This document shows positions 1-64,000 of a stretch of DNA of 64,000 nt, piece by piece. Position 1 is the first letter of the stretch. Every line of letters begins with the position of its first letter. Both the position numbers and the translations under genes were made by a program. The notes under the pieces were generated by a model. It worked only from the letters and a program-made list of their open reading frames with translations, ran no database searches and was not told the origin of the DNA. Origin of the DNA: SAR202 cluster bacterium bin87 (GTDB lineage Bacteria; Chloroflexota; Dehalococcoidia; Lucifugimonadales; UBA3495); contig MPNC01000008.1 of the NCBI GenBank assembly GCA_002238825.1, positions 1 to 64,000 on the forward strand, written 5' to 3'.

Positions 1-718
1 TGATCTCCTCCGCCGGCCACTCCGCGTTCACCTGGTTCCAGTGCGTCACCACTCCCTCAGACTCCGGGCTCCAGATCTTGTTCAACTGCTCGACCGACAT
101 GCAGTCCACAAAATCGTTCTCCGGGTTCACCACCACGGACAGTCCATCGATCGCCACCGGCAGTTCGATGTATTCGACGCCAGCAGCGGCACAAAGGTCA
201 ACTTCCTTCTGCTTGATCGGGCGCGACGCATCCGAGATCACGGTCTCGTTCGCGCAGAACTTCTTGAAGCCCCCGCCCGTTCCCGAAATGCCGACGACCA
301 CCCGAACGTTGTCGTCGGTCAGGCCGCCGAACTGCTCGGCCACTGCCTCCGTGATCGGGAACACCGTGGACGAACCGTCAATCGGTATGTCGCCGGACAA
401 ACTGGCGTACATGCCGGGGTCGACTGCCTTTTCCGCCTGACCAGCGCTTGAACCGGTAGATCCGGTGGTGGCGGAACTGCTTCCAGTCGTACTCCCGGAG
501 GTTGTGGTGGCTGAACTGCTCGCAGTAGTACTCCCGGAGGTTGTGTTGTCGGCCGCCGCAGAACCCGCAGCGGCGCCGGACCCGGCCGGCGTGGCGGGCG
601 CTTGCTCTGCGGCGCTGCAGGCGGCGCCCATCAGAACGGCGGCGCAGCTCATCGCGGCAACGGCCAACAGCAACCGAAATGGAATTTGCTTTAGAGTAGC
701 CATCGTGGCGGATATCAT
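1..718 (-). CDS. pstS: PstS-like phosphate ABC transporter substrate-binding lipoprotein (C-terminus beyond window)
   Basis: Reading the minus strand from 718 gives an N-terminal signal peptide ending in a lipobox (LMGAAC, Cys about residue 34), so the mature protein should be a lipid-anchored, extracytoplasmic binding protein. A low-complexity Ser/Thr/Gly linker of about 45 residues follows. After it comes the PstS-type binding domain, starting at [18 protein letters not shown] and continuing with [13 protein letters not shown] and [11 protein letters not shown], the usual phosphate-contacting loops of the family. The frame stays open to base 1, so the gene is truncated by the window. The ATG at 718 is chosen because AGGAGG lies four bases upstream; an in-frame ATG at 703 is an alternative. 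PstC, PstA and PstB would be expected to the left but are not visible. Confidence 0.9.
468..545. repeat. 39-bp tandem duplication inside the pstS linker
   Basis: Two consecutive 39-bp units (468-506 and 507-545) match at all but a few bases. They encode 13-residue Ser/Thr-rich units of the flexible linker between lipid anchor and binding domain. Such in-frame repeats vary in number by slippage and would change tether length only. Confidence 0.75.
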
Positions 719-819
719 TAATCCTCCTGCAAGTGGAAGGTGAGTCGGTTTTCCTGTGGATTGAGAAAATTGGCGCTTGCCAATCGCGGCCACCACTGGC
801 CGAACATCGCCGTGTTCAA
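718..819 (-). CDS. Possible 33-residue leader peptide upstream of pstS
   Basis: A short frame starts at TTG 819, eight bases after a strong ribosome-binding site (AGGAGG, minus strand of 828-833). Its stop codon TAA shares one base with the pstS ATG (TAATG), an arrangement typical of translational coupling. The product would be [20 protein letters not shown] and 13 more residues, with two adjacent Trp residues. I recognise no family. It lies downstream of two intrinsic terminators, so it could belong to a leader that controls pstS, but it may equally be a chance frame. Confidence 0.3.
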
Positions 820-890
820 TAGGCGTACCTCCTCATGTTCTCCCCGAGATTCCAAAGAGTTGACGGAGCCAACTTCACGGTTGGAACGGC

Positions 891-920
891 AAAAAAAGAG
901 CGAAATCTTTCGATTTCGCT
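891..920 (-). terminator. Intrinsic terminator, minus strand
   Basis: Perfect 9-bp stem AGCGAAATC/GATTTCGCT with a four-base loop. On the minus strand the stem is followed by CTTTTTTT. It sits between the peptidase gene and pstS, and could be an attenuator for pstS or a second terminator of the upstream gene. Confidence 0.8.
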
Positions 921-1031
921 GGAAATTAGTGAGAGCGAATCCCGCAGCCCCCATGAGCGCGGCGGGTGCAATTGGTAGCTTGCCCCTTTCTACTGAGTGT
1001 GGTGGCTCAGCAGCCCGGCCTGTGGGCAGGC

Positions 1032-1059
1032 AAAAATAAACGGGGGACGAATCCCCCGT
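1032..1059 (-). terminator. Intrinsic terminator after the peptidase gene
   Basis: Eight-bp stem ACGGGGGA/TCCCCCGT with a four-base loop, followed on the minus strand by TTATTTTTG. It lies about 170 bases after the stop of the minus-strand peptidase gene. Confidence 0.75.
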
Positions 1060-1229
1060 GGTTTGGAAAAGCGAGCCTTCGCTGGGATCAATTGCGGTAG
1101 GTGGGTTGAACACCGACGCCGCGCCCACCGCAAGAGGTGCGGTGGACAATAGTCCTTCATTTGGCAATTTCATCACGATAGGATCCTCAATCACCGGCGT
1201 GTCGGACATGCTATCGAAAGGCAACGGTC

Positions 1230-2558
1230 TCAGCGGGAGTCCGCCACGATGGCTTCGAGTTCATCCGGATCTTTCGGAATGGCTTCCGACAGGACGCGGC
1301 ACCCGTCTTCCGTGACGAGCACATCGTCCTCGATGCGAATGCCAATGCCGCGATAGATGTCAGGGGTCTGCTTGGCCTGAGGGCCGAAGTAGAGCCCGGG
1401 CTCGACGGTCAACACCATTCCCGGACGCAGGCGCACCTGGCCGCGATCGTCCCGGTAAGGACCGCAGTCGTGCACGTCCAAGCCCAGCCAATGCGAGGTG
1501 GCGTGCATGTAATAGTCGCGGTAGGACTGCTGTTCCATGATTCCGTCAACGCTGCCGGACATGATGCCCAGATCAACCAGACCCTGGATCAGCGTTCGGG
1601 TGGCAGTCCGATGCACGTCGTCGAAACCGACGCCGGGCTTCACATCCGCAATAGCCTTGCGTTGCGACTCCAGGGTCAGCTCGTAGATCTCCCGCTGCGG
1701 AGGAGTGAACTTGCCGCACACCGGCCACGTGCGCGTGACGTCGGCGGTGTAAAAGCCATACTCGGCGCCGGCGTCAATCAGCAGCAGGTCTTCAGGCCCC
1801 AGGGCATCCCGGTTCCGTATGTAATGGAGGACACAGGCGTTGGCCCCGCCGGCCACGATGGAAGGATAACCGTTGCGGGGTGAACCGTGCTGTCGGAACG
1901 GGCGCTCCAGGGCGGCCTGCACTTCGAACTCGCGCACGCCGGGGGCCGCAGTCCGCATTGCCGCATCGAAACCGTGGGCGGTGATATCGATCGCCCGCTG
2001 CAGGAGCGCGATCTCATCGTCGGTTTTGATCTGGCGCATCAGGTCGATGGTCGTGGTCGGGTCCTCGATGCGTCGAATAGGCTTCGCGCCTCTTTGGGTC
2101 ATGCCGCGGCGGCGCTTGACCAAGTCCGAAATGATGCCGTCAACGCGATCGTCACTGCCCAGGGCGTAGTGGATCGTATCGCAATCAGCGAGCAACTTGG
2201 GAAGCTGGCTATCCAACTGGTCGACGGAGTACGCGGCGTTGGCTCCAAGAGCCCCCACGGCGCCTCTGACGCCCGCGCGATAACCCACCCAGATCTCAAA
2301 AGTGGGATCGTAAGGCCGTACGAAAAGCGTGTAGGGAGTGTCGGAACCGGGACGCAGCACCGCCACGGCATCGGGCTCGTCGAACCCGGTCAGATACCAG
2401 AAGGTGGAAGGCTGCCGGAATTCGTGGTCGACATCGTTATTGCGGGATGCGTCGTGCCCCGCCGCAAGGACGATCGCGCCGTTTGAGAGGGACGCCATCA
2501 ACCGTCTGCGGCGGCTGTTGAACTCGCTGGGCCCGGTTGCCAGAACGTCAGCACTCAT
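1230..2558 (-). CDS. pepP: Xaa-Pro aminopeptidase (M24B, AMP_N plus creatinase fold)
   Basis: A 442-residue cytoplasmic metallopeptidase that removes N-terminal residues preceding proline. Residues 1-150 form the AMP_N-type domain, with the motif FWYLTGFDEPDAVAVL. The rest is the pita-bread fold with the expected two-metal ligands: the Asp pair in LLIDAGAEYGFYTADVTRTW (about residues 262-273), His in HATSHWLGLDVHD (about 352), and the Glu residues in TVEPGLYF and GIRIEDDVLVT. Length is normal for PepP. The gene stands alone: a long gap lies upstream and two terminators follow. No strong ribosome-binding site precedes the ATG at 2558. A possible extended -10 (TACAAT) lies about 55-60 bases upstream on the minus strand. 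Confidence 0.93.
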   Translation of the reverse strand: MSADVLATGPSEFNSRRRRLMASLSNGAIVLAAGHDASRNNDVDHEFRQPSTFWYLTGFDEPDAVAVLRPGSDTPYTLFVRPYDPTFEIWVGYRAGVRGAVGALGANAAYSVDQLDSQLPKLLADCDTIHYALGSDDRVDGIISDLVKRRRGMTQRGAKPIRRIEDPTTTIDLMRQIKTDDEIALLQRAIDITAHGFDAAMRTAAPGVREFEVQAALERPFRQHGSPRNGYPSIVAGGANACVLHYIRNRDALGPEDLLLIDAGAEYGFYTADVTRTWPVCGKFTPPQREIYELTLESQRKAIADVKPGVGFDDVHRTATRTLIQGLVDLGIMSGSVDGIMEQQSYRDYYMHATSHWLGLDVHDCGPYRDDRGQVRLRPGMVLTVEPGLYFGPQAKQTPDIYRGIGIRIEDDVLVTEDGCRVLSEAIPKDPDELEAIVADSR

Positions 2559-3071
2559 TGTGAAAGGGACTCACTGCCAGTGGTCGAGATCGGTAGGTCG
2601 TTTGCGTTTTGGCCGACGGAATTGTACCAGACATAGAATAAACGCTCAACGTGAGCCACAGATTGACGCCATGTTTTCGATCACCATAGCGAGGAGCGAA
2701 CGCGAAGTGGCAACCCCGTGGACCCGGCCAACCGCTACTGCCGCAGTGCAACCGCCGCGCCGATGGCGATGGTCAAACGCGCCAATTCTTGCGGGTTACA
2801 GTATGTCCGTCCAGTTGACTGCTAAGACTGCCCATTGTTACGCTTCGCGCGCAACCGATCGGTCTGGCAACGTGGTTGAAGCGCGTGCTGCGCAACATAC
2901 ATTCAATAAACTTTTCACCCTCATGCCGGACACTGAATTAGGGCCAGATCGTAATTATCAAATAGCCGTCCGTATGCGCCCCGACTAATCTCGTACGCAC
3001 AATGACCGATAAATAATTGAGCCGCCATCCCCCGGCGATCTGGAATGGCGCGCCCTGGAGCGACCCAAGCG
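2559..3071. other. Divergent gap between pepP and zinc operon 1
   Basis: About 500 bases with no supported gene. It should hold the divergent promoters of pepP and of zinc operon 1. At about 2688-2725 there is a decayed copy of the left end of the dispersed repeat seen intact at 42088-42193 (GCGAGGAGCGAACGCGAAGT). A weak Zur-like half-site dyad lies at 2946-2960. Confidence 0.5.
2946..2960. promoter_or_regulatory. Weak candidate Zur/Fur operator upstream of znuA copy 1
   Basis: The 15-mer read on the minus strand is TGATAATTACGATCT. Its left half equals the TGATAAT half-site of classical 7-1-7 Fur-family boxes, while the right half matches only in part. It lies about 110 bases before the zinc-binding protein gene, and a Fur-family regulator is encoded elsewhere in the window. 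AT-rich chance similarity is possible. Confidence 0.2.
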
Positions 3072-4178
3072 ATGATACTGAGCATCAGGCACGCAGCCAG
3101 CGTCTTCCGGCCGGCAAAGCCAACAGGCTCCGTGCGCCACGTGTTGACGCTGCCGGCCTTGCTGCTTGCCCTGATGCTTGCCGCCTTGGCCTGTGCCAGC
3201 GCCGCGCCCGGCGAACCGGCGGACTCTGACCAGCCGGCGGGTGCAGAAACTGGCAAGCTCACCGTCGTTACCACGCTCAACATCGTAGCCGACTGGGTGG
3301 CGGCCGTGGGCGGCGACGGGGTGGTGGTCACGTCACTGTTGCCCGCTGACACAGACCCCCATAATTACAAACCCGGCGCCCAGGACGTCGCCAGGGTAGC
3401 GGAGGCCGACCTGGTGGTCACCATCGGACAGGGGCTGGAGGACCAGTGGGTCAACGACCTCGTTTCCCGGGTAGCCAAGGACACCGACGCCATCGTGTCC
3501 TTGAACCAATACATCGATCTCCTGGAGTACGAGGAGGGGGAACAGAACGACCACGGCCATGGCGGCGCCGACCACGGCCATGGCGATGGCGATGGCGATG
3601 CCGATCACGACCATGGCGACGCGGACGCGGACCAGGACCATGACCACGGGCCACTGGACCCGCACTTCTGGTTCGACCCCCTGCGGGTCAAGGATGCGGT
3701 GGGCGGCATCGCCGAACGCCTGGCAGCAGCGGACCCCAACCGCCGGTCTGAATATGAGGCCAACGCCGCCGCTTACGCTGCCGAGCTGGACACGCTCCAC
3801 CACTGGATTGAGGAGCAGATTACGACGGTGCCCGAGGAACGTCGGCTGCTTGTTTCTTCCCACGACAGCCTGCGGTACTTTGCCCACCGTTATGGCTTCA
3901 AAGTCGTGGGAGCGGTCAAACCGCCCTCCGGCCAGGAAGAACCTACCGCCCAGGAGATGACAGAATTGGTGGAGCACATCAAGGAAGAACGCGTTCCAGC
4001 CATCTTCACCGAGGACATATTCGCGCCCCGGCTTTCACAGAGGATCGCGGAGGAGACCGGCGTGCAGATAGTTTCGGCTCTGCGCACCAGCTCACTGGAC
4101 GAGCCGGGCAGCCCGGCCGGCACCTACCTGGGGTTCATGCGCTACAACGTTGGCGTCATGGTCGAGGCGCTGAAGTAG
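3072..4178 (+). CDS. znuA: Zinc ABC transporter substrate-binding lipoprotein with His-rich loop
   Basis: Cluster A-I (ZnuA-type) metal-binding protein of 368 residues. It has a signal peptide with lipobox LAALAC, then a binding domain with the expected ligands: His in TDPHNYKPG, His in LDPHFWFD, His in SSHDSLRYFAHRYGF, and an acidic residue in IFTEDIFAPR. Between the first two lies a His/Asp-rich loop (about residues 160-193, repeated HGHG and DHDHG units) typical of zinc rather than manganese binders. The start is uncertain: ATG 3072 has GGAG upstream, ATG 3045 and GTG 3132 are in frame, and GTG 3132 would give the most typical lipoprotein signal length. The gene is first in a three-gene operon with the ATPase two bases downstream. 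Confidence 0.93.
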   Translation: MILSIRHAASVFRPAKPTGSVRHVLTLPALLLALMLAALACASAAPGEPADSDQPAGAETGKLTVVTTLNIVADWVAAVGGDGVVVTSLLPADTDPHNYKPGAQDVARVAEADLVVTIGQGLEDQWVNDLVSRVAKDTDAIVSLNQYIDLLEYEEGEQNDHGHGGADHGHGDGDGDADHDHGDADADQDHDHGPLDPHFWFDPLRVKDAVGGIAERLAAADPNRRSEYEANAAAYAAELDTLHHWIEEQITTVPEERRLLVSSHDSLRYFAHRYGFKVVGAVKPPSGQEEPTAQEMTELVEHIKEERVPAIFTEDIFAPRLSQRIAEETGVQIVSALRTSSLDEPGSPAGTYLGFMRYNVGVMVEALK

Positions 4179-4180
4179 CC

Positions 4181-4903
4181 ATGGACGCGGAGGGATTGAC
4201 GCCCCGCCTGGCCTTCGAGGATCTGACCGTCCACGTCAACGGGCTTCTGGTGCTGGACCGGATAAATTTCGAGGTCGGCTCCGCATGTCTGCTGGGTGTA
4301 CTGGGTCCCAATGGATCGGGGAAGAGTACCCTGTTCAATACCATTGCGTCGTTGATACGTCCCACCTCCGGCCGGGTGCTGATCAACGGCCGAGCGCCGG
4401 AAGAGGAGCGGGGCCAGGTGGCCTACATGACGCAGTACGAGCGGATCAACACCCGTATCCCCATGAGCGCGTGGGACGTGGTGATGCAGGGCCGCGTGCG
4501 GGAGATCGGCTGGTTCCGCTGGCCGGGCCGCTCTGACCGGGAGATCGTCCGCCGTGCCCTGGAAACGGTAGAAATGTCGCCATTCAGCAATGCCCAGATT
4601 ACCGAGATGTCCGGCGGGCAGCGCAAACGTGTCTTCATCGCCCGTGCCCTGGCCCAGGGCGCCAGCATCCTGCTGCTGGATGAGCCCTTTTCCGGTGTGG
4701 ACATCCCCTCTCAGTCTGCGCTGCTGGGCGTATTGCTCCGGCTTCGGGACGACGGCCACACCATCCTGATGTCGTCTCACGACATCATCCAGATGTTCGA
4801 GATTTGCGACGATTACCTGCCCCTGAATTGCGAGCCGGAGGCGCTGGAGCGAATCAATCTGAGCCGGCAGCAATTCCAGCCTCCTTACCCGGTTGGCACG
4901 TGA
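4181..4903 (+). CDS. znuC: Zinc/metal ABC transporter ATP-binding protein
   Basis: A 240-residue ABC ATPase that powers metal import through the adjacent permease. Visible motifs are Walker A GPNGSGKSTL (about residues 44-53), signature MSGGQRKRVFIARAL (about 144-158), Walker B ILLLDEPFSGVD, and the switch His in MSSHDI. The ATG directly follows the znuA stop, so the two are almost certainly co-transcribed. The family also handles manganese; the His-rich partner favours zinc. Confidence 0.93.
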   Translation: MDAEGLTPRLAFEDLTVHVNGLLVLDRINFEVGSACLLGVLGPNGSGKSTLFNTIASLIRPTSGRVLINGRAPEEERGQVAYMTQYERINTRIPMSAWDVVMQGRVREIGWFRWPGRSDREIVRRALETVEMSPFSNAQITEMSGGQRKRVFIARALAQGASILLLDEPFSGVDIPSQSALLGVLLRLRDDGHTILMSSHDIIQMFEICDDYLPLNCEPEALERINLSRQQFQPPYPVGT

Positions 4904-4952
4904 CCGGGCAGGCCGCGTTCTCTCCCACGTCGATGCTCGGGCAGGGTCGGTC

Positions 4953-5816
4953 ATGGATGCCATAATCGAAGGCCTCTGGGGGCCCTTCCAGTACAGTTTC
5001 ATGCGCCGGGCGCTGGTGGTGTCCCTGCTGGTGGGGGTAATGTGTCCGGTGCTGGGCGTGTACGTGGTGACCCGAGGCCTGGGCTTCGTGGGAGACGCCC
5101 TGGCCCACTCCGTGCTGCCAGGGATGGTGGCTGCCTTCATGCTGGGATTGAGCCCTTTCGCCGGCACCATTCCGGTGGCCGTCGGCGTGGCGCTGCTGAT
5201 CGGCTACCTGGTCAAGCGGGTTGGCGTCGGCGAGGACACCTCGGTGGGCATTACCTTTGCCGGACTGTTTGCGCTGGGACTGGTCATGTTGACCGCCGCG
5301 CGCGGGCTGCCGGTGAACCTGGAGGACATTCTCCTGGGCCAGGTTCTCGGAGTGTCGCAAACCGACCTTTACATAACCCTGTCCCTGGCGGGAGTCGTAC
5401 TGGCGCTGGTGTTTGTCGTCCGCAAGGAGTTGCTTTTCGCCAACTTCGACCCCACCGGTGCGCTGGTCATGGGGTTGCCCACCAACCTGCTGGAGTACAC
5501 GCTTCTGGTCCTGCTGGCGGTGGTAACCGTGATCTCGCTTCAAGCCGTGGGCATCGTGCTGGTGGTGTCAATGCTCATAACGCCGGCGGCCACCGCGCTG
5601 CTGCTGGTGCGCAACTTTTACCGGGCCTTGCTGCTCGGGGTGGCATTGGGAGTTGCCGCCGCCTTCAGCGGGCTATACCTGTCTTTCTACTTCAACCTCC
5701 CTTCGGGCCCGGTGATGGCGCTGCTGACCACCTTCTTTTTCGTCACGGCATTGGCCTGGAAGCAGGGCGTCACCCAGTTCGCCAGCGCCGGGCGGCGGCG
5801 TGAGTCCTCCAGCTAG
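4953..5816 (+). CDS. znuB: Zinc/metal ABC transporter permease (ZnuB family)
   Basis: ABC-3 family inner-membrane permease of 287 residues with about eight hydrophobic segments. The start MDAIIEGLWGPFQYSFMRRA matches the family N-terminus, and the frame continues with GDALAHSVLPG, a conserved cytoplasmic-side motif. An in-frame ATG at 4893 would overlap the ATPase gene by 11 bases and add a non-conserved leader, so 4953 is preferred. Its stop lies in a CTAG shared with the stop of the convergent paralogue on the other strand. Confidence 0.92.
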   Translation: MDAIIEGLWGPFQYSFMRRALVVSLLVGVMCPVLGVYVVTRGLGFVGDALAHSVLPGMVAAFMLGLSPFAGTIPVAVGVALLIGYLVKRVGVGEDTSVGITFAGLFALGLVMLTAARGLPVNLEDILLGQVLGVSQTDLYITLSLAGVVLALVFVVRKELLFANFDPTGALVMGLPTNLLEYTLLVLLAVVTVISLQAVGIVLVVSMLITPAATALLLVRNFYRALLLGVALGVAAAFSGLYLSFYFNLPSGPVMALLTTFFFVTALAWKQGVTQFASAGRRRESSS

Positions 5817-6667
5817 CCGGTCGATCGACCCCGGCGGATCCAGGACACCAAAAAGCCCCGGCGCGGCGACAGCCCGGCCACCAACAGCAGCAGTCCGACG
5901 GATACGACCACGATTGTCGGACCTGTTGGCAGGTCAAAGTAGTAAGAGCAGTACAAACCGACCAGGACTGCGAACAGGGCGCAAGCGACGCTGGCCGCCA
6001 TGATGGATGACAGGCGTCGTGCCAGGAGGGTGCCCGTTACCGACGGCACGACGAGCAGGGACATGACCATGACGTTGCCCACCGTCTTGATGGCGGCGAC
6101 CGTGGTCAGCGCCACCAGGAGCGGCAGCATGTATTCGAGGAACCGCACCGGTATGCCGGCGGCCTCCGCCACGGTGGAGTCATAGGTGGTGAAAACCAGC
6201 TCCTTGTAAAAGGCCCACACGACCACCATGACTCCAACGGCCAGAACCCCAACGCTCAGCACGTCGAGCCACGAAGCGCCCAGGACGTTGCCGAAGAGGA
6301 TTCCCAGCAGATCACCAGCGTAGCTGGCCACGGAGTTGATGATGATGACCCCGACGGCGAAACCGCCGGCGAACATCACCCCGATTATCGCGTCGATTCG
6401 GATGCCGGAACGTCGCGACAGGGCTGAAATTACCAGCGATGCCGGCACCGCCCAGCAGAGAGCTCCGAGGAACACGTTGGCGCCAAATATGAACGCAGCG
6501 GCCATACCGGTCAGCGACGAGTGGGCGATCGCGTCGCCGAGAAAAGCCATGCCGCGCAGGACGACGAACGTGCCAACGATGCCGCAGGCGGTGGCAGCCA
6601 GGGCCGACACCAACAGCGCGCGCTGCATGAATCCATATTGCATCGGCTCGATGATCAGGTCGAGCAC
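5813..6667 (-). CDS. Second, orphan ZnuB-family metal permease
   Basis: A 284-residue ABC-3 permease, clearly paralogous to its convergent neighbour: both open with a PFQYSFMRRAL-like segment (here PMQYGFMQRALLVSA) and share GDAIAHSSLTG. It has about eight membrane segments. The start is GTG 6667 with GGAGG five bases upstream. No ATPase or binding protein gene accompanies it on this strand, so it may share ZnuC and ZnuA with the facing operon or be a leftover of a second system. The stop overlaps the neighbour's stop at CTAG 5813-5816. Substrate (zinc, manganese or iron) is inferred only from family and context. Confidence 0.88.
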   Translation of the reverse strand: MLDLIIEPMQYGFMQRALLVSALAATACGIVGTFVVLRGMAFLGDAIAHSSLTGMAAAFIFGANVFLGALCWAVPASLVISALSRRSGIRIDAIIGVMFAGGFAVGVIIINSVASYAGDLLGILFGNVLGASWLDVLSVGVLAVGVMVVVWAFYKELVFTTYDSTVAEAAGIPVRFLEYMLPLLVALTTVAAIKTVGNVMVMSLLVVPSVTGTLLARRLSSIMAASVACALFAVLVGLYCSYYFDLPTGPTIVVVSVGLLLLVAGLSPRRGFLVSWIRRGRSTG

Positions 6668-6751
6668 AGTGACCTCCGGCGCGCCGGCGCAGCCGGCATT
6701 ATCTGGTGACCCGTGCGAAGCGGTCCCGGGTCAGGTTGCTGAATGAGTTGT

Positions 6752-7504
6752 TTACAGTTTCCCGGCGGCGCGCAGCTGGTGGCGCACCTTGCCGACGCCG
6801 CCGAACTTGAGCCGAAGGAGGCCTTTGACGTCCTCCCAGGCAGTACGAATGATGCGGACGCGGGTGTCCGGATCATCAGTCCAGTGCACCGGAATTTCCC
6901 GGATGCGAAAGCCGCATTTCTGCGCGAGAATGAGCAACTCCGAGTCGAAAAACCAGCCGTTGTCCAACACCAGTGGGCTCAGATCGTGGGCAACCCTCCG
7001 GCTGACCGCCTTGAACCCACACTGCGCGTCGCGGAAAGGAGTGAAAAACATCGAACGGAACAGCAGGCTGTATCCGCGTGAAGTTATCTCGCGCTTCAGG
7101 GTGCGTCCGACCACGCGCGATTGGGGCAACAGGCGAGAGCCGATGGCGACATGGTATCCATCGTCGACAATTGCCGACGCCAACGTGGGCAAATGCGCCA
7201 GGTCTGTCGAGAGGTCAACATCCATATAGGCCATGACATCCGCGGCGCTCTCGGTCCACGCCCGCCGCAGCGCCCGGCCGCGGCCGCGCTCTTGCAGCCG
7301 GATGAAACGCACCTCGGCGAAACGCTCCGCCAGATCAGCAGCAGCCTCGAGGGTGCCGTCGGTCGAGCCGTTGTCGGCCACCACGATGCTCCACGAGTAT
7401 TCGGCCATGTTGGATGACATAAACTCATGAAGCCGACCAACGCTTTCGGGAAGCGCCCGCTCTTCGTTGAGGCAGGGTATGATCACGTCGATGCTGGGGC
7501 GCAT
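6752..7504 (-). CDS. Glycosyltransferase family 2, polyprenyl-phosphate glycosyltransferase type
   Basis: A GT-A fold protein of 250 residues resembling dolichyl/undecaprenyl-phosphate hexosyltransferases, which load a sugar from a nucleotide donor onto a lipid carrier at the cytoplasmic face of the membrane. Evidence: IDVIIPCLNEERALPESV at the N-terminus, VVADNGSTDGT, the metal-binding YMDVDLSTDL, and DAQCGFKAVSRR followed by WFFDSELLILA. No C-terminal membrane segment is visible. The frame is open upstream to 7663, but ATG 7504 matches the family start and has an extended -10 just upstream, so the mRNA is probably leaderless. It is monocistronic as far as can be seen. Confidence 0.87.
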   Translation of the reverse strand: MRPSIDVIIPCLNEERALPESVGRLHEFMSSNMAEYSWSIVVADNGSTDGTLEAAADLAERFAEVRFIRLQERGRGRALRRAWTESAADVMAYMDVDLSTDLAHLPTLASAIVDDGYHVAIGSRLLPQSRVVGRTLKREITSRGYSLLFRSMFFTPFRDAQCGFKAVSRRVAHDLSPLVLDNGWFFDSELLILAQKCGFRIREIPVHWTDDPDTRVRIIRTAWEDVKGLLRLKFGGVGKVRHQLRAAGKL

Positions 7505-7513
7505 AATTGAGAC

Positions 7514-7522
7514 ATTATAGCA
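7514..7522 (-). promoter_or_regulatory. Extended -10 promoter for a leaderless glycosyltransferase mRNA
   Basis: On the minus strand TGCTATAAT ends nine bases before ATG 7504. Transcription would start two to four bases ahead of the start codon. No ribosome-binding site is present and no -35 element is evident, as expected for an extended -10 promoter. Confidence 0.6.
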
Positions 7523-7691
7523 ACAAGCGTACAGGCGAACGTCTGCCAAACACCGAAAATCCGTCCTTGGCGCCTTTGCCATTATTCTGCCGGGCATGCG
7601 GGGAACCGGCTCCTTTCGTGAAAAATTCGTCCCGTCCTGTGCTGGCGACGCCGATTCCGGCAATTGCGGTAGCGCTTGTGATCATCCCAAA

Positions 7692-7721
7692 TTGACAAAT
7701 ATCGAGGCCCGATGCTATATT
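7692..7721 (+). promoter_or_regulatory. Sigma-70 type promoter for korAB
   Basis: TTGACA (7692-7697) and TATATT (7716-7721) are separated by 18 bases, pointing toward korA. The predicted untranslated leader is about 210 bases. The korA ribosome-binding site GGAGGA lies inside a GGAGGAACCTCC palindrome at 7923-7934. Confidence 0.6.
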
Positions 7722-7936
7722 CCGTGCGATAAACAGACGGCGTTATCGTGTCTGCGATTAACGATGTCGAATGCGGCACGACGAGTTTGTGGCCCAAATT
7801 TCGGTGACAACCAATAGCGCCTCCCGCTGGTGAGTGGGTAGGTGTTTTTTTGACTATGCTTCGAAATGTTCATGTCCCTCAGGGATTTTGCCGGCCGTCT
7901 GCTCGCTGATTACAGCCGCTTCGGAGGAACCTCCTA

Positions 7937-9646
7937 ATGTTGATGAACGACTTCGTCGTCAGGTTCGCCGGTGAAGGTGGACAGGGCGTCGTTACTTCGG
8001 CCGAAGGACTGGCCCAGGCGTCTACGCAGGTCGGGTATCATGCCCTGACCTACGCGACGTTCCCGTCCCAAATCCTGGGCGGCCCGACCTGGACCCAGGC
8101 CAGGATATCTACTGAACACACGCTCAGTTCAGGCGACCAGGTGGACGTCCTTGTGGCGTTTAATGAGGAAGCTTACGAGACCCATGCCGAGGAAGTGCGC
8201 GAAGGCGGCGTGATCATTTACAACGCCGACGACTTCACCATGACCGACCCACGGTCCTTCGGCCTGGCCGTCGACACCCTGGCGCGATCAACCGGCAACA
8301 ACCGCGCCGCGAACATGGTGGTCATCGGCGCGCTGGCCCAATTGGTGCACATGCCTCAGGAGTACCTGGAGGATTTCGTCGAGGCACGGTTCCGCCGCGG
8401 GCGGGATAACGACGACGAGATCATCTCTTCGAACATCGAGGCCATGCGGCTGGGCCGCCAGAACGCCGCGGAGAGCGGTTTCGTGCTGGGTGACCTGGCA
8501 CCGCCCCATCCGCCGGACTACCAGCAACTGATGCTCAAAGGCAACGAGGCCATCGCCCTGGGCGCAACCCACGCGGGCGTCGAGTTCTACGCTGGCTACC
8601 CGATCTCTCCGGCCACCACGATCCTGCTTTGGATGGAGCGGAACCTTGTCGGTGAGAACAAATTCGCGTACCAGGTCTCCTCGGAGATCGAAGCCATCAC
8701 CGCAATCCTGGGCGCGGGGTACGCCGGCAAGAAGTCCATGACCGCCACGGCGGGACCGGGGATCTCGCTGATGAGCGAGGGACTGGGACTGGCGTGGATG
8801 GCCGAGATACCGTTGGTCGTGGTGGACGTCCAGCGCGGCGGACCAGCCACGGGACTGCCCACCAAGACCGAGCAGTCCGACCTGATGGGTTGCCTGTTCC
8901 CGGCCCACGGTGACGTGCGTATGCCGATCATTGCGCCCGGCTCGGTGGAAGAATGTTTCTACGGAGCCGTGCAGGCGGTCAACTGGGCAGAACGGTACCA
9001 GGGCCCGGTGATCCTCATGAGCGAAATGTCCATGGCGGAGAGGGTGCAGAACATCCCCCGCCCCGACCTGAGCAAGGTACCGGTGGAAGAACGGCTGACT
9101 TACGAAGGCGGGAACGGGTATCATCGCTATTCCGGAAACGAGCTGTCGCCGATGCCTTTGCCGGGTGGCCCTGGCGCCTATGTTGCCAACGGCAGCGAGC
9201 ACGATGAGATGGGCGACACCACTCACCTGCCCAGCCGACACATTCAGATGACCGAACGGCGCTTCAGCAAGTTGAAGCTCCTCGAGGAAGATCACTACGA
9301 GAGCGACAACACCCAGGCCAAGATTGCGCTGATGCCGTGGGGCGGTTCCAAGGGACCGGTTCGAGAGGCTTACGACGCGCTGCGGGAAGAGGGGATCGAC
9401 ATCGCCTGGTATTACACGATGTTCCTGCATCCCATCCCGCCCAAACTGAGGGACGAGTTGCGGGCCAAGGAGTTGGTGATCGTCCCCGAGCTCAATTACC
9501 AGGGACAATGGGCAAATATTCTGCGGTTCCACCGCGTCAATTCCACGCCCATAACGCAATACACCGGCCTGCCCTTCAAGGTCAGCGACTTGGTGGTCCA
9601 GGTCAAACGGATCATGGCGGAACACACGGAGGAAGCACGGGCATGA
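7937..9646 (+). CDS. korA: 2-oxoacid:ferredoxin oxidoreductase, fused gamma-alpha subunit
   Basis: A 569-residue subunit of the CoA-dependent 2-oxoacid (probably 2-oxoglutarate) ferredoxin oxidoreductase. Residues 1-190 are the gamma domain (FAGEGGQGVVTSAEGLAQAS, LGGPTWTQARIS). Residues 200-569 are the alpha domain, starting GNEAIALGATHAGVEFYAGY-PISP, with TATAGPGISLMSEG and VVDVQRGGPATGLPTKTEQS. The beta subunit follows with a four-base ATGA overlap, so the two are translationally coupled. The gamma-alpha fusion plus beta arrangement is the KorAB type. Substrate preference among 2-oxoacids cannot be read from sequence alone. No ferredoxin-like delta subunit is adjacent. Confidence 0.93.
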   Translation: MLMNDFVVRFAGEGGQGVVTSAEGLAQASTQVGYHALTYATFPSQILGGPTWTQARISTEHTLSSGDQVDVLVAFNEEAYETHAEEVREGGVIIYNADDFTMTDPRSFGLAVDTLARSTGNNRAANMVVIGALAQLVHMPQEYLEDFVEARFRRGRDNDDEIISSNIEAMRLGRQNAAESGFVLGDLAPPHPPDYQQLMLKGNEAIALGATHAGVEFYAGYPISPATTILLWMERNLVGENKFAYQVSSEIEAITAILGAGYAGKKSMTATAGPGISLMSEGLGLAWMAEIPLVVVDVQRGGPATGLPTKTEQSDLMGCLFPAHGDVRMPIIAPGSVEECFYGAVQAVNWAERYQGPVILMSEMSMAERVQNIPRPDLSKVPVEERLTYEGGNGYHRYSGNELSPMPLPGGPGAYVANGSEHDEMGDTTHLPSRHIQMTERRFSKLKLLEEDHYESDNTQAKIALMPWGGSKGPVREAYDALREEGIDIAWYYTMFLHPIPPKLRDELRAKELVIVPELNYQGQWANILRFHRVNSTPITQYTGLPFKVSDLVVQVKRIMAEHTEEARA

Positions 9647-10509
9647 GCAAGAAGAACCCGGAATACGACTTCAAATGGTGCCCCGGGTGCGGGGACTTCG
9701 GCGTGCGCCGCGCGCTGGAATTCGCCATGATCAACCGGCTGGAGGAAACCGGCCTGCCCATCGAAAACAACGTCGTCGTGGCCGGCATCGGCTGTAGCGG
9801 CAACCTCGTCCACCTGCTGGAAGGCGAGCAGCCCTACGGCATCCACGGCATCCACGGCCGCACGCTGCCGGTAGCCATGGGAGTCAAGATGGCCCGGCCC
9901 GAGTTGAACGTGGTCGTTGTTGCCGGAGATGGGGATTTCCTGAGTATCGGCGGCGAGCACATCGCCCCGCAGGCGGCGCGCAACGTCAACGTGACAGCCG
10001 TCATCATGGACAACGGTGTTTATGGCCTCACCAAGGGCCAAAGTTCGCCAACCACCGAGATGGGAACCATCACCAGCAGCACACCGTTCGGCAAGATTGA
10101 AGAAGACCTGGATCCGCTGGAGTTGTACCTTACTCTGGGCGTATCATACATCGCCTCCGGTTTCTCAGGTCAACCTCGCGTGCTGGCGCGTCTGATCAAC
10201 GAGGGCATGAACCACGACGGAATGTCGATGATCCATGTGCAATCGCCGTGCGTCACCTACAACGATACGTTCCAGTTGATCAAAGGCAATGCGAAAGAAG
10301 GCATCGCCCCCGCGCTTTGGGACATACCGGAAGAGCACGATCCGTCCAGCAAACAGGCAGCGTACGAATTGGTGCAGCAAGGTGGCCTGCCCGTGGGCGT
10401 CATCTATAAAGATGAGACCCGCCTTTCACTGGAAGGCAATATGGGCTCCATTCGGTCCAAGGCGCGCCAGCGGTCCGTGGAACAGTTGATGGACGCCTAC
10501 GCGTTCTAG
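9643..10509 (+). CDS. korB: 2-oxoacid:ferredoxin oxidoreductase, beta (TPP-binding) subunit
   Basis: A 288-residue thiamine-diphosphate and 4Fe-4S binding subunit that decarboxylates the 2-oxoacid and passes electrons to ferredoxin. Evidence: cysteines in KWCPGCGDFG and GIGCSGN, the TPP/Mg motif VVVAGDGDFLSIGGEHI, and MDNGVYGLTKGQSSPTT. The start ATG 9643 overlaps the korA stop (ATGA). A strong hairpin terminator follows. Length is normal for KorB. Confidence 0.94.
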   Translation: MSKKNPEYDFKWCPGCGDFGVRRALEFAMINRLEETGLPIENNVVVAGIGCSGNLVHLLEGEQPYGIHGIHGRTLPVAMGVKMARPELNVVVVAGDGDFLSIGGEHIAPQAARNVNVTAVIMDNGVYGLTKGQSSPTTEMGTITSSTPFGKIEEDLDPLELYLTLGVSYIASGFSGQPRVLARLINEGMNHDGMSMIHVQSPCVTYNDTFQLIKGNAKEGIAPALWDIPEEHDPSSKQAAYELVQQGGLPVGVIYKDETRLSLEGNMGSIRSKARQRSVEQLMDAYAF

Positions 10510-10532
10510 GCTTTCCGGGGCAGAATTGACAC

Positions 10533-10566
10533 AAAGAAGCCGGCGTCACGCGACGCCGGCTTCTTT
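10533..10566. terminator. Bidirectional terminator between korB and ccmE
   Basis: Perfect 15-bp stem AAAGAAGCCGGCGTC with its complement and a four-base loop. It ends TTCTTT then GCGTTTT on the plus strand and TTCTTTGTG on the minus strand. It lies between two convergent genes and can serve both. Confidence 0.85.
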
Positions 10567-10630
10567 GCGTTTTGGTTAGGGCGGCGTCGCAACCCGATGT
10601 GGCGACGACCTGCCGACTGGAAATGCCGGG

Positions 10631-11185
10631 TCAGTAAGACTGGGCCGGCGCCGCGGCGCCGGGTATGAGGTCCGGGTTCTCAGACTGCATCGACTGGTAT
10701 TTGGACGGGCACTTGACCAGGATATTGTCGGTTGCAAAAACTTCGCCGTGGCCGTCGTAATGACCTTCCAGGATTATCTCCGAGTGAGGGTTGAAAAACA
10801 GATCGGGAAGCACGCCAACGTAGGTGGCCTCCACCTGCGGGCTCCCGGGAGCGATGCCCGGCACGTCGGCCTGCTTGTCGCCCAGGCTGAAATAAGAAAG
10901 CGTCGACCCATCCTCCCTGCGGAAACTGTCGGGAGCCAGGGCTCCGGCAACCCTGAGTGTCTGGCCATCGCGAAGCCGGGGATCTTCCATGAATTCGCTG
11001 ACAGTGACGAAATACAGCGTGTTCCCCGGGAAGGCAGCGTAAACCATGTAGGCCACCGCCAGGGCGATCACACCGCCCAGGATCAGCAGGCGCGTGCGGT
11101 GGTTGCGCCACGAAGAACGCTCTAACTCCGCCTCCGCGGCGTATTCCGCTACGGGAACGGGTCCGGTATATGGATCGGTCTGCAT
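10631..11185 (-). CDS. ccmE: CcmE cytochrome c maturation heme chaperone, CxxxY variant
   Basis: A 184-residue membrane-anchored heme chaperone of cytochrome c maturation system I. There is one membrane segment (LLILGGVIALAVAYMVYAAF, about residues 33-52) and an OB-fold periplasmic domain with VSEFMEDPRLRDGQTLRVAG and YVGVLPDLF. The heme-binding site, normally HxxxY with a covalent His, is here CPSKY (NILVKCPSKYQS, Cys about residue 159). This is the CxxxY form reported in archaea and some sulfate reducers with a reduced Ccm set. Last gene of ccmABCDE on this strand. A Ser/Ala/Pro-rich tail ends the protein. Confidence 0.9.
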   Translation of the reverse strand: MQTDPYTGPVPVAEYAAEAELERSSWRNHRTRLLILGGVIALAVAYMVYAAFPGNTLYFVTVSEFMEDPRLRDGQTLRVAGALAPDSFRREDGSTLSYFSLGDKQADVPGIAPGSPQVEATYVGVLPDLFFNPHSEIILEGHYDGHGEVFATDNILVKCPSKYQSMQSENPDLIPGAAAPAQSY

Positions 11186-11221
11186 GGAAGTCCACCGTGT
11201 CGGTTTGAAAGGTCTATACCA

Positions 11222-11416
11222 TTATACTGAGCCAATCTGTTCCGGTTGGTCCGCGTCCGGTTCGCCGTCGGACCCCGTCGTTGGTCGGAGTTCGCGCAGG
11301 TCGCGCTGCACCGACTGACGGCGCCAGGACATGTACGCGGCATAGATGAAGAACACCGCCCACACTACGGCAAAAGCGGCGAACAGGAAAGGCAGATTGT
11401 TGGGAGGTACAGTCAT
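11222..11416 (-). CDS. ccmD: CcmD-like small membrane protein
   Basis: A 64-residue protein with one membrane helix (PFLFAAFAVVWAVFFIYAAY, about residues 9-28) followed by a basic stretch SWRRQSVQRDLRELR, the layout of CcmD, which helps release heme-loaded CcmE from CcmABC. Position between ccmC and ccmE supports the call. The start lies one base after the ccmC stop. CcmD is poorly conserved, so the assignment depends on size, topology and position. Confidence 0.8.
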   Translation of the reverse strand: MTVPPNNLPFLFAAFAVVWAVFFIYAAYMSWRRQSVQRDLRELRPTTGSDGEPDADQPEQIGSV

Positions 11417-11417
11417 T

Positions 11418-12152
11418 CTATTCGTAGTTTCCTTGGCGACGGATCGCGGAAACGGCGTCCTCGGCTCCCCGCAGGGCTACTCGTTCCAGCAATAGATACG
11501 TGAACAGCGCCAGTACCGCGATCAACGAAAAGACCAGGATGCGAGCCATGATGGGCTCGAGGGCGTCATCAGCAGCCTCGGGGCCGATCACCTGCACCGG
11601 ATGGATCGATCTCCACCACTGGACGGAATAATACACGATGGGCACGTCCACAAAACCGATGATGCCGACCACCGCCGACCATGCCCGGCCCTGCTGCGGC
11701 GTGGGAGCATAGTGGCGGATCATCAGGTAGGCGACGTAAATCAGCCACAGTATCAGCGTGGTGGTGAGGCGCGGCTCCCAGGTCCACCAGACGCCCCACA
11801 CCGGACGCGCCCAGATGACACCGGTAATCAGGGCGAGAGTGACGAACACCACGCCGACCTCGGCGGACGCATGGGCCACGCGGTCCCACATCTCCCCCCG
11901 CCGGATGAGGTAACCGATGCCGGCCACGGCGCAAACCAGGAACCCCAGGAAAGACAGGATCGAGATGGGAACGTGGATGTAGAAGATGCGCTGGATGTGG
12001 CCCAGCACCTGATCCGTGGGAGCCACCACGAAGATGAGATACCCGTCGACGATGGTCAGGGCCGCCGTCAGCACCAGCAGCCACGCTCGGGGATCTCGGA
12101 GGGAGGAACGAATCGGGGATTCCGTTGGGCCACGGCCCGCTATTGCCGCCAA
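11418..12152 (-). CDS. ccmC: CcmC heme exporter/handling protein (WWD family)
   Basis: A 244-residue six-helix membrane protein that presents heme to CcmE. The tryptophan-rich WWD motif appears as WGVWWTWEPRLTTTLILW (about residues 132-149). Flanking axial histidines are in IFYIHVPISILSF and MIRHYAPTP. Length matches the family. It starts six bases after the ccmB stop. Confidence 0.93.
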   Translation of the reverse strand: MAAIAGRGPTESPIRSSLRDPRAWLLVLTAALTIVDGYLIFVVAPTDQVLGHIQRIFYIHVPISILSFLGFLVCAVAGIGYLIRRGEMWDRVAHASAEVGVVFVTLALITGVIWARPVWGVWWTWEPRLTTTLILWLIYVAYLMIRHYAPTPQQGRAWSAVVGIIGFVDVPIVYYSVQWWRSIHPVQVIGPEAADDALEPIMARILVFSLIAVLALFTYLLLERVALRGAEDAVSAIRRQGNYE

Positions 12153-12158
12153 ATTACG

Positions 12159-12833
12159 CTATCCCTCGAACACATACCCGAATATCCACGGGCATATTAC
12201 CAAAAAGAGCGCGTCAAAGACCACCAGCAGGGGGAGCCAACGGGTCCAGACCGCCAGCATCGGCCCACCCTGCAACACCAGGTCGGTCGCCTCAACCGCC
12301 GCGATGATCACGGGGACGATCACCGGAAAGAAGAGCACGGGCAGAAGGATTTCTCGCGACCGGGTTTGGGCGGCGATGGCAGCAAAGAATGTCCCGACCG
12401 TGGCAAAGCCGATAGTCGCCAGCAGGATGATCAGCCCCAGGACCGGAGATAACGTTGGCAGGTCGAGCATGACCGCGAACACGGGCAACAGCACGGCCTC
12501 GATAACCAGCATAAATGACAGCGTGCCGAACATTTTGCCCAGGAAAACGGCGTCGCGGCTCACCGGGGCAGCGAGCAGTCCATCCAGCGCCCCTTGCTCG
12601 AGCTCGCGGGCGAACGCGCGATTCATCGCCAGCACCCCGACGAAACCGTAGGCCACCCAGAGCAGGCCCGGCGCCACCGGCGCGAGACTGCCGGGGCTCC
12701 GGTTGAGACCGAAATTGAAGACCACGACAACGATCAGGCCGAAAATCAGAGCCGAAACGACGGTGTCGCGGGAACGAACCTCCAGGCGGACGTCTTTCCA
12801 CGCTATGGCCAAGGTCGCGCTGAGCAGCCGCAT
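12159..12833 (-). CDS. ccmB: CcmB heme ABC exporter permease
   Basis: A 224-residue permease with six predicted membrane segments, starting WKDVRLEVRSRDTVVSALIF and including FARELEQGALDGLLAAPVSR, both typical of CcmB. With CcmA it forms the ATP-dependent part of the CcmABCD complex that releases holo-CcmE. It lies 24 bases downstream of ccmA. Confidence 0.9.
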   Translation of the reverse strand: MRLLSATLAIAWKDVRLEVRSRDTVVSALIFGLIVVVVFNFGLNRSPGSLAPVAPGLLWVAYGFVGVLAMNRAFARELEQGALDGLLAAPVSRDAVFLGKMFGTLSFMLVIEAVLLPVFAVMLDLPTLSPVLGLIILLATIGFATVGTFFAAIAAQTRSREILLPVLFFPVIVPVIIAAVEATDLVLQGGPMLAVWTRWLPLLVVFDALFLVICPWIFGYVFEG

Positions 12834-12857
12834 GGGCGACGGTCCAATTGGGTCGTG

Positions 12858-13583
12858 TCACCCGTGAACCGGGCTCGGATTGGATTTGGCAGGCGCCGCA
12901 TCAGCGCTGCAACCGAAAGGCGTCTCGACCGCCAATCGCCCTCGGTCCAGCGTCAGAACAGAGTCGGCCCAGGCCTGACCGATTTCCAAGCTGTGGGTCG
13001 TCAGCAACGCGGTTTTGCCGGAGGACGTCCAATCGCGCAGCAGGTCGCCCAGCGATGCGACGGAGTCGGTATCGAGGCCCGATTCGGGTTCGTCCAGCAG
13101 CAAGACTGCGGGTTCGTGCAGGATTGCACGAGCTACGGACAAGCGCTTTTGCATGCCGTGAGACAGCGTGCGGACGCGCCGGTCCGCGCGGTCGACGAGG
13201 GCCACTTGCTCGAGGACACTCTCGATGCGAGCCTGGGGATGATCTACACCGTACAGTTTGGCGTAGAATGCCAGGTTTTCGCGGCAGGTCAGATCGCTGT
13301 ACAGCAGGGTCTGGTGACCGACAAAGCCAACCAGGGTCCGCGCGCGGCCGCCGGAACGCCGCATCCGCAGGCCGGCGATGTGCGACTCTCCTGCGTCCGG
13401 GCGCGACAGGCCCGCCAGGATCCGGAGCAGAGTGGTTTTCCCCGCCCCGTTCGCGCCGAAGAGCACCGCGATCTGGCCCCAGGCCACGGCGACGTCAACG
13501 CCCCGCAGGACGCTCCGGTCACCGTAGTCCTTGCGGAGACCAACCGCCGAGATGGCTGACGAACCGGCCGAGGCGTGGCTCAT
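12858..13583 (-). CDS. ccmA: CcmA heme ABC exporter ATP-binding protein
   Basis: A 241-residue ABC ATPase. Walker A is GANGAGKTTLLRILAGL (about residues 44-60), the signature appears as TLSHGMQKRLSVARAI (LSHGMQ instead of LSGGQ, usual for CcmA), and Walker B is LLLDEPESGLD. It begins nine bases after the acyl-CoA ligase stop, so the ccm genes may be read through from the SDR/ligase operon. Of system I, only A to E are here; ccmF, ccmG and ccmH are not in the window. Confidence 0.92.
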   Translation of the reverse strand: MSHASAGSSAISAVGLRKDYGDRSVLRGVDVAVAWGQIAVLFGANGAGKTTLLRILAGLSRPDAGESHIAGLRMRRSGGRARTLVGFVGHQTLLYSDLTCRENLAFYAKLYGVDHPQARIESVLEQVALVDRADRRVRTLSHGMQKRLSVARAILHEPAVLLLDEPESGLDTDSVASLGDLLRDWTSSGKTALLTTHSLEIGQAWADSVLTLDRGRLAVETPFGCSADAAPAKSNPSPVHG

Positions 13584-13592
13584 CGGATTGGG

Positions 13593-15206
13593 TCAGCGGT
13601 GATGTTCAAAGCGTTCCCGGAGGACCTTTTTGTCGAACTTGCCCACGCTGGTCTTGGGTATTTCGTCGATGAACACCACGTCATCCGGGAGCCACCACCG
13701 GGCGAAGTCAGGCCGGATGAAGTCCAGTATCGTGTCCTTGGTCAACGGGCCCGACGCTTCCGCTCGCGTCACCACGCAGGCCAACGGCCGCTCCTGCCAC
13801 TGGGGATCCGGCACGGCGATGACGGCGGCCTCCAGCACGTCCGGGTGCGCCATGATAGCGGACTCCAGGTCCACGGACGATATCCATTCGCCCCCGCTTT
13901 TCACCATGTCCTTGACCCGGTCGACGATCTGGATGTAACCGTTGGCGTCGATGGTGGCGATGTCGCCGCTGTGATACCACCCGTCGATGAAGGTCTCCGC
14001 GCTGCGCTCGTCGTCAACGTACTGGTCAGCCACCCACGGGCCGCGGAACCAGAGTTCACCGCGCTGTTCACCGTCCCACGCCAAATCGTCGCCGTTTTCG
14101 TCGGCCAGCTTCATGTCGATGCCGGGGGCAATCACGCCCTGGCTGGCATTGAGTTCCAGGCGTTTCGCATCGGGGAGGTCGTCCAGCCAGCTGCGCCGCC
14201 GGTTCACGGAGATCAGCGGCGCGGCCTCGGTCATGCCGTAGGCGTGGACTATGTCGACGCCCAATTGATCGCGGTAAGCCTGCAAGACGGCGAGAGGAAC
14301 CGCCGAGCCTCCGCTGACGACCTGCCGCAGCGACGACAGGTCATATTCCACGCCGGACCGCTGCAGATAGTCGAGCACGCCGATCCAGATGGTCGGCACT
14401 CCGGCGCTGATGGTCACGCGCTCGCGCTCGATCATCTCGCAGATAACGCGCGGGTCCGGACGCACTCCCGGGAAAACCTGCGAGGAGCCGACCATGGTGG
14501 ACGCATAGGGGAAGCCCCAACAGTTGGCGTGGAACATCGGCACGATGGCCATGATCCGGTCGCGTTCCGAAACCGCCAGCACGTCGGCGGTGGCCGCCGT
14601 CATGGAATGAAGGTACACGGCCCGATGGGAGTAGGCCACGCCCTTGGGTAAGCCGGTGGTTGCGGACGTGTAACAGAGGCCCATGGTGGAGTACTCGTCG
14701 ACGTCCGCAGGGTGGTACTCGGGCGACGCGGCATCCAGCAGGGTTTCGTAACACGCGGCGTGGGGCAGAGACGTGGCCGACTCACTGGCGTCGCCGAGGA
14801 TGACGAAATGCTGCACCGAGGTGAGACGGTCGGCGATGGCCTCGATCAGAGGCGCCAGGTCGGGATCGATCAACAACACCTTGTCGCCCGCGTGGTTGAT
14901 GATGTACGCCATGTCGTCAGGCGCCAGTCGGATGTTGATGGTGTGCGTGACCGCGCCAATGGTCGCCGGAGCGAAATACGCCTCCAGGTGTCGGTAGGTA
15001 TTCCAGGCGAAAGTGCCGACCCGGTCCCCGTGGCCAACCCCCAACTCCCGCAGCGCGTTGCCCAGCCGTGAGGTGCGCTCGAACATATCGGCATAGGTGT
15101 AACGGTGGGTTTCCTCGCCCACGCGCGTTGCGATTTCCTTGTTGGGGAAGTGGGTTGCCGCGCGCTCCAAAATTCGGTTAGCCAGCAACTCATAGTGCAT
15201 CGTCAT
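13593..15206 (-). CDS. Fatty-acid/acyl-CoA ligase (AMP-forming)
   Basis: A 537-residue ANL-superfamily ligase that activates a carboxylic acid to its CoA thioester. AMP-binding motif: YTSATTGLPKGVAYSHR (about residue 177), with Ala where Gly is usual. Other motifs are AYGMTEAAPLIS, YHSGDIATIDANGYIQIVDR and KDMVKSGGEWISSVDLE, the last pointing to medium/long-chain acyl ligases. The catalytic C-terminal Lys is in IPKTSVGKFDKK. Start ATG 15206 has GGAGA six bases upstream; the frame is open 44 codons further. Exact substrate unknown. Confidence 0.9.
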   Translation of the reverse strand: MTMHYELLANRILERAATHFPNKEIATRVGEETHRYTYADMFERTSRLGNALRELGVGHGDRVGTFAWNTYRHLEAYFAPATIGAVTHTINIRLAPDDMAYIINHAGDKVLLIDPDLAPLIEAIADRLTSVQHFVILGDASESATSLPHAACYETLLDAASPEYHPADVDEYSTMGLCYTSATTGLPKGVAYSHRAVYLHSMTAATADVLAVSERDRIMAIVPMFHANCWGFPYASTMVGSSQVFPGVRPDPRVICEMIERERVTISAGVPTIWIGVLDYLQRSGVEYDLSSLRQVVSGGSAVPLAVLQAYRDQLGVDIVHAYGMTEAAPLISVNRRRSWLDDLPDAKRLELNASQGVIAPGIDMKLADENGDDLAWDGEQRGELWFRGPWVADQYVDDERSAETFIDGWYHSGDIATIDANGYIQIVDRVKDMVKSGGEWISSVDLESAIMAHPDVLEAAVIAVPDPQWQERPLACVVTRAEASGPLTKDTILDFIRPDFARWWLPDDVVFIDEIPKTSVGKFDKKVLRERFEHHR

Positions 15207-15334
15207 AGCGAATCTCCTGCTTTGGGTTCCACCGTGCGCATCGTATTGATGGTGGTTGGTCTGTATCTGGTGGAACGGAACGAATGACGTTGCCGCGGTG
15301 AAGGATCGAAGCCGGTGTTCGGTCGGCCCGCCGA

Positions 15335-16129
15335 TCACGGATGCTTGATGCTCACCCCGCCGTCGATCGCCCAGGTCTGGCCGGTGACATAGGAGGCGGC
15401 CGGCGACGCGAGATAAACGGCCAGATAGCCCACCTCAATGAGACGGCCCACGCGAGCGAGCGGGATCGTATCGCCCGCGGAGGCGTCTCGCGCCCCGAAA
15501 GCCTCCTCAGACATCTGCTCCGGATCGGGGAACGTGCCGGGCGCGATGGCGTTGCAGCGGACCCCGAAGGGCGCCCACTCCTGGGCGACGCACTCGGTGA
15601 ATCTCATCAGGCCGGCCTTAGAGGCGTCGTACGCCGCGGACATGGGGCGTCCCCGGAACGATGCCCAGCCGCTGATGTTGATGACGTTGCCCTGGCCTCG
15701 CTCCAGCATGTGGGGCCCCACGGCGCGACAACCCTGGAAAGCTTCGGTCAGGTTGATGTCGACGATGCTGTGCCATTCGGTTTCGGTCATGCCGGGGATA
15801 TCGCTGCCGGGAAGCTGTGCAACCGGCTTGCGGATGGCGTCCCCCACGCAGTTGACCAGCGTGTCGATATGGCCAAACTCGGCGAGGGTGCGGCCGACGA
15901 TGGAATCGGTATCCGCCGCGGTCGTGGCATCACCGGTGAGGGGCAGGCAGGTCCCACCGATGGCTGTGATCTCCTCGGCAACGCGGTTCACGCCGGTGGA
16001 GGTCAATCCGGTTACGGCCACGTCCGCTCCGGCTTGCGCGAACGCCAGGGCGATGCCCTTGCCAATGCCACGACCCGCGCCAACCAGCAACACTTTTTGC
16101 CCGGCTACGTCGAAGATATCCAAACTCAT
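15335..16129 (-). CDS. Short-chain dehydrogenase/reductase
   Basis: A classical SDR of 264 residues, NAD(P)-dependent. Nucleotide-binding motif GAGRGIG (about residues 17-23), catalytic Ser in INISGWASFRG, and the YxxxK pair in AAYDASKAGLMRF. The C-terminus YVTGQTWAIDGGVSIKHP is typical. Start ATG 16129 follows AGGAG by eight bases. It is the first gene of a minus-strand run with the acyl-CoA ligase and ccm genes, suggesting hydroxyacyl or alcohol oxidation linked to CoA activation, but the substrate is unknown. Confidence 0.9.
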   Translation of the reverse strand: MSLDIFDVAGQKVLLVGAGRGIGKGIALAFAQAGADVAVTGLTSTGVNRVAEEITAIGGTCLPLTGDATTAADTDSIVGRTLAEFGHIDTLVNCVGDAIRKPVAQLPGSDIPGMTETEWHSIVDINLTEAFQGCRAVGPHMLERGQGNVINISGWASFRGRPMSAAYDASKAGLMRFTECVAQEWAPFGVRCNAIAPGTFPDPEQMSEEAFGARDASAGDTIPLARVGRLIEVGYLAVYLASPAASYVTGQTWAIDGGVSIKHP

Positions 16130-16437
16130 CGGTTCCACTCCTGATGGTGTTGCGCGCGTCGCAGCAGTCATCCTGGCGATTTCGGTGTTCATGGTGCCAC
16201 ACCGATAGTTGCACGGCAACCGCGGCCGGACGGTGATGCGACTGGCGCCGTGAATTGCAGACGGCCAGGAAAGCCGCGCAATATTGACCGGATCATTTGC
16301 TGATATCCGAGCCCTGGCGCGCCGTCGCGCAAGCTGCGGCCCGGGTTCATGCGATGGATGATCTGGCGTGGCGGATCACAACGGCGATGGGGTAAAATCG
16401 TTGAACGCGATTTTAGCCAGAATTCGAGGTGCGAGAC
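16130..16437. other. Divergent gap upstream of SDR and a small CxxC protein
   Basis: About 310 bases with no supported gene. A possible -10 (TAAAAT, 16393-16398) faces the plus-strand gene. I see no operator or structured RNA that I can name. Confidence 0.4.
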
Positions 16438-16824
16438 ATGCCCAGGGACAGCAATCGGGTCGTGTACCCGCCGGAAGGATGGACCAACTCGCTGGCCGTG
16501 GAATTCATGGGCCCCGACCAATTTGGCAACGGCGAAGTGTATGACGCTCATGCCGGCGGGGATCCGCTGATCCGCCTCATTTACGACGAGCGCGACGAGG
16601 AAATTACGGTTCGGTGCCTGCGCTGCGAGCAACGATCGCAGGCCGCCGGCCGTTTCACCGCGCACCCCATGATCGGCATCGTCAGCATCAACGCCACCCC
16701 GTTGCTGGTTCCCATGAACACGCCACGGATCCTGAGGCACCTGGCAGACCGGCACGAGGAAACGCTCGGCGGAATTGACGATGTGGATTTTTTCAATTGC
16801 CTGCTGGACAGTTGTGGCCTTTGA
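16438..16824 (+). CDS. Conserved-looking small protein of unknown function with CxxC
   Basis: A 128-residue soluble protein that I do not recognise. It holds RCLRCEQ (CxxC near residue 62) and ends CLLDSCGL (another pair of Cys), which together could bind a metal or form disulfides. A GAGG ribosome-binding site lies eight bases before ATG 16438. It precedes GMC oxidoreductase 1 by 45 bases and may be co-transcribed. The coding assignment is supported by start context and spacing only. Confidence 0.6.
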   Translation: MPRDSNRVVYPPEGWTNSLAVEFMGPDQFGNGEVYDAHAGGDPLIRLIYDERDEEITVRCLRCEQRSQAAGRFTAHPMIGIVSINATPLLVPMNTPRILRHLADRHEETLGGIDDVDFFNCLLDSCGL

Positions 16825-16869
16825 CGAAAGTCAGGGTGGACCCGGATTCGAACATCGGGAGGTAACCCC

Positions 16870-18420
16870 TTGCAGTATGACTACATAATCGTCGGCGGAG
16901 GATCGGCCGGATGCGCGCTGGCGTCCCGATTGACCGAGGACCCGGACGTGTCGGTCCTGCTCCTTGAAGCCGGCCCGGACTACCCCGATTTCGAGCATTT
17001 GCCGATCGACCTGAAAGATGGCAACAACGTGTGGCGTTCCGCGTACGGGCCGCACAGTTGGGGTTACCTGGCCAAGGGCACGCCACAACAGGAGGAGCCC
17101 ATCATCATCCCGCGCGGCAAGGCCATGGGCGGTTCGTCCAGCATCAACGGCCAGGTACTGTTCCGCGGGGTGCCGGAGGACTACGACAACTGGGCGATTT
17201 GGGGGAACGACGAGTGGTCGTTCACCAAAGTGCTGCCGTATTTTCGCCGGCTGGAAAACGACCTGGACTTCGGCGGCGATGACTTCCACGGCAACTCCGG
17301 GCCGATTCCGGTGCGGCGGTACAAGCGCCACGAGTGGCTGCCCGTCGCTGAAGCGTTTTACGACACGTGCCGGGAACTGGGCTTTCCGGAAGACGCTGAC
17401 CAGAATCATCCCGACTCATTCGGCGTCGCGGCGCGGCCGCTGAACAACATCGATGGCGTCCGGATGAGCACGTCGTTGACCTATCTTTCCCTGGCGCGCC
17501 ATCGCATGAACCTCACGGTTCGGGGCAGCGTGGTAACCCGGCGCGTGCTCTTCGAGGGCAAAACCGCCGTCGGCGTCGAAGCGGAGAGTGGCGGCGAGGT
17601 ATTCGAGGTCTACGGCAATCAGATTGTCCTGAGCGCCGGGGCCATCGGATCACCCCAGATACTCCTGCTTTCCGGCGTCGGACCGGCCGACCATCTCCGG
17701 GAGATGGGTATACCGCTGGTGCACGAACTCACCGGCGTCGGCGAGAACCTGCGCGACCACCCGGCGGTGTTCAGCCTGTTTCGCGGGGTGGGCGACCCGC
17801 CCGATCTGGACGCGCCGAGCATCCAGGTCGCATTGCGCTACAGCCCGGAGGGCACGGGCACGCGGGGCGACATCCAGCTTTCGCCGATCCTGATGACCAG
17901 CGAGCATCGCCCGGCCAGCGTGAACATCGAAACGGACGATTTCCACTTCGGGTTCAGCGCGGCGCTACAGAACGCGTCCACTGCCGGACGCCTGCGCCTG
18001 GCTTCCACCGACCCGCACGAGCAGCCGGACCTGTTCTACGATTACCTGTCGGACCCGGTGGACCGCCAGCGCCTGCGGGCGGCCGTGCGGCTGGGCCTGG
18101 AAATTGCCGAGCAGCCGACCTTCCGCGAGTTCGTCGTGGAGCGTCTGTCCCCTACGGACGAAGACCTGGCATCGAACGCTGCGCTGGATCAATGGATGCT
18201 GCGCAACGCCTACACCCAGCACCACTCTTCGGGCACCTGCAAAATGGGTCCCGGCTCGGATCTGGACGCGGTGGTCGACCAGTACTGCCGGGTCTACGGC
18301 ATGGAGAACATCCGCGTCGTCGACGCGTCGGTAATGCCCGACGTGATCCGCGCGAACACCAACGCCACTACAATAATGATCGCAGAGCGGGTGGCAGACT
18401 TCATCAGGGAAGGCACGTAG
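16870..18420 (+). CDS. GMC family FAD-dependent oxidoreductase 1 (choline-dehydrogenase-like)
   Basis: A 516-residue flavoprotein oxidising an alcohol. FAD-binding YIIVGGGSAGCALASRL at the N-terminus, first GMC signature GKAMGGSSSINGQVLFRG (about residue 83), second signature GAIGSPQILLLSGVGP, and a C-terminal active site with HHSSGTCKMG and RANTNATTIMIAER. The start is TTG 16870 with GGGAGGT six bases upstream. It is closely similar along its length to the second GMC gene at 43289-44827 (shared AGPDYPDFE and VPEDYD segments), so the two are paralogues. Substrate unknown. Confidence 0.92.
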   Translation: MQYDYIIVGGGSAGCALASRLTEDPDVSVLLLEAGPDYPDFEHLPIDLKDGNNVWRSAYGPHSWGYLAKGTPQQEEPIIIPRGKAMGGSSSINGQVLFRGVPEDYDNWAIWGNDEWSFTKVLPYFRRLENDLDFGGDDFHGNSGPIPVRRYKRHEWLPVAEAFYDTCRELGFPEDADQNHPDSFGVAARPLNNIDGVRMSTSLTYLSLARHRMNLTVRGSVVTRRVLFEGKTAVGVEAESGGEVFEVYGNQIVLSAGAIGSPQILLLSGVGPADHLREMGIPLVHELTGVGENLRDHPAVFSLFRGVGDPPDLDAPSIQVALRYSPEGTGTRGDIQLSPILMTSEHRPASVNIETDDFHFGFSAALQNASTAGRLRLASTDPHEQPDLFYDYLSDPVDRQRLRAAVRLGLEIAEQPTFREFVVERLSPTDEDLASNAALDQWMLRNAYTQHHSSGTCKMGPGSDLDAVVDQYCRVYGMENIRVVDASVMPDVIRANTNATTIMIAERVADFIREGT

Positions 18421-18497
18421 CGTCGTTCCCAAATCCGCCCGACACACCCGACATATTCCACCACAGGAACCCAAGCAACAGAGGACGGCACCAAGCG

Positions 18498-19913
18498 ATG
18501 ACTACTTCGGCAACTCGGATTGAACGCGACTCCATGGGTGAGATGGAGGTCCCAGCCGACGCCCTATACGGAGCGTCGACCATGCGGGCGGTCCTGAACT
18601 TTCCCATCAGCGACCTGCGCTTCCCCCGGCAGTTCATACGAGCCCTGGGACTGATAAAGCTGGCGGCGGCGCGAACCAACATGGATCTGGGCGTCCTGGA
18701 CCCCACGGTCGGCAACGCCATCGTGCAGGCGGCCCAGGAGGTCGCTGACGGCAAGCACGACGATCATTTCGTACTGGACATCTTTCAAACCGGGTCTGGC
18801 ACCTCGACCAACACCAACGCCAACGAGGTGATTGCCAACCGGGCCTCCCAAATCCTGGGTGGCGACCTGGGTTCGCGCCTGGTGCATCCCAACGACAACG
18901 TGAACCTCGGCCAATCGTCCAACGACGTAATTCCCACGGCGATCCACCTGGCGGCCCTGCTGGGGCTGAACGAGGACCTGGCGCCGGCATTGGAGTCGCT
19001 GCAATCGGCGCTGCAGGCGAAAGCTGACGAGTTCTGGCCGATCATAAAGACGGGGCGGACCCATCTGCAGGACGCTACGCCGGTCCGGCTCGGCCAGGAG
19101 TTCAGCGGATATGCCGGCCAGGCGCAATACAGCGTCACCCGGGTGAGGCGCGCGCAGGAAGCGCTGGCGGAAGTCGCCCTCGGCGGCACCGCGGTAGGCA
19201 CCGGCGTGAACACGCATCCGGAGTTCTCTCGGCGGACCTGCGCCACACTGGCGCAAATGACCGGGGTATCCATCCGTGAGACGGGCAATCATTTCCAAGC
19301 GCAATCGGCCCTGGACGGTATTGTCGAGGCCAGCGGCCAGTTGAAGACCGTGGCCATCAGCCTGCACAAGATCGCCAACGATATCCGCTTCCTCGGCTGC
19401 GGGCCCCGCGCCGGGCTGGGCGAAATCAACGTCCCTGAGGTGCAACCGGGCAGCAGCATCATGCCGGGCAAGGTCAACCCGGTGATATCGGAATCGGTCA
19501 TCCAGGTCGCCGCGCACGTCGTTGGCAACGACGCGGCGGTCGCGCTGGCCGGCGCCGGCGGGTATTTCGAGCTGAACACGATGATGCCTTTGGCCGCGTA
19601 CAACCTCCTCCAGTCGGTGTCGTTGTTGGCGGCGTCGGCGAGCAATTTCGCGGACCAGTGCGTAGTCGGCATCACCGCAACGGATACCGGGCCCGCCATG
19701 GTCGAAAAGGGCCTGATGCTGGGAACCGCGTTGGCCCCTTCCATCGGCTACGATGCGGCCGCGGGTATCGCCAAGAAGGCGGCCGAAACCGGGAGCACCA
19801 TCCGGGAAGTCGCGCGGATTGACACTGCTCTGAGCGAAGCGGAACTCGACGCGCTCCTCAATCCCGAGGAGATGACGAAGCCCAGCCTGGAAGTCCGGGG
19901 TGGTGGCGGCTAG
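18498..19913 (+). CDS. fumC: Fumarate hydratase, class II
   Basis: A 471-residue iron-independent fumarase that interconverts fumarate and malate in the TCA cycle. Family signature GSSIMPGKVNP (about residue 317), QTGSGTSTNTNANEVIANRA near residue 97, and the active-site segment GRTHLQDATPVRLGQE. The N-terminus IERDSMGEMEVPADALYGAS resembles actinobacterial FumC. Aspartase belongs to the same superfamily; the GSGT segment and GLGEINVPEVQPGSS favour fumarase. ATG 18498 lacks a close ribosome-binding site (GAGGA is 14 bases away), so the start is a little uncertain. Confidence 0.9.
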   Translation: MTTSATRIERDSMGEMEVPADALYGASTMRAVLNFPISDLRFPRQFIRALGLIKLAAARTNMDLGVLDPTVGNAIVQAAQEVADGKHDDHFVLDIFQTGSGTSTNTNANEVIANRASQILGGDLGSRLVHPNDNVNLGQSSNDVIPTAIHLAALLGLNEDLAPALESLQSALQAKADEFWPIIKTGRTHLQDATPVRLGQEFSGYAGQAQYSVTRVRRAQEALAEVALGGTAVGTGVNTHPEFSRRTCATLAQMTGVSIRETGNHFQAQSALDGIVEASGQLKTVAISLHKIANDIRFLGCGPRAGLGEINVPEVQPGSSIMPGKVNPVISESVIQVAAHVVGNDAAVALAGAGGYFELNTMMPLAAYNLLQSVSLLAASASNFADQCVVGITATDTGPAMVEKGLMLGTALAPSIGYDAAAGIAKKAAETGSTIREVARIDTALSEAELDALLNPEEMTKPSLEVRGGGG

Positions 19914-19948
19914 AACGGAACGTGGCTCCCCCATGGGGCTCCACAACG

Positions 19949-19979
19949 CCCCCCTGCCGCAACGTTTCCGGCAGGGGGG
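19949..19979. terminator. Hairpin after fumC
   Basis: Perfect 11-bp G+C-rich stem CCCCCCTGCCG/CGGCAGGGGGG with a nine-base loop, 35 bases after the fumC stop. No T-tract follows, so termination efficiency is uncertain. Confidence 0.6.
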
Positions 19980-20388
19980 TAGGCTAGGAAGCAGGGTTTT
20001 GCCCGATGAACGCCATGACCAGCAAGTGTGAGATTCAGCAGACCTGCGTTTTCCAGCGCCGCACCATGAAACATTCCAGCCATCAGAATCACGGAAATCC
20101 ACGAATTGCTGAAGCAGGGCAATGGCATGCGGTTGCCCTGATTGATGACGGCATCCGATTGACAATTTCGTTGCAATCAGTGTAAGATTCCCGGACTTTC
20201 TATATATGCGCGGAATGCTAATCGCTCTGATTTTTTGAAGTTCAGCCTGCTCCCTCAGTTCTAACTGACCCATTGATACGGCTTGCCGGCAGCGGTAGGC
20301 CGTGTCTTCGTGTCTGTACGTGAACTACGGAGGAGCAGGCAAGTTTCGGTTAATCCACCCACCGCGCACCCGTCAGGAGGGTCGTTTT
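19980..20388. other. Leader and promoter region of rpoBC
   Basis: About 400 bases with no supported gene. It contains the rpoBC promoter (20159-20188) and an untranslated leader of roughly 195 bases. I see no ribosomal protein or L10-type gene upstream, unlike the common rplL-rpoBC order. Confidence 0.5.
20159..20188 (+). promoter_or_regulatory. Sigma-70 promoter for rpoBC
   Basis: TTGACA (20159-20164), an 18-base spacer, then TAAGAT (20183-20188), in the correct orientation about 200 bases ahead of the rpoB ATG. Confidence 0.65.
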
Positions 20389-23300
20389 ATGGTCTTGACC
20401 CGTAAACGCTCAGGCAGGAACGAACGCGGTCTGTCCGCTCGCGATGTGAAAACCTATTCGGATTCCAGCATCGCGAACGTTCTGGACGTGCCCAATCTCA
20501 TCCGAAGCCAGATCGAGTCATTCGACTGGTTCAAGACAAACGGTCTGGCAGAAACCTTCCGAGATTGCTCACCCATCGTCGCCGGTATAACCCGCCGTTT
20601 CGCCAATGGAGAGGCCTCGCGCCGCGCCGAGCGGTTCGAGTTGTACTTCCTGGACCACTGGTTCGACGCGCCGCAGTTCAGTCCCGAAGAGTGCCGGGAG
20701 CGCGAAATCACCTTTTCCCAGCCGCTGTACGTCAAAGCCCAGCTGAGGGACCAGGAAACGGGCGAGATCACCGAATCCGACATTTTCTTTGGTGACGTGC
20801 CCATGATGACTGACACCGGCACGTTCATCATCAACGGCGCCGAGCGGGTCCTCGTGAGCCAGCTCCAACGCGCGCCGGGCGTGTATTTCGAACGCGAGCC
20901 CTCCCAGGACCCGGCGTGTCCCGAGTGCGGAAAGCTGGAAAACTGGTACTACAAGGCGCGGATTTCGGCCAGCCGAGGCGCCCGCATCGAGCTGTCGACC
21001 TGGACTCACTACTACGCGCGGCGACGAAATTTGCCGGAGACCATCACGGTGAGCGTGGACCGGCGCCGCCGGATGGGCGTGTCGACGTTCCTCTATGCGC
21101 TGGGGATCGTCAGCGCCGAGGAGATGAGGGCGCTCTTTGAGAACGTCGACAACCACGAGTGCCGTCGTTTCGTAGCCGGCGCGGAGCCGGCGGAAGACCG
21201 GGACTACAACCCGAAAGACGAGGAGCTCAGGTCGCTTTGGGACCGCATGCATCCCGACCGCGAGTTTGACAGCCAACAGGCGTACCGCATCGGCCTCGCG
21301 CAGCGTAACCTTTACAAGTGGCTGCGCCCCGGTGAACCGGCCGTACAGGTTGACGCCGCGTGCACGTTCGTGCTCAACCATTTCTACGATGGTCGCCGTT
21401 TCGACCTGGGCGAAGTCGGTCGGATCAAGGTGGACCAACGCCTGGGCCGGTCATCTGCGCAGATCCTGTCCGACCACCAAAAGAACATCCTTGAACTCGT
21501 GCGCGGTCGCGCCGAACCGGGAGAGGGAGCAACGCCTGCGGAAATCTTCGCGGCATCGGGCCGGGAACACCGAATACTTTCGGACCGGGACACGGAAGCC
21601 CTCATCAACTACGGCTACCTGGCGCGCGGCGCCGACCGACGGATCGTGCCCGTCGACCTGTTCGAAGGCCAGTCGGACGACGAGCAGGTGGTCCACGTGG
21701 AAACCTACGACGCCGCCAACGTGGGCACGCTCCTGTCTCTCATCGCCACGCAGGAAGACGGCGGCTTGACGGTCCGCGTCCAACAGCAGGTCACAGAGAA
21801 CCTGGGAGACCCGGTGGCCGTTGCCACCCAGCCAATCTTCAGTGGTTCGGCGTCGGACGATGCCATCACCCATGGCGAAGTCTCCATCATGAAAAGCCGT
21901 TTCCTGGCCGATGAAAGCATCGTCGAAGCGGGGCAACTGATTTACGCCGAGCGTGTCAGCCAGGGGCCTCTGCAGTCCTGGCGGCTCACCCCGGTTCGGG
22001 CGCGCGCATCGCGCATCGTCGGTGTGGTGACCGAGGTCAATTGCGGCCCCAACGGCAACATGCACCGGGTACGGTTCAACCTGCCGGGCATCGAACTAGA
22101 CGAGCGCCGCGTGCTCGATCTGATGGACGTCATCGACACGCTGGAGGCTTTGATCACCCAGCACGTCGGTAACGGCGAGCCCCGCGACAACATCGACCAC
22201 CTCGGCAACCGCCGGGTTCGTGTGGCCGGTGAACTCATGCGAGACCAGGTGCGGATTGGTTTGCTGCGCATGCACCGGATGTTCCAGGACCGGGTCGGCC
22301 GCCTCGAAAAACCCGAAGACGCCGTACCGGCCAAGCTGGTGAACGTTCGCCCGGTGACCGGCGCCATCAGGGAATTCTTCGGCGGCGACAAGCTGTCGCA
22401 GTTCATGGACCAGACCAATCCCCTGGCGGAGCTGACCCACAAGCGCCGCCTCTCCGCGTTGGGCCGCGGCGGCCTTACCCGCGAACGCGCGGGATTCGAC
22501 GTGCGTGACGTGCACGCGTCGCACTACGGTCGCATCTGCCCCATCGAAACGCCGGAAGGCGCGAACATTGGACTGCTCAGCAGTCTTGCGGCCTATGCCC
22601 GTATCGATCGGCTGGGGTTCATCGAGACCCCATATTGGCCCGTCATCAAGCAATTGTGGCTGGGTGATTGCCGCACTCCCGGATTGCCCGGATATTTCGA
22701 CCCCCTCGGCCACCGCGTCGCCTCCGACGTAAAGACCCGCAAGGGCGAGATCATCGTCAAAGCCGGCGATACGATCACAGACGAACACTGGCGCCGGCTC
22801 CGGCGGCTCTCCGGCGACCTCGCCATCGATGTCGCGCCGTTCGTGGACACCCGGCCCGAGAGCGTCCAGTACCTGACCGCCGACCTGGAAGAACAGTTTC
22901 GGATCGCTCAGGCCAACTCGGGCTTTGACGACCTGTACCAATTCACCGACGAATTGGTCGAGGTGCGGGAGGGAGACAACTACCGCCTCGCTCCGCCGGC
23001 CACGGTGGAATACGCCGACGTGTCCCCACTGCAGATCATGAGCGTGTCGGCCGCGCTGATCCCATTCCTCGAACACGACGACGCCAACCGCGCCCTGATG
23101 GGTTGCAACATGCAGCGGCAGGCGGTGCCCCTGCTCCAGCCACAGGCTCCCATCGTCGGCACGGGCATCGAAAGCCGCGTCGCGAGGGACAGTGGCCAGG
23201 TGTTGCTGTCCCGCGTGCAGGGGTCGGTGGTGTCGGTGAACGGCCGCGAGGTCATCGTCGTGGACGGCGCGGGTCGCGAGCACGCGCATCGGCTCATCAA

Positions 23301-24945
23301 ATTCGCAAGAACCAATCAGGGCACCTGCCTGAATCAGCGGCCCGTCGTTCAGAAAGGAGATCACGTCAACGCTGGAGACACGCTGGCGGATAGTTCCTCC
23401 ACCGACGGTGGCGAGCTGGCTCTCGGTCAAAACGTGCTCGTGGCGTTCATGTCGTGGGAAGGCTACAACTACGAGGACGCCATCATCATCAGCGAACGCC
23501 TCGTCAAGGACGACCAGTTCACCTCGGTCCACATTGAGAAGTACGAGGTCGAAAGCAGGTCGACCAAGCTGGGTGACGAGGAAATCACCCGGGACATCCC
23601 TAACGTGGGCGAAGGCAATCTCAGGGACCTGGACGAACGCGGAATAATCCGTATCGGCGCTGACGTCGGCCCCGGAGACATCCTGGTCGGCAAGGTCACT
23701 CCGAAAGGCGAAACCGAAATGACGGCCGAGGAACGCCTGCTGCGCGCCATCTTCGGCGAAAAATCCAAAGACGTTAGGGACACGTCCCTGCGCGTCCCGC
23801 ACGGCCAACGCGGCAAGGTTATCGGCGTGAAGGCGCTCAGCCGTGAAAAGCGCGGCGATGAGCAGCCCGGAGACCAGTTGCCGCCGGACGTAAACGAGGC
23901 AATTCGGGTCTGGGTCGCCCAGACGCGCAAGATTTCCGTCGGCGACAAGATGGCCGGACGACACGGCAACAAGGGAGTCGTGTCGCGCATCCTGCCGGAA
24001 GAGGACATGCCGTTCCTACCCGATGGCACCCCGGTCGACATCATTCTCAACCCCATCGGCGTGCCTTCACGCATGAACCTGGGCCAGGTGCTGGAAAGCC
24101 ACCTGGGTTGGGCGGCGCGGAGCCTGAACTTCCAGGCCTTGACCCCCGTGTTCGAAGGGGCAGACGACAACAACATCGAGGACTCCCTGGCGCGCTGGTG
24201 GTTCGCCGAGCAGGCCAAGGCTGCTGATCACAGCGCCGGCCCCGAAGGCGAAATCGACCTGAAAAAGGTCTACGCCTGGCTTCGGAACCAGGGCTTCGAT
24301 CCGGAAGCGATTTACGACGAATCCCAGCAGGGCAGGGCGCGTGAGGCGTGCCTGTTCCTCTGGCTGCGGGACGTGGCCGGCGAGGACCCCGACGGGCTCA
24401 CCCTGCCCGAACTGCACCAGTTGGCGCTGGACGTGCACCGCGACAAGCTCATTTCGCCCCCCACGTTTGCCAAATTCCAACTCTTCGACGGCAGGTCCGG
24501 TGAGGCATTCGACCAGCCAGTCGCCGTCGGCAGCATCTACATGCTGAAATTGATCCACCTGGTGGAAGACAAGATCCACGCCCGGTCCACCGGCCCCTAC
24601 TCGATGATCACGCAGCAGCCCCTTGGCGGAAAAGCCCAGTTCGGCGGCCAGCGTTTCGGAGAGATGGAGGTTTGGGCACTGGAAGCCTACTCGGCCGCGC
24701 ACAACCTCCAGGAGGTGCTGACGATCAAATCCGACGACGTAACCGGTCGGGTAAATACCTACGAATCCATCGTCAAGGGCAACCCCATCACCCAACCCGG
24801 CATCCCGGAATCCTTCAACGTCTTGCTCAAAGAGCTCCAGAGCCTGGGGCTGAACGTGAGGCTGGAGGACGAAGAGGAGCAGGAAGATGGCAGCCTGGGT
24901 CTGCCCGGCGAGGACGACTATCTCTTCACCGCGGAGGTCAATTAG
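20389..24945 (+). CDS. rpoB: RNA polymerase beta subunit with large insertions
   Basis: Beta subunit of RNA polymerase, 1518 residues, longer than the usual 1100-1350. ATG 20389 follows AGGAGG by about eight bases. The conserved core is intact: [20 protein letters not shown] in the rifampicin pocket, [35 protein letters not shown], and the C-terminal [20 protein letters not shown]. Residues about 355-578 hold roughly 200 extra residues between [11 protein letters not shown] and [12 protein letters not shown], a join that is about 20-50 residues in E. coli and mycobacteria. A smaller extra segment (about 790-825, [19 protein letters not shown]) precedes [10 protein letters not shown]. No stop or frameshift interrupts either. 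rpoC follows after three bases. Confidence 0.97.
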
Positions 24946-24948
24946 ATT

Positions 24949-27900
24949 ATGGTCAGGATGCTGGACAACCGCGAAGCAACTTCATCCGATTTCAACGCCA
25001 TACGCATTTCCATAGCCTCGCCCGAGCAGATCGCCGGGTGGTCTTCCGGCGAGGTCCAGAAGGGCGAAACGATCAACTACCGAACGCAGCGGCCCGAAAA
25101 GGACGGGCTGTTCTGCGAGCGTATCTTCGGCCCCACCAAGGACTGGGAATGCCAGTGCGGCAAGTACAAGCGCCAGAAGTACAAGGGCGTGGTGTGCGAC
25201 CGCTGTGGCGTTGAGGTCACGCGGGCAAACGTCCGCCGCCAGAGGCTCGGGCACATCGCCCTCGCCGCTCCGGTGGCCAACATCTGGTTCGTGAAAAACA
25301 CGCCCAGCGTGATGAGCCTGGCCCTCGACCTGAAATTGTCCGACCTCACCCGGATCCTCTACTACTCGGCCTACGTCATCAACCAGGTCGACATCGACCT
25401 GATGCGCGAACAGTTGGAGCGGCACAGCACGGAAGTCGATGAACTTCGGGAAGGGCCGTTGGCGGTTGCCTATGGAGCCTGGCAGCGCATCGCGGACCGC
25501 GTGGGCGATTGGGCGCTGGAAGGCAGCCTGCACGAAGCCGTATCGATCATTACCGCCCCATCGGAAACGTTGCCCCAGGCGGTTGCGGGAGCAAAATCGG
25601 CCCTGCATCGACTTTCCGACGCCACGGACCCCACGGAAGGCGATTTCACGGCCGACCTGGAATTCCTCCTGAACCTGGCTACGGAAGGCATCAAGGCCGA
25701 GCGCGCCGCCTACGAAGTTGGACGGTTGCTCCTGGCCGAAGGGGTGATCGACTCCCCCGACAAGTTGGCCATGGCGGCGATCGAAGGCGACCAGGTTGCA
25801 GTGGCGATCTCCGGCCTGCACCACGGCAGCCAGCCCATCGCCGAGGCTTTGGACCAGCAGTCTTCCCGCTCTCAGGCGGTAGTTGACGCCTTCAACGCGT
25901 GGCGCGGGGATCCCAGCGAAGAATTGCAGGATGACCTGTTTGACGCCGTGGAACGCCTGCGCGACGACATCACGATCGTATACGACGAGGCGTTGGCGCC
26001 GGCCGTCAGCGGAGTGGCCGCGGCGGTGACCGGTGTCGGTTCCGCGTCCTTTGGACCCACCGCCCAACAGCCATTGTCGGACGATTTGGCAGAGATCGAA
26101 CATGCTTTGACGACCGTCGAACAGGCGGTTCGTAGTTGGAACTACCGCCGCTCCGACGACAATCCGGAGGGACGCGGCTGGAATCTGCCCGCGTTCAACG
26201 CGCTGCTGGACCGTTTGCAGCCGGACAGCACTGACATGAAAGTGATCGGCGAACTGGAAGACCGGATTGAATTCATTCAGACCGACATCGCTCCGGACGA
26301 CCAGCGGAAGGAGATCTCGCTGTGGCGCCGGCAACTGCCGATACTCCGCGACCTGCTCGGGGTGGTCGACGATTACCTCCTGCGTGCCGTGTCCGAACGG
26401 CGCAAGGAAGCCGTCGACCTGATTCAGGCCATGCGATGGCTCCGTTGGGACCCTTCCCAACGGCCGCGCACCGCGGACGTGGCATGGCTGTGGGACGATT
26501 TGAAACTGCCGGCGGCAATGCGCAACGAGACCGAATTGCCGGACGAGTTTTACATCGCCCGCAGCGGCTCGCCGGGCCTGCACCTCACCACTCTTTCAAC
26601 CAGTCGTTACGACCGCTTGAAGCCCTTCTGGGGCGAGGCTTTCGACGCTGAAATGGGCGCGGAGCCGATCCTGGAATTCCTGAAGCTCCTGGACACGGAC
26701 CTCGACCAGGAGCGGTACTACACCGAGCTGGAAATGCGAGCCACCTCCTCGCAGATCCGTACCAAAGCTGGCAAACGGATGCGCCTGCTGGAAACCTTCC
26801 GGCGCAGCGAAAACCGGATGCAGGACATGATCATGACCGTCCTGCCCGTGCTCCCGCCCGAACTGCGCCCGATGGTGCAGTTGGACGGCGGCCGCTTCGC
26901 CACCAGCGACCTGAATGACCTGTACCGGCGGGTTCTGTCCCGCAACCACAGGCTCAAGCGCTTCGCCAGCATGCGCGCTCCGGGTCTAATGATCCGGAAC
27001 GAAAAGCGGATGCTGCAGGAGGCCGTTGATTCACTGATCGACAACGGACGGCAGGGCAAAGCCGTCAAGGGGAAGCGGGACCACGCGCTGAAGTCCCTGA
27101 GCGACCTTCTCAAGGGCAAGCAGGGAAGGTTCCGGCAGAACCTGCTGGGCAAGCGTGTGGACTACTCCGGCCGTTCCGTGATCGTTGTCGGCCCTGAGCT
27201 GAAAATGGATGAGTGCGGCCTGCCCAAGCGAATGGCCCTGGAATTGTTCAAGCCTTTCGTAATGCACCGCCTCGTGTTGAGCGCCCTGGCTCCCAACATC
27301 AAGGCCGCCAAACGCATGGTCGAGAGATCCTCGCCCGAGGTTTGGCACATCCTTGAAGACGTCATCAAGGACCGGCCGGTGATGCTGAACCGGGCGCCCA
27401 CCCTGCACCGGTTGGGCATCCAGGCTTTCAAGCCCGTCCTGATCGAGGGCAGCGCTATCCAGTTGCACCCGCTGGTGTGTTCGGCGTTCAACGCTGACTT
27501 CGACGGCGACCAGATGGCGGTTCACGTGCCACTGTCGGCCATGGCGGTTCATGAAACCGGGTCGGTCATGCTGAGCACCAACAACATGCTGTCCCCGGCC
27601 TCGGGCGACCCGCTGGTCGCGCCCACACTGGACATGGTGATGGGCTGCTACTACCTGACCGAACTGGTCTCGGACGCCAAGGGCGCCGGAGGGGTGTTCT
27701 ACGACATCGACGAAGCCCGCATCGCGTACTCCGACGGGCAACTGAACCTGCGCGCACCGATAACGGTGCTGAAGGTGTCCGGCGCGGAGGGCAAGCTCGA
27801 GACGACCATGGGCCGTCTCATATTCAACGAGACCATACCCAACGCCCTGGGATACAAAAACCAGTTGATGGACCGGGGCGCCATCAAGGACCTCACGTCC

Positions 27901-30153
27901 GAACTCTATCGCAACCTGTCCAACGAAGAGACGGCAAAAGCCCTGGACAGCATCAAGGAGATGGGCTTCTACTACGCGACCAAGTCCGGAATCACCATCG
28001 CGATCAACGACATCCAGGTGTCGGAGCGCAAGCGGGACATCCTCGACTCTGCCGGCCAGAAAGTGGCCGAGCACGAGGACAACTTCATGATGGGTATGAT
28101 GACGGAGGAGGAAAAGTACGAGCGTATCATCGACACCTGGACGGAAGCGTCCGATGACATGCAGCAGGTGGTGGAGTCGGAGATGGCCAACTACGGCGGC
28201 GTCGCCGTGATGGCCAAGTCGGGAGCCAAGGGTAACATCTCGCAGATCAAGCAGATGGCCGGCATGCGTGGCCTGATGAGTGACCCGGAGGGTCGCATCA
28301 TCGAACGCCCGGTCAAGTCCAGCTTCCGCGAAGGATTGACCGCCCTGGAGTACTTTATCTCCACCCACGGCGCGCGCAAGGGTCTCACCGACACCGCGCT
28401 GCGCACCGCGGACAGCGGCTACCTGACCCGGCGGTTGGTCGACGTTTCCCAGGAAGTGATCGTCCAGGAGTCGGACTGCGAATTCGCAGAGCCTTTCTAC
28501 GTGGAGCCCCGGCCCGATGACCCGACGCTTTCCAATCTACCGGAACGCATCGTGGGCCGTATGGCCGGAGACGTAATCGCCGATCCGACCAGTGGCGAGA
28601 TCATTGTTGACCGCAACGAGATGATTGACGAGGCATTGGCTACCGCTATCCGGGACGCCGGTATCGACCGCGTGCCGGTTCGGTCCCCGTTGACCTGCCA
28701 GACCCGTCGCGGCATCTGCCAGATGTGCTACGGGAGGCTTCCGGCCACCGGAAAACTCGTCGAGATCGGACAGGCGGTGGGTGTCATCGCGGCCCAGAGC
28801 ATCGGCGAACCCGGCACCCAGTTGACCATGCGTACCTTCCACACGGGAGGGATCGCCGGCTCCGACATCACCACGGGTCTGCCCCGGGTGCAGGAATTGT
28901 TCGAAGTGCGGCCACCGAAAGGTGCGGGCGTGCTGACGCACATTGACGGCGCCATTGCCATTGAGGAAGATCCCAATGGATCGCGGCGCATTCGGGTCAC
29001 CTACGACGAAGAGGAACGCCACGATTACGTCCTGCCTGCCGGCGCCATTCGGTTGGTGGAACGGGGCGAACCGGTCGAAGAAGGCAAGTTGCTCGCCGTG
29101 GTGCTGAATACCTCGTCCTCCCCGTCCACCAACGGCGATGGGGAGTCGAGCACCGCGCTGGCAAACACCGATGTGGTGAACGAAATCCGCTCCGATTTCC
29201 AGGGAGAGGCCGAAGTGACCTCAGACGGGGTTACCGTCGTGTGGCGCGAGGAAGAGTCCCGCGTTTACGACGTGAGCTCCCAGATGACGCTCAAGGTCGC
29301 CGACAACCAGCAGGTGATGGCCGGCGACGCGCTGGTCGACGGACCGTTGGACCTCCGTGAACTGCTGGACATCCGGGGCCTGGAAGGTCTGCAGCACTAC
29401 CTGGTAGACGAGGTGCAGGAGGTTTATCGCTCCCAGGGCGTGAGCATCCACGACAAGCACATCGAGGTCATCCTGCGACAGATGCTGCGGCGGGTGCAGG
29501 TCGAGACGGCCGGCGACACCGAGTTCATCCCCGGCGACGTGGTGGACAAGTTCCGGTTCCAGGACCAGAACGCCCAGGTGCTGGCCGAAGGCGGCGAACC
29601 GGCAACGGCGAAGACGCTGTTGCTCGGCGTTTCCAAGGCTGCTCTGACCACGGATAGCTTCCTGTCCAAGGCTTCTTTCCAGGAAACTACCAAGGTCCTC
29701 ACGATGGCCGCCGTCGCCAGCGACCGGGACTGGTTGCGTGGTCTCAAGGAGAACGTAATCATCGGTCGTTTGATACCGGCCCGGCTGGAATCTCTGCTCC
29801 AGGCGGAGAACGACTTCGCGCTCCGCGAAGCCATGGACGAATTCGGTGGGGAGTTGGCCCCGTCCTGGCTCTCCGGCGAGGGAGAAATACCGGACGAGTT
29901 CGTCCCCCTGGAAGGCGCGGAGGAAGTGATCGACGAGGAGCTGATCGCCGGGCAGGCCCCGTCGCCGTTCGGCGGCGCGGCCATCGGCGGCGCCGGCTTC
30001 CAGATCAGGACCGCGGAAGAAGAGGACGAACTGGTGCGGCGGGCTCAATCACTGACCGATAACGACTCCGAGATCGATCGGGAGGTGGAGTTGACCGCGT
30101 CGCGAATCTTCTCGCCATTCGAGGAAGAGGACGAGGACGTTCCGCGCCTGTAA
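24949..30153 (+). CDS. rpoC: RNA polymerase beta-prime subunit with about 370-residue insertion
   Basis: Beta-prime subunit, 1734 residues versus about 1150-1410 in most bacteria. N-terminal zinc site [20 protein letters not shown] (about 65-84), catalytic [12 protein letters not shown] (about 848), second zinc site with [15 protein letters not shown], and an uninterrupted trigger loop [20 protein letters not shown]. Residues about 150-555 replace a stretch of about 30-40 in E. coli; the insertion is charged and looks mainly helical. It sits where Thermus beta-prime carries its non-conserved domain. An acidic C-terminal tail ([11 protein letters not shown]) is also extra. Co-transcribed with rpoB; a hairpin follows 25 bases after the stop. 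Confidence 0.97.
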   Translation: [1734 protein letters not shown]

Positions 30154-30178
30154 CCGGCGAAAGACCCGCAGGAACCTG

Positions 30179-30206
30179 GTAGGGGCGAACCAAAATTCGC
30201 CCCTAC
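30179..30206. repeat. AGGGGCG-type dispersed hairpin, copy A (after rpoC)
   Basis: Perfect 11-bp inverted repeat GTAGGGGCGAA/TTCGCCCCTAC with a six-base loop, between rpoC and pyrD. It shares the AGGGGCG/CGCCCCT core with hairpins at 40697-40722, 46673-46697 and 50138-50163. No T-tract; it could act as an mRNA-stabilising or terminating element. Confidence 0.75.
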
Positions 30207-30234
30207 GTTCATGCTGAAGGAGGCCCCGCCAAAC

Positions 30235-31194
30235 ATGGACCTATCCGTCAATCTGGCTCCGTGCAAACCCCAGGGATTGCGGTTGGTCAATCCCGTGATG
30301 ATCGCGTCGGGCACCTTCGGATACGACGGCTACGGACGCGGACTCGCCCCGGACGCTCCGTTGGAATCTCTCGGCGCCATATTGCCCAAGACTTTCACTC
30401 GGAATCCCCGGCTGGGCAACCCGGAACCGCGTTGGTTTCCCGCGTCATTCCGCGAGGGTCTGGAGGCCGGCCAGACCACCTTGCTGAACTCGGTGGGCCT
30501 GATCAATCCCGGGATCGAATCGGCAATGGCAAGCCTGACTTCAGGCTGGGCCGGGTCGGAAGCAAATTACGTGATCAGCTTCGCCGGCGACTCTTCGGAA
30601 CAATGGGAGGAAATGGCCTCGTTCACCCGCGGTGTCCAGGGATTCTCGGCGATCGAGCTGAACCTGAGTTGTCCGAACGTGGACGATGGCGCCATGTTCA
30701 GTCACCACCCACGGCTGACGGAGGCGGCAATCGCCGGGGTGCGACGACAAACCGACCTACCCCTTTGGGCAAAGCTGTCTCCCAATGTCCCCGATATCGC
30801 CGAAATCGCCCACGCCGCCGTCGGGGCCGGCGCTGACGCGCTGACGATCTCCAACACTGTGCCGGCCATGCACGTCGACGTGGACACGGGACGGGCCGTG
30901 TTGGGCACCGGGTACGGGGGACTATCGGGACCGGCGTTGCGGCCCATCGCCCTGGCGCTGGTGCACAAGGCGGCCCAGGCTGTGGACGTCCCGATCATAG
31001 GCGTCGGCGGCATCATGACCGGACGACACGCGGCCGAGTTTTTGATGGCCGGCGCGACCGCAGTGCAGATCGGCAGCGCCAACCTGGCCGACCTGAACGC
31101 CCCGTTTCGGATATTGTCCGAACTTGAAGCACTGCTCGCCCGCTGGGAAGTGGACAGCGTGCGCCAGATCATCGGCGCCGCCTGGTGGGACTAA
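30235..31194 (+). CDS. pyrD: Dihydroorotate dehydrogenase, class 1
   Basis: A 319-residue FMN enzyme of pyrimidine synthesis, oxidising dihydroorotate to orotate. N-terminus DLSVNLAP then LVNPVMIASGTFGYDG; catalytic Cys in ELNLSCPNVDDG (about residue 148); FMN phosphate site GVGGIMTGRHAAEFLMAGA and VQIGSAN. Class 1B fits best, but the usual electron-transfer partner PyrK is not adjacent. ATG 30235 has AAGGAGG 11 bases upstream; ATG 30211 is in frame and possible. Confidence 0.9.
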   Translation: MDLSVNLAPCKPQGLRLVNPVMIASGTFGYDGYGRGLAPDAPLESLGAILPKTFTRNPRLGNPEPRWFPASFREGLEAGQTTLLNSVGLINPGIESAMASLTSGWAGSEANYVISFAGDSSEQWEEMASFTRGVQGFSAIELNLSCPNVDDGAMFSHHPRLTEAAIAGVRRQTDLPLWAKLSPNVPDIAEIAHAAVGAGADALTISNTVPAMHVDVDTGRAVLGTGYGGLSGPALRPIALALVHKAAQAVDVPIIGVGGIMTGRHAAEFLMAGATAVQIGSANLADLNAPFRILSELEALLARWEVDSVRQIIGAAWWD

Positions 31195-31220
31195 CCCACT
31201 GCACCTTCTGGCCAGAGACG

Positions 31221-32423
31221 TTACCAGGCGGAACGCAGCACTGCCTCCAATTCCTCCGCTCCGTTCACCGGGCGGACATTGCGATGCAATCCGAAATCGG
31301 TCATGGCATCCTGCGCGATCTGCGGGATACCATCCGCCGGGACACCGACATCCCGCAAACGCACGGGCAGGCCGACGGCCTCCAAAAACCCGGTCACCGC
31401 CGCCGCGGCTGAATCGGCTGCTGCCTGGTCATCATCGCCCGGCTCGCGGACACCCAGGGAGTCTGCCACCCGCGCCTGGCCGGCCGCGTTGAAGTCACGA
31501 TTGAACCTCATCCCGGGACCGGTGGTAATGGAGTAGGCCGACCCGTGGTCACACTCCGCATAGCGGGTATCCAGGCTGTGCGCCAGGGCGCTCACCACGC
31601 CGAGCGCGGATCCGCTGGCTCCGGTATCCCACGCGCGGTTGTACACGAACGACGCCACGCACAGGTTGACGCGGGCCGTGCCGTCATCATCAGTTTTGCG
31701 CACCAGCGGAAGATTCTCCACCAACAAACCCAGCGACGATAGCAGATCGGCTGCGGCCATTGCGTTGACCCGGGGCGCCTGAAGTGCGCTCACCACGCCG
31801 CTGAACAACGAACCCGACGCGCTGATGCAAAGCTCCGCGGGAGCGGTCAGCAGGGCATCGGAATCCCAGATCACAGCCTCCGGGCGGGTCTTGGGATCGA
31901 ACATCTCCAGGCGGTGACCGGTGTCCGCGTCAATGACGGCGGTGCCGGCGCGGGTCGCGGCGGTGGTGGGCGTGGTCAGGACCAGGATGTTGGGAATCTT
32001 GGGCTCCATCAATCGTGGACTGATCGGGGGCTGTCCCTCCGGATACTTGGTGGCGTGGTCGCGCGGATGGCCTCCTTCAGCCAGCATGATGATGATGGCC
32101 CTGGCGGTGACTACGGCGCTCCCGCCACCCACAGCGATAATCAAATCGGCCCCGGCCTCGCGGGCCATCGCTGCGCCTTGCATCACCGACGGCACGGGCG
32201 ACCCGGCTTGCACGCCGTCAAAAACCCCGGCCGGCTCTTGGCCCAGGGCTTCGCTCACTCGCTCCAACAGGTCGGTGCGCGTGGCCACAGAGTGACCACA
32301 AACTACGAAAGGCCGGGCCGCTCCGGTGCGGTTCACGGCTGTCGACAGGTTGGACAACGCGCCGTGGCCAGCGAAAACGCGAACGGGATAGGCCACGTGG
32401 CGGAACTGGGGTACTGTTGTCAT
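31221..32423 (-). CDS. Iron-containing alcohol dehydrogenase paralogue with missing metal ligands
   Basis: A 400-residue protein with the two-domain fold of group III (iron) alcohol dehydrogenases: IIAVGGGSAVVTARAI for the dinucleotide site and SALAHSLDTRYAECDHGSAY for the last two metal ligands. The first two ligands, Asp and His of the usual GxDALxHAxE helix, are absent: the segment reads SASGSLFSGVVS. The Asp of GGGSxxDxAK is also replaced (GGGSAVVTAR). It may bind another metal, act without one, or have lost dehydrogenase activity. Convergent with pyrD, which ends 26 bases away. Confidence 0.8.
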   Translation of the reverse strand: MTTVPQFRHVAYPVRVFAGHGALSNLSTAVNRTGAARPFVVCGHSVATRTDLLERVSEALGQEPAGVFDGVQAGSPVPSVMQGAAMAREAGADLIIAVGGGSAVVTARAIIIMLAEGGHPRDHATKYPEGQPPISPRLMEPKIPNILVLTTPTTAATRAGTAVIDADTGHRLEMFDPKTRPEAVIWDSDALLTAPAELCISASGSLFSGVVSALQAPRVNAMAAADLLSSLGLLVENLPLVRKTDDDGTARVNLCVASFVYNRAWDTGASGSALGVVSALAHSLDTRYAECDHGSAYSITTGPGMRFNRDFNAAGQARVADSLGVREPGDDDQAAADSAAAAVTGFLEAVGLPVRLRDVGVPADGIPQIAQDAMTDFGLHRNVRPVNGAEELEAVLRSAW

Positions 32424-32513
32424 AAATCACTCTGAGTTGAAGGATTAGCGCCCGGATGCGGTGGGTCGCGGCTGGCAGTTTACTACCTGCGTTACGGGCT
32501 CGCCACGAAGGTC

Positions 32514-32522
32514 TGATAAAAT
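32514..32522 (+). promoter_or_regulatory. Extended -10 promoter close to the PaREP1-like start
   Basis: TGATAAAAT (TG-n-TAAAAT) ends 12 bases before ATG 32535. The mRNA leader would be only about five bases, so initiation is probably near-leaderless. Confidence 0.5.
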
Positions 32523-32534
32523 CGATCACGTAGC

Positions 32535-32999
32535 ATGTCTGATCGCCGACCGACATCATCCGCCGGATCGCTGCCGGCCCGACTGGCCCGGTACCGCAGC
32601 CAGGCCCTGCGTCTGCAGGAGTCCGCTCACGTGGCCATGCAGCGCGGGCAGTGGAGCCATGCCGAGGACCTCATATGGGGCAGCCTGGTCGCGGCGGCGC
32701 GCGGTGCCGCTTTGTGGTATGGCGAGGCGACAGGCGACAACGCCGGGCTCAAGGAGTTCGTGAAGCGCATCGGCGAAGAGGAGAAAGACCGGTACATTCG
32801 GGACGCGTTCGATCATCTGTCAGCCCTGGCCGATGCCGCCGAGCGCGTGCGCGACAGGCGTTCCCGGGTAGACTATTTGATCCTCGCGATGGACGACCTG
32901 GACGAGGGCATCGACCGGCTGGTGGCTCGAATACCTGGCGGCGACGACGCTCTGCCCTCCGCCGACCCTGATGACGAAGTTGCGGACTTTGGCGGGTGA
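32535..32999 (+). CDS. PaREP1/HEPN-like helical protein
   Basis: A 154-residue all-helical protein. The segment GQWSHAEDLIWGSLVAAARG (about residues 36-55) resembles the PaREP1/HEPN-like family seen mostly in archaea, in which a short helical bundle of unknown or nucleic-acid-related function is formed. The C-terminus is acidic. There is no RNase-like Rx4-6H motif that I can identify. It abuts the methylthiotransferase gene (three bases), so they are probably co-transcribed. Family assignment is by pattern only. Confidence 0.55.
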   Translation: MSDRRPTSSAGSLPARLARYRSQALRLQESAHVAMQRGQWSHAEDLIWGSLVAAARGAALWYGEATGDNAGLKEFVKRIGEEEKDRYIRDAFDHLSALADAAERVRDRRSRVDYLILAMDDLDEGIDRLVARIPGGDDALPSADPDDEVADFGG

Positions 33000-33002
33000 C
33001 AA

Positions 33003-34382
33003 TTGCCTACCGGCGAGATATTACAGGTAATACAACGGCCCACGTCAGAGCGTCGCGATCCCGCTGATGCGCGCGTGTCCGAGTCGGGGACCGTTGCGAT
33101 AGAGACCCACGGATGCAAGCTGAACCAGGCGGACAGCGCGGTGCTGGCGCAGGAGTTTGCGCGCGCGGGCTACCGGCTTGTGGACCAGCGTCGCGATGCC
33201 AACATCATCGTCGTGAATACCTGCACGGTTACCGCCACCGCAGATTCTAAGGCTCGCCAGGCGCTTCGGGCTGCTCACCGGGCAAATCCGGATGCAGTGG
33301 TTGTGGCCGCCGGGTGTTACCCGGAGCGGGCCGCCGAGGACCTGCGCCGCATCCCTGAGGTGTCACTGGTGGTGGGTAACCGGTCGAAACCGGAACTGGT
33401 GGCGCTGGCCACGACCGAGAGCGCCAGGCAGCGGGGCCTGTCTGCTGACGCCGCAGACCTTGGCGAAGACGACGTGCCGACCGGGATCCTTCGCCGCAGT
33501 CGCGCCATGATCAAAATCCAGGAGGGCTGCGACCAGGTCTGCGCATATTGCATCGTGCCCAAAGTGAGGGGCCGAGAACGGAGCATCCCTTCCGATCAGA
33601 TCATTGAGGCAATCCGAAAATATGTGACCGGCGGGTTCAAGGAAATCACACTGACCGGTACGCAGCTTGGCACCTACGGCTTCGATCTGGAAGACATGGA
33701 TTTGCCGGGTTTGCTCGACCGGATACTGGGTGAGACAGACCTGCCGCGGTTGCGGGTCTCATCGCTTCAGGCCCATGAAATCGGACCGGAACTGCTGTCG
33801 CGGTGGGAGAGCCCCCGCTTGTGCCCGCACTTTCACGTGCCTTTGCAGAGCGGCAGCGATGGCGTGCTCAAAGCCATGCGCCGCCGATATGATACCGGCA
33901 CGTTCCGCAGAGCGGTTACGAGCATCCGGGAAAGGGTGCCGGGCGCCGGCATCACCACGGACGTGATCGCCGGTTTCCCGGGTGAAACCGAACGGGATCA
34001 CGCCGCAGGTTTGGATCTGGTGCACGAGTTGCAGTTCGCCGACGCCCACGTGTTCCCGTACTCCAGGCGCCCCGGCACCTCCGCACATCACATGACGGAT
34101 CAGTTGCCGCCGCAGGACATACGCCGGCGCGCCGGTGAGATGACTGCCGCAGCTGCGATCGGGTTCGTGGAATTTCGCTCTCGGATGAAGGGCGAGGTTC
34201 GCCCCGTTTTGTGGGAAACCGCCAAACCCGGGGGCGACGGTACCATGATCTGGAGCGGGCTGACGGACAACTATTTACGCGTGTCGGCTCCAGGCGGCCC
34301 GGCATTGGGGAACTCGATAACCCCGGCCCGGCTGGGCGAATTGAGCGGAAAGGCGCTCCAGGCAGACGCTCTGGAGGGTTGA
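33003..34382 (+). CDS. mtaB: MtaB-type tRNA methylthiotransferase (radical SAM)
   Basis: A 459-residue radical-SAM enzyme predicted to add a methylthio group to t6A37 of tRNA. The N-terminal UPF0004 domain has its three cluster cysteines in HGCKLNQADS, NTCTVTATAD and AAGCYPERAAED. The radical-SAM motif is IQEGCDQVCAYCIVPKVRGR (CxxxCxxC, about residues 175-182), and a C-terminal TRAM-like domain follows. GCKLNQ is closer to MtaB (GCKVNQ) than to MiaB. The start is weakly defined: TTG 33003 directly after the previous stop, or GTG 33075. Confidence 0.88.
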   Translation: MPTGEILQVIQRPTSERRDPADARVSESGTVAIETHGCKLNQADSAVLAQEFARAGYRLVDQRRDANIIVVNTCTVTATADSKARQALRAAHRANPDAVVVAAGCYPERAAEDLRRIPEVSLVVGNRSKPELVALATTESARQRGLSADAADLGEDDVPTGILRRSRAMIKIQEGCDQVCAYCIVPKVRGRERSIPSDQIIEAIRKYVTGGFKEITLTGTQLGTYGFDLEDMDLPGLLDRILGETDLPRLRVSSLQAHEIGPELLSRWESPRLCPHFHVPLQSGSDGVLKAMRRRYDTGTFRRAVTSIRERVPGAGITTDVIAGFPGETERDHAAGLDLVHELQFADAHVFPYSRRPGTSAHHMTDQLPPQDIRRRAGEMTAAAAIGFVEFRSRMKGEVRPVLWETAKPGGDGTMIWSGLTDNYLRVSAPGGPALGNSITPARLGELSGKALQADALEG

Positions 34383-34693
34383 AACCAGGCGCCGCCGGCA
34401 CGAGGACCAAATGGAGTTCCCGTTGGCGACGCAGCCCATTTCCGCCGGCCGATGCGTACCCCTCCTTACGGTATAATGGACGCCGACCGGCGGGGAAGAG
34501 ACCCCGGCGCTTCGCGGAAGCCGCTCCGTAGCGCAGTGGCATCGCGCCAGCGGCGCCGGCCGCCAGTCTACCCGGGTTGCGGCAAGCCTTGGTAATCTTC
34601 CCAAAATGACATGCAACGCCGTCCCCGGCAAGAAAATACCATGATGTGCGCGGGCCCGAGTTACGGCCGGCGCTCAGGTCGATAGGTGAATCG
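34383..34693. other. Gap upstream of the oligopeptide ABC ATPase genes
   Basis: About 310 bases. A -10 like element TATAAT lies at 34472-34477 without a clear -35. A stretch from 34525 (CTCCGTAGCGCAGTGGCAT) looks like the D-arm half of a tRNA but no acceptor or T-arm pairing can be completed. No gene supported. Confidence 0.4.
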
Positions 34694-35659
34694 ATGACAG
34701 ACGACGTAATCCTGAAGGTGCAGGATTTGCAGACCCACTTTTTCACGCGTACCGGCGTCGTGAAAGCGGTGGACGGCATCAACTTCGAACTGAAGCGCGG
34801 CGAGACCCTGGGCATCGTGGGCGAGTCCGGCTCCGGCAAGAGCATGACCGCATGGTCAATCCTGGGGATGGTCCCGCATCCGGGCCGCATCATCGGGGGA
34901 AGCATCAACTACCTGGGAGAAAACCTCCTGGAAAAGAGCCGCGGCGAAATGCGCGACATTCGCGGATCCGGCATCTGCATGGTCATGCAGGACCCGCTGA
35001 CTTCTCTGAACCCGGTGTTCACGGTTGGCGATCAACTTGTCGAGTCGTTGCGGCTGGAGTACAACGAGCCCAGGCGGTCGCTGCGTGACCGCGCCATCAA
35101 GTTGCTGGAAAACGTGCGCATACCCGCAGCCGAAGACCGTTTGACCAACTTCCCGCACCAGATGAGCGGGGGGATGCGCCAGCGTGTGGTCGGAGCTATT
35201 TCCATCGCCCGTGCCCCCAATCTACTGATCGCCGATGAGCCCACCACCTCCCTGGACGCAACTATTCAGTTGCAATATCTTCGCCTCCTCAAGGACATCC
35301 AGGATCAGACGGGTGCGGCAATCATCTTTATCACTCACGACTTTGGGATCGTGGCGAGGATGTGCGACCGCGTGGCCGTGATGTACGCGGGCCGCATCGT
35401 AGAACAATCGGACGTGGAGGACATGTTCGACCGGCCGGCCCATCCCTATACCGAAGCGCTGCTGGAATCGGTCCCCGATCTGGACACGGACGTTGACATG
35501 CTGCCTTCCATCGAAGGCCAGCCTCCGTCTCTGGACGCCCTGCCCGATGGTTGCTCGTTCGCGCCGCGGTGTCCGCACGCCTGGGAGCGTTGCAAGGACT
35601 ATCCCCTGGAATTCACGGTGGCCCCGGGCCATGTGTCGCGATGCTGGAGGGCGGAATAA
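34694..35659 (+). CDS. oppD: Oligopeptide/dipeptide ABC transporter ATP-binding protein (OppD type)
   Basis: A 321-residue ABC ATPase. Walker [11 protein letters not shown] (about 41-50), signature [19 protein letters not shown], Walker [13 protein letters not shown], switch His ITHDFGIV, and the C-terminal oligo-HPY region with the cysteines [16 protein letters not shown] that binds a 4Fe-4S cluster in some family members. The stop overlaps the next ATG (TAATG). No binding protein or permease genes are nearby, so the cognate membrane complex must be encoded elsewhere. Confidence 0.92.
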
Positions 35660-36693
35660 TGGTTACGACTGCCGCTGCAAACGCGGGCGTTGCAACTGGC
35701 AACGGCGAACAGCCGTTGGTCAGGCTGGATGGCATACGTCGCCACTTCCCGGTTTTTCGGGGCAACGTGCTCCGGCGGCGGACCGGTACGGTCAAGGCCG
35801 TGGACGGCATTTCAATCAACATAATGCCGGGCGAGACCTATAGCCTGGTGGGTGAATCGGGATGCGGCAAAACCACCACCAGCCGAATGCTGCTGATGGC
35901 CGACCAGCCCACGGAAGGCAACATTTATTTCGATGACCGCCCGATGAACCAGTTCTCCGGAGCCGAGCGACGCAATTTCAAGGCGTCGGTCCAGGCGGTG
36001 TTCCAGGATCCGTGGAGCTCCCTGAACCCCCGGATGCGCGTCGACCAGATCGTCTCCGAACCACTGATCACCCACCAGCGCCTGAGCCGGTCTGCGGTGC
36101 GCGCCCAGGTTCAGGAACTGCTGCAGGTGGTCGGGCTGCATCCGTTCCATGCCGAGCGTTACCCCCACGAATTCAGCGGCGGACAGCGCCAGCGGATCGC
36201 TATCGCTCGGGCGTTGTCCACCCGTCCCAAGCTGATCGTGCTGGACGAGCCGGTATCCGCCCTGGACGTCTCGATACGCGCGCAGATCTTGAACCTGCTG
36301 AAGGAACTTCAGTCGACCTACGAACTCAGCTATCTGCTGATCGCCCACAACCTTGCCACCGTGCGCTATATGAGCCACATGGTCGGCGTGATGTATCTGG
36401 GCAAGATCGTCGAGGAAGCCCCGCCAATTGAACTGTTCACCAACGCCCAGCATCCGTACACCCGCGCGTTGATTTCCGCCTCGTTGCCCGCCCACCCCAG
36501 GCGCCAGCGTGAGGAGATTGTGCTTTCCGGCGAGGTGCCGTCGCCGTTGAACCCTCCCACCGGATGCGCCTTCCACCCCCGTTGTCCGTTTGTCATGGAA
36601 CGCTGTTCGGTGGACACGCCGATCCTGGTCGAATACGCCTCGGGGCATGCTACCGCGTGCCACCTGTACGACGGGGACGCCAACACCTGCTGA
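35659..36693 (+). CDS. oppF: Oligopeptide/dipeptide ABC transporter ATP-binding protein (OppF type)
   Basis: A 344-residue partner ATPase. Walker A GESGCGKTTTSRMLL, QDPWSSLNPRMRV in the Q-loop, signature EFSGGQRQRIAIARAL, Walker B LIVLDEPVSALD, and C-terminal FHPRCPFVMERC. ATG 35659 overlaps the oppD stop by one base and follows GGAGG by eight bases. OppD and OppF form the heterodimeric motor of a peptide or opine/nickel-type importer; substrate unknown. Confidence 0.92.
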   Translation: MVTTAAANAGVATGNGEQPLVRLDGIRRHFPVFRGNVLRRRTGTVKAVDGISINIMPGETYSLVGESGCGKTTTSRMLLMADQPTEGNIYFDDRPMNQFSGAERRNFKASVQAVFQDPWSSLNPRMRVDQIVSEPLITHQRLSRSAVRAQVQELLQVVGLHPFHAERYPHEFSGGQRQRIAIARALSTRPKLIVLDEPVSALDVSIRAQILNLLKELQSTYELSYLLIAHNLATVRYMSHMVGVMYLGKIVEEAPPIELFTNAQHPYTRALISASLPAHPRRQREEIVLSGEVPSPLNPPTGCAFHPRCPFVMERCSVDTPILVEYASGHATACHLYDGDANTC

Positions 36694-36729
36694 CCAGTTC
36701 GTACCATCGCAACGCGCAGGGCTATTCAT

Positions 36730-36763
36730 AGCGCCGGCTCCGATGTTCACCGGAGCCGGCGCT
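36730..36763. terminator. Strong hairpin after oppF
   Basis: Perfect 13-bp stem AGCGCCGGCTCCG/CGGAGCCGGCGCT with an eight-base loop, 37 bases after the oppF stop. No T-tract on either strand, so it may stabilise the mRNA end or terminate only partly. Confidence 0.6.
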
Positions 36764-36908
36764 GTGGTTCCATGCGCGCTTGATTGTCAGAACTGGGGTC
36801 GTTGCTCCGCGTCTTTCTTCGGGACTAATCCAATTCCCTCACGCCCGCGATGGCGCAATATCAGAAGGTTTTACATATTCGAAATACCGATACGACCACC
36901 AGGTGGAG

Positions 36909-36914
36909 TATAAT
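36909..36914 (+). promoter_or_regulatory. -10 element ahead of MFS carrier 1
   Basis: TATAAT about 70 bases before the TTG start; no convincing -35 at 17 bases. Weak evidence on its own. Confidence 0.35.
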
Positions 36915-36982
36915 TGCCGAGGTCGCATTCGCCGTACTGGCGAGTGGGCTTGCGATTATCGCAATGTAACGGGAGAACACAG

Positions 36983-38368
36983 TTGATTCAGGCGAGCGAA
37001 CTGGCCCATCCGATCCGGTTGGCGCGCGGGATGTTCTACGGGTGGTGGTTGGCGGTCATCGGCGCCGTGATCATGGTCATCGGCACGGTGCCGCTGTTCC
37101 AGGCGCTTTCGCTGTGGTTGCCGGTTTTGTCTCAAAACTTCGGCTGGACGCCCTTCCAACTGTCCTGGGCGTTCACCCTGACGCGGGTGGAAGGCACGGT
37201 GATGGGGCCCATCGCGGGTTGGGGTGTGGACAAGCTGGGACCCCGCAAGATGGTGGCGATCGGCCTCGTCATATTCGGCATCGGGTTCTTCGTCTTCAGC
37301 CGTACCGAAAACCTGTGGATGTTCTACCTGGCCTTTGTAATCGTCAGCCTGGGAGCGGGCCTCGGCTCATGGCTGCCGGCCAACACCGCGCTTAACAATT
37401 GGTTCCGGGTACGCCGGTCCACCGCCATGTCCATACCCATGCTCGGGTTCGGCATTGGCGGGGTCTTTGTGGTGCCGCTGATGGCATGGGCGATGGGTTG
37501 GGACGTCAAAACCGGTGTCGAGATACCGGGACGCCTAGGGTGGCAGAATACGGCGCTATTGGTGGGCGCCATCGGTCTCGTGGCGTCGGTGCCCCTTGCC
37601 CTGCTGGTCCGGAATCGCCCCGAGGACTACGGTGAGCATCCGGACGGCATCGATCCGGAAGCGGCGACCTCCGCCGGTCCGCGGCGGGGCGCCAACAGCA
37701 GCGCGGCCGTGGCGCCCGACTACAACTGGCAGGAAGCGGTCCGCACGCGAGCCTTCTGGCTGATCACCATGGGGCACGCCAGCTCGTCCATCATCATCAT
37801 CAGCGTCATGTTCTACCTGGGACTACTGATGGTGGAACGCGGTTTCGGGCTGGGGCAAATCGGCGGGGTCATCTCAGCGCAAACCGCGGTGTCCACAGCC
37901 TTCATCCTGGTGGGAGGGATAATCGGTGACCGCGTTCCCATACGATTGGCCATTTTCGGCTTTTCTTTCCTCCAGTCCATCGCCATGGTGGTCCTGTTGA
38001 CCGCCGAAACGCTGCCGATGTTTTACCTGTTCTCCGCCCTGATGGGCATCGGGTTCGGGGGCAGAACCCCGCTGACCACCGCCATTCGAGGCGTATATTT
38101 CGGGCGCAGCAGTTTTGCGCGCATTACGGGCATTTCGATGATTCCCATGAACATCATGTTCGTCGTGGTCGTGCCGTATGTCGCTTGGATGCAGGAGTTC
38201 ATCACCGGCAGTTACACGCTGCCCCTGGCCTCCATCGCCGCGGTCAGCGCGGTGGGCTCGTTGATGTTCCTGTTCCTGGGCAACCCTCGCCTTTCGCCGT
38301 CCCAACGCCGCCGCGCCGACGTGCAGCGGCTGGTGACGCAGGGGGCTTCGAGCGGATCGGGCAACTGA
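36983..38368 (+). CDS. MFS transporter 1 (oxalate/formate antiporter or monocarboxylate type)
   Basis: A 461-residue, 12-helix major facilitator. FYGWWLAVIGAVIMVIG opens the first helix, and the loop 2-3 motif is GWGVDKLGPRKMV. Start TTG 36983 has GGGAG eight bases upstream; an in-frame ATG at 36914 lacks one and would overlap the -10. It is paralogous to the carrier that follows. The family moves small organic anions, and the next genes are flavin monooxygenases, so an organic-acid role is plausible but unproven. Confidence 0.87.
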   Translation: MIQASELAHPIRLARGMFYGWWLAVIGAVIMVIGTVPLFQALSLWLPVLSQNFGWTPFQLSWAFTLTRVEGTVMGPIAGWGVDKLGPRKMVAIGLVIFGIGFFVFSRTENLWMFYLAFVIVSLGAGLGSWLPANTALNNWFRVRRSTAMSIPMLGFGIGGVFVVPLMAWAMGWDVKTGVEIPGRLGWQNTALLVGAIGLVASVPLALLVRNRPEDYGEHPDGIDPEAATSAGPRRGANSSAAVAPDYNWQEAVRTRAFWLITMGHASSSIIIISVMFYLGLLMVERGFGLGQIGGVISAQTAVSTAFILVGGIIGDRVPIRLAIFGFSFLQSIAMVVLLTAETLPMFYLFSALMGIGFGGRTPLTTAIRGVYFGRSSFARITGISMIPMNIMFVVVVPYVAWMQEFITGSYTLPLASIAAVSAVGSLMFLFLGNPRLSPSQRRRADVQRLVTQGASSGSGN

Positions 38369-38425
38369 CGCCCCTTGGGCGTTGCTTCTTGGGTGGTGCC
38401 GAGCAAACCCATGCGACCGCGCTAG

Positions 38426-39718
38426 ATGGGCATAAGATCGGCGTTGCTTGACGCCAAAGCATCCGTCGATGCCCACTACGGTTGGTGGCTCGTCGCCGCC
38501 AGCATCATAATTCTCGCCTTGGCCGGGGATACCCTGACCAAGGGTTTCGCGGCGATGCTGCACGCGGGGCCCTTGGCGGCCTCAAGAATGACCCTGGTTT
38601 GGACAATTTCGGTCGCCGGCCAGGCCAGCAGTCTCCTCTTGCCAATAGCCGGACTCGCGGTGGACCGGTTTGGCCCGCGCCGGATGATCCTTACGGGTCT
38701 TTCGCTATGCGCCGCAGCTACCATTACAGCGGTGGCTCTTGCGGACACCGTGGTGGCAGTGGTGCTTTACCCGGTGTTGATCCTCGGCATACTGGCGGGA
38801 TCCAATTTGCCGGTGATGACGTCCATCAACCAGTGGTTCTTCCACAAGAGAACGCTGGCGATTGCTGTGACGCTGTTCGCAGTCTCCGCGCTGAACTGGC
38901 TGCTTTCGCTGGCGATAGACATCCCGGTTGAAACCATGACGACGCTACCCTTCGGGCTACTGGTGCTCGTGCTAGGGCTGCCCGTGACGTTCATGTTGCT
39001 CAGGCCAATCCCCATCCCGGGGAACACGGAGGGGTATGGTCAGCCAGAGAGTCCAGTGTCAAGCAGGTGGTCCGACGGCCGCCCGTCAGTAGACTACGGT
39101 TGGAAGGAAGCGGTCAGGGGGCGCGATTTCTGGATGCTGGTGTTGGCAGCGGGCTTTCTCGGCGCGGCAAACCAGATCACCAGGATGCTGATTTTCGGGT
39201 TGGCCGATTTCCGGTTTCATGTCGAGGGGTCGTATAGGATGTTCGAAAATTTGCACGAGGTCGTTTCCGTTGCCTTCATCCTGGTCGGCGGATTGATTGG
39301 CATGAAAGCGGGGCTGCGTCCGGCGTTGCTGGCTTTTGCCACGCTCCATGTGGTCGCTCTCGCGGTAATCCTGCTGGCGAGAGGTCCGGGATGGCTGTTT
39401 ACGGGGATCCTGATAATGGCAGCCGGTCACGGGGGAGGCATCGCCCTCGGTATCTCGGCGGTTGGGGAATATTTCGGACGGCGGCGCTTCGCCAGCCTGC
39501 TGGGAACCGGCGGGTTGATAACCCAGGCACTTGCGGGCAGCGTGTTCGGCCTGCTGTTCACGATCCGGCCTTTGTCCACGTATTTTGACTTGCCGAGCGA
39601 CCCCTCCTGGGCGCTCGCTGCAGCACTGATCCCGGCGACCGCGGGTGTCGTAGCCTACCGGAAACTAGGCCATCCCAAGCCGGCGCCATCGCAACTTGCC
39701 TCCGGAACCGATAACTAG
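38426..39718 (+). CDS. MFS transporter 2
   Basis: A 430-residue major facilitator similar in layout to carrier 1 (HYGWWLVAASIII at helix 1; GLAVDRFGPRRMI between helices 2 and 3; central loop with VDYGWKEAVRGRDFW, as in carrier 1 DYNWQEAVRTRAFW). The two probably arose by tandem duplication. The stop TAG sits in a CTAG that also supplies the stop of the convergent monooxygenase gene. The ribosome-binding site is weak. Confidence 0.85.
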   Translation: MGIRSALLDAKASVDAHYGWWLVAASIIILALAGDTLTKGFAAMLHAGPLAASRMTLVWTISVAGQASSLLLPIAGLAVDRFGPRRMILTGLSLCAAATITAVALADTVVAVVLYPVLILGILAGSNLPVMTSINQWFFHKRTLAIAVTLFAVSALNWLLSLAIDIPVETMTTLPFGLLVLVLGLPVTFMLLRPIPIPGNTEGYGQPESPVSSRWSDGRPSVDYGWKEAVRGRDFWMLVLAAGFLGAANQITRMLIFGLADFRFHVEGSYRMFENLHEVVSVAFILVGGLIGMKAGLRPALLAFATLHVVALAVILLARGPGWLFTGILIMAAGHGGGIALGISAVGEYFGRRRFASLLGTGGLITQALAGSVFGLLFTIRPLSTYFDLPSDPSWALAAALIPATAGVVAYRKLGHPKPAPSQLASGTDN

Positions 39719-40677
39719 AGCGCGGAAGCGCCGAACCGGTTCATCACTTCCTCGGCAAACAGGGCCAGCGTCTCCGACGGCGCCGGATTGGGGAACACGA
39801 CGAAGAAGTACCGGATGCCGAACTCCACGTACTCGCTGAGGCGGTCGCAGATCTGCTCCGGCGTGCCGGAAAGGGTGTTGCGCAGTCGCTCCGCCTGATA
39901 TGCCGTGGCTGTCATCCCGGCATCTCCCGCCAGCCGGGCAACCAGCTGCTCGTACTCGCGCTGCGTGGGGGCGATGACGCAGTCGGCGTTGTGCGTCAGC
40001 TCGATGCTGCCTGGATAGCGGCCCGCATCCTCGGCCGCCTGACGGATGATGCGGGCGTACTCGTGATGTTGCTCCACCGGGTCGTTCGACCCGACGTTGC
40101 TGATGTCGGCGGTGCGGCCGATGGCCGGCAGCACGTAACGGGGCCCGTGGCCACCGACAAGGACGGGTACGGAGGGCAGTTGGGTTGGCTTCGGGTCGAT
40201 GGACGCGCCGGCTACCCGATAATATTGCCCGCCGAAATCGAACGACGTTTCCGTCCACAGGCGGCGCATCAGCGCAATTGCCTCCTCCAGCATTTCGCAA
40301 CGTTCGCGCGTGGATGGAAAGGGCAGGCCACTTTTGGTGGTGTCGCTCTGACTTCCGCCAGCGCCGATCCCGAGCGTGATCCGGCCGCCGCTGATTACGT
40401 CCAGCGTCGCCACCATCTTCGCCGTCAACATCGGATGTCGATAAGGGTTGGCCAGCACCATGGGCACCGCGCGGATACGCTCGGTTTGCGCCAGCAGCGC
40501 GGTGAGAGTCGTCCAGCATTCCAGAGCGTCCACGGTGAGCAGGTCGAACAGGCTGGCCGAGTAGTACCCGAGGCGATCCGCTTCCTGCCAGATGCGCAGA
40601 AGGTCCTCGTAGGAGTACCGGTACTGGTTAACGCGGACGTTGAATTTGACGGGAGTTTGGTTTGAGTGTGCAGTCAT
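39715..40677 (-). CDS. LLM-class (luciferase-like) flavin-dependent oxidoreductase 1
   Basis: A 320-residue TIM-barrel monooxygenase of the bacterial luciferase superfamily, using reduced flavin (FMNH2 or F420). Typical segments: ADRLGYYSASLFDLL, ERIRAVPMVLANPYRHPMLT, LDVISGGRITLGIGAGGS and VPVLVGGHGPRYVLPAIGR. Short length and GAGGSQSD resemble the F420-linked or nitrilotriacetate-type subgroup, but cofactor and substrate cannot be decided. It ends in a CTAG shared with the stop of MFS carrier 2. Confidence 0.87.
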   Translation of the reverse strand: MTAHSNQTPVKFNVRVNQYRYSYEDLLRIWQEADRLGYYSASLFDLLTVDALECWTTLTALLAQTERIRAVPMVLANPYRHPMLTAKMVATLDVISGGRITLGIGAGGSQSDTTKSGLPFPSTRERCEMLEEAIALMRRLWTETSFDFGGQYYRVAGASIDPKPTQLPSVPVLVGGHGPRYVLPAIGRTADISNVGSNDPVEQHHEYARIIRQAAEDAGRYPGSIELTHNADCVIAPTQREYEQLVARLAGDAGMTATAYQAERLRNTLSGTPEQICDRLSEYVEFGIRYFFVVFPNPAPSETLALFAEEVMNRFGASAL

Positions 40678-40696
40678 GGCGTGGCCCAGAAGAAAA

Positions 40697-40722
40697 TAGG
40701 GGCGAATGAATATTCGCCCCTA
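40697..40722. repeat. AGGGGCG-type dispersed hairpin, copy B
   Basis: Perfect 11-bp inverted repeat TAGGGGCGAAT/ATTCGCCCCTA with a four-base loop, between two minus-strand monooxygenase genes. Same core as copy A. Confidence 0.75.
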
Positions 40723-40745
40723 CACGGGAACCCGATGTGAAAGGG

Positions 40746-41930
40746 CTACTTGGCGCCGTTGCCGTTCCGGAAGTGCGGGATGACTTCCTTCCCGAACTTC
40801 TCGATGGAGGCCATCACCTTTTCGTGAGGGATGGTCTCGGTCTGCATGATCAGCATGACCTGATCAACGCCGATGTCTTCGTACATCTGGCAGGTCTTGA
40901 TGCAGGACTCGGGGTTGCCAGCGATGATGACACCGCGGTCGGACAGGGTCTTGCCGTCCAGCTGGGCGATGGCCGCCCGTGCCGCGCCGGGACCGGCGTC
41001 CAGGGACAGGCCGACTTCTTCAGCCAACTGCTGGTGTTCTTCGTCGGACTGGCGAAGCCAGCGGCTGAAGTCGGCGGAAAGGTGCTCGGGAACGCCGCCC
41101 CAGGCTTCCAGCAGTTCCTCGTAGGCGCCGATGCGGCCCGCGATGTAGGGCTTGTCGGGACCGAAGAAGGTCTTCATGGACTCTGCCGCCAGTTCCTTGG
41201 CGTAGTCGTCATCGTCGTCGCAGAAGCCGTGAACGTTGTTGCCCCAGAACTCGGTGACAAACTCGCCCACAGGCTCGCAGTCCTTCAGAGCATCGCGGTA
41301 AATCTGCACCTTCTCCCTCAACACCTCAACGGCGTAGGAAGCGGAGGAGAGGACGCCGATGCCCTTCTGCGCAGCCAGGCGGAAGCTGTCCTCGGAGGTG
41401 CAGGCCAGGTACAGGCGCGGGTGCGGCTGCTGATAGGGCTTGGGCAGGACGCGACGCTTGGGCACGCTCCAGTTCTCTCCCTCGTACTCGTACTCGTCCG
41501 AGGTCCAGATCTTGGGCAGCATGCTGATGGACTCGTTCCACAGATCGCGGGTTTGCCGGGGGTCGATGCCCAGCCCGGTCTGCTCGTACGCGTTGGAGCG
41601 GCCGGTGCCAACCTCAATGCGTCCGTCGGTCAGCTGGTCCAGGAGCGCCACTCGCTCGGCCACGCGTACGGGGTGGTGGTAGGGAAGGATGCAAACGCCG
41701 TAGCCGATGCGGATCTGCTTGGTGATGCGGCTCAGGGCGCCGAACATGGCGTCCTGTGAGGGCGAGCCCGAGAATCCGGTGAGGAAGTGGTGCTCGACGA
41801 ACCAGAGGTTGTCAAACCCCACCTGGTCGGCCAACTCACACTGCTCGAGGGTTTCCTTGTAAAGCGCGTTCCAGTCGATCTCGGTGCCCTGGAAGGGGCG
41901 CTGGCATTCGTAAAGCAAGCCGAACTGCAT
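40746..41930 (-). CDS. LLM-class (luciferase-like) flavin-dependent monooxygenase 2
   Basis: A 394-residue enzyme of the luciferase alkanal-monooxygenase-like family. N-terminus MQFGLLYECQRPFQG, then LADQVGFDNLWFVEHHFLTG, IRIGYGVCILPYHHPVRVAE and LDQLTDGRIEVGTGRSNAYE, all hallmark segments. It likely uses FMNH2 and O2. GGAGA precedes ATG 41930 by about seven bases. It is of a different subgroup from the neighbouring copy 1, so the pair is not a recent duplication. Confidence 0.9.
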   Translation of the reverse strand: MQFGLLYECQRPFQGTEIDWNALYKETLEQCELADQVGFDNLWFVEHHFLTGFSGSPSQDAMFGALSRITKQIRIGYGVCILPYHHPVRVAERVALLDQLTDGRIEVGTGRSNAYEQTGLGIDPRQTRDLWNESISMLPKIWTSDEYEYEGENWSVPKRRVLPKPYQQPHPRLYLACTSEDSFRLAAQKGIGVLSSASYAVEVLREKVQIYRDALKDCEPVGEFVTEFWGNNVHGFCDDDDDYAKELAAESMKTFFGPDKPYIAGRIGAYEELLEAWGGVPEHLSADFSRWLRQSDEEHQQLAEEVGLSLDAGPGAARAAIAQLDGKTLSDRGVIIAGNPESCIKTCQMYEDIGVDQVMLIMQTETIPHEKVMASIEKFGKEVIPHFRNGNGAK

Positions 41931-42252
41931 GGCAAATCTCCTGTACTGAGAAGTCGCGGGGTCGCCCGCTTCCGGTTATCCGACGCCGGGATTGATACGA
42001 AAACCCGCTCCGGAGCAGGCGCCGAGTATTGGCGGAAGTATAGCGCAATTGATACCCGTTGGCGAACGCAACCAGGGCCTTTCCCACGTCATTGTGAGAA
42101 GCGGAGCGACGTGGCAATCCCGTCGGTGCAACCGGGCTTCCCCGTATGAGTCATGCCCCCGGAACGAGATTACCGCGCTGCGCTCGCAATGACTAAAGCT
42201 ACTTTGGAAAAGCCCTGGAACGCAACGGGCGTCGCTGTCGTAGCGCGGAAAC
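41931..42252. other. Gap holding one dispersed palindromic repeat
   Basis: About 320 bases between two minus-strand genes. Its second half is the repeat at 42088-42193; the rest shows no gene or motif I can support. Confidence 0.5.
42088..42193. repeat. MITE-like palindromic repeat, copy 1
   Basis: A 106-bp element starting GTCATTGTGAGAAGCGGAGC and ending CGCTGCGCTCGCAATGAC. The ends are imperfect inverted repeats, so it can fold into one long hairpin. A second copy lies at 55340-55430 in the opposite orientation (GTCAACGCGAGGAGCCAAGC to CGCTGCGCACGCAACGAC), with a decayed half near 2688. Similar elements, recognised by peptides like RGAKRRG or HCERSAV in translated gaps, are widespread in bacterial genomes. 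No coding capacity. Confidence 0.75.
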
Positions 42253-42735
42253 TCAGCGCGAGGCGAGCCAGGCGTCGTGATTTTCCCGCATATACTGCAG
42301 GTGCTCCGGAATGTGGACGGCATACACGTCCAGCCAGTCGTCCAGCGTCATGTCCCCGTTCTCGGGGTGGTAGCAGGTGTTGGCCCAGGCCGAATCGGGC
42401 AGCGTCTTTATCAGGTCGTAGGTCTGTTGCCGGAGGATCCGGAAAAGTTCCAGAGCGCCTTCCACGGAACTGCCGGCATATCCCAGGGCGCTTGCCCATC
42501 CGTTTTCGTCGTACGCCATCAGCGGTTCGCCCGGCTCGGCGATGAAGCGGCGGCACCGGATGTAGCTATTGGCCTCGCTATCGGTGATATGGACCAGGTG
42601 TTCGTGAATGCTCCAGCAACCGTGTTCATCGCGGAAGTCCCACATTTCTTCGGGAAACTCCCGCAGCCCAGCCATGAGAGTATCATAGGCTGAACCATAA
42701 GTCTCGATCTTTGCGGAGCGCGTTGCTGGGGACAT
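42253..42735 (-). CDS. DinB-family protein
   Basis: A 160-residue four-helix-bundle protein of the DinB/YfiT superfamily. The metal-triad histidines are suggested by SIHEHLVHITDSE and HIPEHLQYM. Members include mycothiol- or bacillithiol-dependent transferases and metal-dependent hydrolases; the function here is unknown. ATG 42735 is preferred to the upstream GTG 42750. A GYD-domain gene lies just upstream on the same strand. Confidence 0.8.
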   Translation of the reverse strand: MSPATRSAKIETYGSAYDTLMAGLREFPEEMWDFRDEHGCWSIHEHLVHITDSEANSYIRCRRFIAEPGEPLMAYDENGWASALGYAGSSVEGALELFRILRQQTYDLIKTLPDSAWANTCYHPENGDMTLDDWLDVYAVHIPEHLQYMRENHDAWLASR

Positions 42736-42786
42736 GACACTCTCGTTCACGATGGATCCGGCGACGTTTCAATTTTGCGCAGCAGC

Positions 42787-43107
42787 CTATGCCCCTGGAA
42801 GGCGATACGTTACGGTCTTGCCGGAAGCCGCGTCGATTTCTTCTGGAGATATCAACTGCACGGTCGTGATGTTGAGGGCGCCGCCGGCGCCAATGGTCAT
42901 CGACACCGCTGCGGCAGTTGCCGTGTCCGGGAGTTCGAAGGTCATGTAAAGATCGGAGCCGCCGAGAGCGTAATAGAAAGACTCCAAAACCCCACCCTGC
43001 TCTCTCGCCAACTCTTCGAAAACCTGGCGGCGTGAGGTTCCTCCTTCCTTCAGCAATCCCTGGAAACCCTCGGTGGTATAGTTGGCTTGAAACAGATACT
43101 TGGGCAT
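42787..43107 (-). CDS. GYD-domain protein
   Basis: A 106-residue ferredoxin-like alpha/beta protein of the GYD family: MPKYLFQANYTTEGFQGLL, YYALGGSDLYMTFELPD and AAVSMTIGAGGALNITTVQL. The function of the family is not established. AAAGGAG precedes ATG 43107 by nine bases. It is followed by the DinB gene (36 bases) and diverges from GMC oxidoreductase 2. Confidence 0.85.
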   Translation of the reverse strand: MPKYLFQANYTTEGFQGLLKEGGTSRRQVFEELAREQGGVLESFYYALGGSDLYMTFELPDTATAAAVSMTIGAGGALNITTVQLISPEEIDAASGKTVTYRLPGA

Positions 43108-43288
43108 CGGACACGTCTCCTTTGTCTATCGTCTATGCCAATAGTGGCATTGCCACTTAAAAATCGCCGCGTAGTCTATCACACGGGGACGCGCCGCCCG
43201 GCGGTGGCCCCCTTGCCGGCGGCGACGATACGGGCGATAATCCGCCCAGGAAATGATCCCGGAGCGTTCACCCAGGAGGCGAAACGCC

Positions 43289-44827
43289 ATGAAGTATGAC
43301 GTCATTATCATCGGGGCGGGATCAGCCGGTTGCACGATGGCAGCCAGGCTGACGGAAGACCCTGACCGTTCGGTCCTGCTCCTCGAGGCCGGGCCGGATT
43401 ATCCTGATTTTGAGCTGTATCCGGACGACCTGAAGTACGGCTACGATCAGACCGCGTCCGCGGTTGACGCCCCGCACAACTGGACCTTCTGGGCCCAGAA
43501 TCCGGGCCAGGCCAATCCCATGCCCGTTCCGCGCGGCCGGGTGGTCGGCGGGTCCTCCGCCATCAATGGCCAGGTGCTGCTGCGCGGCGTTCCTGAGGAC
43601 TACGACGCCTGGGCGGCCCTGGGCAACGACGAATGGAAATTCACCGACTGTCTGCCCTATTTCCGCAAGATGGAAACAGACGTAGACATCAGCGACGACT
43701 TCCATGGCAACACGGGGCCAATTCCCGTCCGGCGACATAAGCAGGAAGACTGGCTGCCCGCACAGGTCGCCTTCTGGAATGCCTGCCGCGACGCGGGTCA
43801 CCCCCACGACCCGGACATGAACCATCCGGATTCCGGCGGCGTCGGACCGGTCCCCATGAACAACCCCAACGGCGTGCGGATGAGTACGTCAATCACCTAC
43901 CTGCGCGAGGCCAGGCACCGGCTCAACCTGACCATCCGCCCCAACGTCACCTGTCGCCGGATCGTCTTTGACGGCAAGAAAGCGACCGGCGTGGAAGTGG
44001 AAAGCGGTGGTGAGGTGTTCACCGTTGAAGCCGACGACATCATCCTGAGCTCCGGTGCAATCGCGTCCCCGCAGCTGCTCATGCTGTCGGGCGTTGGTCC
44101 GGCGGACCACCTGCGGGAGATGGGTATCCCGGTGGTGCATGAGCTCCCCGGCGTTGGCCAGAACCTGCGGGACCACCCCAACATTCGCGTCCCGGTGAAG
44201 GTGAAAGATGACTTCCCGCTGGACGCATCGGCGCCGCGAACCCAAGTCTGCCTGCGCTATACCGCCAGCGGCAGCCACCTCCGCAACGACATTCAGATCA
44301 TGCAGTCGTCCTTCTCGTCGCCGATCGCCGGCGACCCGCTGGAAGCCGAAGGCATCCGGTTCACCTGCATCCTCGAGTTGGCGATTGGATCGGGTCAGTT
44401 GCGACTGGCGAGCACCGACCCGCATGACCAGCCGGCGTTGAACTACAACTACTTCCAGGAAGAGTTTGACCTCTCGCGGATGCGCGAGGCGGTCCGGGTC
44501 TGCGTCAATCTGCTGGACAGCGACCATTACAAGGACGTCGCCGACGAATTGCTGGACCCGCTACCCGCCGACCTGGAGAGCGATGAGGCGCTGAACGACT
44601 GGCTGAAGCGAGTGGTCAGCACTTCGCAGCATATCTCCGGTACGTGCAAAATCGGCTCGGCCGACGATCCAATGGCAGTGGTCGACCAGCACTGTCGGGT
44701 ACACGGCCTGGAGAACCTGCACGTTGCCGACGCCTCGGTGATGCCGGACTGCATCCGCGCCAACACCAACTGCACCACCATCATGATTGCCGAGCGGAAG
44801 TCCGACTGGTTCCGCTCTGGGGAATAA
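43289..44827 (+). CDS. GMC family FAD-dependent oxidoreductase 2
   Basis: A 512-residue paralogue of GMC oxidoreductase 1. FAD motif VIIIGAGSAGCTMAARL, first signature VVGGSSAINGQVLLRG, second signature GAIASPQLLMLSGVGP, and active-site region QHISGTCKIG with RANTNCTTIMIAE. AGGAGG precedes ATG 43289 by eight bases. The predicted selenoprotein gene follows after 25 bases, so a common transcript with the glutaredoxin-DinB fusion and PAC2 gene is likely. Substrate unknown. Confidence 0.92.
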   Translation: MKYDVIIIGAGSAGCTMAARLTEDPDRSVLLLEAGPDYPDFELYPDDLKYGYDQTASAVDAPHNWTFWAQNPGQANPMPVPRGRVVGGSSAINGQVLLRGVPEDYDAWAALGNDEWKFTDCLPYFRKMETDVDISDDFHGNTGPIPVRRHKQEDWLPAQVAFWNACRDAGHPHDPDMNHPDSGGVGPVPMNNPNGVRMSTSITYLREARHRLNLTIRPNVTCRRIVFDGKKATGVEVESGGEVFTVEADDIILSSGAIASPQLLMLSGVGPADHLREMGIPVVHELPGVGQNLRDHPNIRVPVKVKDDFPLDASAPRTQVCLRYTASGSHLRNDIQIMQSSFSSPIAGDPLEAEGIRFTCILELAIGSGQLRLASTDPHDQPALNYNYFQEEFDLSRMREAVRVCVNLLDSDHYKDVADELLDPLPADLESDEALNDWLKRVVSTSQHISGTCKIGSADDPMAVVDQHCRVHGLENLHVADASVMPDCIRANTNCTTIMIAERKSDWFRSGE

Positions 44828-44852
44828 ACCACAAAACGCGAGGTAAACGACC

Positions 44853-45632
44853 ATGACAACCGCACAGCGAGAAGTTCACGTCTACACCAACCCTGGTTGA
44901 TTCAGCTGTCGGACGCTGGAGGAGTTCCTGGCGTCCAACGGTGTTCAGTATGAACACCACGACCTGCTGACCGACGAGCCGGCGCGCGAGGATTTGAAGT
45001 CCCGCGGCATATTGTCCGCTCCCGTGACCATCATCGATGGCGCGGAGGTCATTATCGGTTACTATCCCAAGAAGTTGATCCCCGCATTGGGGCTGGCCGA
45101 GGCGCCCATCGACCTTTCCGGCCGCACCGCCTGGCTCGCCGACAAATACAAGCGGATCCTTGGGGCGGCGGCACGAGCCACCTGCGAGCTCTCTGCGGAA
45201 CAGCTTGCGCAACCCGTGCAGTGGCGACCGGAAGTGTTGCGGGACACCCTGGTGCACATCGTGTCCTTCCCCGAACTCGCTTATACGAGCAGCACCCGGG
45301 GCTCTATGAGCACCGATGACATGCGGGCGTGCAAAGAGAGCCTGGCTCACCTGAACGCTCCTGATGACATCGCTAGCTACGCCCTGAAGGTGGCCGATGA
45401 CATCGCCGAATTCCTCGCCAGCGGTGACACCGATGGATTCGATCGGGTCGTACCCGCGCACTACGGCGGCGAGGTAACCGTTCTCGAATTGCTGAACATA
45501 ATCCTGAGCCACAGCACGCACCATCTCAAGCAGGTGTACTGGTTCATGGACGACCAGCTTGGTCAGCCTCCGAAGGCTCCCGCGTCCGATGAGGACATGG
45601 ATGGCATCTTCACGCCGGCCCAGTTGATCTAG
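44853..45632 (+). CDS. Predicted selenoprotein: Sec-containing glutaredoxin fused to a DinB-like domain
   Basis: Seen directly: GAGG lies nine bases ahead of ATG 44853. Codon 16 is TGA (44898-44900), and the same frame then runs open to TAG 45632 (259 residues with Sec). The product starts MTTAQREVHVYTNPG, then U16-FSC19, then RTLEEFLASNGVQYEHHDL and a cis-Pro segment SAPVTIIDG: a glutaredoxin/NrdH-type thioredoxin fold whose CxxC would be UxxC. Residues about 88-259 form a DinB/YfiT-type bundle (RPEVLRDTLVHIVSFPELAY, LSHSTHHLKQVYWFMDD). A SECIS-like hairpin begins 10 bases after the UGA. Inference: Sec is inserted. The alternative is a nonsense mutation of the catalytic Cys codon with reinitiation downstream. 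Role is probably thiol redox or detoxification; the partner thiol is unknown. Confidence 0.85.
44898..44936 (+). promoter_or_regulatory. Candidate bacterial SECIS element (UGA plus hairpin)
   Basis: After TGA 44898-44900 and ten bases comes GGACGC (44911-44916) pairing perfectly with GCGTCC (44931-44936). Inside, T917 can wobble with G930, GGA (918-920) pairs with TCC (926-928), T929 is left bulged, and the apical loop is GGAGT (921-925). Spacing, a bulged U and a loop starting with G agree with the E. coli fdhF type. By-eye folding only. Confidence 0.7.
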
Positions 45633-45653
45633 CGCCGCCCGGAGGGAAGTGTC

Positions 45654-46643
45654 ATGGCCGAGCCGCTTATCGCCCTCGACGAAACCCCGGAGACGCGGGT
45701 GCTCCTCGCCGGCTGGCGGCGGCAATGGTCGGACGGTGGGAACATTTCCAGCGGCATGCCGCGCTGGCTGATCGACAAGCTGTCGGCGCGGCGTATCGGC
45801 GGGATGACCGAAGAGATCTCCAGGATGTGCTTCCCCTTCCAGGTGGCCGGCACGCATGATCTGTACCGCCCGCGAGCGGCGTTCGACGACGGTCTCCCCA
45901 GTCGTCCCATGCAATGGGACAACGGTTTCTGGGACGCCGGCGACGGCGTGGTCATATTCCTCGGGGTTGAGCCCTGGTACCGCATTGACCTGTACGGAGA
46001 CGCCTTTTTCGAAGCTGCGGCGGCATTGGGCAATCCGAAGATTGCCGCTGTCGAAGGCTACAACGGCCCGGCGCCGCCGGAATTGGAACGTCGGGTGTCG
46101 TGCGTGTACAGCAAGGCGTCCATGGCGGACGAGTTGCGGCAGCACGGCATGCTGTTCTCGAGCTACGGATCCCAGCAACGCCAGGGACCCACGGTGGGAA
46201 TGGCGTTGGTGAGTATCGCCCACTACCAGCATCCGGACCTGGAGATGGTGCGCGTCGGCGCCATGGCGCCCATGTTCCCCTTCAGCGGAGGCAGCAGCGG
46301 AAGTGGAGGTGGGGGAGGCGGCGGCCAGTTGGGTATCACCACCGACCACCGCGCTTTCTACGACATTATGCGTCGACTGCGCGCCCTGTACTCCCTGGAC
46401 ATAGATTTGTCCGACCTGAGGCCTCGCTACGAGGAAGAAGCGTCGCGTCTACTGGAATCTCTGGACCGCGTGGCCCAGCGCAACGAAGAGGCGCGGAGGT
46501 ACATCGACCGCGTGCGCAACGACTACCAGTTCCAGCCCTTCGAGGAGCCGGTCGAACTCGACCCGAGCATCGAAGGAACGCTCGCCGACATCCTGGGACA
46601 GTTCGACCTGCCCGACTCTGAGGGCGAAACGCCGGACCGCTGA
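45654..46643 (+). CDS. PAC2-family protein (proteasome assembly chaperone-like)
   Basis: A 329-residue protein of the PAC2 (PF09754) family, as found beside proteasome or NTP-dependent protease genes in actinobacteria and archaea. Core segments: DGVVIFLGVEPWYRIDLYG, CVYSKASMADEL, and LGNPKIAAVEGY. A Gly/Ser-rich linker (FSGGSSGSGGGGGGG, about residues 217-231) separates it from a helical C-terminus. GGAGGG precedes ATG 45654 by eight bases. Function in bacteria without a proteasome is unknown; no protease gene is in the window. Confidence 0.75.
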   Translation: MAEPLIALDETPETRVLLAGWRRQWSDGGNISSGMPRWLIDKLSARRIGGMTEEISRMCFPFQVAGTHDLYRPRAAFDDGLPSRPMQWDNGFWDAGDGVVIFLGVEPWYRIDLYGDAFFEAAAALGNPKIAAVEGYNGPAPPELERRVSCVYSKASMADELRQHGMLFSSYGSQQRQGPTVGMALVSIAHYQHPDLEMVRVGAMAPMFPFSGGSSGSGGGGGGGQLGITTDHRAFYDIMRRLRALYSLDIDLSDLRPRYEEEASRLLESLDRVAQRNEEARRYIDRVRNDYQFQPFEEPVELDPSIEGTLADILGQFDLPDSEGETPDR

Positions 46644-46672
46644 CCATAGTCCCGGACATCACGGAATCCAAA

Positions 46673-46697
46673 AGGGGCGGGTTTGAAACCCGCCCCT
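46673..46697. repeat. AGGGGCG-type dispersed hairpin, copy C
   Basis: AGGGGCGGGTTT and its exact complement with a one-base centre (about ten paired bases in practice), between the convergent PAC2 and VOC genes. It may serve as a terminator for both, though T-tracts are short. Confidence 0.7.
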
Positions 46698-46722
46698 GGC
46701 GTTTGTCGCGTATTTCCCGGTT

Positions 46723-47172
46723 CTAGTCCAGGACCAGGACCGTGTTCTCGCGGCCCTCGCGGCGCATCTCTGCGAGACCCTCTTCGGGAGTCTCGAACTT
46801 GTCGTAGTAGAACTCGATGCCGTTGCCGTCCGGGTCCTCGAAATACACGCTTCCGGTCATGCCGTGGTCAGTGGTGCGATCGACCTTGACGTCGTGCTCC
46901 AGCAGCGTGTGGTACAGGTCACGCAGGGAGTCGTGGTCTTCCACCTGCACCGCGAAGTGGTTGAGCCCGACGTTCCCCTTCCGCGTCTGCGGAGAGTCCT
47001 CGGACGCCTGGAACAGCGCCAGATCGTGGTGGATCTCGCCACAGGTCAGGAACGTGGCGGTGGGTCGCTGGACGGCGATTTGAAAACCGAGGATTTCGGT
47101 ATAGAACTTGGTGGATGCCGCAACGTCAGAGACGTTGATCACGAGGTGTCCAACTTGCTTGGGTTTTACCAT
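46723..47172 (-). CDS. VOC-family (glyoxalase/extradiol dioxygenase fold) protein
   Basis: A 149-residue metal-dependent vicinal oxygen chelate protein. The two beta-alpha-beta-beta-beta modules are clear: VGHLVINVSDVAASTKFYTE with its first metal His, LNHFAVQVEDHDSLRDLYHT with a second His, and SVYFEDPDGNGIEFYYDKFE with the metal Glu. A C-terminal helical tail is present. Extradiol dioxygenase, glyoxalase and lyase functions are all possible. Confidence 0.85.
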   Translation of the reverse strand: MVKPKQVGHLVINVSDVAASTKFYTEILGFQIAVQRPTATFLTCGEIHHDLALFQASEDSPQTRKGNVGLNHFAVQVEDHDSLRDLYHTLLEHDVKVDRTTDHGMTGSVYFEDPDGNGIEFYYDKFETPEEGLAEMRREGRENTVLVLD

Positions 47173-47300
47173 TTCGCTACTCCTTAGGAGATGAATTCAG
47201 GGCGCCTGTTAGCGGCAACTATACGATAGTTGTCCGTCTGCGGGCAAGTCACCGACGTTTCCCGCAGAGAAGCGATCCCGACGTGCGTTGCCAACCGCGA

Positions 47301-48536
47301 TTAGATCTCGTTCATCCGCCGGACCATCGGTCGGTACGACCAGCCGGCCAGCGAGATAACCAGGAGCACGACCGCCCCGCTGGTGATGGCGGCGGACCAA
47401 CCGTACAGTTGCGCCAACCAGGTCAGAGGCCACGCGCCCAGGAAGTGAAACACGGGCGCAAGTTGCATCATGGCCATCATGCGGCCACGCATATCGGGAG
47501 CCGTCGTCAGCTGCATCATTGAGCTGGATACCGGCCAGAACCCGCCGATGCTGGTGGACCCAACCAACGCTACCAGCATGCAGGCGGCCCAGAACCAATG
47601 TGACCAGGCCATGGCAATCAGCCCGACACAGCAGATCACCAGCTGCAGGTACATCAGGAGCCCCTTGTTCTTGTTGTCGCCCCAACTGGCAACCACCATG
47701 GATCCTGCAAACGCTCCGGCGCCCCGGCACACCATGAATACGCCGGTCTGAAACGCGTTGAGCCGCAGGAATTCGGTGGTGAACGCGGGCACGACCTGCA
47801 TGTAGGCCATGCCGAAAAAGCCGAACGTAGCGGACAGAAAGATCAGCACCGCCGCCATGGGCGTGCGAACGGCGTGGGCGAGTCCTCCAGTGAAATCGCT
47901 GATCGGGGACGAATTCCGCCGGGTAGTGGCGACGGGTCGGGCCACCATCATCAGGAAGGCGATGCCCAGCAGATAGCTGACACCGTTGATCATGATCCCG
48001 GCCCAGGTGTCGATGTACTGGATGGCCCAGCCGCCGACCAGCGGCCCCAGCATGTTGCCGATCTGGCCGACAGACGTGTGCAGGGCTACCGCGTTCATCA
48101 TGTCTTCCCGGGGCACCAGGTCAGCGGCAAGGGCGAAACGGGTGGGCATTTGCACCGCCATCAGGCCACCCAGGATGAAAACGACGGTGTACACGTGCCA
48201 GATCTGGGCCAAGCCGGCCAGGGCGAGGAAAGCCAGGGCCAACGTCACAACGGCGTTGCCCAGGACGCAGCAGATCAGGAACAGCTTCCGGTCAACCCGG
48301 TCGGCGAGTACGCCGCCCACGAAGGTGAAGACCAGGTTGGAGACGCCGAAGAGGCTAACCGCCAGGCCCAGCGCAGTCTTCTCACCGCCGAGGTCAATAA
48401 TCAGGAAACCGATGCCGAGGAACTGTATGCCCTGACCGAAGGACTGCACCCCGATATTCAGAAAGAACCACCGGAAGTCCCGGTGGCGGAGTGCGGAAAA
48501 CGCGCGCAGCCGCCCGGCGGCGGCGACCGAGGCCAT
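47301..48536 (-). CDS. MFS transporter 3 (EntS-like exporter type)
   Basis: A 411-residue major facilitator of the MFS_3/EntS type, often drug or siderophore exporters. Start FSALRHRDFRWFFLNIGVQS, then GVLADRVDRKLFLI, and a central GLAHAVRTPMAAVLIFLSA. It lies two bases downstream of the HAD gene on the same strand (transcribed HAD first is not possible, since HAD lies upstream in the minus direction with a three-base gap; the order is HAD then MFS). Substrate unknown. Confidence 0.85.
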   Translation of the reverse strand: MASVAAAGRLRAFSALRHRDFRWFFLNIGVQSFGQGIQFLGIGFLIIDLGGEKTALGLAVSLFGVSNLVFTFVGGVLADRVDRKLFLICCVLGNAVVTLALAFLALAGLAQIWHVYTVVFILGGLMAVQMPTRFALAADLVPREDMMNAVALHTSVGQIGNMLGPLVGGWAIQYIDTWAGIMINGVSYLLGIAFLMMVARPVATTRRNSSPISDFTGGLAHAVRTPMAAVLIFLSATFGFFGMAYMQVVPAFTTEFLRLNAFQTGVFMVCRGAGAFAGSMVVASWGDNKNKGLLMYLQLVICCVGLIAMAWSHWFWAACMLVALVGSTSIGGFWPVSSSMMQLTTAPDMRGRMMAMMQLAPVFHFLGAWPLTWLAQLYGWSAAITSGAVVLLVISLAGWSYRPMVRRMNEI

Positions 48537-48539
48537 GGG

Positions 48540-49277
48540 CTACGAGGAGTTCGCCCCGGCCTTGGAAGATGCCAGCAGCCGGTCCGACAGCTCGTGGAAA
48601 TCCGATACTTCGAAATCCGGCAGGTACACCGACTCCTCGTTGGGGAGTCGGTATCGGTTTACGTAACCAGCCCGGAACCCGGACGCCCGCGCGCCGGTCA
48701 CGTCGAACGAATGCGAGGAGATCATCATGATCTCTCCGGGCGCCTTGCCCAGGATGCGGGTCGCCGTCCGGTAAACCGCCGGGTGCGGCTTGAACGCGCC
48801 GGCTTGCTCCACCGATATGACGTGATCGAAGGGGATCCCGACGTTGATCGCGGCCATGCGCTCCAGAAAGGACTGCTCACCGTTGGAAAGCACCACCATG
48901 CCGAATCGCTTGCTGTCGGCCAGCTTGCGCAGGCCCTGAACCGCGTCGTCGAACGGGCGCAGATCGTTGTACACCGCCATGAACCGGTCCACGTCTGAGT
49001 GGTCAAATTCCACGCCGTTCAGGCGCAGGCAATAAACAAAGGAGCGGCGGCAGGTCTCCAGGTAACCGCTGTGGCCCAGCATGTAAAGGTTGTCCTGGTA
49101 CTGCTCGATCCGCTGGCGACCCCGCCAGTCGTCCCAGAACTTGTCCGCCGGAACCGAGGAGCCGTGCTCCGCCAGGAACCGGCCGGCGGGACCGGACAGA
49201 CTTCCGCCCAGATCAAGCACCGTGCCGAAGATATCGAAGACCAGCGTGCTGACCTGGGCGATTGGATTGTCGGTCAT
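48540..49277 (-). CDS. HAD-superfamily hydrolase, haloacid dehalogenase type II-like
   Basis: A 245-residue HAD-like hydrolase. Nucleophile motif VFDIFGTVLDLGG (first Asp about residue 14), second motif VVLSNGEQSF, Lys in GAFKPHPAVYRTA, and the acidic motif replaced by MISSHSFDVTGARASGFRAG, the pattern of type II haloacid dehalogenases (HxxDxxGA). Start ATG 49277 has GAGGA nearby. It is followed three bases later by the MFS carrier 3 gene, so the two form a likely operon. Dehalogenase activity is a family guess only. Confidence 0.85.
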   Translation of the reverse strand: MTDNPIAQVSTLVFDIFGTVLDLGGSLSGPAGRFLAEHGSSVPADKFWDDWRGRQRIEQYQDNLYMLGHSGYLETCRRSFVYCLRLNGVEFDHSDVDRFMAVYNDLRPFDDAVQGLRKLADSKRFGMVVLSNGEQSFLERMAAINVGIPFDHVISVEQAGAFKPHPAVYRTATRILGKAPGEIMMISSHSFDVTGARASGFRAGYVNRYRLPNEESVYLPDFEVSDFHELSDRLLASSKAGANSS

Positions 49278-49297
49278 GGCGGAGTTCCTCGATGTCC

Positions 49298-49537
49298 TCA
49301 TGCAGGCTTGATGTTGTCGATGTTGGTCTGGTCGACGTTGATCTGACGTTTCACGCTGTCGAAATAGACAATGAGCCACGTCGCCGGACCGATCGTCCGC
49401 TTTTCACGGACCTCGCCAACATCTCCGGCGGTGATGCTGCGCACCGACGAACCTACCGGGGAGGCCATCACTTCGCGCACTTCAAAATCGGCGGTGGCTT
49501 CAACTTTCGTGCCCTTTTCGTACAGGTCAAAACTCAT
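49298..49537 (-). CDS. Small SH3-like protein of unknown function
   Basis: A 79-residue protein with GGAGG seven bases before ATG 49537. Most of it is predicted beta strand (VEATADFEVREV, AGDVGEVREKRTIGPATWLI, RQINVDQTNIDNIKP), reminiscent of small SH3-like barrels such as KOW or NifZ-type proteins. No named family is recognised. It precedes the HAD-MFS pair by 20 bases on the same strand. Confidence 0.6.
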   Translation of the reverse strand: MSFDLYEKGTKVEATADFEVREVMASPVGSSVRSITAGDVGEVREKRTIGPATWLIVYFDSVKRQINVDQTNIDNIKPA

Positions 49538-49750
49538 TGCGGCACCTCCACTGGGGAATTCCGGCGAGCTCGGATCAGGGGTTAACTGACCCCGCAGTGT
49601 ACGGCCCGCAGTTTGCGGAGTCAACGAGAGGCCTGGCCCGGGAGCAGTAGTTGTCCAGTGCCGTCCGCCCGTCTAGACGACATAAGCGGCGCAGGGTATC
49701 ATTTTCAGGACACTCGATCCCGCAACTTATTTTGGAGGTAAACGAGACGC

Positions 49751-50110
49751 ATGAAAATCGTAAAGATGTCGGCAGTGGAAAGGACCGAGGGCACGGCCCC
49801 TCTGTTTACCGGCCCCGTGGGACGGCAGGCCATTCTGGATCCTGACGACAGCAACAACTTCAACTTTGGCATCGTCCATTTCGGCGCCGGCGTCCGCAAC
49901 AAGTTCCACACCCACAGCGGCGACCAGATCCTCATCGTTACCGAGGGCACCGGCATCGTGGCCACCCGTGACGAGGAAGTGACGGTTACGGAAGGCGACG
50001 TGGCCGTCATCCCCGCCGGCGAAGACCACTGGCACGGCTCCCGCGAGACCGCCATGTCCCACATCACCATCACCGTGAAGGGCAGCCAGACCCAGCAAAA
50101 CGAGGACTAA
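49751..50110 (+). CDS. Cupin-domain protein
   Basis: A 119-residue single-domain cupin. Motif 1 FHTHSGDQILIVTEGTG carries two metal-ligand His residues and motif 2 GDVAVIPAGEDHWHGS carries the last. GGAGG lies 11 bases before ATG 49751. Single-domain cupins include oxygenases, isomerases and sensors; no substrate can be assigned. Confidence 0.87.
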   Translation: MKIVKMSAVERTEGTAPLFTGPVGRQAILDPDDSNNFNFGIVHFGAGVRNKFHTHSGDQILIVTEGTGIVATRDEEVTVTEGDVAVIPAGEDHWHGSRETAMSHITITVKGSQTQQNED

Positions 50111-50137
50111 CCCCGGGCGGCGCACCGCCGAAAGCAA

Positions 50138-50163
50138 GAGGGGCGACCGTTTGGTCGCCCCTC
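50138..50163. terminator. AGGGGCG-type hairpin, copy D, between cupin and MFS genes
   Basis: Perfect 11-bp stem GAGGGGCGACC/GGTCGCCCCTC with loop GTTT, followed on the plus strand by ATTTTG. It fits a terminator for the cupin gene and lies between convergent genes. It shares its core with copies A to C. Confidence 0.75.
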
Positions 50164-50183
50164 ATTTTGTTGGTAGCGGTCAA

Positions 50184-51707
50184 TCAGTGGTGACGGTGAC
50201 CGTGATCATCGTGCCCGCCGTGGCCCTGACCGTGGTCATCGTGGTGACCGTCGCCATGCTCGTCATGATGGCCGTGGTCGTCGTGGTGACCATGCCCGTC
50301 GTGATGGTCCTCCACCGGCGCCAACTGAGGCAACCGAACCAGCGCCAGGATCACCGCAGCCGCGAGGTACAGTGCCGCCGTATAGTAGAACAGATTATCG
50401 GGGTGGATCTGGTAGAGCCAAGTGGCAATGAACGGCGATGCTGCGCTGAGGACGAATCGGGAGGTCGACAGCAAGCCCAGCGTTGTGGCGGCGGTTCCCT
50501 CGCGGACGATGTCCATTGCCGCTGCCGTCAGGATAGGCTGGTCACTGTACAAGAACAAGCCCAAGGCGGCCAGCAATACGGTCATTGTGGCCAAATTCCC
50601 TCCATAGGGGACCATGAGTATGGTAACCACTGCCAGGAACAGTATGCCCGGGACCAGCACTATCTTCCGCCCGAATCGGTCGGACAGATAACCCATCACC
50701 GGGCTGGCGAAGATTCCAACCAGCACCAGCAGCGCAATCAGTCCGCCGCGAACGGCTACACCCTCGCCAAAGGCGTCCAGCCGCAGAAAATCTGCCAAGC
50801 CGGAGCCATCCGCCTCGGAACCGCCAGATTTCAATCCCAACACATCAGCCAGATAGAAGGGCAGCACGGTAATAAATCCGATGTAGGCCATACCGCGCAG
50901 CCCGGCAACCACGGTTATACCCCAGACGCGAGGATTGCGAATCAGCAACCTGGTCTCCGCAATCTGGGTCTGCATAGTGCTGGTGGCGCGTTCTTCTACT
51001 GCAGCTTGAGCGCGCTGGCCGATGTCCCGGAAGGCCCAGAACACCAAGAAGGCAAGAAAAATGGGCACAGCGGCATAAATCGTGATTATTGCCTGCCAGG
51101 TCAATGTCAGCAGAAGTATGCCAGTCAGGAAGGGTCCTATTACGTCGCCAATGTTGCCGCCTACTCCGTGGAAAGTCAGCACAGAGCCGCGTCGGTGGGT
51201 AAAATGGGACGAGAGGGCCGCCATCGCCGGCAGGTGCCACACCGATGCGGCGATTGCCACCACTGCCATGCCTATCAACAATAGTACGTAACCCGCCGTA
51301 TTGAACGTAGTGCCGGCAGCCCCGGCATCGGCAGAAGTGAGCCAGCTGCTGCCCGGCAGTTGCCAGCCTGCGGCGGCCATCAGCAGCCAGCCGAACCCGA
51401 AGAGGGCCATGCAGACAGCCATGACCCAGCCCCAATAACGCCGTAGGGCGTCGGTGAGGACGCCACCCGGCAGCGCGACCACCCCGGAGGCAATCTCTCG
51501 GACGCCCTGTATGCTGCCGGCAGCAAAGGTGTTCCCGGCCAGCAGAAGGTCGCGCACTTCTGGCAAGACAACGATGAAGCTCTGGGCTATCCAATGAAAC
51601 ACGCCGTGTCCGCTGGACAGGCCGCCGATGATGAACGCCGCACCTCTTCGGAAACCGGTGCGGCCTTCGACTACCGAAGGCGCCGCGTGATGATGTGCAT
51701 GTGCCAT
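50184..51707 (-). CDS. MFS transporter with His-rich termini, in the zinc operon
   Basis: A 507-residue, 12-helix major facilitator. The N-terminus starts MAHAHHHAAP, and the C-terminal 45 residues are a His/Asp/Gly-rich tail (repeats of HHDDHGHHDEHG). Helix 1 reads FIIGGLSSGHGVFHWIAQSF, and the helix 2-3 loop GGVLTDALRRYWG. It is the last gene of a run zur-znuA-znuC-znuB on this strand, 29 bases after znuB. Both the tail and the position suggest a metal-linked role: zinc efflux, metallophore transport, or metal-sensing of a carrier. Direct function is not known. Confidence 0.85.
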   Translation of the reverse strand: MAHAHHHAAPSVVEGRTGFRRGAAFIIGGLSSGHGVFHWIAQSFIVVLPEVRDLLLAGNTFAAGSIQGVREIASGVVALPGGVLTDALRRYWGWVMAVCMALFGFGWLLMAAAGWQLPGSSWLTSADAGAAGTTFNTAGYVLLLIGMAVVAIAASVWHLPAMAALSSHFTHRRGSVLTFHGVGGNIGDVIGPFLTGILLLTLTWQAIITIYAAVPIFLAFLVFWAFRDIGQRAQAAVEERATSTMQTQIAETRLLIRNPRVWGITVVAGLRGMAYIGFITVLPFYLADVLGLKSGGSEADGSGLADFLRLDAFGEGVAVRGGLIALLVLVGIFASPVMGYLSDRFGRKIVLVPGILFLAVVTILMVPYGGNLATMTVLLAALGLFLYSDQPILTAAAMDIVREGTAATTLGLLSTSRFVLSAASPFIATWLYQIHPDNLFYYTAALYLAAAVILALVRLPQLAPVEDHHDGHGHHDDHGHHDEHGDGHHDDHGQGHGGHDDHGHRHH

Positions 51708-51736
51708 AGGGTCCTCCCGGAGAATTCGGTGAACGA

Positions 51737-52609
51737 CTAATCCACGGAGCCGCTGGGCAGGCGGGACAGGCCCGGTTCCTCAGCAGGGCTACGCGAGAGA
51801 TGGCGCCGGATCCTGGACCAGCCCAGCGCCGCAACGAACACGACGGCTGACAGCAGGACGACGCTGGCGCCCGAAGAGACATTGATGAAATAGCTCATGT
51901 AGATGCCGGTGACCGAGCACATTATACCGATCAACGTCGACAGCACCGTCATCTTTACAAAGCTATTGGTCAACAATCGGGCGACAATGGGTGCGATTAC
52001 AACGGCGGCGGCAATCATGGTGACACCCAGCACACGCATGGAAACCACCACCGTGCCGGCCAGCATGAGGGCAAATATGGCGTCCATCCACGCGGTGGGA
52101 ATGCCGTAGAACCGGGCCACGTCGGCGTCAAAGGTGTTGAAGAGAAACATCTTGTAGGCGAAGAAAAAGACGACCGCCACTGCGATCGACACGACCGCGA
52201 TGGCGATGATATCGGCTCGCTCCACCGCCAGCACGCTTCCCCACAGGGCGGCCTCGAAGTCATGGGTGAAGCCATGTTTCCGGCTGATTATCGCTATGCC
52301 CAGGGCGAAGCTGGCGGTGGTCACGATGCCGATGGCAGCGTCGGAACCGATGGGGTTTTTGCGGGTGGTCCAGGCGATCAGCAAGGCCGACAGGAATCCC
52401 CAAAGGGTTGCGCCCACGAAGAAGTTGAACGACATGGCCGAACTGACGACCGCGCCGCCGAATATGGCGTGGGCCAGGCCGTGACCGATGTACGACATGC
52501 TGCGCAGCACGATGTACGTACCCATAAAAGCGCACAAGCCGCCCACAAGAAAGGCGGCTATGATCGCACGGACGAAGAATCCGAACTCGAAGGGTTCAAG
52601 CAACGCCAT
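51737..52609 (-). CDS. znuB: Zinc/metal ABC transporter permease, operon 2
   Basis: A 290-residue ABC-3 permease with about eight membrane helices. FEFGFFVRAIIAAFLVGG and YIGHGLAHAIFGGAV are family landmarks. It is paralogous to the permeases at 4953-5816 and 5813-6667 but more divergent. ATG 52609 is preferred over TTG 52612; no strong ribosome-binding site is seen. It forms an importer with the next two genes. Confidence 0.9.
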   Translation of the reverse strand: MALLEPFEFGFFVRAIIAAFLVGGLCAFMGTYIVLRSMSYIGHGLAHAIFGGAVVSSAMSFNFFVGATLWGFLSALLIAWTTRKNPIGSDAAIGIVTTASFALGIAIISRKHGFTHDFEAALWGSVLAVERADIIAIAVVSIAVAVVFFFAYKMFLFNTFDADVARFYGIPTAWMDAIFALMLAGTVVVSMRVLGVTMIAAAVVIAPIVARLLTNSFVKMTVLSTLIGIMCSVTGIYMSYFINVSSGASVVLLSAVVFVAALGWSRIRRHLSRSPAEEPGLSRLPSGSVD

Positions 52610-52718
52610 CAAAGAAATACCCAGAATAGGATGAAGTGAATAATATCATCGAAAGCAATGGCGCAACGACCGCCGGGGCAGTCGGGCAACGCCAGCGAAA
52701 GCCGGCTTGAGCCCTGGA

Positions 52719-53663
52719 CTATGCGGAGTTGCCGTGATGATGATGGTGCTCCGGAACGTTCGCCGTGGTTGGGTGGACATGGGGGATAACCGGCTCCCGG
52801 TGGCTTTCGTCCGGGATGGTGGCCAGGGGCTCGCCCCCGTTGCGATCGATCCAGAAGTGCGCGCTTTCAGCAACCAGGGTCATGCCGTGGTATTGGATGA
52901 CTGGCATCTCGGCGCCGTACACTTCCAGCAGGATGTGGGGCGTGATGACACGGTGCGGCGGCCCGTCGGCGACGATGGAACCGTTCAGGCAAACGATGCG
53001 GGGCAGATGAACGGCGACGGCGTTGATTTCGTGAGTGGTGAGCACGATGGTCACACCGGCGTGGTTGAGGTCGTGGAGCAGGTGCATCACGTCGTCGCGA
53101 GTCTTGAGGTCAACGCCGGACGTGGGCTCGTCAAGCAGCAGCAGATCGGGGCTGCTGGCCAGCGCCCGGGCGAGGAAGACCCGCTGCTGCTGTCCGCCGG
53201 AGAGCTGGCGGATATGGCGCTTGGCCAAGTCCGCGATCCCCAAACGCTGCATCATGTCGTAGGCCAGTTCCTTTTCGTGCTTGCGGTACCAGGGCAACCA
53301 CGGGTTGGCCATGGTGCGGCCCATCATGACCGTCTCTTCAACGGTGACGGGGAAATTCCAGTCGATTGTCTCCAGCTGGGGTACGTAACCTGCCCGATTG
53401 TTTCGCCCCCGAACCGGCTTTTCATTGACCCGAACCTCTCCTTTCTGCACATCCACCGCCCCCAGAATCACGCGCAGCAACGTGGTTTTGCCGGAACCGC
53501 TTGGCCCCAGCAACCCCACGAAATCGCCCGGCATGATGTTCAGGTCAACATCCTGCAGCACCTTCGACTTGTTGTAACCGGCGGTGACGTTTCGCATTTC
53601 CACCACGGGTCGGGCGTCGGGGTCCGGGCGGTGGAGGTGCTCCAGTTCTGGCGGGTGCAGCAT
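52719..53663 (-). CDS. znuC: Zinc/metal ABC transporter ATP-binding protein, operon 2
   Basis: A 314-residue ABC ATPase. Walker [16 protein letters not shown] (about 53-67), signature [16 protein letters not shown], Walker [13 protein letters not shown], and switch TTHEI. A long C-terminal extension (about 60 residues) ends [18 protein letters not shown], a His-rich tail absent from the paralogue in operon 1. It follows znuA by 38 bases and shares the zur transcript direction. Confidence 0.92.
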
Positions 53664-53701
53664 GGTAAATTACCTGATCCTGATTGCTCGTGGGTACGGG
53701 A

Positions 53702-54736
53702 CTACTGAGGATAGACGGCATTGGACACGCCGTCAAAGACGGGCGATATATCCACGTAGTCCAACGCCGACGCGTCACCGCCCAGGGCCGGAATGATGAT
53801 GCGCAGGTTGGCGACCTCCAGGCCAAGGTAGCTGTGATCGGGATCACCGGGCGCGCCGGGCAAGTCGTCGTCGGAGAGTTCGTCGACATATTCGGCTCCG
53901 GATTCGGCGGCGATTGTCTGCATGACGTCGCTGGGGAAGACCTCCGAGCCGAACACGGCGGGGATGCGCTGTTCCCTGATCTGCCGGATGAGGTTGGCAA
54001 CGTCGCGGGCTGATGGTTCGGAGAAGTCGGACGGCTGAACCGCCCCAATAACCGTAAGGCCGTAGCGGTCGGCGAAGTATGCCCAGGAGTCATGGTAGGT
54101 CAGCAGCTTGCGCTTCTCCGCGGGGATGGTGGGAATGGCGGCCTTGATGGCTTCGTCCAGCGTCGCAATGCGCGCGGCGAAAGCGTCATAGTTGGCGCGA
54201 TAGTAATCGGCGTTGGCCGCATCCCTGGCAACCAGGTTGTCGCGCACTATCTCGGCATAGCGCAGAGACAGAATGGGGTCGGGCCACAGGTGCGGGTTGG
54301 GATGTCCGTCCGCCTCCGGGAAGGAGAAGTCGAACTGCCACTGGTCGCGGGAGATGGTCTGCTCGCCCAGGCTGACTATCCCGGCTCCGGGCTTCAGGTT
54401 GGCCTTCGCCATTTCCAGGGTCGGCTCCTCCAGGAATAGCCCGTTGAGGAAAATCAGGTCTGCGCCGGAGAGGGCGACCGCCACCGCTGGCGCGGGCTCG
54501 AACGTGTGGGAGTTTACGCCCTCGGGCACGACACCTTCCAGGGCGATGCGAGTCCCACCGATGTTTTCCACGATGCTGGTGATGGGCGACACTGTGGCCA
54601 CCACGTTGAGTTGGGAGGATGCCGGCTGGCCGGGAGCCGGTTCCGGCGCTCCGGATGGCTCCTCGCCGGCGCACCCGATGGCTGTTACGGCAGCCAAACT
54701 GAGTATGAGCGAAACGCAAATTTTCGTAAGAAACAT
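53702..54736 (-). CDS. znuA: Zinc/metal ABC transporter substrate-binding lipoprotein, operon 2
   Basis: A 344-residue cluster A-I binding protein. Lipobox AAVTAIGC (Cys about residue 22), metal ligands His in VNSHTFEPA, His in GHPNPHLWPDP, His in TYHDSWAYFADRYGL, and an acidic residue in VFGSEVFPSD. It lacks the long His-rich loop of the operon 1 protein, so manganese or a broader metal range is possible. The Fur-type regulator gene upstream favours zinc. GGAG precedes ATG 54736 by eight bases. Confidence 0.9.
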   Translation of the reverse strand: MFLTKICVSLILSLAAVTAIGCAGEEPSGAPEPAPGQPASSQLNVVATVSPITSIVENIGGTRIALEGVVPEGVNSHTFEPAPAVAVALSGADLIFLNGLFLEEPTLEMAKANLKPGAGIVSLGEQTISRDQWQFDFSFPEADGHPNPHLWPDPILSLRYAEIVRDNLVARDAANADYYRANYDAFAARIATLDEAIKAAIPTIPAEKRKLLTYHDSWAYFADRYGLTVIGAVQPSDFSEPSARDVANLIRQIREQRIPAVFGSEVFPSDVMQTIAAESGAEYVDELSDDDLPGAPGDPDHSYLGLEVANLRIIIPALGGDASALDYVDISPVFDGVSNAVYPQ

Positions 54737-54804
54737 TATTGTTACTCCATTAGGGCGGCAAAATCCCCCAAGATGTGGGAAAGAAATGCCCTGCTATCCG
54801 TCTG

Positions 54805-55239
54805 TCAACCGGGAGGGTGGCAAATCGAGCAGACGCCGCCGATGGTGATGTTGTCGAGGTCGGGCGTGAACCCGAATTCCCCCTGCAAGCGCTGGCTGAA
54901 TTCCGCCAGGTAGGCGGGGCTCAGGGTCTGCACCGAATAGCATTCGGAACAAACCATGTGGTTGTGGCGAGTTTGGTGATCGGCCAACTCGAAGTGGAGT
55001 TTGTTTCCAATCACAACTTCCGTCACGACGCCGAGACGCTTGAGCAACTGCAAAGTGCGATAGATGGTAGCCAGGTCGACGTAGGGGTGCTGTTCCTTGG
55101 CCAGGTTCCACACCTCGTCGGCGCCGATATGGCCGGGCCGGTTGGCCACGATGTCCAGTACGGACAGACGTTGCGGGGTCATCCGATAGCCTTCGGAGCG
55201 CAGGCGCGCCACAGCCGATTCGTGCCCAGACATGCGCAT
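54805..55239 (-). CDS. zur: Fur-family metal regulator, probably Zur
   Basis: A 144-residue Fur-family repressor. DNA-binding winged helix with MTPQRLSVLDIVANRPGHIGADEVW and VDLATIYRTLQLLKRLG; metal region HFELADHQTRHNHMVCSECYSV with CxxC, and a second CxxC at the C-terminus (GGVCSICHPP) forming the structural zinc site. Context with zinc uptake genes supports Zur over Fur or PerR. ATG 55239 (MRMSGHES) is chosen; the frame extends to TTG 55272, but that would fall inside the -10. The gene is first of the zur-znuACB-MFS operon. Confidence 0.88.
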   Translation of the reverse strand: MRMSGHESAVARLRSEGYRMTPQRLSVLDIVANRPGHIGADEVWNLAKEQHPYVDLATIYRTLQLLKRLGVVTEVVIGNKLHFELADHQTRHNHMVCSECYSVQTLSPAYLAEFSQRLQGEFGFTPDLDNITIGGVCSICHPPG

Positions 55240-55260
55240 ACCACCGTTGTTGCATGGATT

Positions 55261-55299
55261 TGCGATAAACAATTATAGCATCACACCCAGCGGCGTCAA
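55261..55299 (-). promoter_or_regulatory. zur promoter with overlapping 20-bp dyad (candidate Zur operator)
   Basis: On the minus strand: -35 TTGACG (55294-55299), 16-base spacer, extended -10 TGC-TATAAT (55272-55277). The plus-strand 20-mer TGCGATAAACAATTATAGCA (55261-55280) is a 9-2-9 inverted repeat matching in 7 of 9 pairs and covers the -10 and probable start site, as expected for an autorepressing Zur box. Confidence 0.65.
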
Positions 55300-55339
55300 C
55301 CGGTTTTGCAGCTGACGCGTACCCAGTTTCGCTGGAGCC

Positions 55340-55430
55340 GTCGTTGCGTGCGCAGCGCGGCAATCTCGTTGCGGCACGGAACGTTCCTGCGGGGACGAGA
55401 TCGCCACGTCGCTTGGCTCCTCGCGTTGAC
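55340..55430. repeat. MITE-like palindromic repeat, copy 2
   Basis: A 91-bp element matching copy 1 (42088-42193) in inverse orientation, with the same imperfect terminal inverted repeats and a shorter middle. It lies in the gap between zur and the HAS-barrel gene. Confidence 0.7.
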
Positions 55431-55690
55431 AAACTGGACACGCGTGTGGCTTTGCGGCGCGTGCGTACCCAGCTTGCCGGCCGGGAAACGCCAGAAGCAG
55501 GAATTACGGGATTTTTTGATTTACGTGATCGGAATATCTCCATGTCAGAACGGCCGCCATCCTCATAATCTCCAAATTCCGAAACGCTGATTCTGATGAT
55601 TGACGAAAGCGCGCACGCATGAGCCGTAGCAGGCGGTCTCTGTCCGGGCGCCCACGAATGCCGGAGCCTGCGCCGTGCTAGAATTCGCCC
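55431..55690. other. Remaining gap between repeat copy 2 and HAS-barrel gene
   Basis: About 260 bases with no supported gene; only the near-leaderless promoter of the next gene (TGC-TAGAAT at 55676-55684) is evident. Confidence 0.4.
55676..55684 (+). promoter_or_regulatory. Extended -10 promoter for a leaderless HAS-barrel mRNA
   Basis: TGCTAGAAT ends six bases before ATG 55691, so transcription would start at or beside the start codon. No ribosome-binding site is present. Confidence 0.5.
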
Positions 55691-56284
55691 ATGGGGGAAG
55701 TTCAACCTGGCCAGCGCGTGGGGGAGGTGACGGCCTCGCAAACGCAGCGCGTCGACGCTCAATGCTACCGCGCGCATGCGGCGCCGCCGCTTGGGTCGTT
55801 GGTACGCATGGGATCGCCTCCGATCTACGCGGTGGTAATGGAGATCCGGCACGAGCCGCTGGATCCCACCCGCCCGCTGGCGGCCAGAGGCGCGGACCTG
55901 GAGACGGAAGACGAACTCTACGCAGCCAATCCCCAGTTGAGCGCAATACTGGCGACGAGATTTACCGCCGCTATCGTCGGCTACCGGGACGACGACGGAA
56001 TACGTGCGGGATTGCCCAGCCTGCCGCCGGACCTACACTCGTTCGTCTTCCTCTGCGACGCCGGAGATGTCGCCGGGTTCGGCGGCGATTTTGGGTGGCT
56101 GAAGCTCCTTTTGGAAGTGCGATCGCCGGCGTCAGACACTGCGATTGCGAAACTGCTGCGGCAGGCCTCCAATTCCCGAACCGACTCCCGGAGTTTCCTG
56201 GTGGGGGCCGGAAAGGCGCTGGCCGCAGAGCTTTCCCGCGAGCCCCAGCGCATGCGGGCCCTGTTGCGCGAGGTCGGTGGATGA
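55691..56284 (+). CDS. HAS-barrel domain protein paired with a HerA-like ATPase
   Basis: A 197-residue protein with an N-terminal HAS-barrel (RVGEVTASQTQRVDAQCYRA, then APPLGSLVRM and YAVVMEIRHEPLDPTRP), the small beta-barrel usually found at the N-terminus of HerA/FtsK-like ATPases, here as a separate chain. The segments YAANPQLSAI and LPPDLHSFVFLCD match the uncharacterised cyanobacterial/Chloroflexota family that precedes DUF87 ATPases. It overlaps the ATPase gene by four bases (ATGA). Not NurA: no DxD/E nuclease pattern is visible. Confidence 0.75.
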   Translation: MGEVQPGQRVGEVTASQTQRVDAQCYRAHAAPPLGSLVRMGSPPIYAVVMEIRHEPLDPTRPLAARGADLETEDELYAANPQLSAILATRFTAAIVGYRDDDGIRAGLPSLPPDLHSFVFLCDAGDVAGFGGDFGWLKLLLEVRSPASDTAIAKLLRQASNSRTDSRSFLVGAGKALAAELSREPQRMRALLREVGG

Positions 56285-57975
56285 TGCTGGCTGACGGATT
56301 CAGTAGCAACGGCTCGGGTTCACCTGGAGTTCGCCGGCTTGGCCAGGTGGTCGGAGGTTCGCTGTCACGCGGTTTGGACGTCCGGCTGGACGCGTCCGAC
56401 GCCAGCGCCGAGGACGTGGCTGTGGGCTCGTTCGTAACCATCCAGGGACGCCGGCAGCGCTATTTCGCCGTGGTGACCGACATCGAATTGCGGGCTGTGG
56501 ACGACGGAGTGCGTCATTTCCCACCCTCTGAAATCGGCGATGGCGGTTTCACCGCAGAGGTCATCTCCGGCACCGTGGCTTATGGGCAACTGTCGGCCAT
56601 GCCCAGCATGGCGGTTCCGATTGAGGCCGTCCAGCAGGGGGCCGCTGAACAGGCGAAGACGATTCCCGAACATTTTTCCCCGGTATACGCAGCCTCTCAG
56701 GCGGACATTGACGCGGTATTTCGGGCTCGGGACGGGGACTTCGCCCTGGGGTCGCCCCAGGGCATGGAATCGTCGCTCGTACGCCTGGATCTGAAGACGT
56801 TGGCCAACCGGTCCGTCGGCGTGTTTGGCGCTTCCGGCACCGGCAAGACCTTTTTGGCGCGAATGTTATTGGCCGGTCTGGTGAAGCAAACCCCGGCCGT
56901 GTCGCTGGTATTCGACATGGAGAGCGAGTACGGCTGGCAGGGACAGGACAACGACCGGGGACGCCAGGTCAAGGGGCTCAAGCAACTGTTCCCCTCCAGG
57001 GTTGTAACCTTCACGCTGGACGAAGCAAGCAGCCGACGCCGGGGAGCCACGCCGGACGGGGTGGTCCGCATCGGGTACGACGAGGTCGAACCCGAGGACA
57101 TCGAGGTGCTTCGCGAGTCGCTGAATTTATCCGAAGTCGCGGCTGCAACTTCGTGGAACGTGGCCAGGCACTTCAAGGACCAATGGCTGCGCGAATTCAT
57201 TGCGCTGAACGCTGCCGATGTGAATGATTTGGCTTCTGAAATCGGCGTCAACCTGTCCGCCCTGCAAACGCTGCATCGCCGCCTCCTGTCCTGGGAGCGG
57301 TTCGGGTTCCTGGCCAACGAGAGCCAGGGCAACGCCAGCGCCGGCGGCATCATCGAACAACTGGAGCGTGGAAATCACGTGGTTCTGGAGTTCGGTCAAT
57401 ACGGGCGCAACACCGCCGCGTACGTGCTGGTCAGCAACCTGCTGACCCGTCGGATCCACGAGACCTGGGTGAGACGCAAGGAATTGGCCGACGGCGGGCA
57501 TGGGGACGAACCCAGATCGCTGGTGATCTTCATCGAAGAGGCACACAAGTTCCTCACGCCGGAAATCGCCTCCCAAACCATTTTCGGCGCCATCGCCCGT
57601 GAATTGAGAAAGTACAACGTGACGCTGATGATCGTCGACCAGCGGCCCAGCGGCATCGACTCTGAGGTCATGAGCCAGTTGGGCACGAGGCTGTCCTGCG
57701 CCTTGAACGACGACCGGGACATGAACGCGGTGTTGATGGGAGCCCGGGACGCGGGCCAACTGCGTAATGTCCTGTCGCGTCTCGACAGCAAGCAACAGGC
57801 CCTGGTATTCGGCCACGCGGTGCCGATGCCAGTGGTTGTGCGACCCCGTGACTACGACGAGGCGTTTTACGCGGAAATGGGAGCCGGTCCGAGCGTCGTT
57901 GTGGCCGGTGGGTTGCCGGAAAACGAGGCGGAACGGATGCAGCGGGAAATCGACGAGCTGTTCCCTCCGGAATGA
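56281..57975 (+). CDS. herA: HerA-like (DUF87) DNA-translocating ATPase
   Basis: A 564-residue HerA/FtsK-superfamily ATPase. N-terminal HAS-barrel (RRLGQVVGGSLSRGLDVRLD, residues about 19-60), Walker A FGASGTGKTFLA (about residue 181), Walker B LVIFIEEAHKF (about 413), and a C-terminal arginine-finger region QLGTRLSCALNDDRDMNAVL. HerA usually works with the nuclease NurA in end resection or defence; no NurA is adjacent, only the HAS-barrel protein that it overlaps. DNA-related translocation is inferred from family. Confidence 0.88.
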   Translation: MMLADGFSSNGSGSPGVRRLGQVVGGSLSRGLDVRLDASDASAEDVAVGSFVTIQGRRQRYFAVVTDIELRAVDDGVRHFPPSEIGDGGFTAEVISGTVAYGQLSAMPSMAVPIEAVQQGAAEQAKTIPEHFSPVYAASQADIDAVFRARDGDFALGSPQGMESSLVRLDLKTLANRSVGVFGASGTGKTFLARMLLAGLVKQTPAVSLVFDMESEYGWQGQDNDRGRQVKGLKQLFPSRVVTFTLDEASSRRRGATPDGVVRIGYDEVEPEDIEVLRESLNLSEVAAATSWNVARHFKDQWLREFIALNAADVNDLASEIGVNLSALQTLHRRLLSWERFGFLANESQGNASAGGIIEQLERGNHVVLEFGQYGRNTAAYVLVSNLLTRRIHETWVRRKELADGGHGDEPRSLVIFIEEAHKFLTPEIASQTIFGAIARELRKYNVTLMIVDQRPSGIDSEVMSQLGTRLSCALNDDRDMNAVLMGARDAGQLRNVLSRLDSKQQALVFGHAVPMPVVVRPRDYDEAFYAEMGAGPSVVVAGGLPENEAERMQREIDELFPPE

Positions 57976-58017
57976 AGTTCTTTACATCGATGCACAGGAT
58001 GTTCGGGATATTGAATT

Positions 58018-58860
58018 ATGAAGGTTGTTGAAACTTGTGCAGAGATGGCCGCGTTGTGCCGGGAAGTTGACCGTCCATTGGGGCTGGTGCCCACGATGGG
58101 AGCGTTGCACGATGGGCATCTGTCGCTGGTCCAGCAGGCACGCGCCGACAACTCAACCTTGGCCGCATCGATCTTCGTAAACCCGACCCAGTTCGGGCCT
58201 CACGAGGACTTTGCGCGCTACCCGCGCAGCCTGGAGCGGGACCTGGAGTCGTTGGAAGCCGAAGGCACAGACCTGGTTTTCGTCCCTCCGCCGCACGAAG
58301 TGTATCCGGAGGGGTTTGACACCTGGATTGAGCCGGGCGCTGTCGCCGAGGGCATGGAAGGCGCGGCCCGCCCGGGCCACTTCCGGGGGGTGGCCACGGT
58401 GGTCGCCAAGCTGTTTACCATTACGCGACCCGACCGGGCATATTTCGGGCAGAAAGATGGCCAGCAGGTGGCGGTCATCCGGAAGATGAACGAGGACCTG
58501 AACCTGGGCGCCGAAGTGGTTACAATGCCGACGATACGGGAACCGGACGGTCTGGCGCTGAGCAGTCGCAACGCCTACCTGAGCCCGGAGGAGCGGGAGG
58601 CCGCGCCCGCGGTGTACCGGGCGCTATGCGCCGCTGAGGATGTATGGCGGCGGGGCGAACGAGACGCAGGACGCATACAGCGTGCCGCCCACAACATCCT
58701 GGGACGCGAGACCCTGATAGGGGCGGTGGACTACGTGGGCATCGTGGACGCCGACACCATGCGACCGCTTGCTACCACCCACGAGGGCCGGCCAGTGATG
58801 ATCGCCGCGGCGGTGCAACTGGGGACGGTACGGCTGATCGATAACGTGGTGCTCGGGTAA
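58018..58860 (+). CDS. panC: Pantothenate synthetase
   Basis: A 280-residue ligase joining pantoate and beta-alanine with ATP in pantothenate (CoA) synthesis. Motifs: LVPTMGALHDGHLSLVQQA with the HIGH-like HDGH, IFVNPTQFGPHEDF, RPGHFRGVATVVAKLF, YFGQKDGQQVAVIRKM (KMSKS-like), and LSSRNAYLSPEER. Normal length. ATG 58018 lies 42 bases after the HerA-like stop. Other pan genes are not in the window. Confidence 0.95.
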   Translation: MKVVETCAEMAALCREVDRPLGLVPTMGALHDGHLSLVQQARADNSTLAASIFVNPTQFGPHEDFARYPRSLERDLESLEAEGTDLVFVPPPHEVYPEGFDTWIEPGAVAEGMEGAARPGHFRGVATVVAKLFTITRPDRAYFGQKDGQQVAVIRKMNEDLNLGAEVVTMPTIREPDGLALSSRNAYLSPEEREAAPAVYRALCAAEDVWRRGERDAGRIQRAAHNILGRETLIGAVDYVGIVDADTMRPLATTHEGRPVMIAAAVQLGTVRLIDNVVLG

Positions 58861-58914
58861 GTGTCCGGGTCGTACAGAATGCGATCCTGTATGCGCTCCA
58901 CGGGGATCAAACCG

Positions 58915-58945
58915 AAAAAAACCGCCGGGAGCGAAGTCCCGGCGG
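58915..58945 (-). terminator. Intrinsic terminator of the etfBA operon (also facing panC)
   Basis: Nine-bp stem CCGCCGGGA/TCCCGGCGG with six-base loop, followed on the minus strand by seven T residues (complement of A at 58915-58921). It sits between the convergent panC and etfA genes. Confidence 0.85.
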
Positions 58946-58971
58946 CTAAAATCCCACAGGTGGATTATCCA

Positions 58972-59970
58972 CTAAGACTGGGTCAACTCCCGCACCGTCT
59001 CCATGAGAGCAGGGATCACCTTTTCCCAGTCGCCGACCACGCCGTAGCGGGCTTCCTTGAAGATGTTGGCGTCGGCGTCCTTGTTGATGGCGACGATGGC
59101 CTTAGAGCCGCTGCAACCCGCCATGTGCTGGCTGGCGCCGGAAATGGCCACGGTGATGTACAGGTCGGGGGTGATCGTCTTGCCGGTCAGACCCACCTGG
59201 TAGTTGGCGGGAACCCAGCCAGAGTCCACGGCGGCGCGGGACGCTCCCACGGCTCCGCCCAACAGGCCGGCCAGTTCTTCCAGCTGGGAGAAGGGCTCGG
59301 GTCCGCCGAGGCCGCGCCCGCCGGAAACGACGATCCGGGCGTCCTCCAGCTTGATGCCCTCGGCCTCTTCCTTCACCACATCGACCACGCGGGTCTTCGC
59401 CGCGGCGGCATCGATATCCACGGGGAATGCCACCACCTGTCCGCTGCGACTGGCGTCAGCATCCAGGGGTTCGTAGGTCTTGGGCCGGAGAGCGGCGATC
59501 TGCGGAGTGTGGGTGCAGCTCACCACGGCAATGGCGCTGCCGCCATACACCGGGCGGTTGGCCAGCAGGCGACCGGTTTCGGCATCGGCGGACACTTCCA
59601 GGCAGTCCTGTGCCAGTCCCACGCCCAGGCGGAACGCCAGGCGCGGAGCCAGTTCGCGGCCCTCGTTGTTTCGTGCAATGAGAATGATGCCCGGGTTGGC
59701 CTCTGTCGCCACGGTCTGCATGGCCGACAGGAACAGATCCGGATGGTAGTCGGCGAGGGCAGGGTTGGTCACTGCGTAGGCTTTGTCGGCCCCGTGGGCG
59801 ATAGCCTGCTGGGGAGCATCGGCGACGTCCGCTCCGATCACCGCGATGGACAGTTCCTGGTTCAGGGCGTCGGCGAGGGCACGCCCGGCGGCCAGCAACT
59901 CCTGGGCAGTTGATGCGAGCTGCCCGTCGGGGGCGTCGCCAAAAACGAGGATGCCGGTTGCGTCTGCCAT
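58972..59970 (-). CDS. etfA: Electron transfer flavoprotein alpha subunit
   Basis: A 332-residue FAD-binding subunit of the ETF heterodimer, which carries electrons from acyl-CoA dehydrogenases and similar flavoenzymes to the quinone pool. C-terminal FAD domain: [60 protein letters not shown] and [24 protein letters not shown] precedes ATG 59970. Second gene of etfBA. No ETF-quinone oxidoreductase is nearby. Confidence 0.94.
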
Positions 59971-60000
59971 GGTTTACTCCGTGAGTGGGGCCCGAAGATA

Positions 60001-60021
60001 TAACGGGTCGGAAACCCGTTA
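60001..60021. other. Hairpin between etfB and etfA
   Basis: Eight-bp stem TAACGGGT/ACCCGTTA with a five-base loop in the 72-base gap between the two ETF genes. It could adjust relative expression or mRNA stability of the two subunits. Confidence 0.45.
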
Positions 60022-60042
60022 ACGCATTTGACTTGGGTTAGT

Positions 60043-60843
60043 TTAGATAAGGCGATCCTCGCGGAGTCGCAACGCCAGCTGGCGAGCCGCGTCCGCGTCG
60101 TCGTCGCCCTCGATGATCTCGCAGTCCTGGTCCCGCTCGGGCACGAACAGGTCATGCAGCGTCAGGCGCGGTTCCAACTGGGCGTCGTCGACGTCCAGGT
60201 CGCTGGTGGTCCAGACGGTTGGACGCTTGCGGGTGGCCGCCATGATGCCTCGCAGAGTGGGGTATCGGGGCTGGCCCAGCTCGTTGCTGACGGTGACCAG
60301 GGCCGGAAGGTCCGCCTCGACGACCTCGAAGCCGTCGGGGGCGAGGCGTTCCACCACCACCTTGCTGTCCTGCACATCCACCTTTTTTCCCAGGGTGATA
60401 CAGGCCATGCCCAGGGTCTCGGCGACCCCCAGGGGCACCTGGGCATTGTCCCAGTCAGAAGCCTGGCGTCCGCAGATGATCAGGTCAAAGCCGCCCAGCT
60501 TGTTGATGGCGGCGGTGAGCAGCTGCACGGTGAAGAACGAGTCCACCGAGTTGGCGAAGGCGTCGTCCTGCAGCAGCACCAACTCGTCCGCGCCCATGGA
60601 CAGCGGCTTCTTCATCACGTCCAGGGCGAAAGTGGTGCCGGAGGATATGACGGTGATGTTGGCTCCCTGCTCGTCCTTGATCTGCAGGGCCGCCTCCACG
60701 GCGTTTTCGTCAAAGCCGTTCACCACGGGCGGGATGTTCGCCGGCGGTACCACCTGCCGGGCGTCGGGATCAATACGGAAGGCGGCGGCGGGCATCTCCG
60801 GGTCGACGACCTGCTTGGCCAGCACGCAAATATTAACGGGCAT
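60043..60843 (-). CDS. etfB: Electron transfer flavoprotein beta subunit
   Basis: A 266-residue beta subunit that binds AMP and partners EtfA. Family segments: NICVLAKQVVDPEMPAAAFR, NGFDENAVEAALQIKDEQGA, DLIICGRQASDWDNAQVPLG, and LPALVTVSNELGQPRYPTLR. It is first in the etfBA operon. The set could serve beta-oxidation of the acyl-CoA made by the ligase at 13593-15206. Confidence 0.93.
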   Translation of the reverse strand: MPVNICVLAKQVVDPEMPAAAFRIDPDARQVVPPANIPPVVNGFDENAVEAALQIKDEQGANITVISSGTTFALDVMKKPLSMGADELVLLQDDAFANSVDSFFTVQLLTAAINKLGGFDLIICGRQASDWDNAQVPLGVAETLGMACITLGKKVDVQDSKVVVERLAPDGFEVVEADLPALVTVSNELGQPRYPTLRGIMAATRKRPTVWTTSDLDVDDAQLEPRLTLHDLFVPERDQDCEIIEGDDDADAARQLALRLREDRLI

Positions 60844-61034
60844 CAGGAAGGCACTCTCCTGTGGAGATACGAAAATGGGCTATGTGAAAGTTATCACTAG
60901 CCCATTCCAGTGTCAAACGTTCGCCGAATTCGTCGCGATAACAACGCTTTCGGGACAGACGTGCGGATCAAGCCCGTGGCCCTTTCCAATTCCAAGGGCT
61001 ATCGGATACCGAGATTGATCCGCGCCGGGTTCGA

Positions 61035-62042
61035 CTAGACCTCGCGGAAGGCCGGTTCCGCCTCTTCAATGTGGAAGTTGTTGGCCCAGAGATCGTCGAT
61101 GATTGCCTGGTCGCCTTCGCTAATTGGCGGCGTGTCCACGGCTTCGGAGTACTCCTTCAATTCGTCCAGCGTGGTGAAGTTCGGCAACACGCTGGTGATG
61201 GTCGGCTGGTGGAGCACAAATTGGATGGCAGCCTGGCTCATGGTGCGCCCGACCTCCTCGCCGGCGAGGAATTTCACCTGCTCTACTTTGACCAACGCCT
61301 CGCTCAGCCACTGGTGCCGGCGATACGAGCGGTGGTCGTTCTCGTCGAATTCCGGCGGCGCGTCGTATCGGCCCGTCAGCGCCTCGGAGGCGTGGGGCAC
61401 GCGGGACAACAGGCCGACCTGTTCCTTCTCGGCGATGGGGAAGAAGTCCTTTGCCGGGTCCTGCTCCAGGATACTGTAGATAATCTGGCAGCTGCTGACG
61501 TGGCGCTCCTCCATGCTGGCCTGGCCTTCCTCGAACCAGCCGATGTCGGGGCCCAATGAGGAGCCGTAGTAACGGATTTTGCCCTCGTGCTTCAACTCTT
61601 CGAGGGTCTCAAAGACCTCGTCGTTTTCGATTGCCTCGATCCGCGGGTTATGCAGCTGGTACAGATCGATGTAGTCGGTCTTGAGCCGGCGCAGCGATTG
61701 CTCGCAGGCGAATCGAATGAACTCCGGCTCGAACTTCTGCGGGCGTTCCTGGTGCCCGACGCGGGGCGTGGTCTGGTCGTAGATATCGTAGCCGAACTTG
61801 GTGGCGATGATCATTTCGTGGCGACGGTGGCTCATGAACTTGGCAAGCACGTCTTCGCCGTAGCCGTCGCCGTAGGTGTCGGCCGTGTCGAAGAAGTTGA
61901 TGCCCAGTTCCAGCGCCTCTTCCAGCAACTGGCGTCGCGTCTCCTCGGGGATGCGGCCCCACCAGTTGGTGGCCACGGTCCAAACGCCGAAGCCAACCTC
62001 GGAGATCATCAGGTCGGTGCGGGGGAGTTGGCGGTATTTCAT
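61035..62042 (-). CDS. Aldo/keto reductase
   Basis: A 335-residue NADPH-dependent (beta/alpha)8 reductase. Catalytic tetrad: Asp in FFDTADTYGDGYGEDVLAKF with Tyr, Lys in IIATKFGYDI, His in LYQLHNPRIEA. N-terminus MKYRQLPRTDLMISEVGFGV is typical. ATG 62042 is chosen over the upstream in-frame ATG 62081 because the family start matches. Substrate unknown. It stands between etfBA and the restriction gene on the same strand. Confidence 0.9.
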   Translation of the reverse strand: MKYRQLPRTDLMISEVGFGVWTVATNWWGRIPEETRRQLLEEALELGINFFDTADTYGDGYGEDVLAKFMSHRRHEMIIATKFGYDIYDQTTPRVGHQERPQKFEPEFIRFACEQSLRRLKTDYIDLYQLHNPRIEAIENDEVFETLEELKHEGKIRYYGSSLGPDIGWFEEGQASMEERHVSSCQIIYSILEQDPAKDFFPIAEKEQVGLLSRVPHASEALTGRYDAPPEFDENDHRSYRRHQWLSEALVKVEQVKFLAGEEVGRTMSQAAIQFVLHQPTITSVLPNFTTLDELKEYSEAVDTPPISEGDQAIIDDLWANNFHIEEAEPAFREV

Positions 62043-62194
62043 GGTGGTGTGTCCTCGTGTACCGGTGAGGTGGATATTCAATCTGCACTGGTGGTTTGCG
62101 TGTCGGCTAGCCGAAGTTCCCGGCCCGTGGCCACGCGACTTCCGCGTTGGGTTCTACGATACGACATTTGATAGCCGACCGGAATACGCTTGGT

Positions 62195-62779
62195 CTACTC
62201 GGCGCCGTTCCTGGACCGGAAGGTCCTGACAACATCCATGACCTGAGCCGCTGTTTCGTCTCGATCCTGAAGATTGAACGCCCACGTTCGACCGGGGTGC
62301 AAGGTGTCCCACTGTGAGCGCCGCTGATTCCACCGTCCTCGGCCAGGGTCGTTGTTACCAAAACCGTCGATGGCCACATTCCAAATCGGTTGATATTCAG
62401 CGATCAACACTTGCTCGGTGAGACCGATCCATACCGGATCGAGCACCAGCCAGCGGCAGCGAAATTCGTCCAGATCCAAGTTGGATGCCGATTTGATCGA
62501 CTCTGAGTGATGTGACAGCCGGCGGTCCAACGCAGTTGTGCCCGAAGTCGCCGAAGCGCGTCCTTGCCGCCTCCCAGGTGGGTCTGCCTTGCCAACGTAG
62601 ATGGGCGCGTCCTCACCGAGGCCAATGTACGCGGGGAACGTCCCAACGTAGTGCAACGTATACACTCCCACACCAACAAAACTCGTTTTCGGTGGCAATG
62701 CGTCAGCCGGATATTCCATGAGGGCGCGGACCGCGTTGCGACCCAACTCGTCCACGCTCAAAGGATCATAGGCTCGCAC
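62195..62779 (-). CDS. Eco29kI-like GIY-YIG restriction endonuclease
   Basis: A 194-residue type II restriction endonuclease of the Eco29kI family (GIY-YIG nuclease, CCGCGG-type target in the founder). Core: GVYTLHYVG (first Tyr about 40), IYVGKADPPG (second Tyr 61), Arg87 and His91 in LDRRLSHHSESI, Glu122 in WIGLTEQVLIAEY and Asn134 in PIWN. The order Tyr, Tyr, Arg-x3-His, Glu-x11-Asn agrees with Eco29kI. The end motif GFGNNDPGRGR and WDTLHPGR also fit. GTG 62779 follows the methylase stop by three bases. Target specificity cannot be read from sequence. Confidence 0.85.
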   Translation of the reverse strand: MRAYDPLSVDELGRNAVRALMEYPADALPPKTSFVGVGVYTLHYVGTFPAYIGLGEDAPIYVGKADPPGRRQGRASATSGTTALDRRLSHHSESIKSASNLDLDEFRCRWLVLDPVWIGLTEQVLIAEYQPIWNVAIDGFGNNDPGRGRWNQRRSQWDTLHPGRTWAFNLQDRDETAAQVMDVVRTFRSRNGAE

Positions 62780-62782
62780 GGA

Positions 62783-63478
62783 TCACCGCTCACATTTGGA
62801 GCTATTTCGACATACGATCCAGAAGCAATGCCTTTTGCGAGCATGGTGAGCGGTGGACCACTTCGTCGACGTCATCGGCCCGGAGCGGATCTTGATGATC
62901 AAATCGCAAACCGTAAAGCCGGCTTCGTCGGCCATTCGCATGAAGTCACAGTGGCTCCACTTCGAACGGTGACTATTGACCATGTCCGTGATTTTAGCCA
63001 ACAACAGGCCTTCGGGTTTCAAAACCCGTTTCGCCTGGGCCAAAAACGGCGGGTAGAGGTAACTCAGGCTCCAGTCGTGTTCCTTGCCACAGGCAACCGT
63101 GGCGCCGAAATCCTCATCGAACTTCTTGCTACTCTTGTCCCTGCCCTGTGGACCAACGTGCGGGGGATCATAGACGACGGCTCCAAAAGCGGCGTCCGGC
63201 ACCCCTTCCATGACCCGATTGTCGGCTACGATCATTGGCTCGAATTTCGGGTTGATATCCATCGATACAACGTGCCGTGACGAACCCTTCCAGAAGCGTC
63301 CCCGGTTGTATGTGGCGTCCAGTATCGGCTCGGGGGCGATTGATGCGTAGAACTGCAACATGTTCTCTATCAGGTCCCCATCATTGCCTTCCCACACACT
63401 GCTGATGGGTTGATAGCCTTCGGCCGCGAGCAGTTCTTTCTGTACCAAAGCGGTCAACTCCGTAGTGACGATGCCCAA
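62783..63478 (-). CDS. DNA methyltransferase (amino-type, DPPH motif) of the R-M pair
   Basis: A 231-residue SAM-dependent DNA methyltransferase. SAM-binding ILDATYNRGRFW (about 53-63), MDIN (73-76), and catalytic motif IV VVYDPPHVG (DPPH at 104-107), the amino-methyltransferase pattern for N4-cytosine or N6-adenine. Eco29kI itself is usually paired with a C5-cytosine methylase, so this partner type is unusual. Start TTG 63478 is weak; TTG 63448 with GGAG upstream is an alternative. Base composition of this gene and the nuclease is visibly less G+C-rich than its surroundings, hinting at transfer. Confidence 0.8.
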   Translation of the reverse strand: MGIVTTELTALVQKELLAAEGYQPISSVWEGNDGDLIENMLQFYASIAPEPILDATYNRGRFWKGSSRHVVSMDINPKFEPMIVADNRVMEGVPDAAFGAVVYDPPHVGPQGRDKSSKKFDEDFGATVACGKEHDWSLSYLYPPFLAQAKRVLKPEGLLLAKITDMVNSHRSKWSHCDFMRMADEAGFTVCDLIIKIRSGPMTSTKWSTAHHARKRHCFWIVCRNSSKCER

Positions 63479-63597
63479 TCCCCATGGTTTCTGCTACGCG
63501 CCGCCGCGGGACAATAGTCAGGATTGGTGCAACTATGGTGTAGCGAACCGAGCTGTGGGGCGTCAACGCCGCGGTGTCATCAAATTCCCGCGCCGCC

Positions 63598-64000
63598 TTA
63601 CGCCGGCACCAGCCCCAGGCTCCCCCGCACCGCTTCGACCATCTCGTTGAAGCGGGCGTCGTCGAGGACGGGTGTGGCGTTGCCGAGGCGAACGGTGGGG
63701 ATGATGTCAACCCAGGACTTGCAGCCGCCGTACTCGGGAATGAACGGTGCAGTGGTCGCGTTTTCCATCTTGTAAACGCGCAGCAGCATGATGGTCAGCG
63801 GCACCATGGGTTTCCAGTGGAGGCGGGACTGGGCGTAGGTGTCCGTCCAGATGTGGTGCGGCGCCAGGTCTTCCACCTTGCCCTGCTGGTCGATCTCGAT
63901 GAGCTCGTGGACACGGGCCCAGTGGGTGAAGGTGACGGCGTCCTTGTCGTCCGGGTCGTCGGCCAGCAATTGCCGCAACGCGGATTGGTGGCTGTCTTTC
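63598..64000 (-). CDS. DUF1802-family protein (N-terminus beyond window)
   Basis: The frame is open to the right edge, so the start is missing; the visible 134 residues are the C-terminal part. Segments APHHIWTDTYAQSRLHWKPM, IMLLRVYKM and IPEYGGCKSWVDIIPTV match DUF1802, a family of unknown function common in cyanobacteria and Chloroflexota. No catalytic motif is recognised. Confidence 0.7.
   Translation of the reverse strand, partial: KDSHQSALRQLLADDPDDKDAVTFTHWARVHELIEIDQQGKVEDLAPHHIWTDTYAQSRLHWKPMVPLTIMLLRVYKMENATTAPFIPEYGGCKSWVDIIPTVRLGNATPVLDDARFNEMVEAVRGSLGLVPA

Follow-up and report, generated by a model that had tools for sequence, protein, structure and literature searches.

The 64,000-nucleotide stretch of SAR202 cluster bacterium DNA analyzed here (the window) contains a gene for a predicted fusion of a glutaredoxin and a DinB-type domain, in which an in-frame UGA occupies the first redox position of the glutaredoxin, together with neighboring oxidoreductase and PAC2-family genes (Table 1). 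The reading frame opens with the ATG at 44853, meets TGA at codon 16, continues through 243 sense codons and closes with a TAG at 45630-45632. An earlier note on this locus, made from the sequence alone, had described this succession of ribosome-binding site, ATG, 15 codons, TGA and 243 open codons, and the description held when the sequence was re-read. Its expectation that standard annotation would lose the N-terminus and start the gene downstream held as well: the conventional ORF call begins only at TTG 44994 and runs to 45632 (212 aa), and the active site is therefore lost. In the protein read through the UGA, by contrast, the Pfam profiles for Glutaredoxin (PF00462, 6.7e-9, 36.3 bits vs. 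a gathering cut-off of 22.9) and DinB (PF05163, 3.2e-7, 30.9 bits vs. 23) are both matched, as is PF12867 (30.3 bits vs. 24.8).

Table 1. Coordinates of the gene, its parts, its RNA signals and its neighbors in the window.
Feature	Position	Strand	Basis or remark
GMC oxidoreductase gene	43253..44827	+	25 bp upstream of the fusion gene, likely same operon
Shine-Dalgarno-like GAGG	44840..44843	+	9 nt 5' of ATG; from sequence
Sec-glutaredoxin-DinB gene	44853..45632	+	259 residues, Sec at 16; homologue comparison and alignment
Glutaredoxin domain, Pfam PF00462, residues 8-63	44874..45041	+	Profile; fold match residues 7-80
In-frame UGA, Sec as residue 1 of UxxC (U-F-S-C)	44898..44900	+	UGA conservation; Cys in Pseudomonadota homologues
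Resolving Cys19 codon of UxxC, invariant	44907..44909	+	Alignment
SECIS-like hairpin, 10 bp, one bulged U, apical loop GGAGU 44921-44925	44911..44936	+	Folding, covariation, synonymous conservation
Second conserved hairpin GGUGUUC..GAACACC, directly downstream	44940..44958	+	95% of cells paired
DinB / S-transferase-like domain, Pfam PF05163, residues 111-241	45183..45575	+	Profile; fold match residues about 86-245
His135 codon, first ligand of predicted metal triad	45255..45257	+	Invariant in 51 sequences
His220 (45510-45512) and His224 (45522-45524), HxxxH of predicted metal triad	45510..45524	+	Invariant in 51 sequences
PAC2-family gene	45654..46643	+	21 bp downstream of the fusion gene

The upstream position of the GMC oxidoreductase gene is seen in the window's genus, and in most other genera carrying the fusion a GMC gene, about 60% identical to that of the window, lies just downstream on the same strand. 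That GMC genes are the partners in both layouts suggests a functional link between the two genes. A PAC2-family gene is often found near the fusion in genera without a GMC neighbor, and flavin monooxygenase-like genes are also common in its vicinity; with GMC, PAC2 and flavin monooxygenases as neighbors, a role in the oxidative breakdown or detoxification of organic compounds is suggested. A mycofactocin link of the GMC oxidoreductase was considered and rejected: the protein passes the NCBIfam MftG cut-off, but no MftC, the mycofactocin radical SAM maturase, exceeds its cut-off in the genome, and the MftG name is therefore probably wrong. Two further features of the region were observed, a YfiT-like DinB_2 protein encoded on the minus strand (42253-42750) about 2 kb from the fusion gene, and a Ser/Gly-rich run, SGGSSGSGGGGGGG, in the middle of the PAC2-family protein.

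Conservation and decoding of the in-frame UGA

Named relatives carrying the gene are MAGs of Dehalococcoidia, Chloroflexi and SAR202 cluster bacteria, and nearly all of the sequences compared come from MAGs. TGA stands at codon 16 in all 42 distinct homologues in which the region is present (L048 and L080 begin at a contig end 3' of it), and is never replaced by TGC or TGT. In these homologues, which extend down to about 52% identity, the UGA lies within an invariant PGUFSC followed by R, and the invariant residues flanking it are written with varied synonymous codons; upstream, Val8 uses all four of GTC, GTT, GTA and GTG. Universal TGA combined with synonymous variation on both sides indicates that the UGA is not in frame by chance, and since independent MAGs representing many species carry the gene, an error of assembly or reads can be excluded. 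A search of 13 same-genus relatives did not recover the gene in 3, all of them draft genomes (85-92% complete). One homologue of SAR202 type (L033) lies on a contig labeled Mesorhizobium (CATMOC010000198.1), with an N-terminal sequence identical to that of a Dehalococcoidia homologue (L051); this label is likely a binning error.

The UGA is also present beyond this set. In a second subfamily of glutaredoxin-DinB proteins (31-35% identical) it lies within VYFRPGUFTCGRTKEF, and several of these genes end with a TGA stop in addition to the internal Sec UGA. In more distantly related full Sec fusions, from further families and classes of Chloroflexota, the motif is PGUSSC, AGUSSC or PGUHSC. A tblastn search against plasmid records recovered three full-length Pseudomonadota homologues from Roseomonas, Variovorax and Caballeronia (97% of the query, 22-26% identity), in which the motif is GCSSC and Cys is aligned to the UGA. 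In a small tree, these Cys forms fall among the Sec forms (support 0.87 with L106); the position is compatible with a Sec-to-Cys replacement, although the sampling is thin.

The assembly containing the window (4.96 Mb in 67 contigs, 100% complete) encodes the machinery for Sec insertion: a tRNA-Sec (66.4 bits vs. a 47-bit cut-off, with anticodon TCA according to ARAGORN), SelB (352.7 bits vs. 242), SelA (544.5 bits vs. 268) and SelD (373.1 bits vs. 125). No sel genes were found in the neighborhood of the tRNA-Sec gene (L010), and SelA, SelB and SelD are encoded on other contigs. The SelD gene (contig C42, 681408-682328; L086) contains one internal in-frame TGA, so SelD is probably a selenoprotein itself. 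UGA also serves as an ordinary stop within the window, terminating the PAC2 and DinB_2 genes. When the window was scanned naively for further conserved TGA read-throughs, most hits were shadow frames of conserved genes, and the scan is uninformative on this point.

A SECIS-like hairpin starts 10 nt after the UGA, with its apical GGAGU 21-25 nt after it, and the 60 nt following the UGA (44901-44960) fold with -27.2 kcal/mol (z -4.0). Among 41 sequences, the first hairpin has compensatory changes in 12 at pair 21-38 and in 11 at pair 22-37; a nearly invariant Thr is written mostly as ACG opposite a GCG, TCG or ACG codon, but mostly as ACU opposite AAG. The covariation score of both hairpins together (0.161 vs. 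0.116 ± 0.006 in shuffles) is above that of every slid version, and such scores are inflated by the relatedness of the sequences. Synonymous conservation of the gene is highest at codons 9-20 and 25-36, reaching 1.7 times expectation at codons 13-20 and 1.6 times at codons 25-32. Not all observations are favorable: the first hairpin is poorly formed in some homologues (e.g., L044 and L036), its lower-stem pair 22-37 fails to form in 19 of the 41 sequences, and an Rfam scan of 44700-45800 gave no known SECIS, only a sub-threshold miRNA match. RNAalifold run on the 41 sequences preferred a different, weak structure, so the first hairpin rests on single-sequence folds, on pair counts for the named structure and on synonymous conservation.

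Despite the absent Rfam match, the SECIS reading is convincing because a similar hairpin recurs in further Sec-glutaredoxin families. In 28 other Chloroflexota Sec-glutaredoxin genes (the second fusion subfamily, stand-alone glutaredoxins and glutaredoxin-PDZ proteins), a hairpin of the GCGAAAG-AGUUU-CUUUCGC type lies at a closely similar position, 96% paired and with double changes at three pairs (covariation score 0.329 vs. 0.177 ± 0.017). The hairpin common to these families is a possible handle for finding more selenoproteins in the phylum. Several families of predicted Sec-glutaredoxins were seen in Chloroflexota (L088-L098, L101, L104-L107, L114-L132), comprising stand-alone, glutaredoxin-PDZ and two glutaredoxin-DinB subfamilies that share the hairpin at a near-equal distance from the UGA, and some have Cys twins (L099, L109, L111, L121). 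The second hairpin of the fusion gene (GGUGUUC-AGUAU-GAACACC) is kept in most of the 41 homologues, and the other Sec-glutaredoxin families show no clear sign of it.

The earlier note had predicted a Sec-glutaredoxin fused to a DinB/YfiT bundle, to be refuted by an absence of sel genes, by a lack of homologues with Cys aligned to the UGA or by TGC/TGT in place of TGA. The prediction held on each of these computable points: all four of selA, selB, selC and selD are represented in the genome, the UGA falls at the first Cys of a glutaredoxin CxxC as judged by the three full-length Cys homologues, and TGA was invariant. The note also advised a SECIS search of 44880-44960, and a SECIS-like hairpin is present at the expected place. 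There is no protein-level proof.

Protein fold, thiol partner and competing explanations

An AlphaFold2 model based on the 41-sequence alignment (pLDDT 90.1, pTM 0.84) superimposes at residues 7-80 on the clostridial glutaredoxin cGrx1 (Z 13.9, 0.8-1.0 Å rmsd, 40% identity) and at residues about 86-245 on DinB/YfiT chains (Z 12-16, up to 15.8), including mycothiol S-transferase (8f5v) and maleylpyruvate isomerase (2nsg/2nsf; Z 12.7 for 2nsg). His135, His220 and His224 are invariant in 51 of 51 aligned sequences, Cys forms included, whereas His203 and His223 vary. The invariant triad matches the three-His metal site of BstA (H67/H160/H164), and activity in the BstA family is metal dependent (PMC5815605); by analogy, a similar site is predicted in the DinB domain, with metal binding inferred.

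The thiol that such a site might use remains unidentified, since no glutathione or bacillithiol genes were found: profile searches of the genome gave no BshC, no glutathione synthetase and no GCS2 glutamate-cysteine ligase, and MshC had only CysRS-like matches below the cut-off. The profiles did give matches in the expected control genomes; of the ergothioneine steps, only the ligase was covered. A second CysRS/MshC-like match in the same assembly lies in an open frame of 908 aa (contig C28, 112404-113552; L134); it scores under the MshC cut-off and could point to a thiol pathway not yet known. The glutaredoxin domain is nearest to NrdH/YruB-type profiles; as inferred from known NrdH biology, this is consistent with a thioredoxin reductase-type system, and not glutathione, as its reductant. 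The gene makes it testable which thiol, if any, replaces glutathione or bacillithiol in these bacteria.

Overall, the sel genes and tRNA-Sec, the Cys homologues, the universal TGA and the SECIS-like hairpin support the reading of 44853-45632 as a selenoprotein with Sec at the UGA, representing a widely conserved family. The support from comparison is strong, and peptide or selenium-labeling evidence is lacking. Sec decoding, the identities of the domains and the conservation of both active sites are shown by sequence comparison. That the protein has this identity and is also a thiol/selenol-dependent enzyme in which both active sites work is likely (about 0.8 for the two jointly), the biochemistry being inferred. 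Its most probable activity, again an inference for which there are no data on either activity or thiol partner, is that of a thiol S-transferase that depends on a metal and carries its own selenol reductase. In this reading, SelB with Sec-tRNA decodes the codon-16 UGA as Sec under the guidance of the first hairpin. In the scheme that we envisage for the enzyme, the metal site of the DinB domain would bind and activate a low-molecular-weight thiol, which would attack, or exchange with, an electrophilic or oxidized substrate. The Sec domain, itself reduced, like NrdH redoxins, by a system of the thioredoxin-reductase type, would then release or reduce the mixed (seleno)disulfide or conjugate, while the neighboring oxidoreductases may supply or consume the substrate. 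At the level of individual steps this scheme is tentative, and we would not favor its being correct in every detail.

It is worth weighing these readings against several alternatives. A pseudogene, an assembly error or a true stop would leave a 15-residue peptide and a DinB protein begun at TTG 44994, where a mechanical ORF does exist. This is practically ruled out by the retention of the UGA in all 42 distinct homologues within its invariant, synonymously varied surroundings; the products would also be missing half of the glutaredoxin fold, and the Cys homologues read straight through. Insertion of another residue, by reassignment to Trp or Gly or by near-cognate read-through, is similarly close to exclusion: nothing was found in its favor, and it is opposed by the full Sec machinery, by homologues with Cys rather than Trp or Gly, and by the use of TGA to end other genes in the window. 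A selenium switch, in which only the downstream-started DinB protein would be made when selenium is low, could use the in-frame TTG, but the short product would retain half of the glutaredoxin domain, and we regard this as very unlikely.

The remaining alternatives accept the selenoprotein and concern its function. Sec16 itself might be the nucleophile served by the DinB metal site without a free thiol, for example in a cis-trans isomerase or transferase acting by Michael addition; the mycothiol-dependent maleylpyruvate isomerase also has a DinB fold. The lack of detected glutathione and bacillithiol genes in the genome, the fold match to 2nsg and the location of the Roseomonas Cys homologue beside isochorismatase, amidase and Asp/Glu-racemase family genes speak for this possibility. 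However, the invariant resolving Cys19 speaks for redox chemistry, a thiol not yet described may serve SAR202, and there is no evidence that residue 16 is near the metal site, which leaves the idea unlikely. The same holds for its bolder form, in which a DinB-type transferase or isomerase would use the fused selenol instead of a soluble thiol cofactor, giving a self-contained selenol-transferase in a lineage without the thiol pathways tested. A further possibility, also rather unlikely, is that the DinB domain has no catalytic role and serves only for binding or as a scaffold, the protein being a selenol reductase that acts for a partner, for example the GMC oxidoreductase. The conserved GMC adjacency, upstream or downstream depending on the genus, is in its favor; against it stands the exact metal triad, kept throughout while other histidines vary.

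Comparison with known selenoproteins and DinB-family enzymes

Sec at the active site of a thioredoxin fold is itself known; the Sec-glutaredoxin-DinB fusion is likely undescribed, as far as we could find. No paper naming both "selenoprotein" and "SAR202" was found in the open-access literature searched (subscription papers and preprints were outside its scope). Among the 119 prokaryotic selenoprotein families inventoried in 2026 are glutaredoxin on its own (PF00462, UxxC) and several fusions, none with DinB (PMC13188914), and DinB is not mentioned in a 2022 review (PMC9312934). The GOS survey likewise reported marine thioredoxin-fold selenoproteins with extra domains and listed Grx and Grx-like UxxC families, but its named fusions are Prx/PP2C, UGSC, Prx-like 2 and Prx-like 3, without DinB (PMC2398784); possibly, its "Grx-like" fragments include pieces of the gene described here. 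The NCBIfam Uxx-star selenoproteins and HUGP/GUXX-star fusion (NF041212, NF045501) are also Sec-glutaredoxin-like, one of them a fusion, but have a partner domain other than DinB, and the window's protein does not meet their cut-offs (30.9 of 66 and 17.3 of 325 bits). No NCBIfam model was matched by the fusion above its cut-off.

Each half has structural counterparts. cGrx1 of Clostridium (Alkaliphilus) oremlandii (PDB 7c10/7c12) has the same glutaredoxin fold and in its native form carries Sec as the first residue of U(C)PxC (PMC7642778), but it is a single-domain protein without DinB, and has U-P-x-C rather than U-F-S-C. The DinB/YfiT S-transferase-like superfamily (BstA, mycothiol S-transferase, maleylpyruvate isomerase) is alike in fold and three-His triad, although identity to solved DinB chains is only 9-18%, and the window's protein differs in having this domain joined to a Sec-glutaredoxin. 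The earlier note knew of no description of the combination, and this held in part: no description of the Sec form was found, but Cys versions from Pseudomonadota (WP_207446294.1, WP_162571355.1, WP_244817409.1) are already annotated as "glutaredoxin domain-containing protein" or "DinB family protein." These share the same two domains over their full length and keep the His triad, and differ in having Cys for Sec, in their low identity and in their gene neighbors. Because automatic gene calling drops the catalytic N-terminus, the Sec forms would pass as plain DinB proteins. The fusion adds a domain architecture, and apparently the DinB/S-transferase-like superfamily as well, to the selenoproteome of SAR202-type Chloroflexota.
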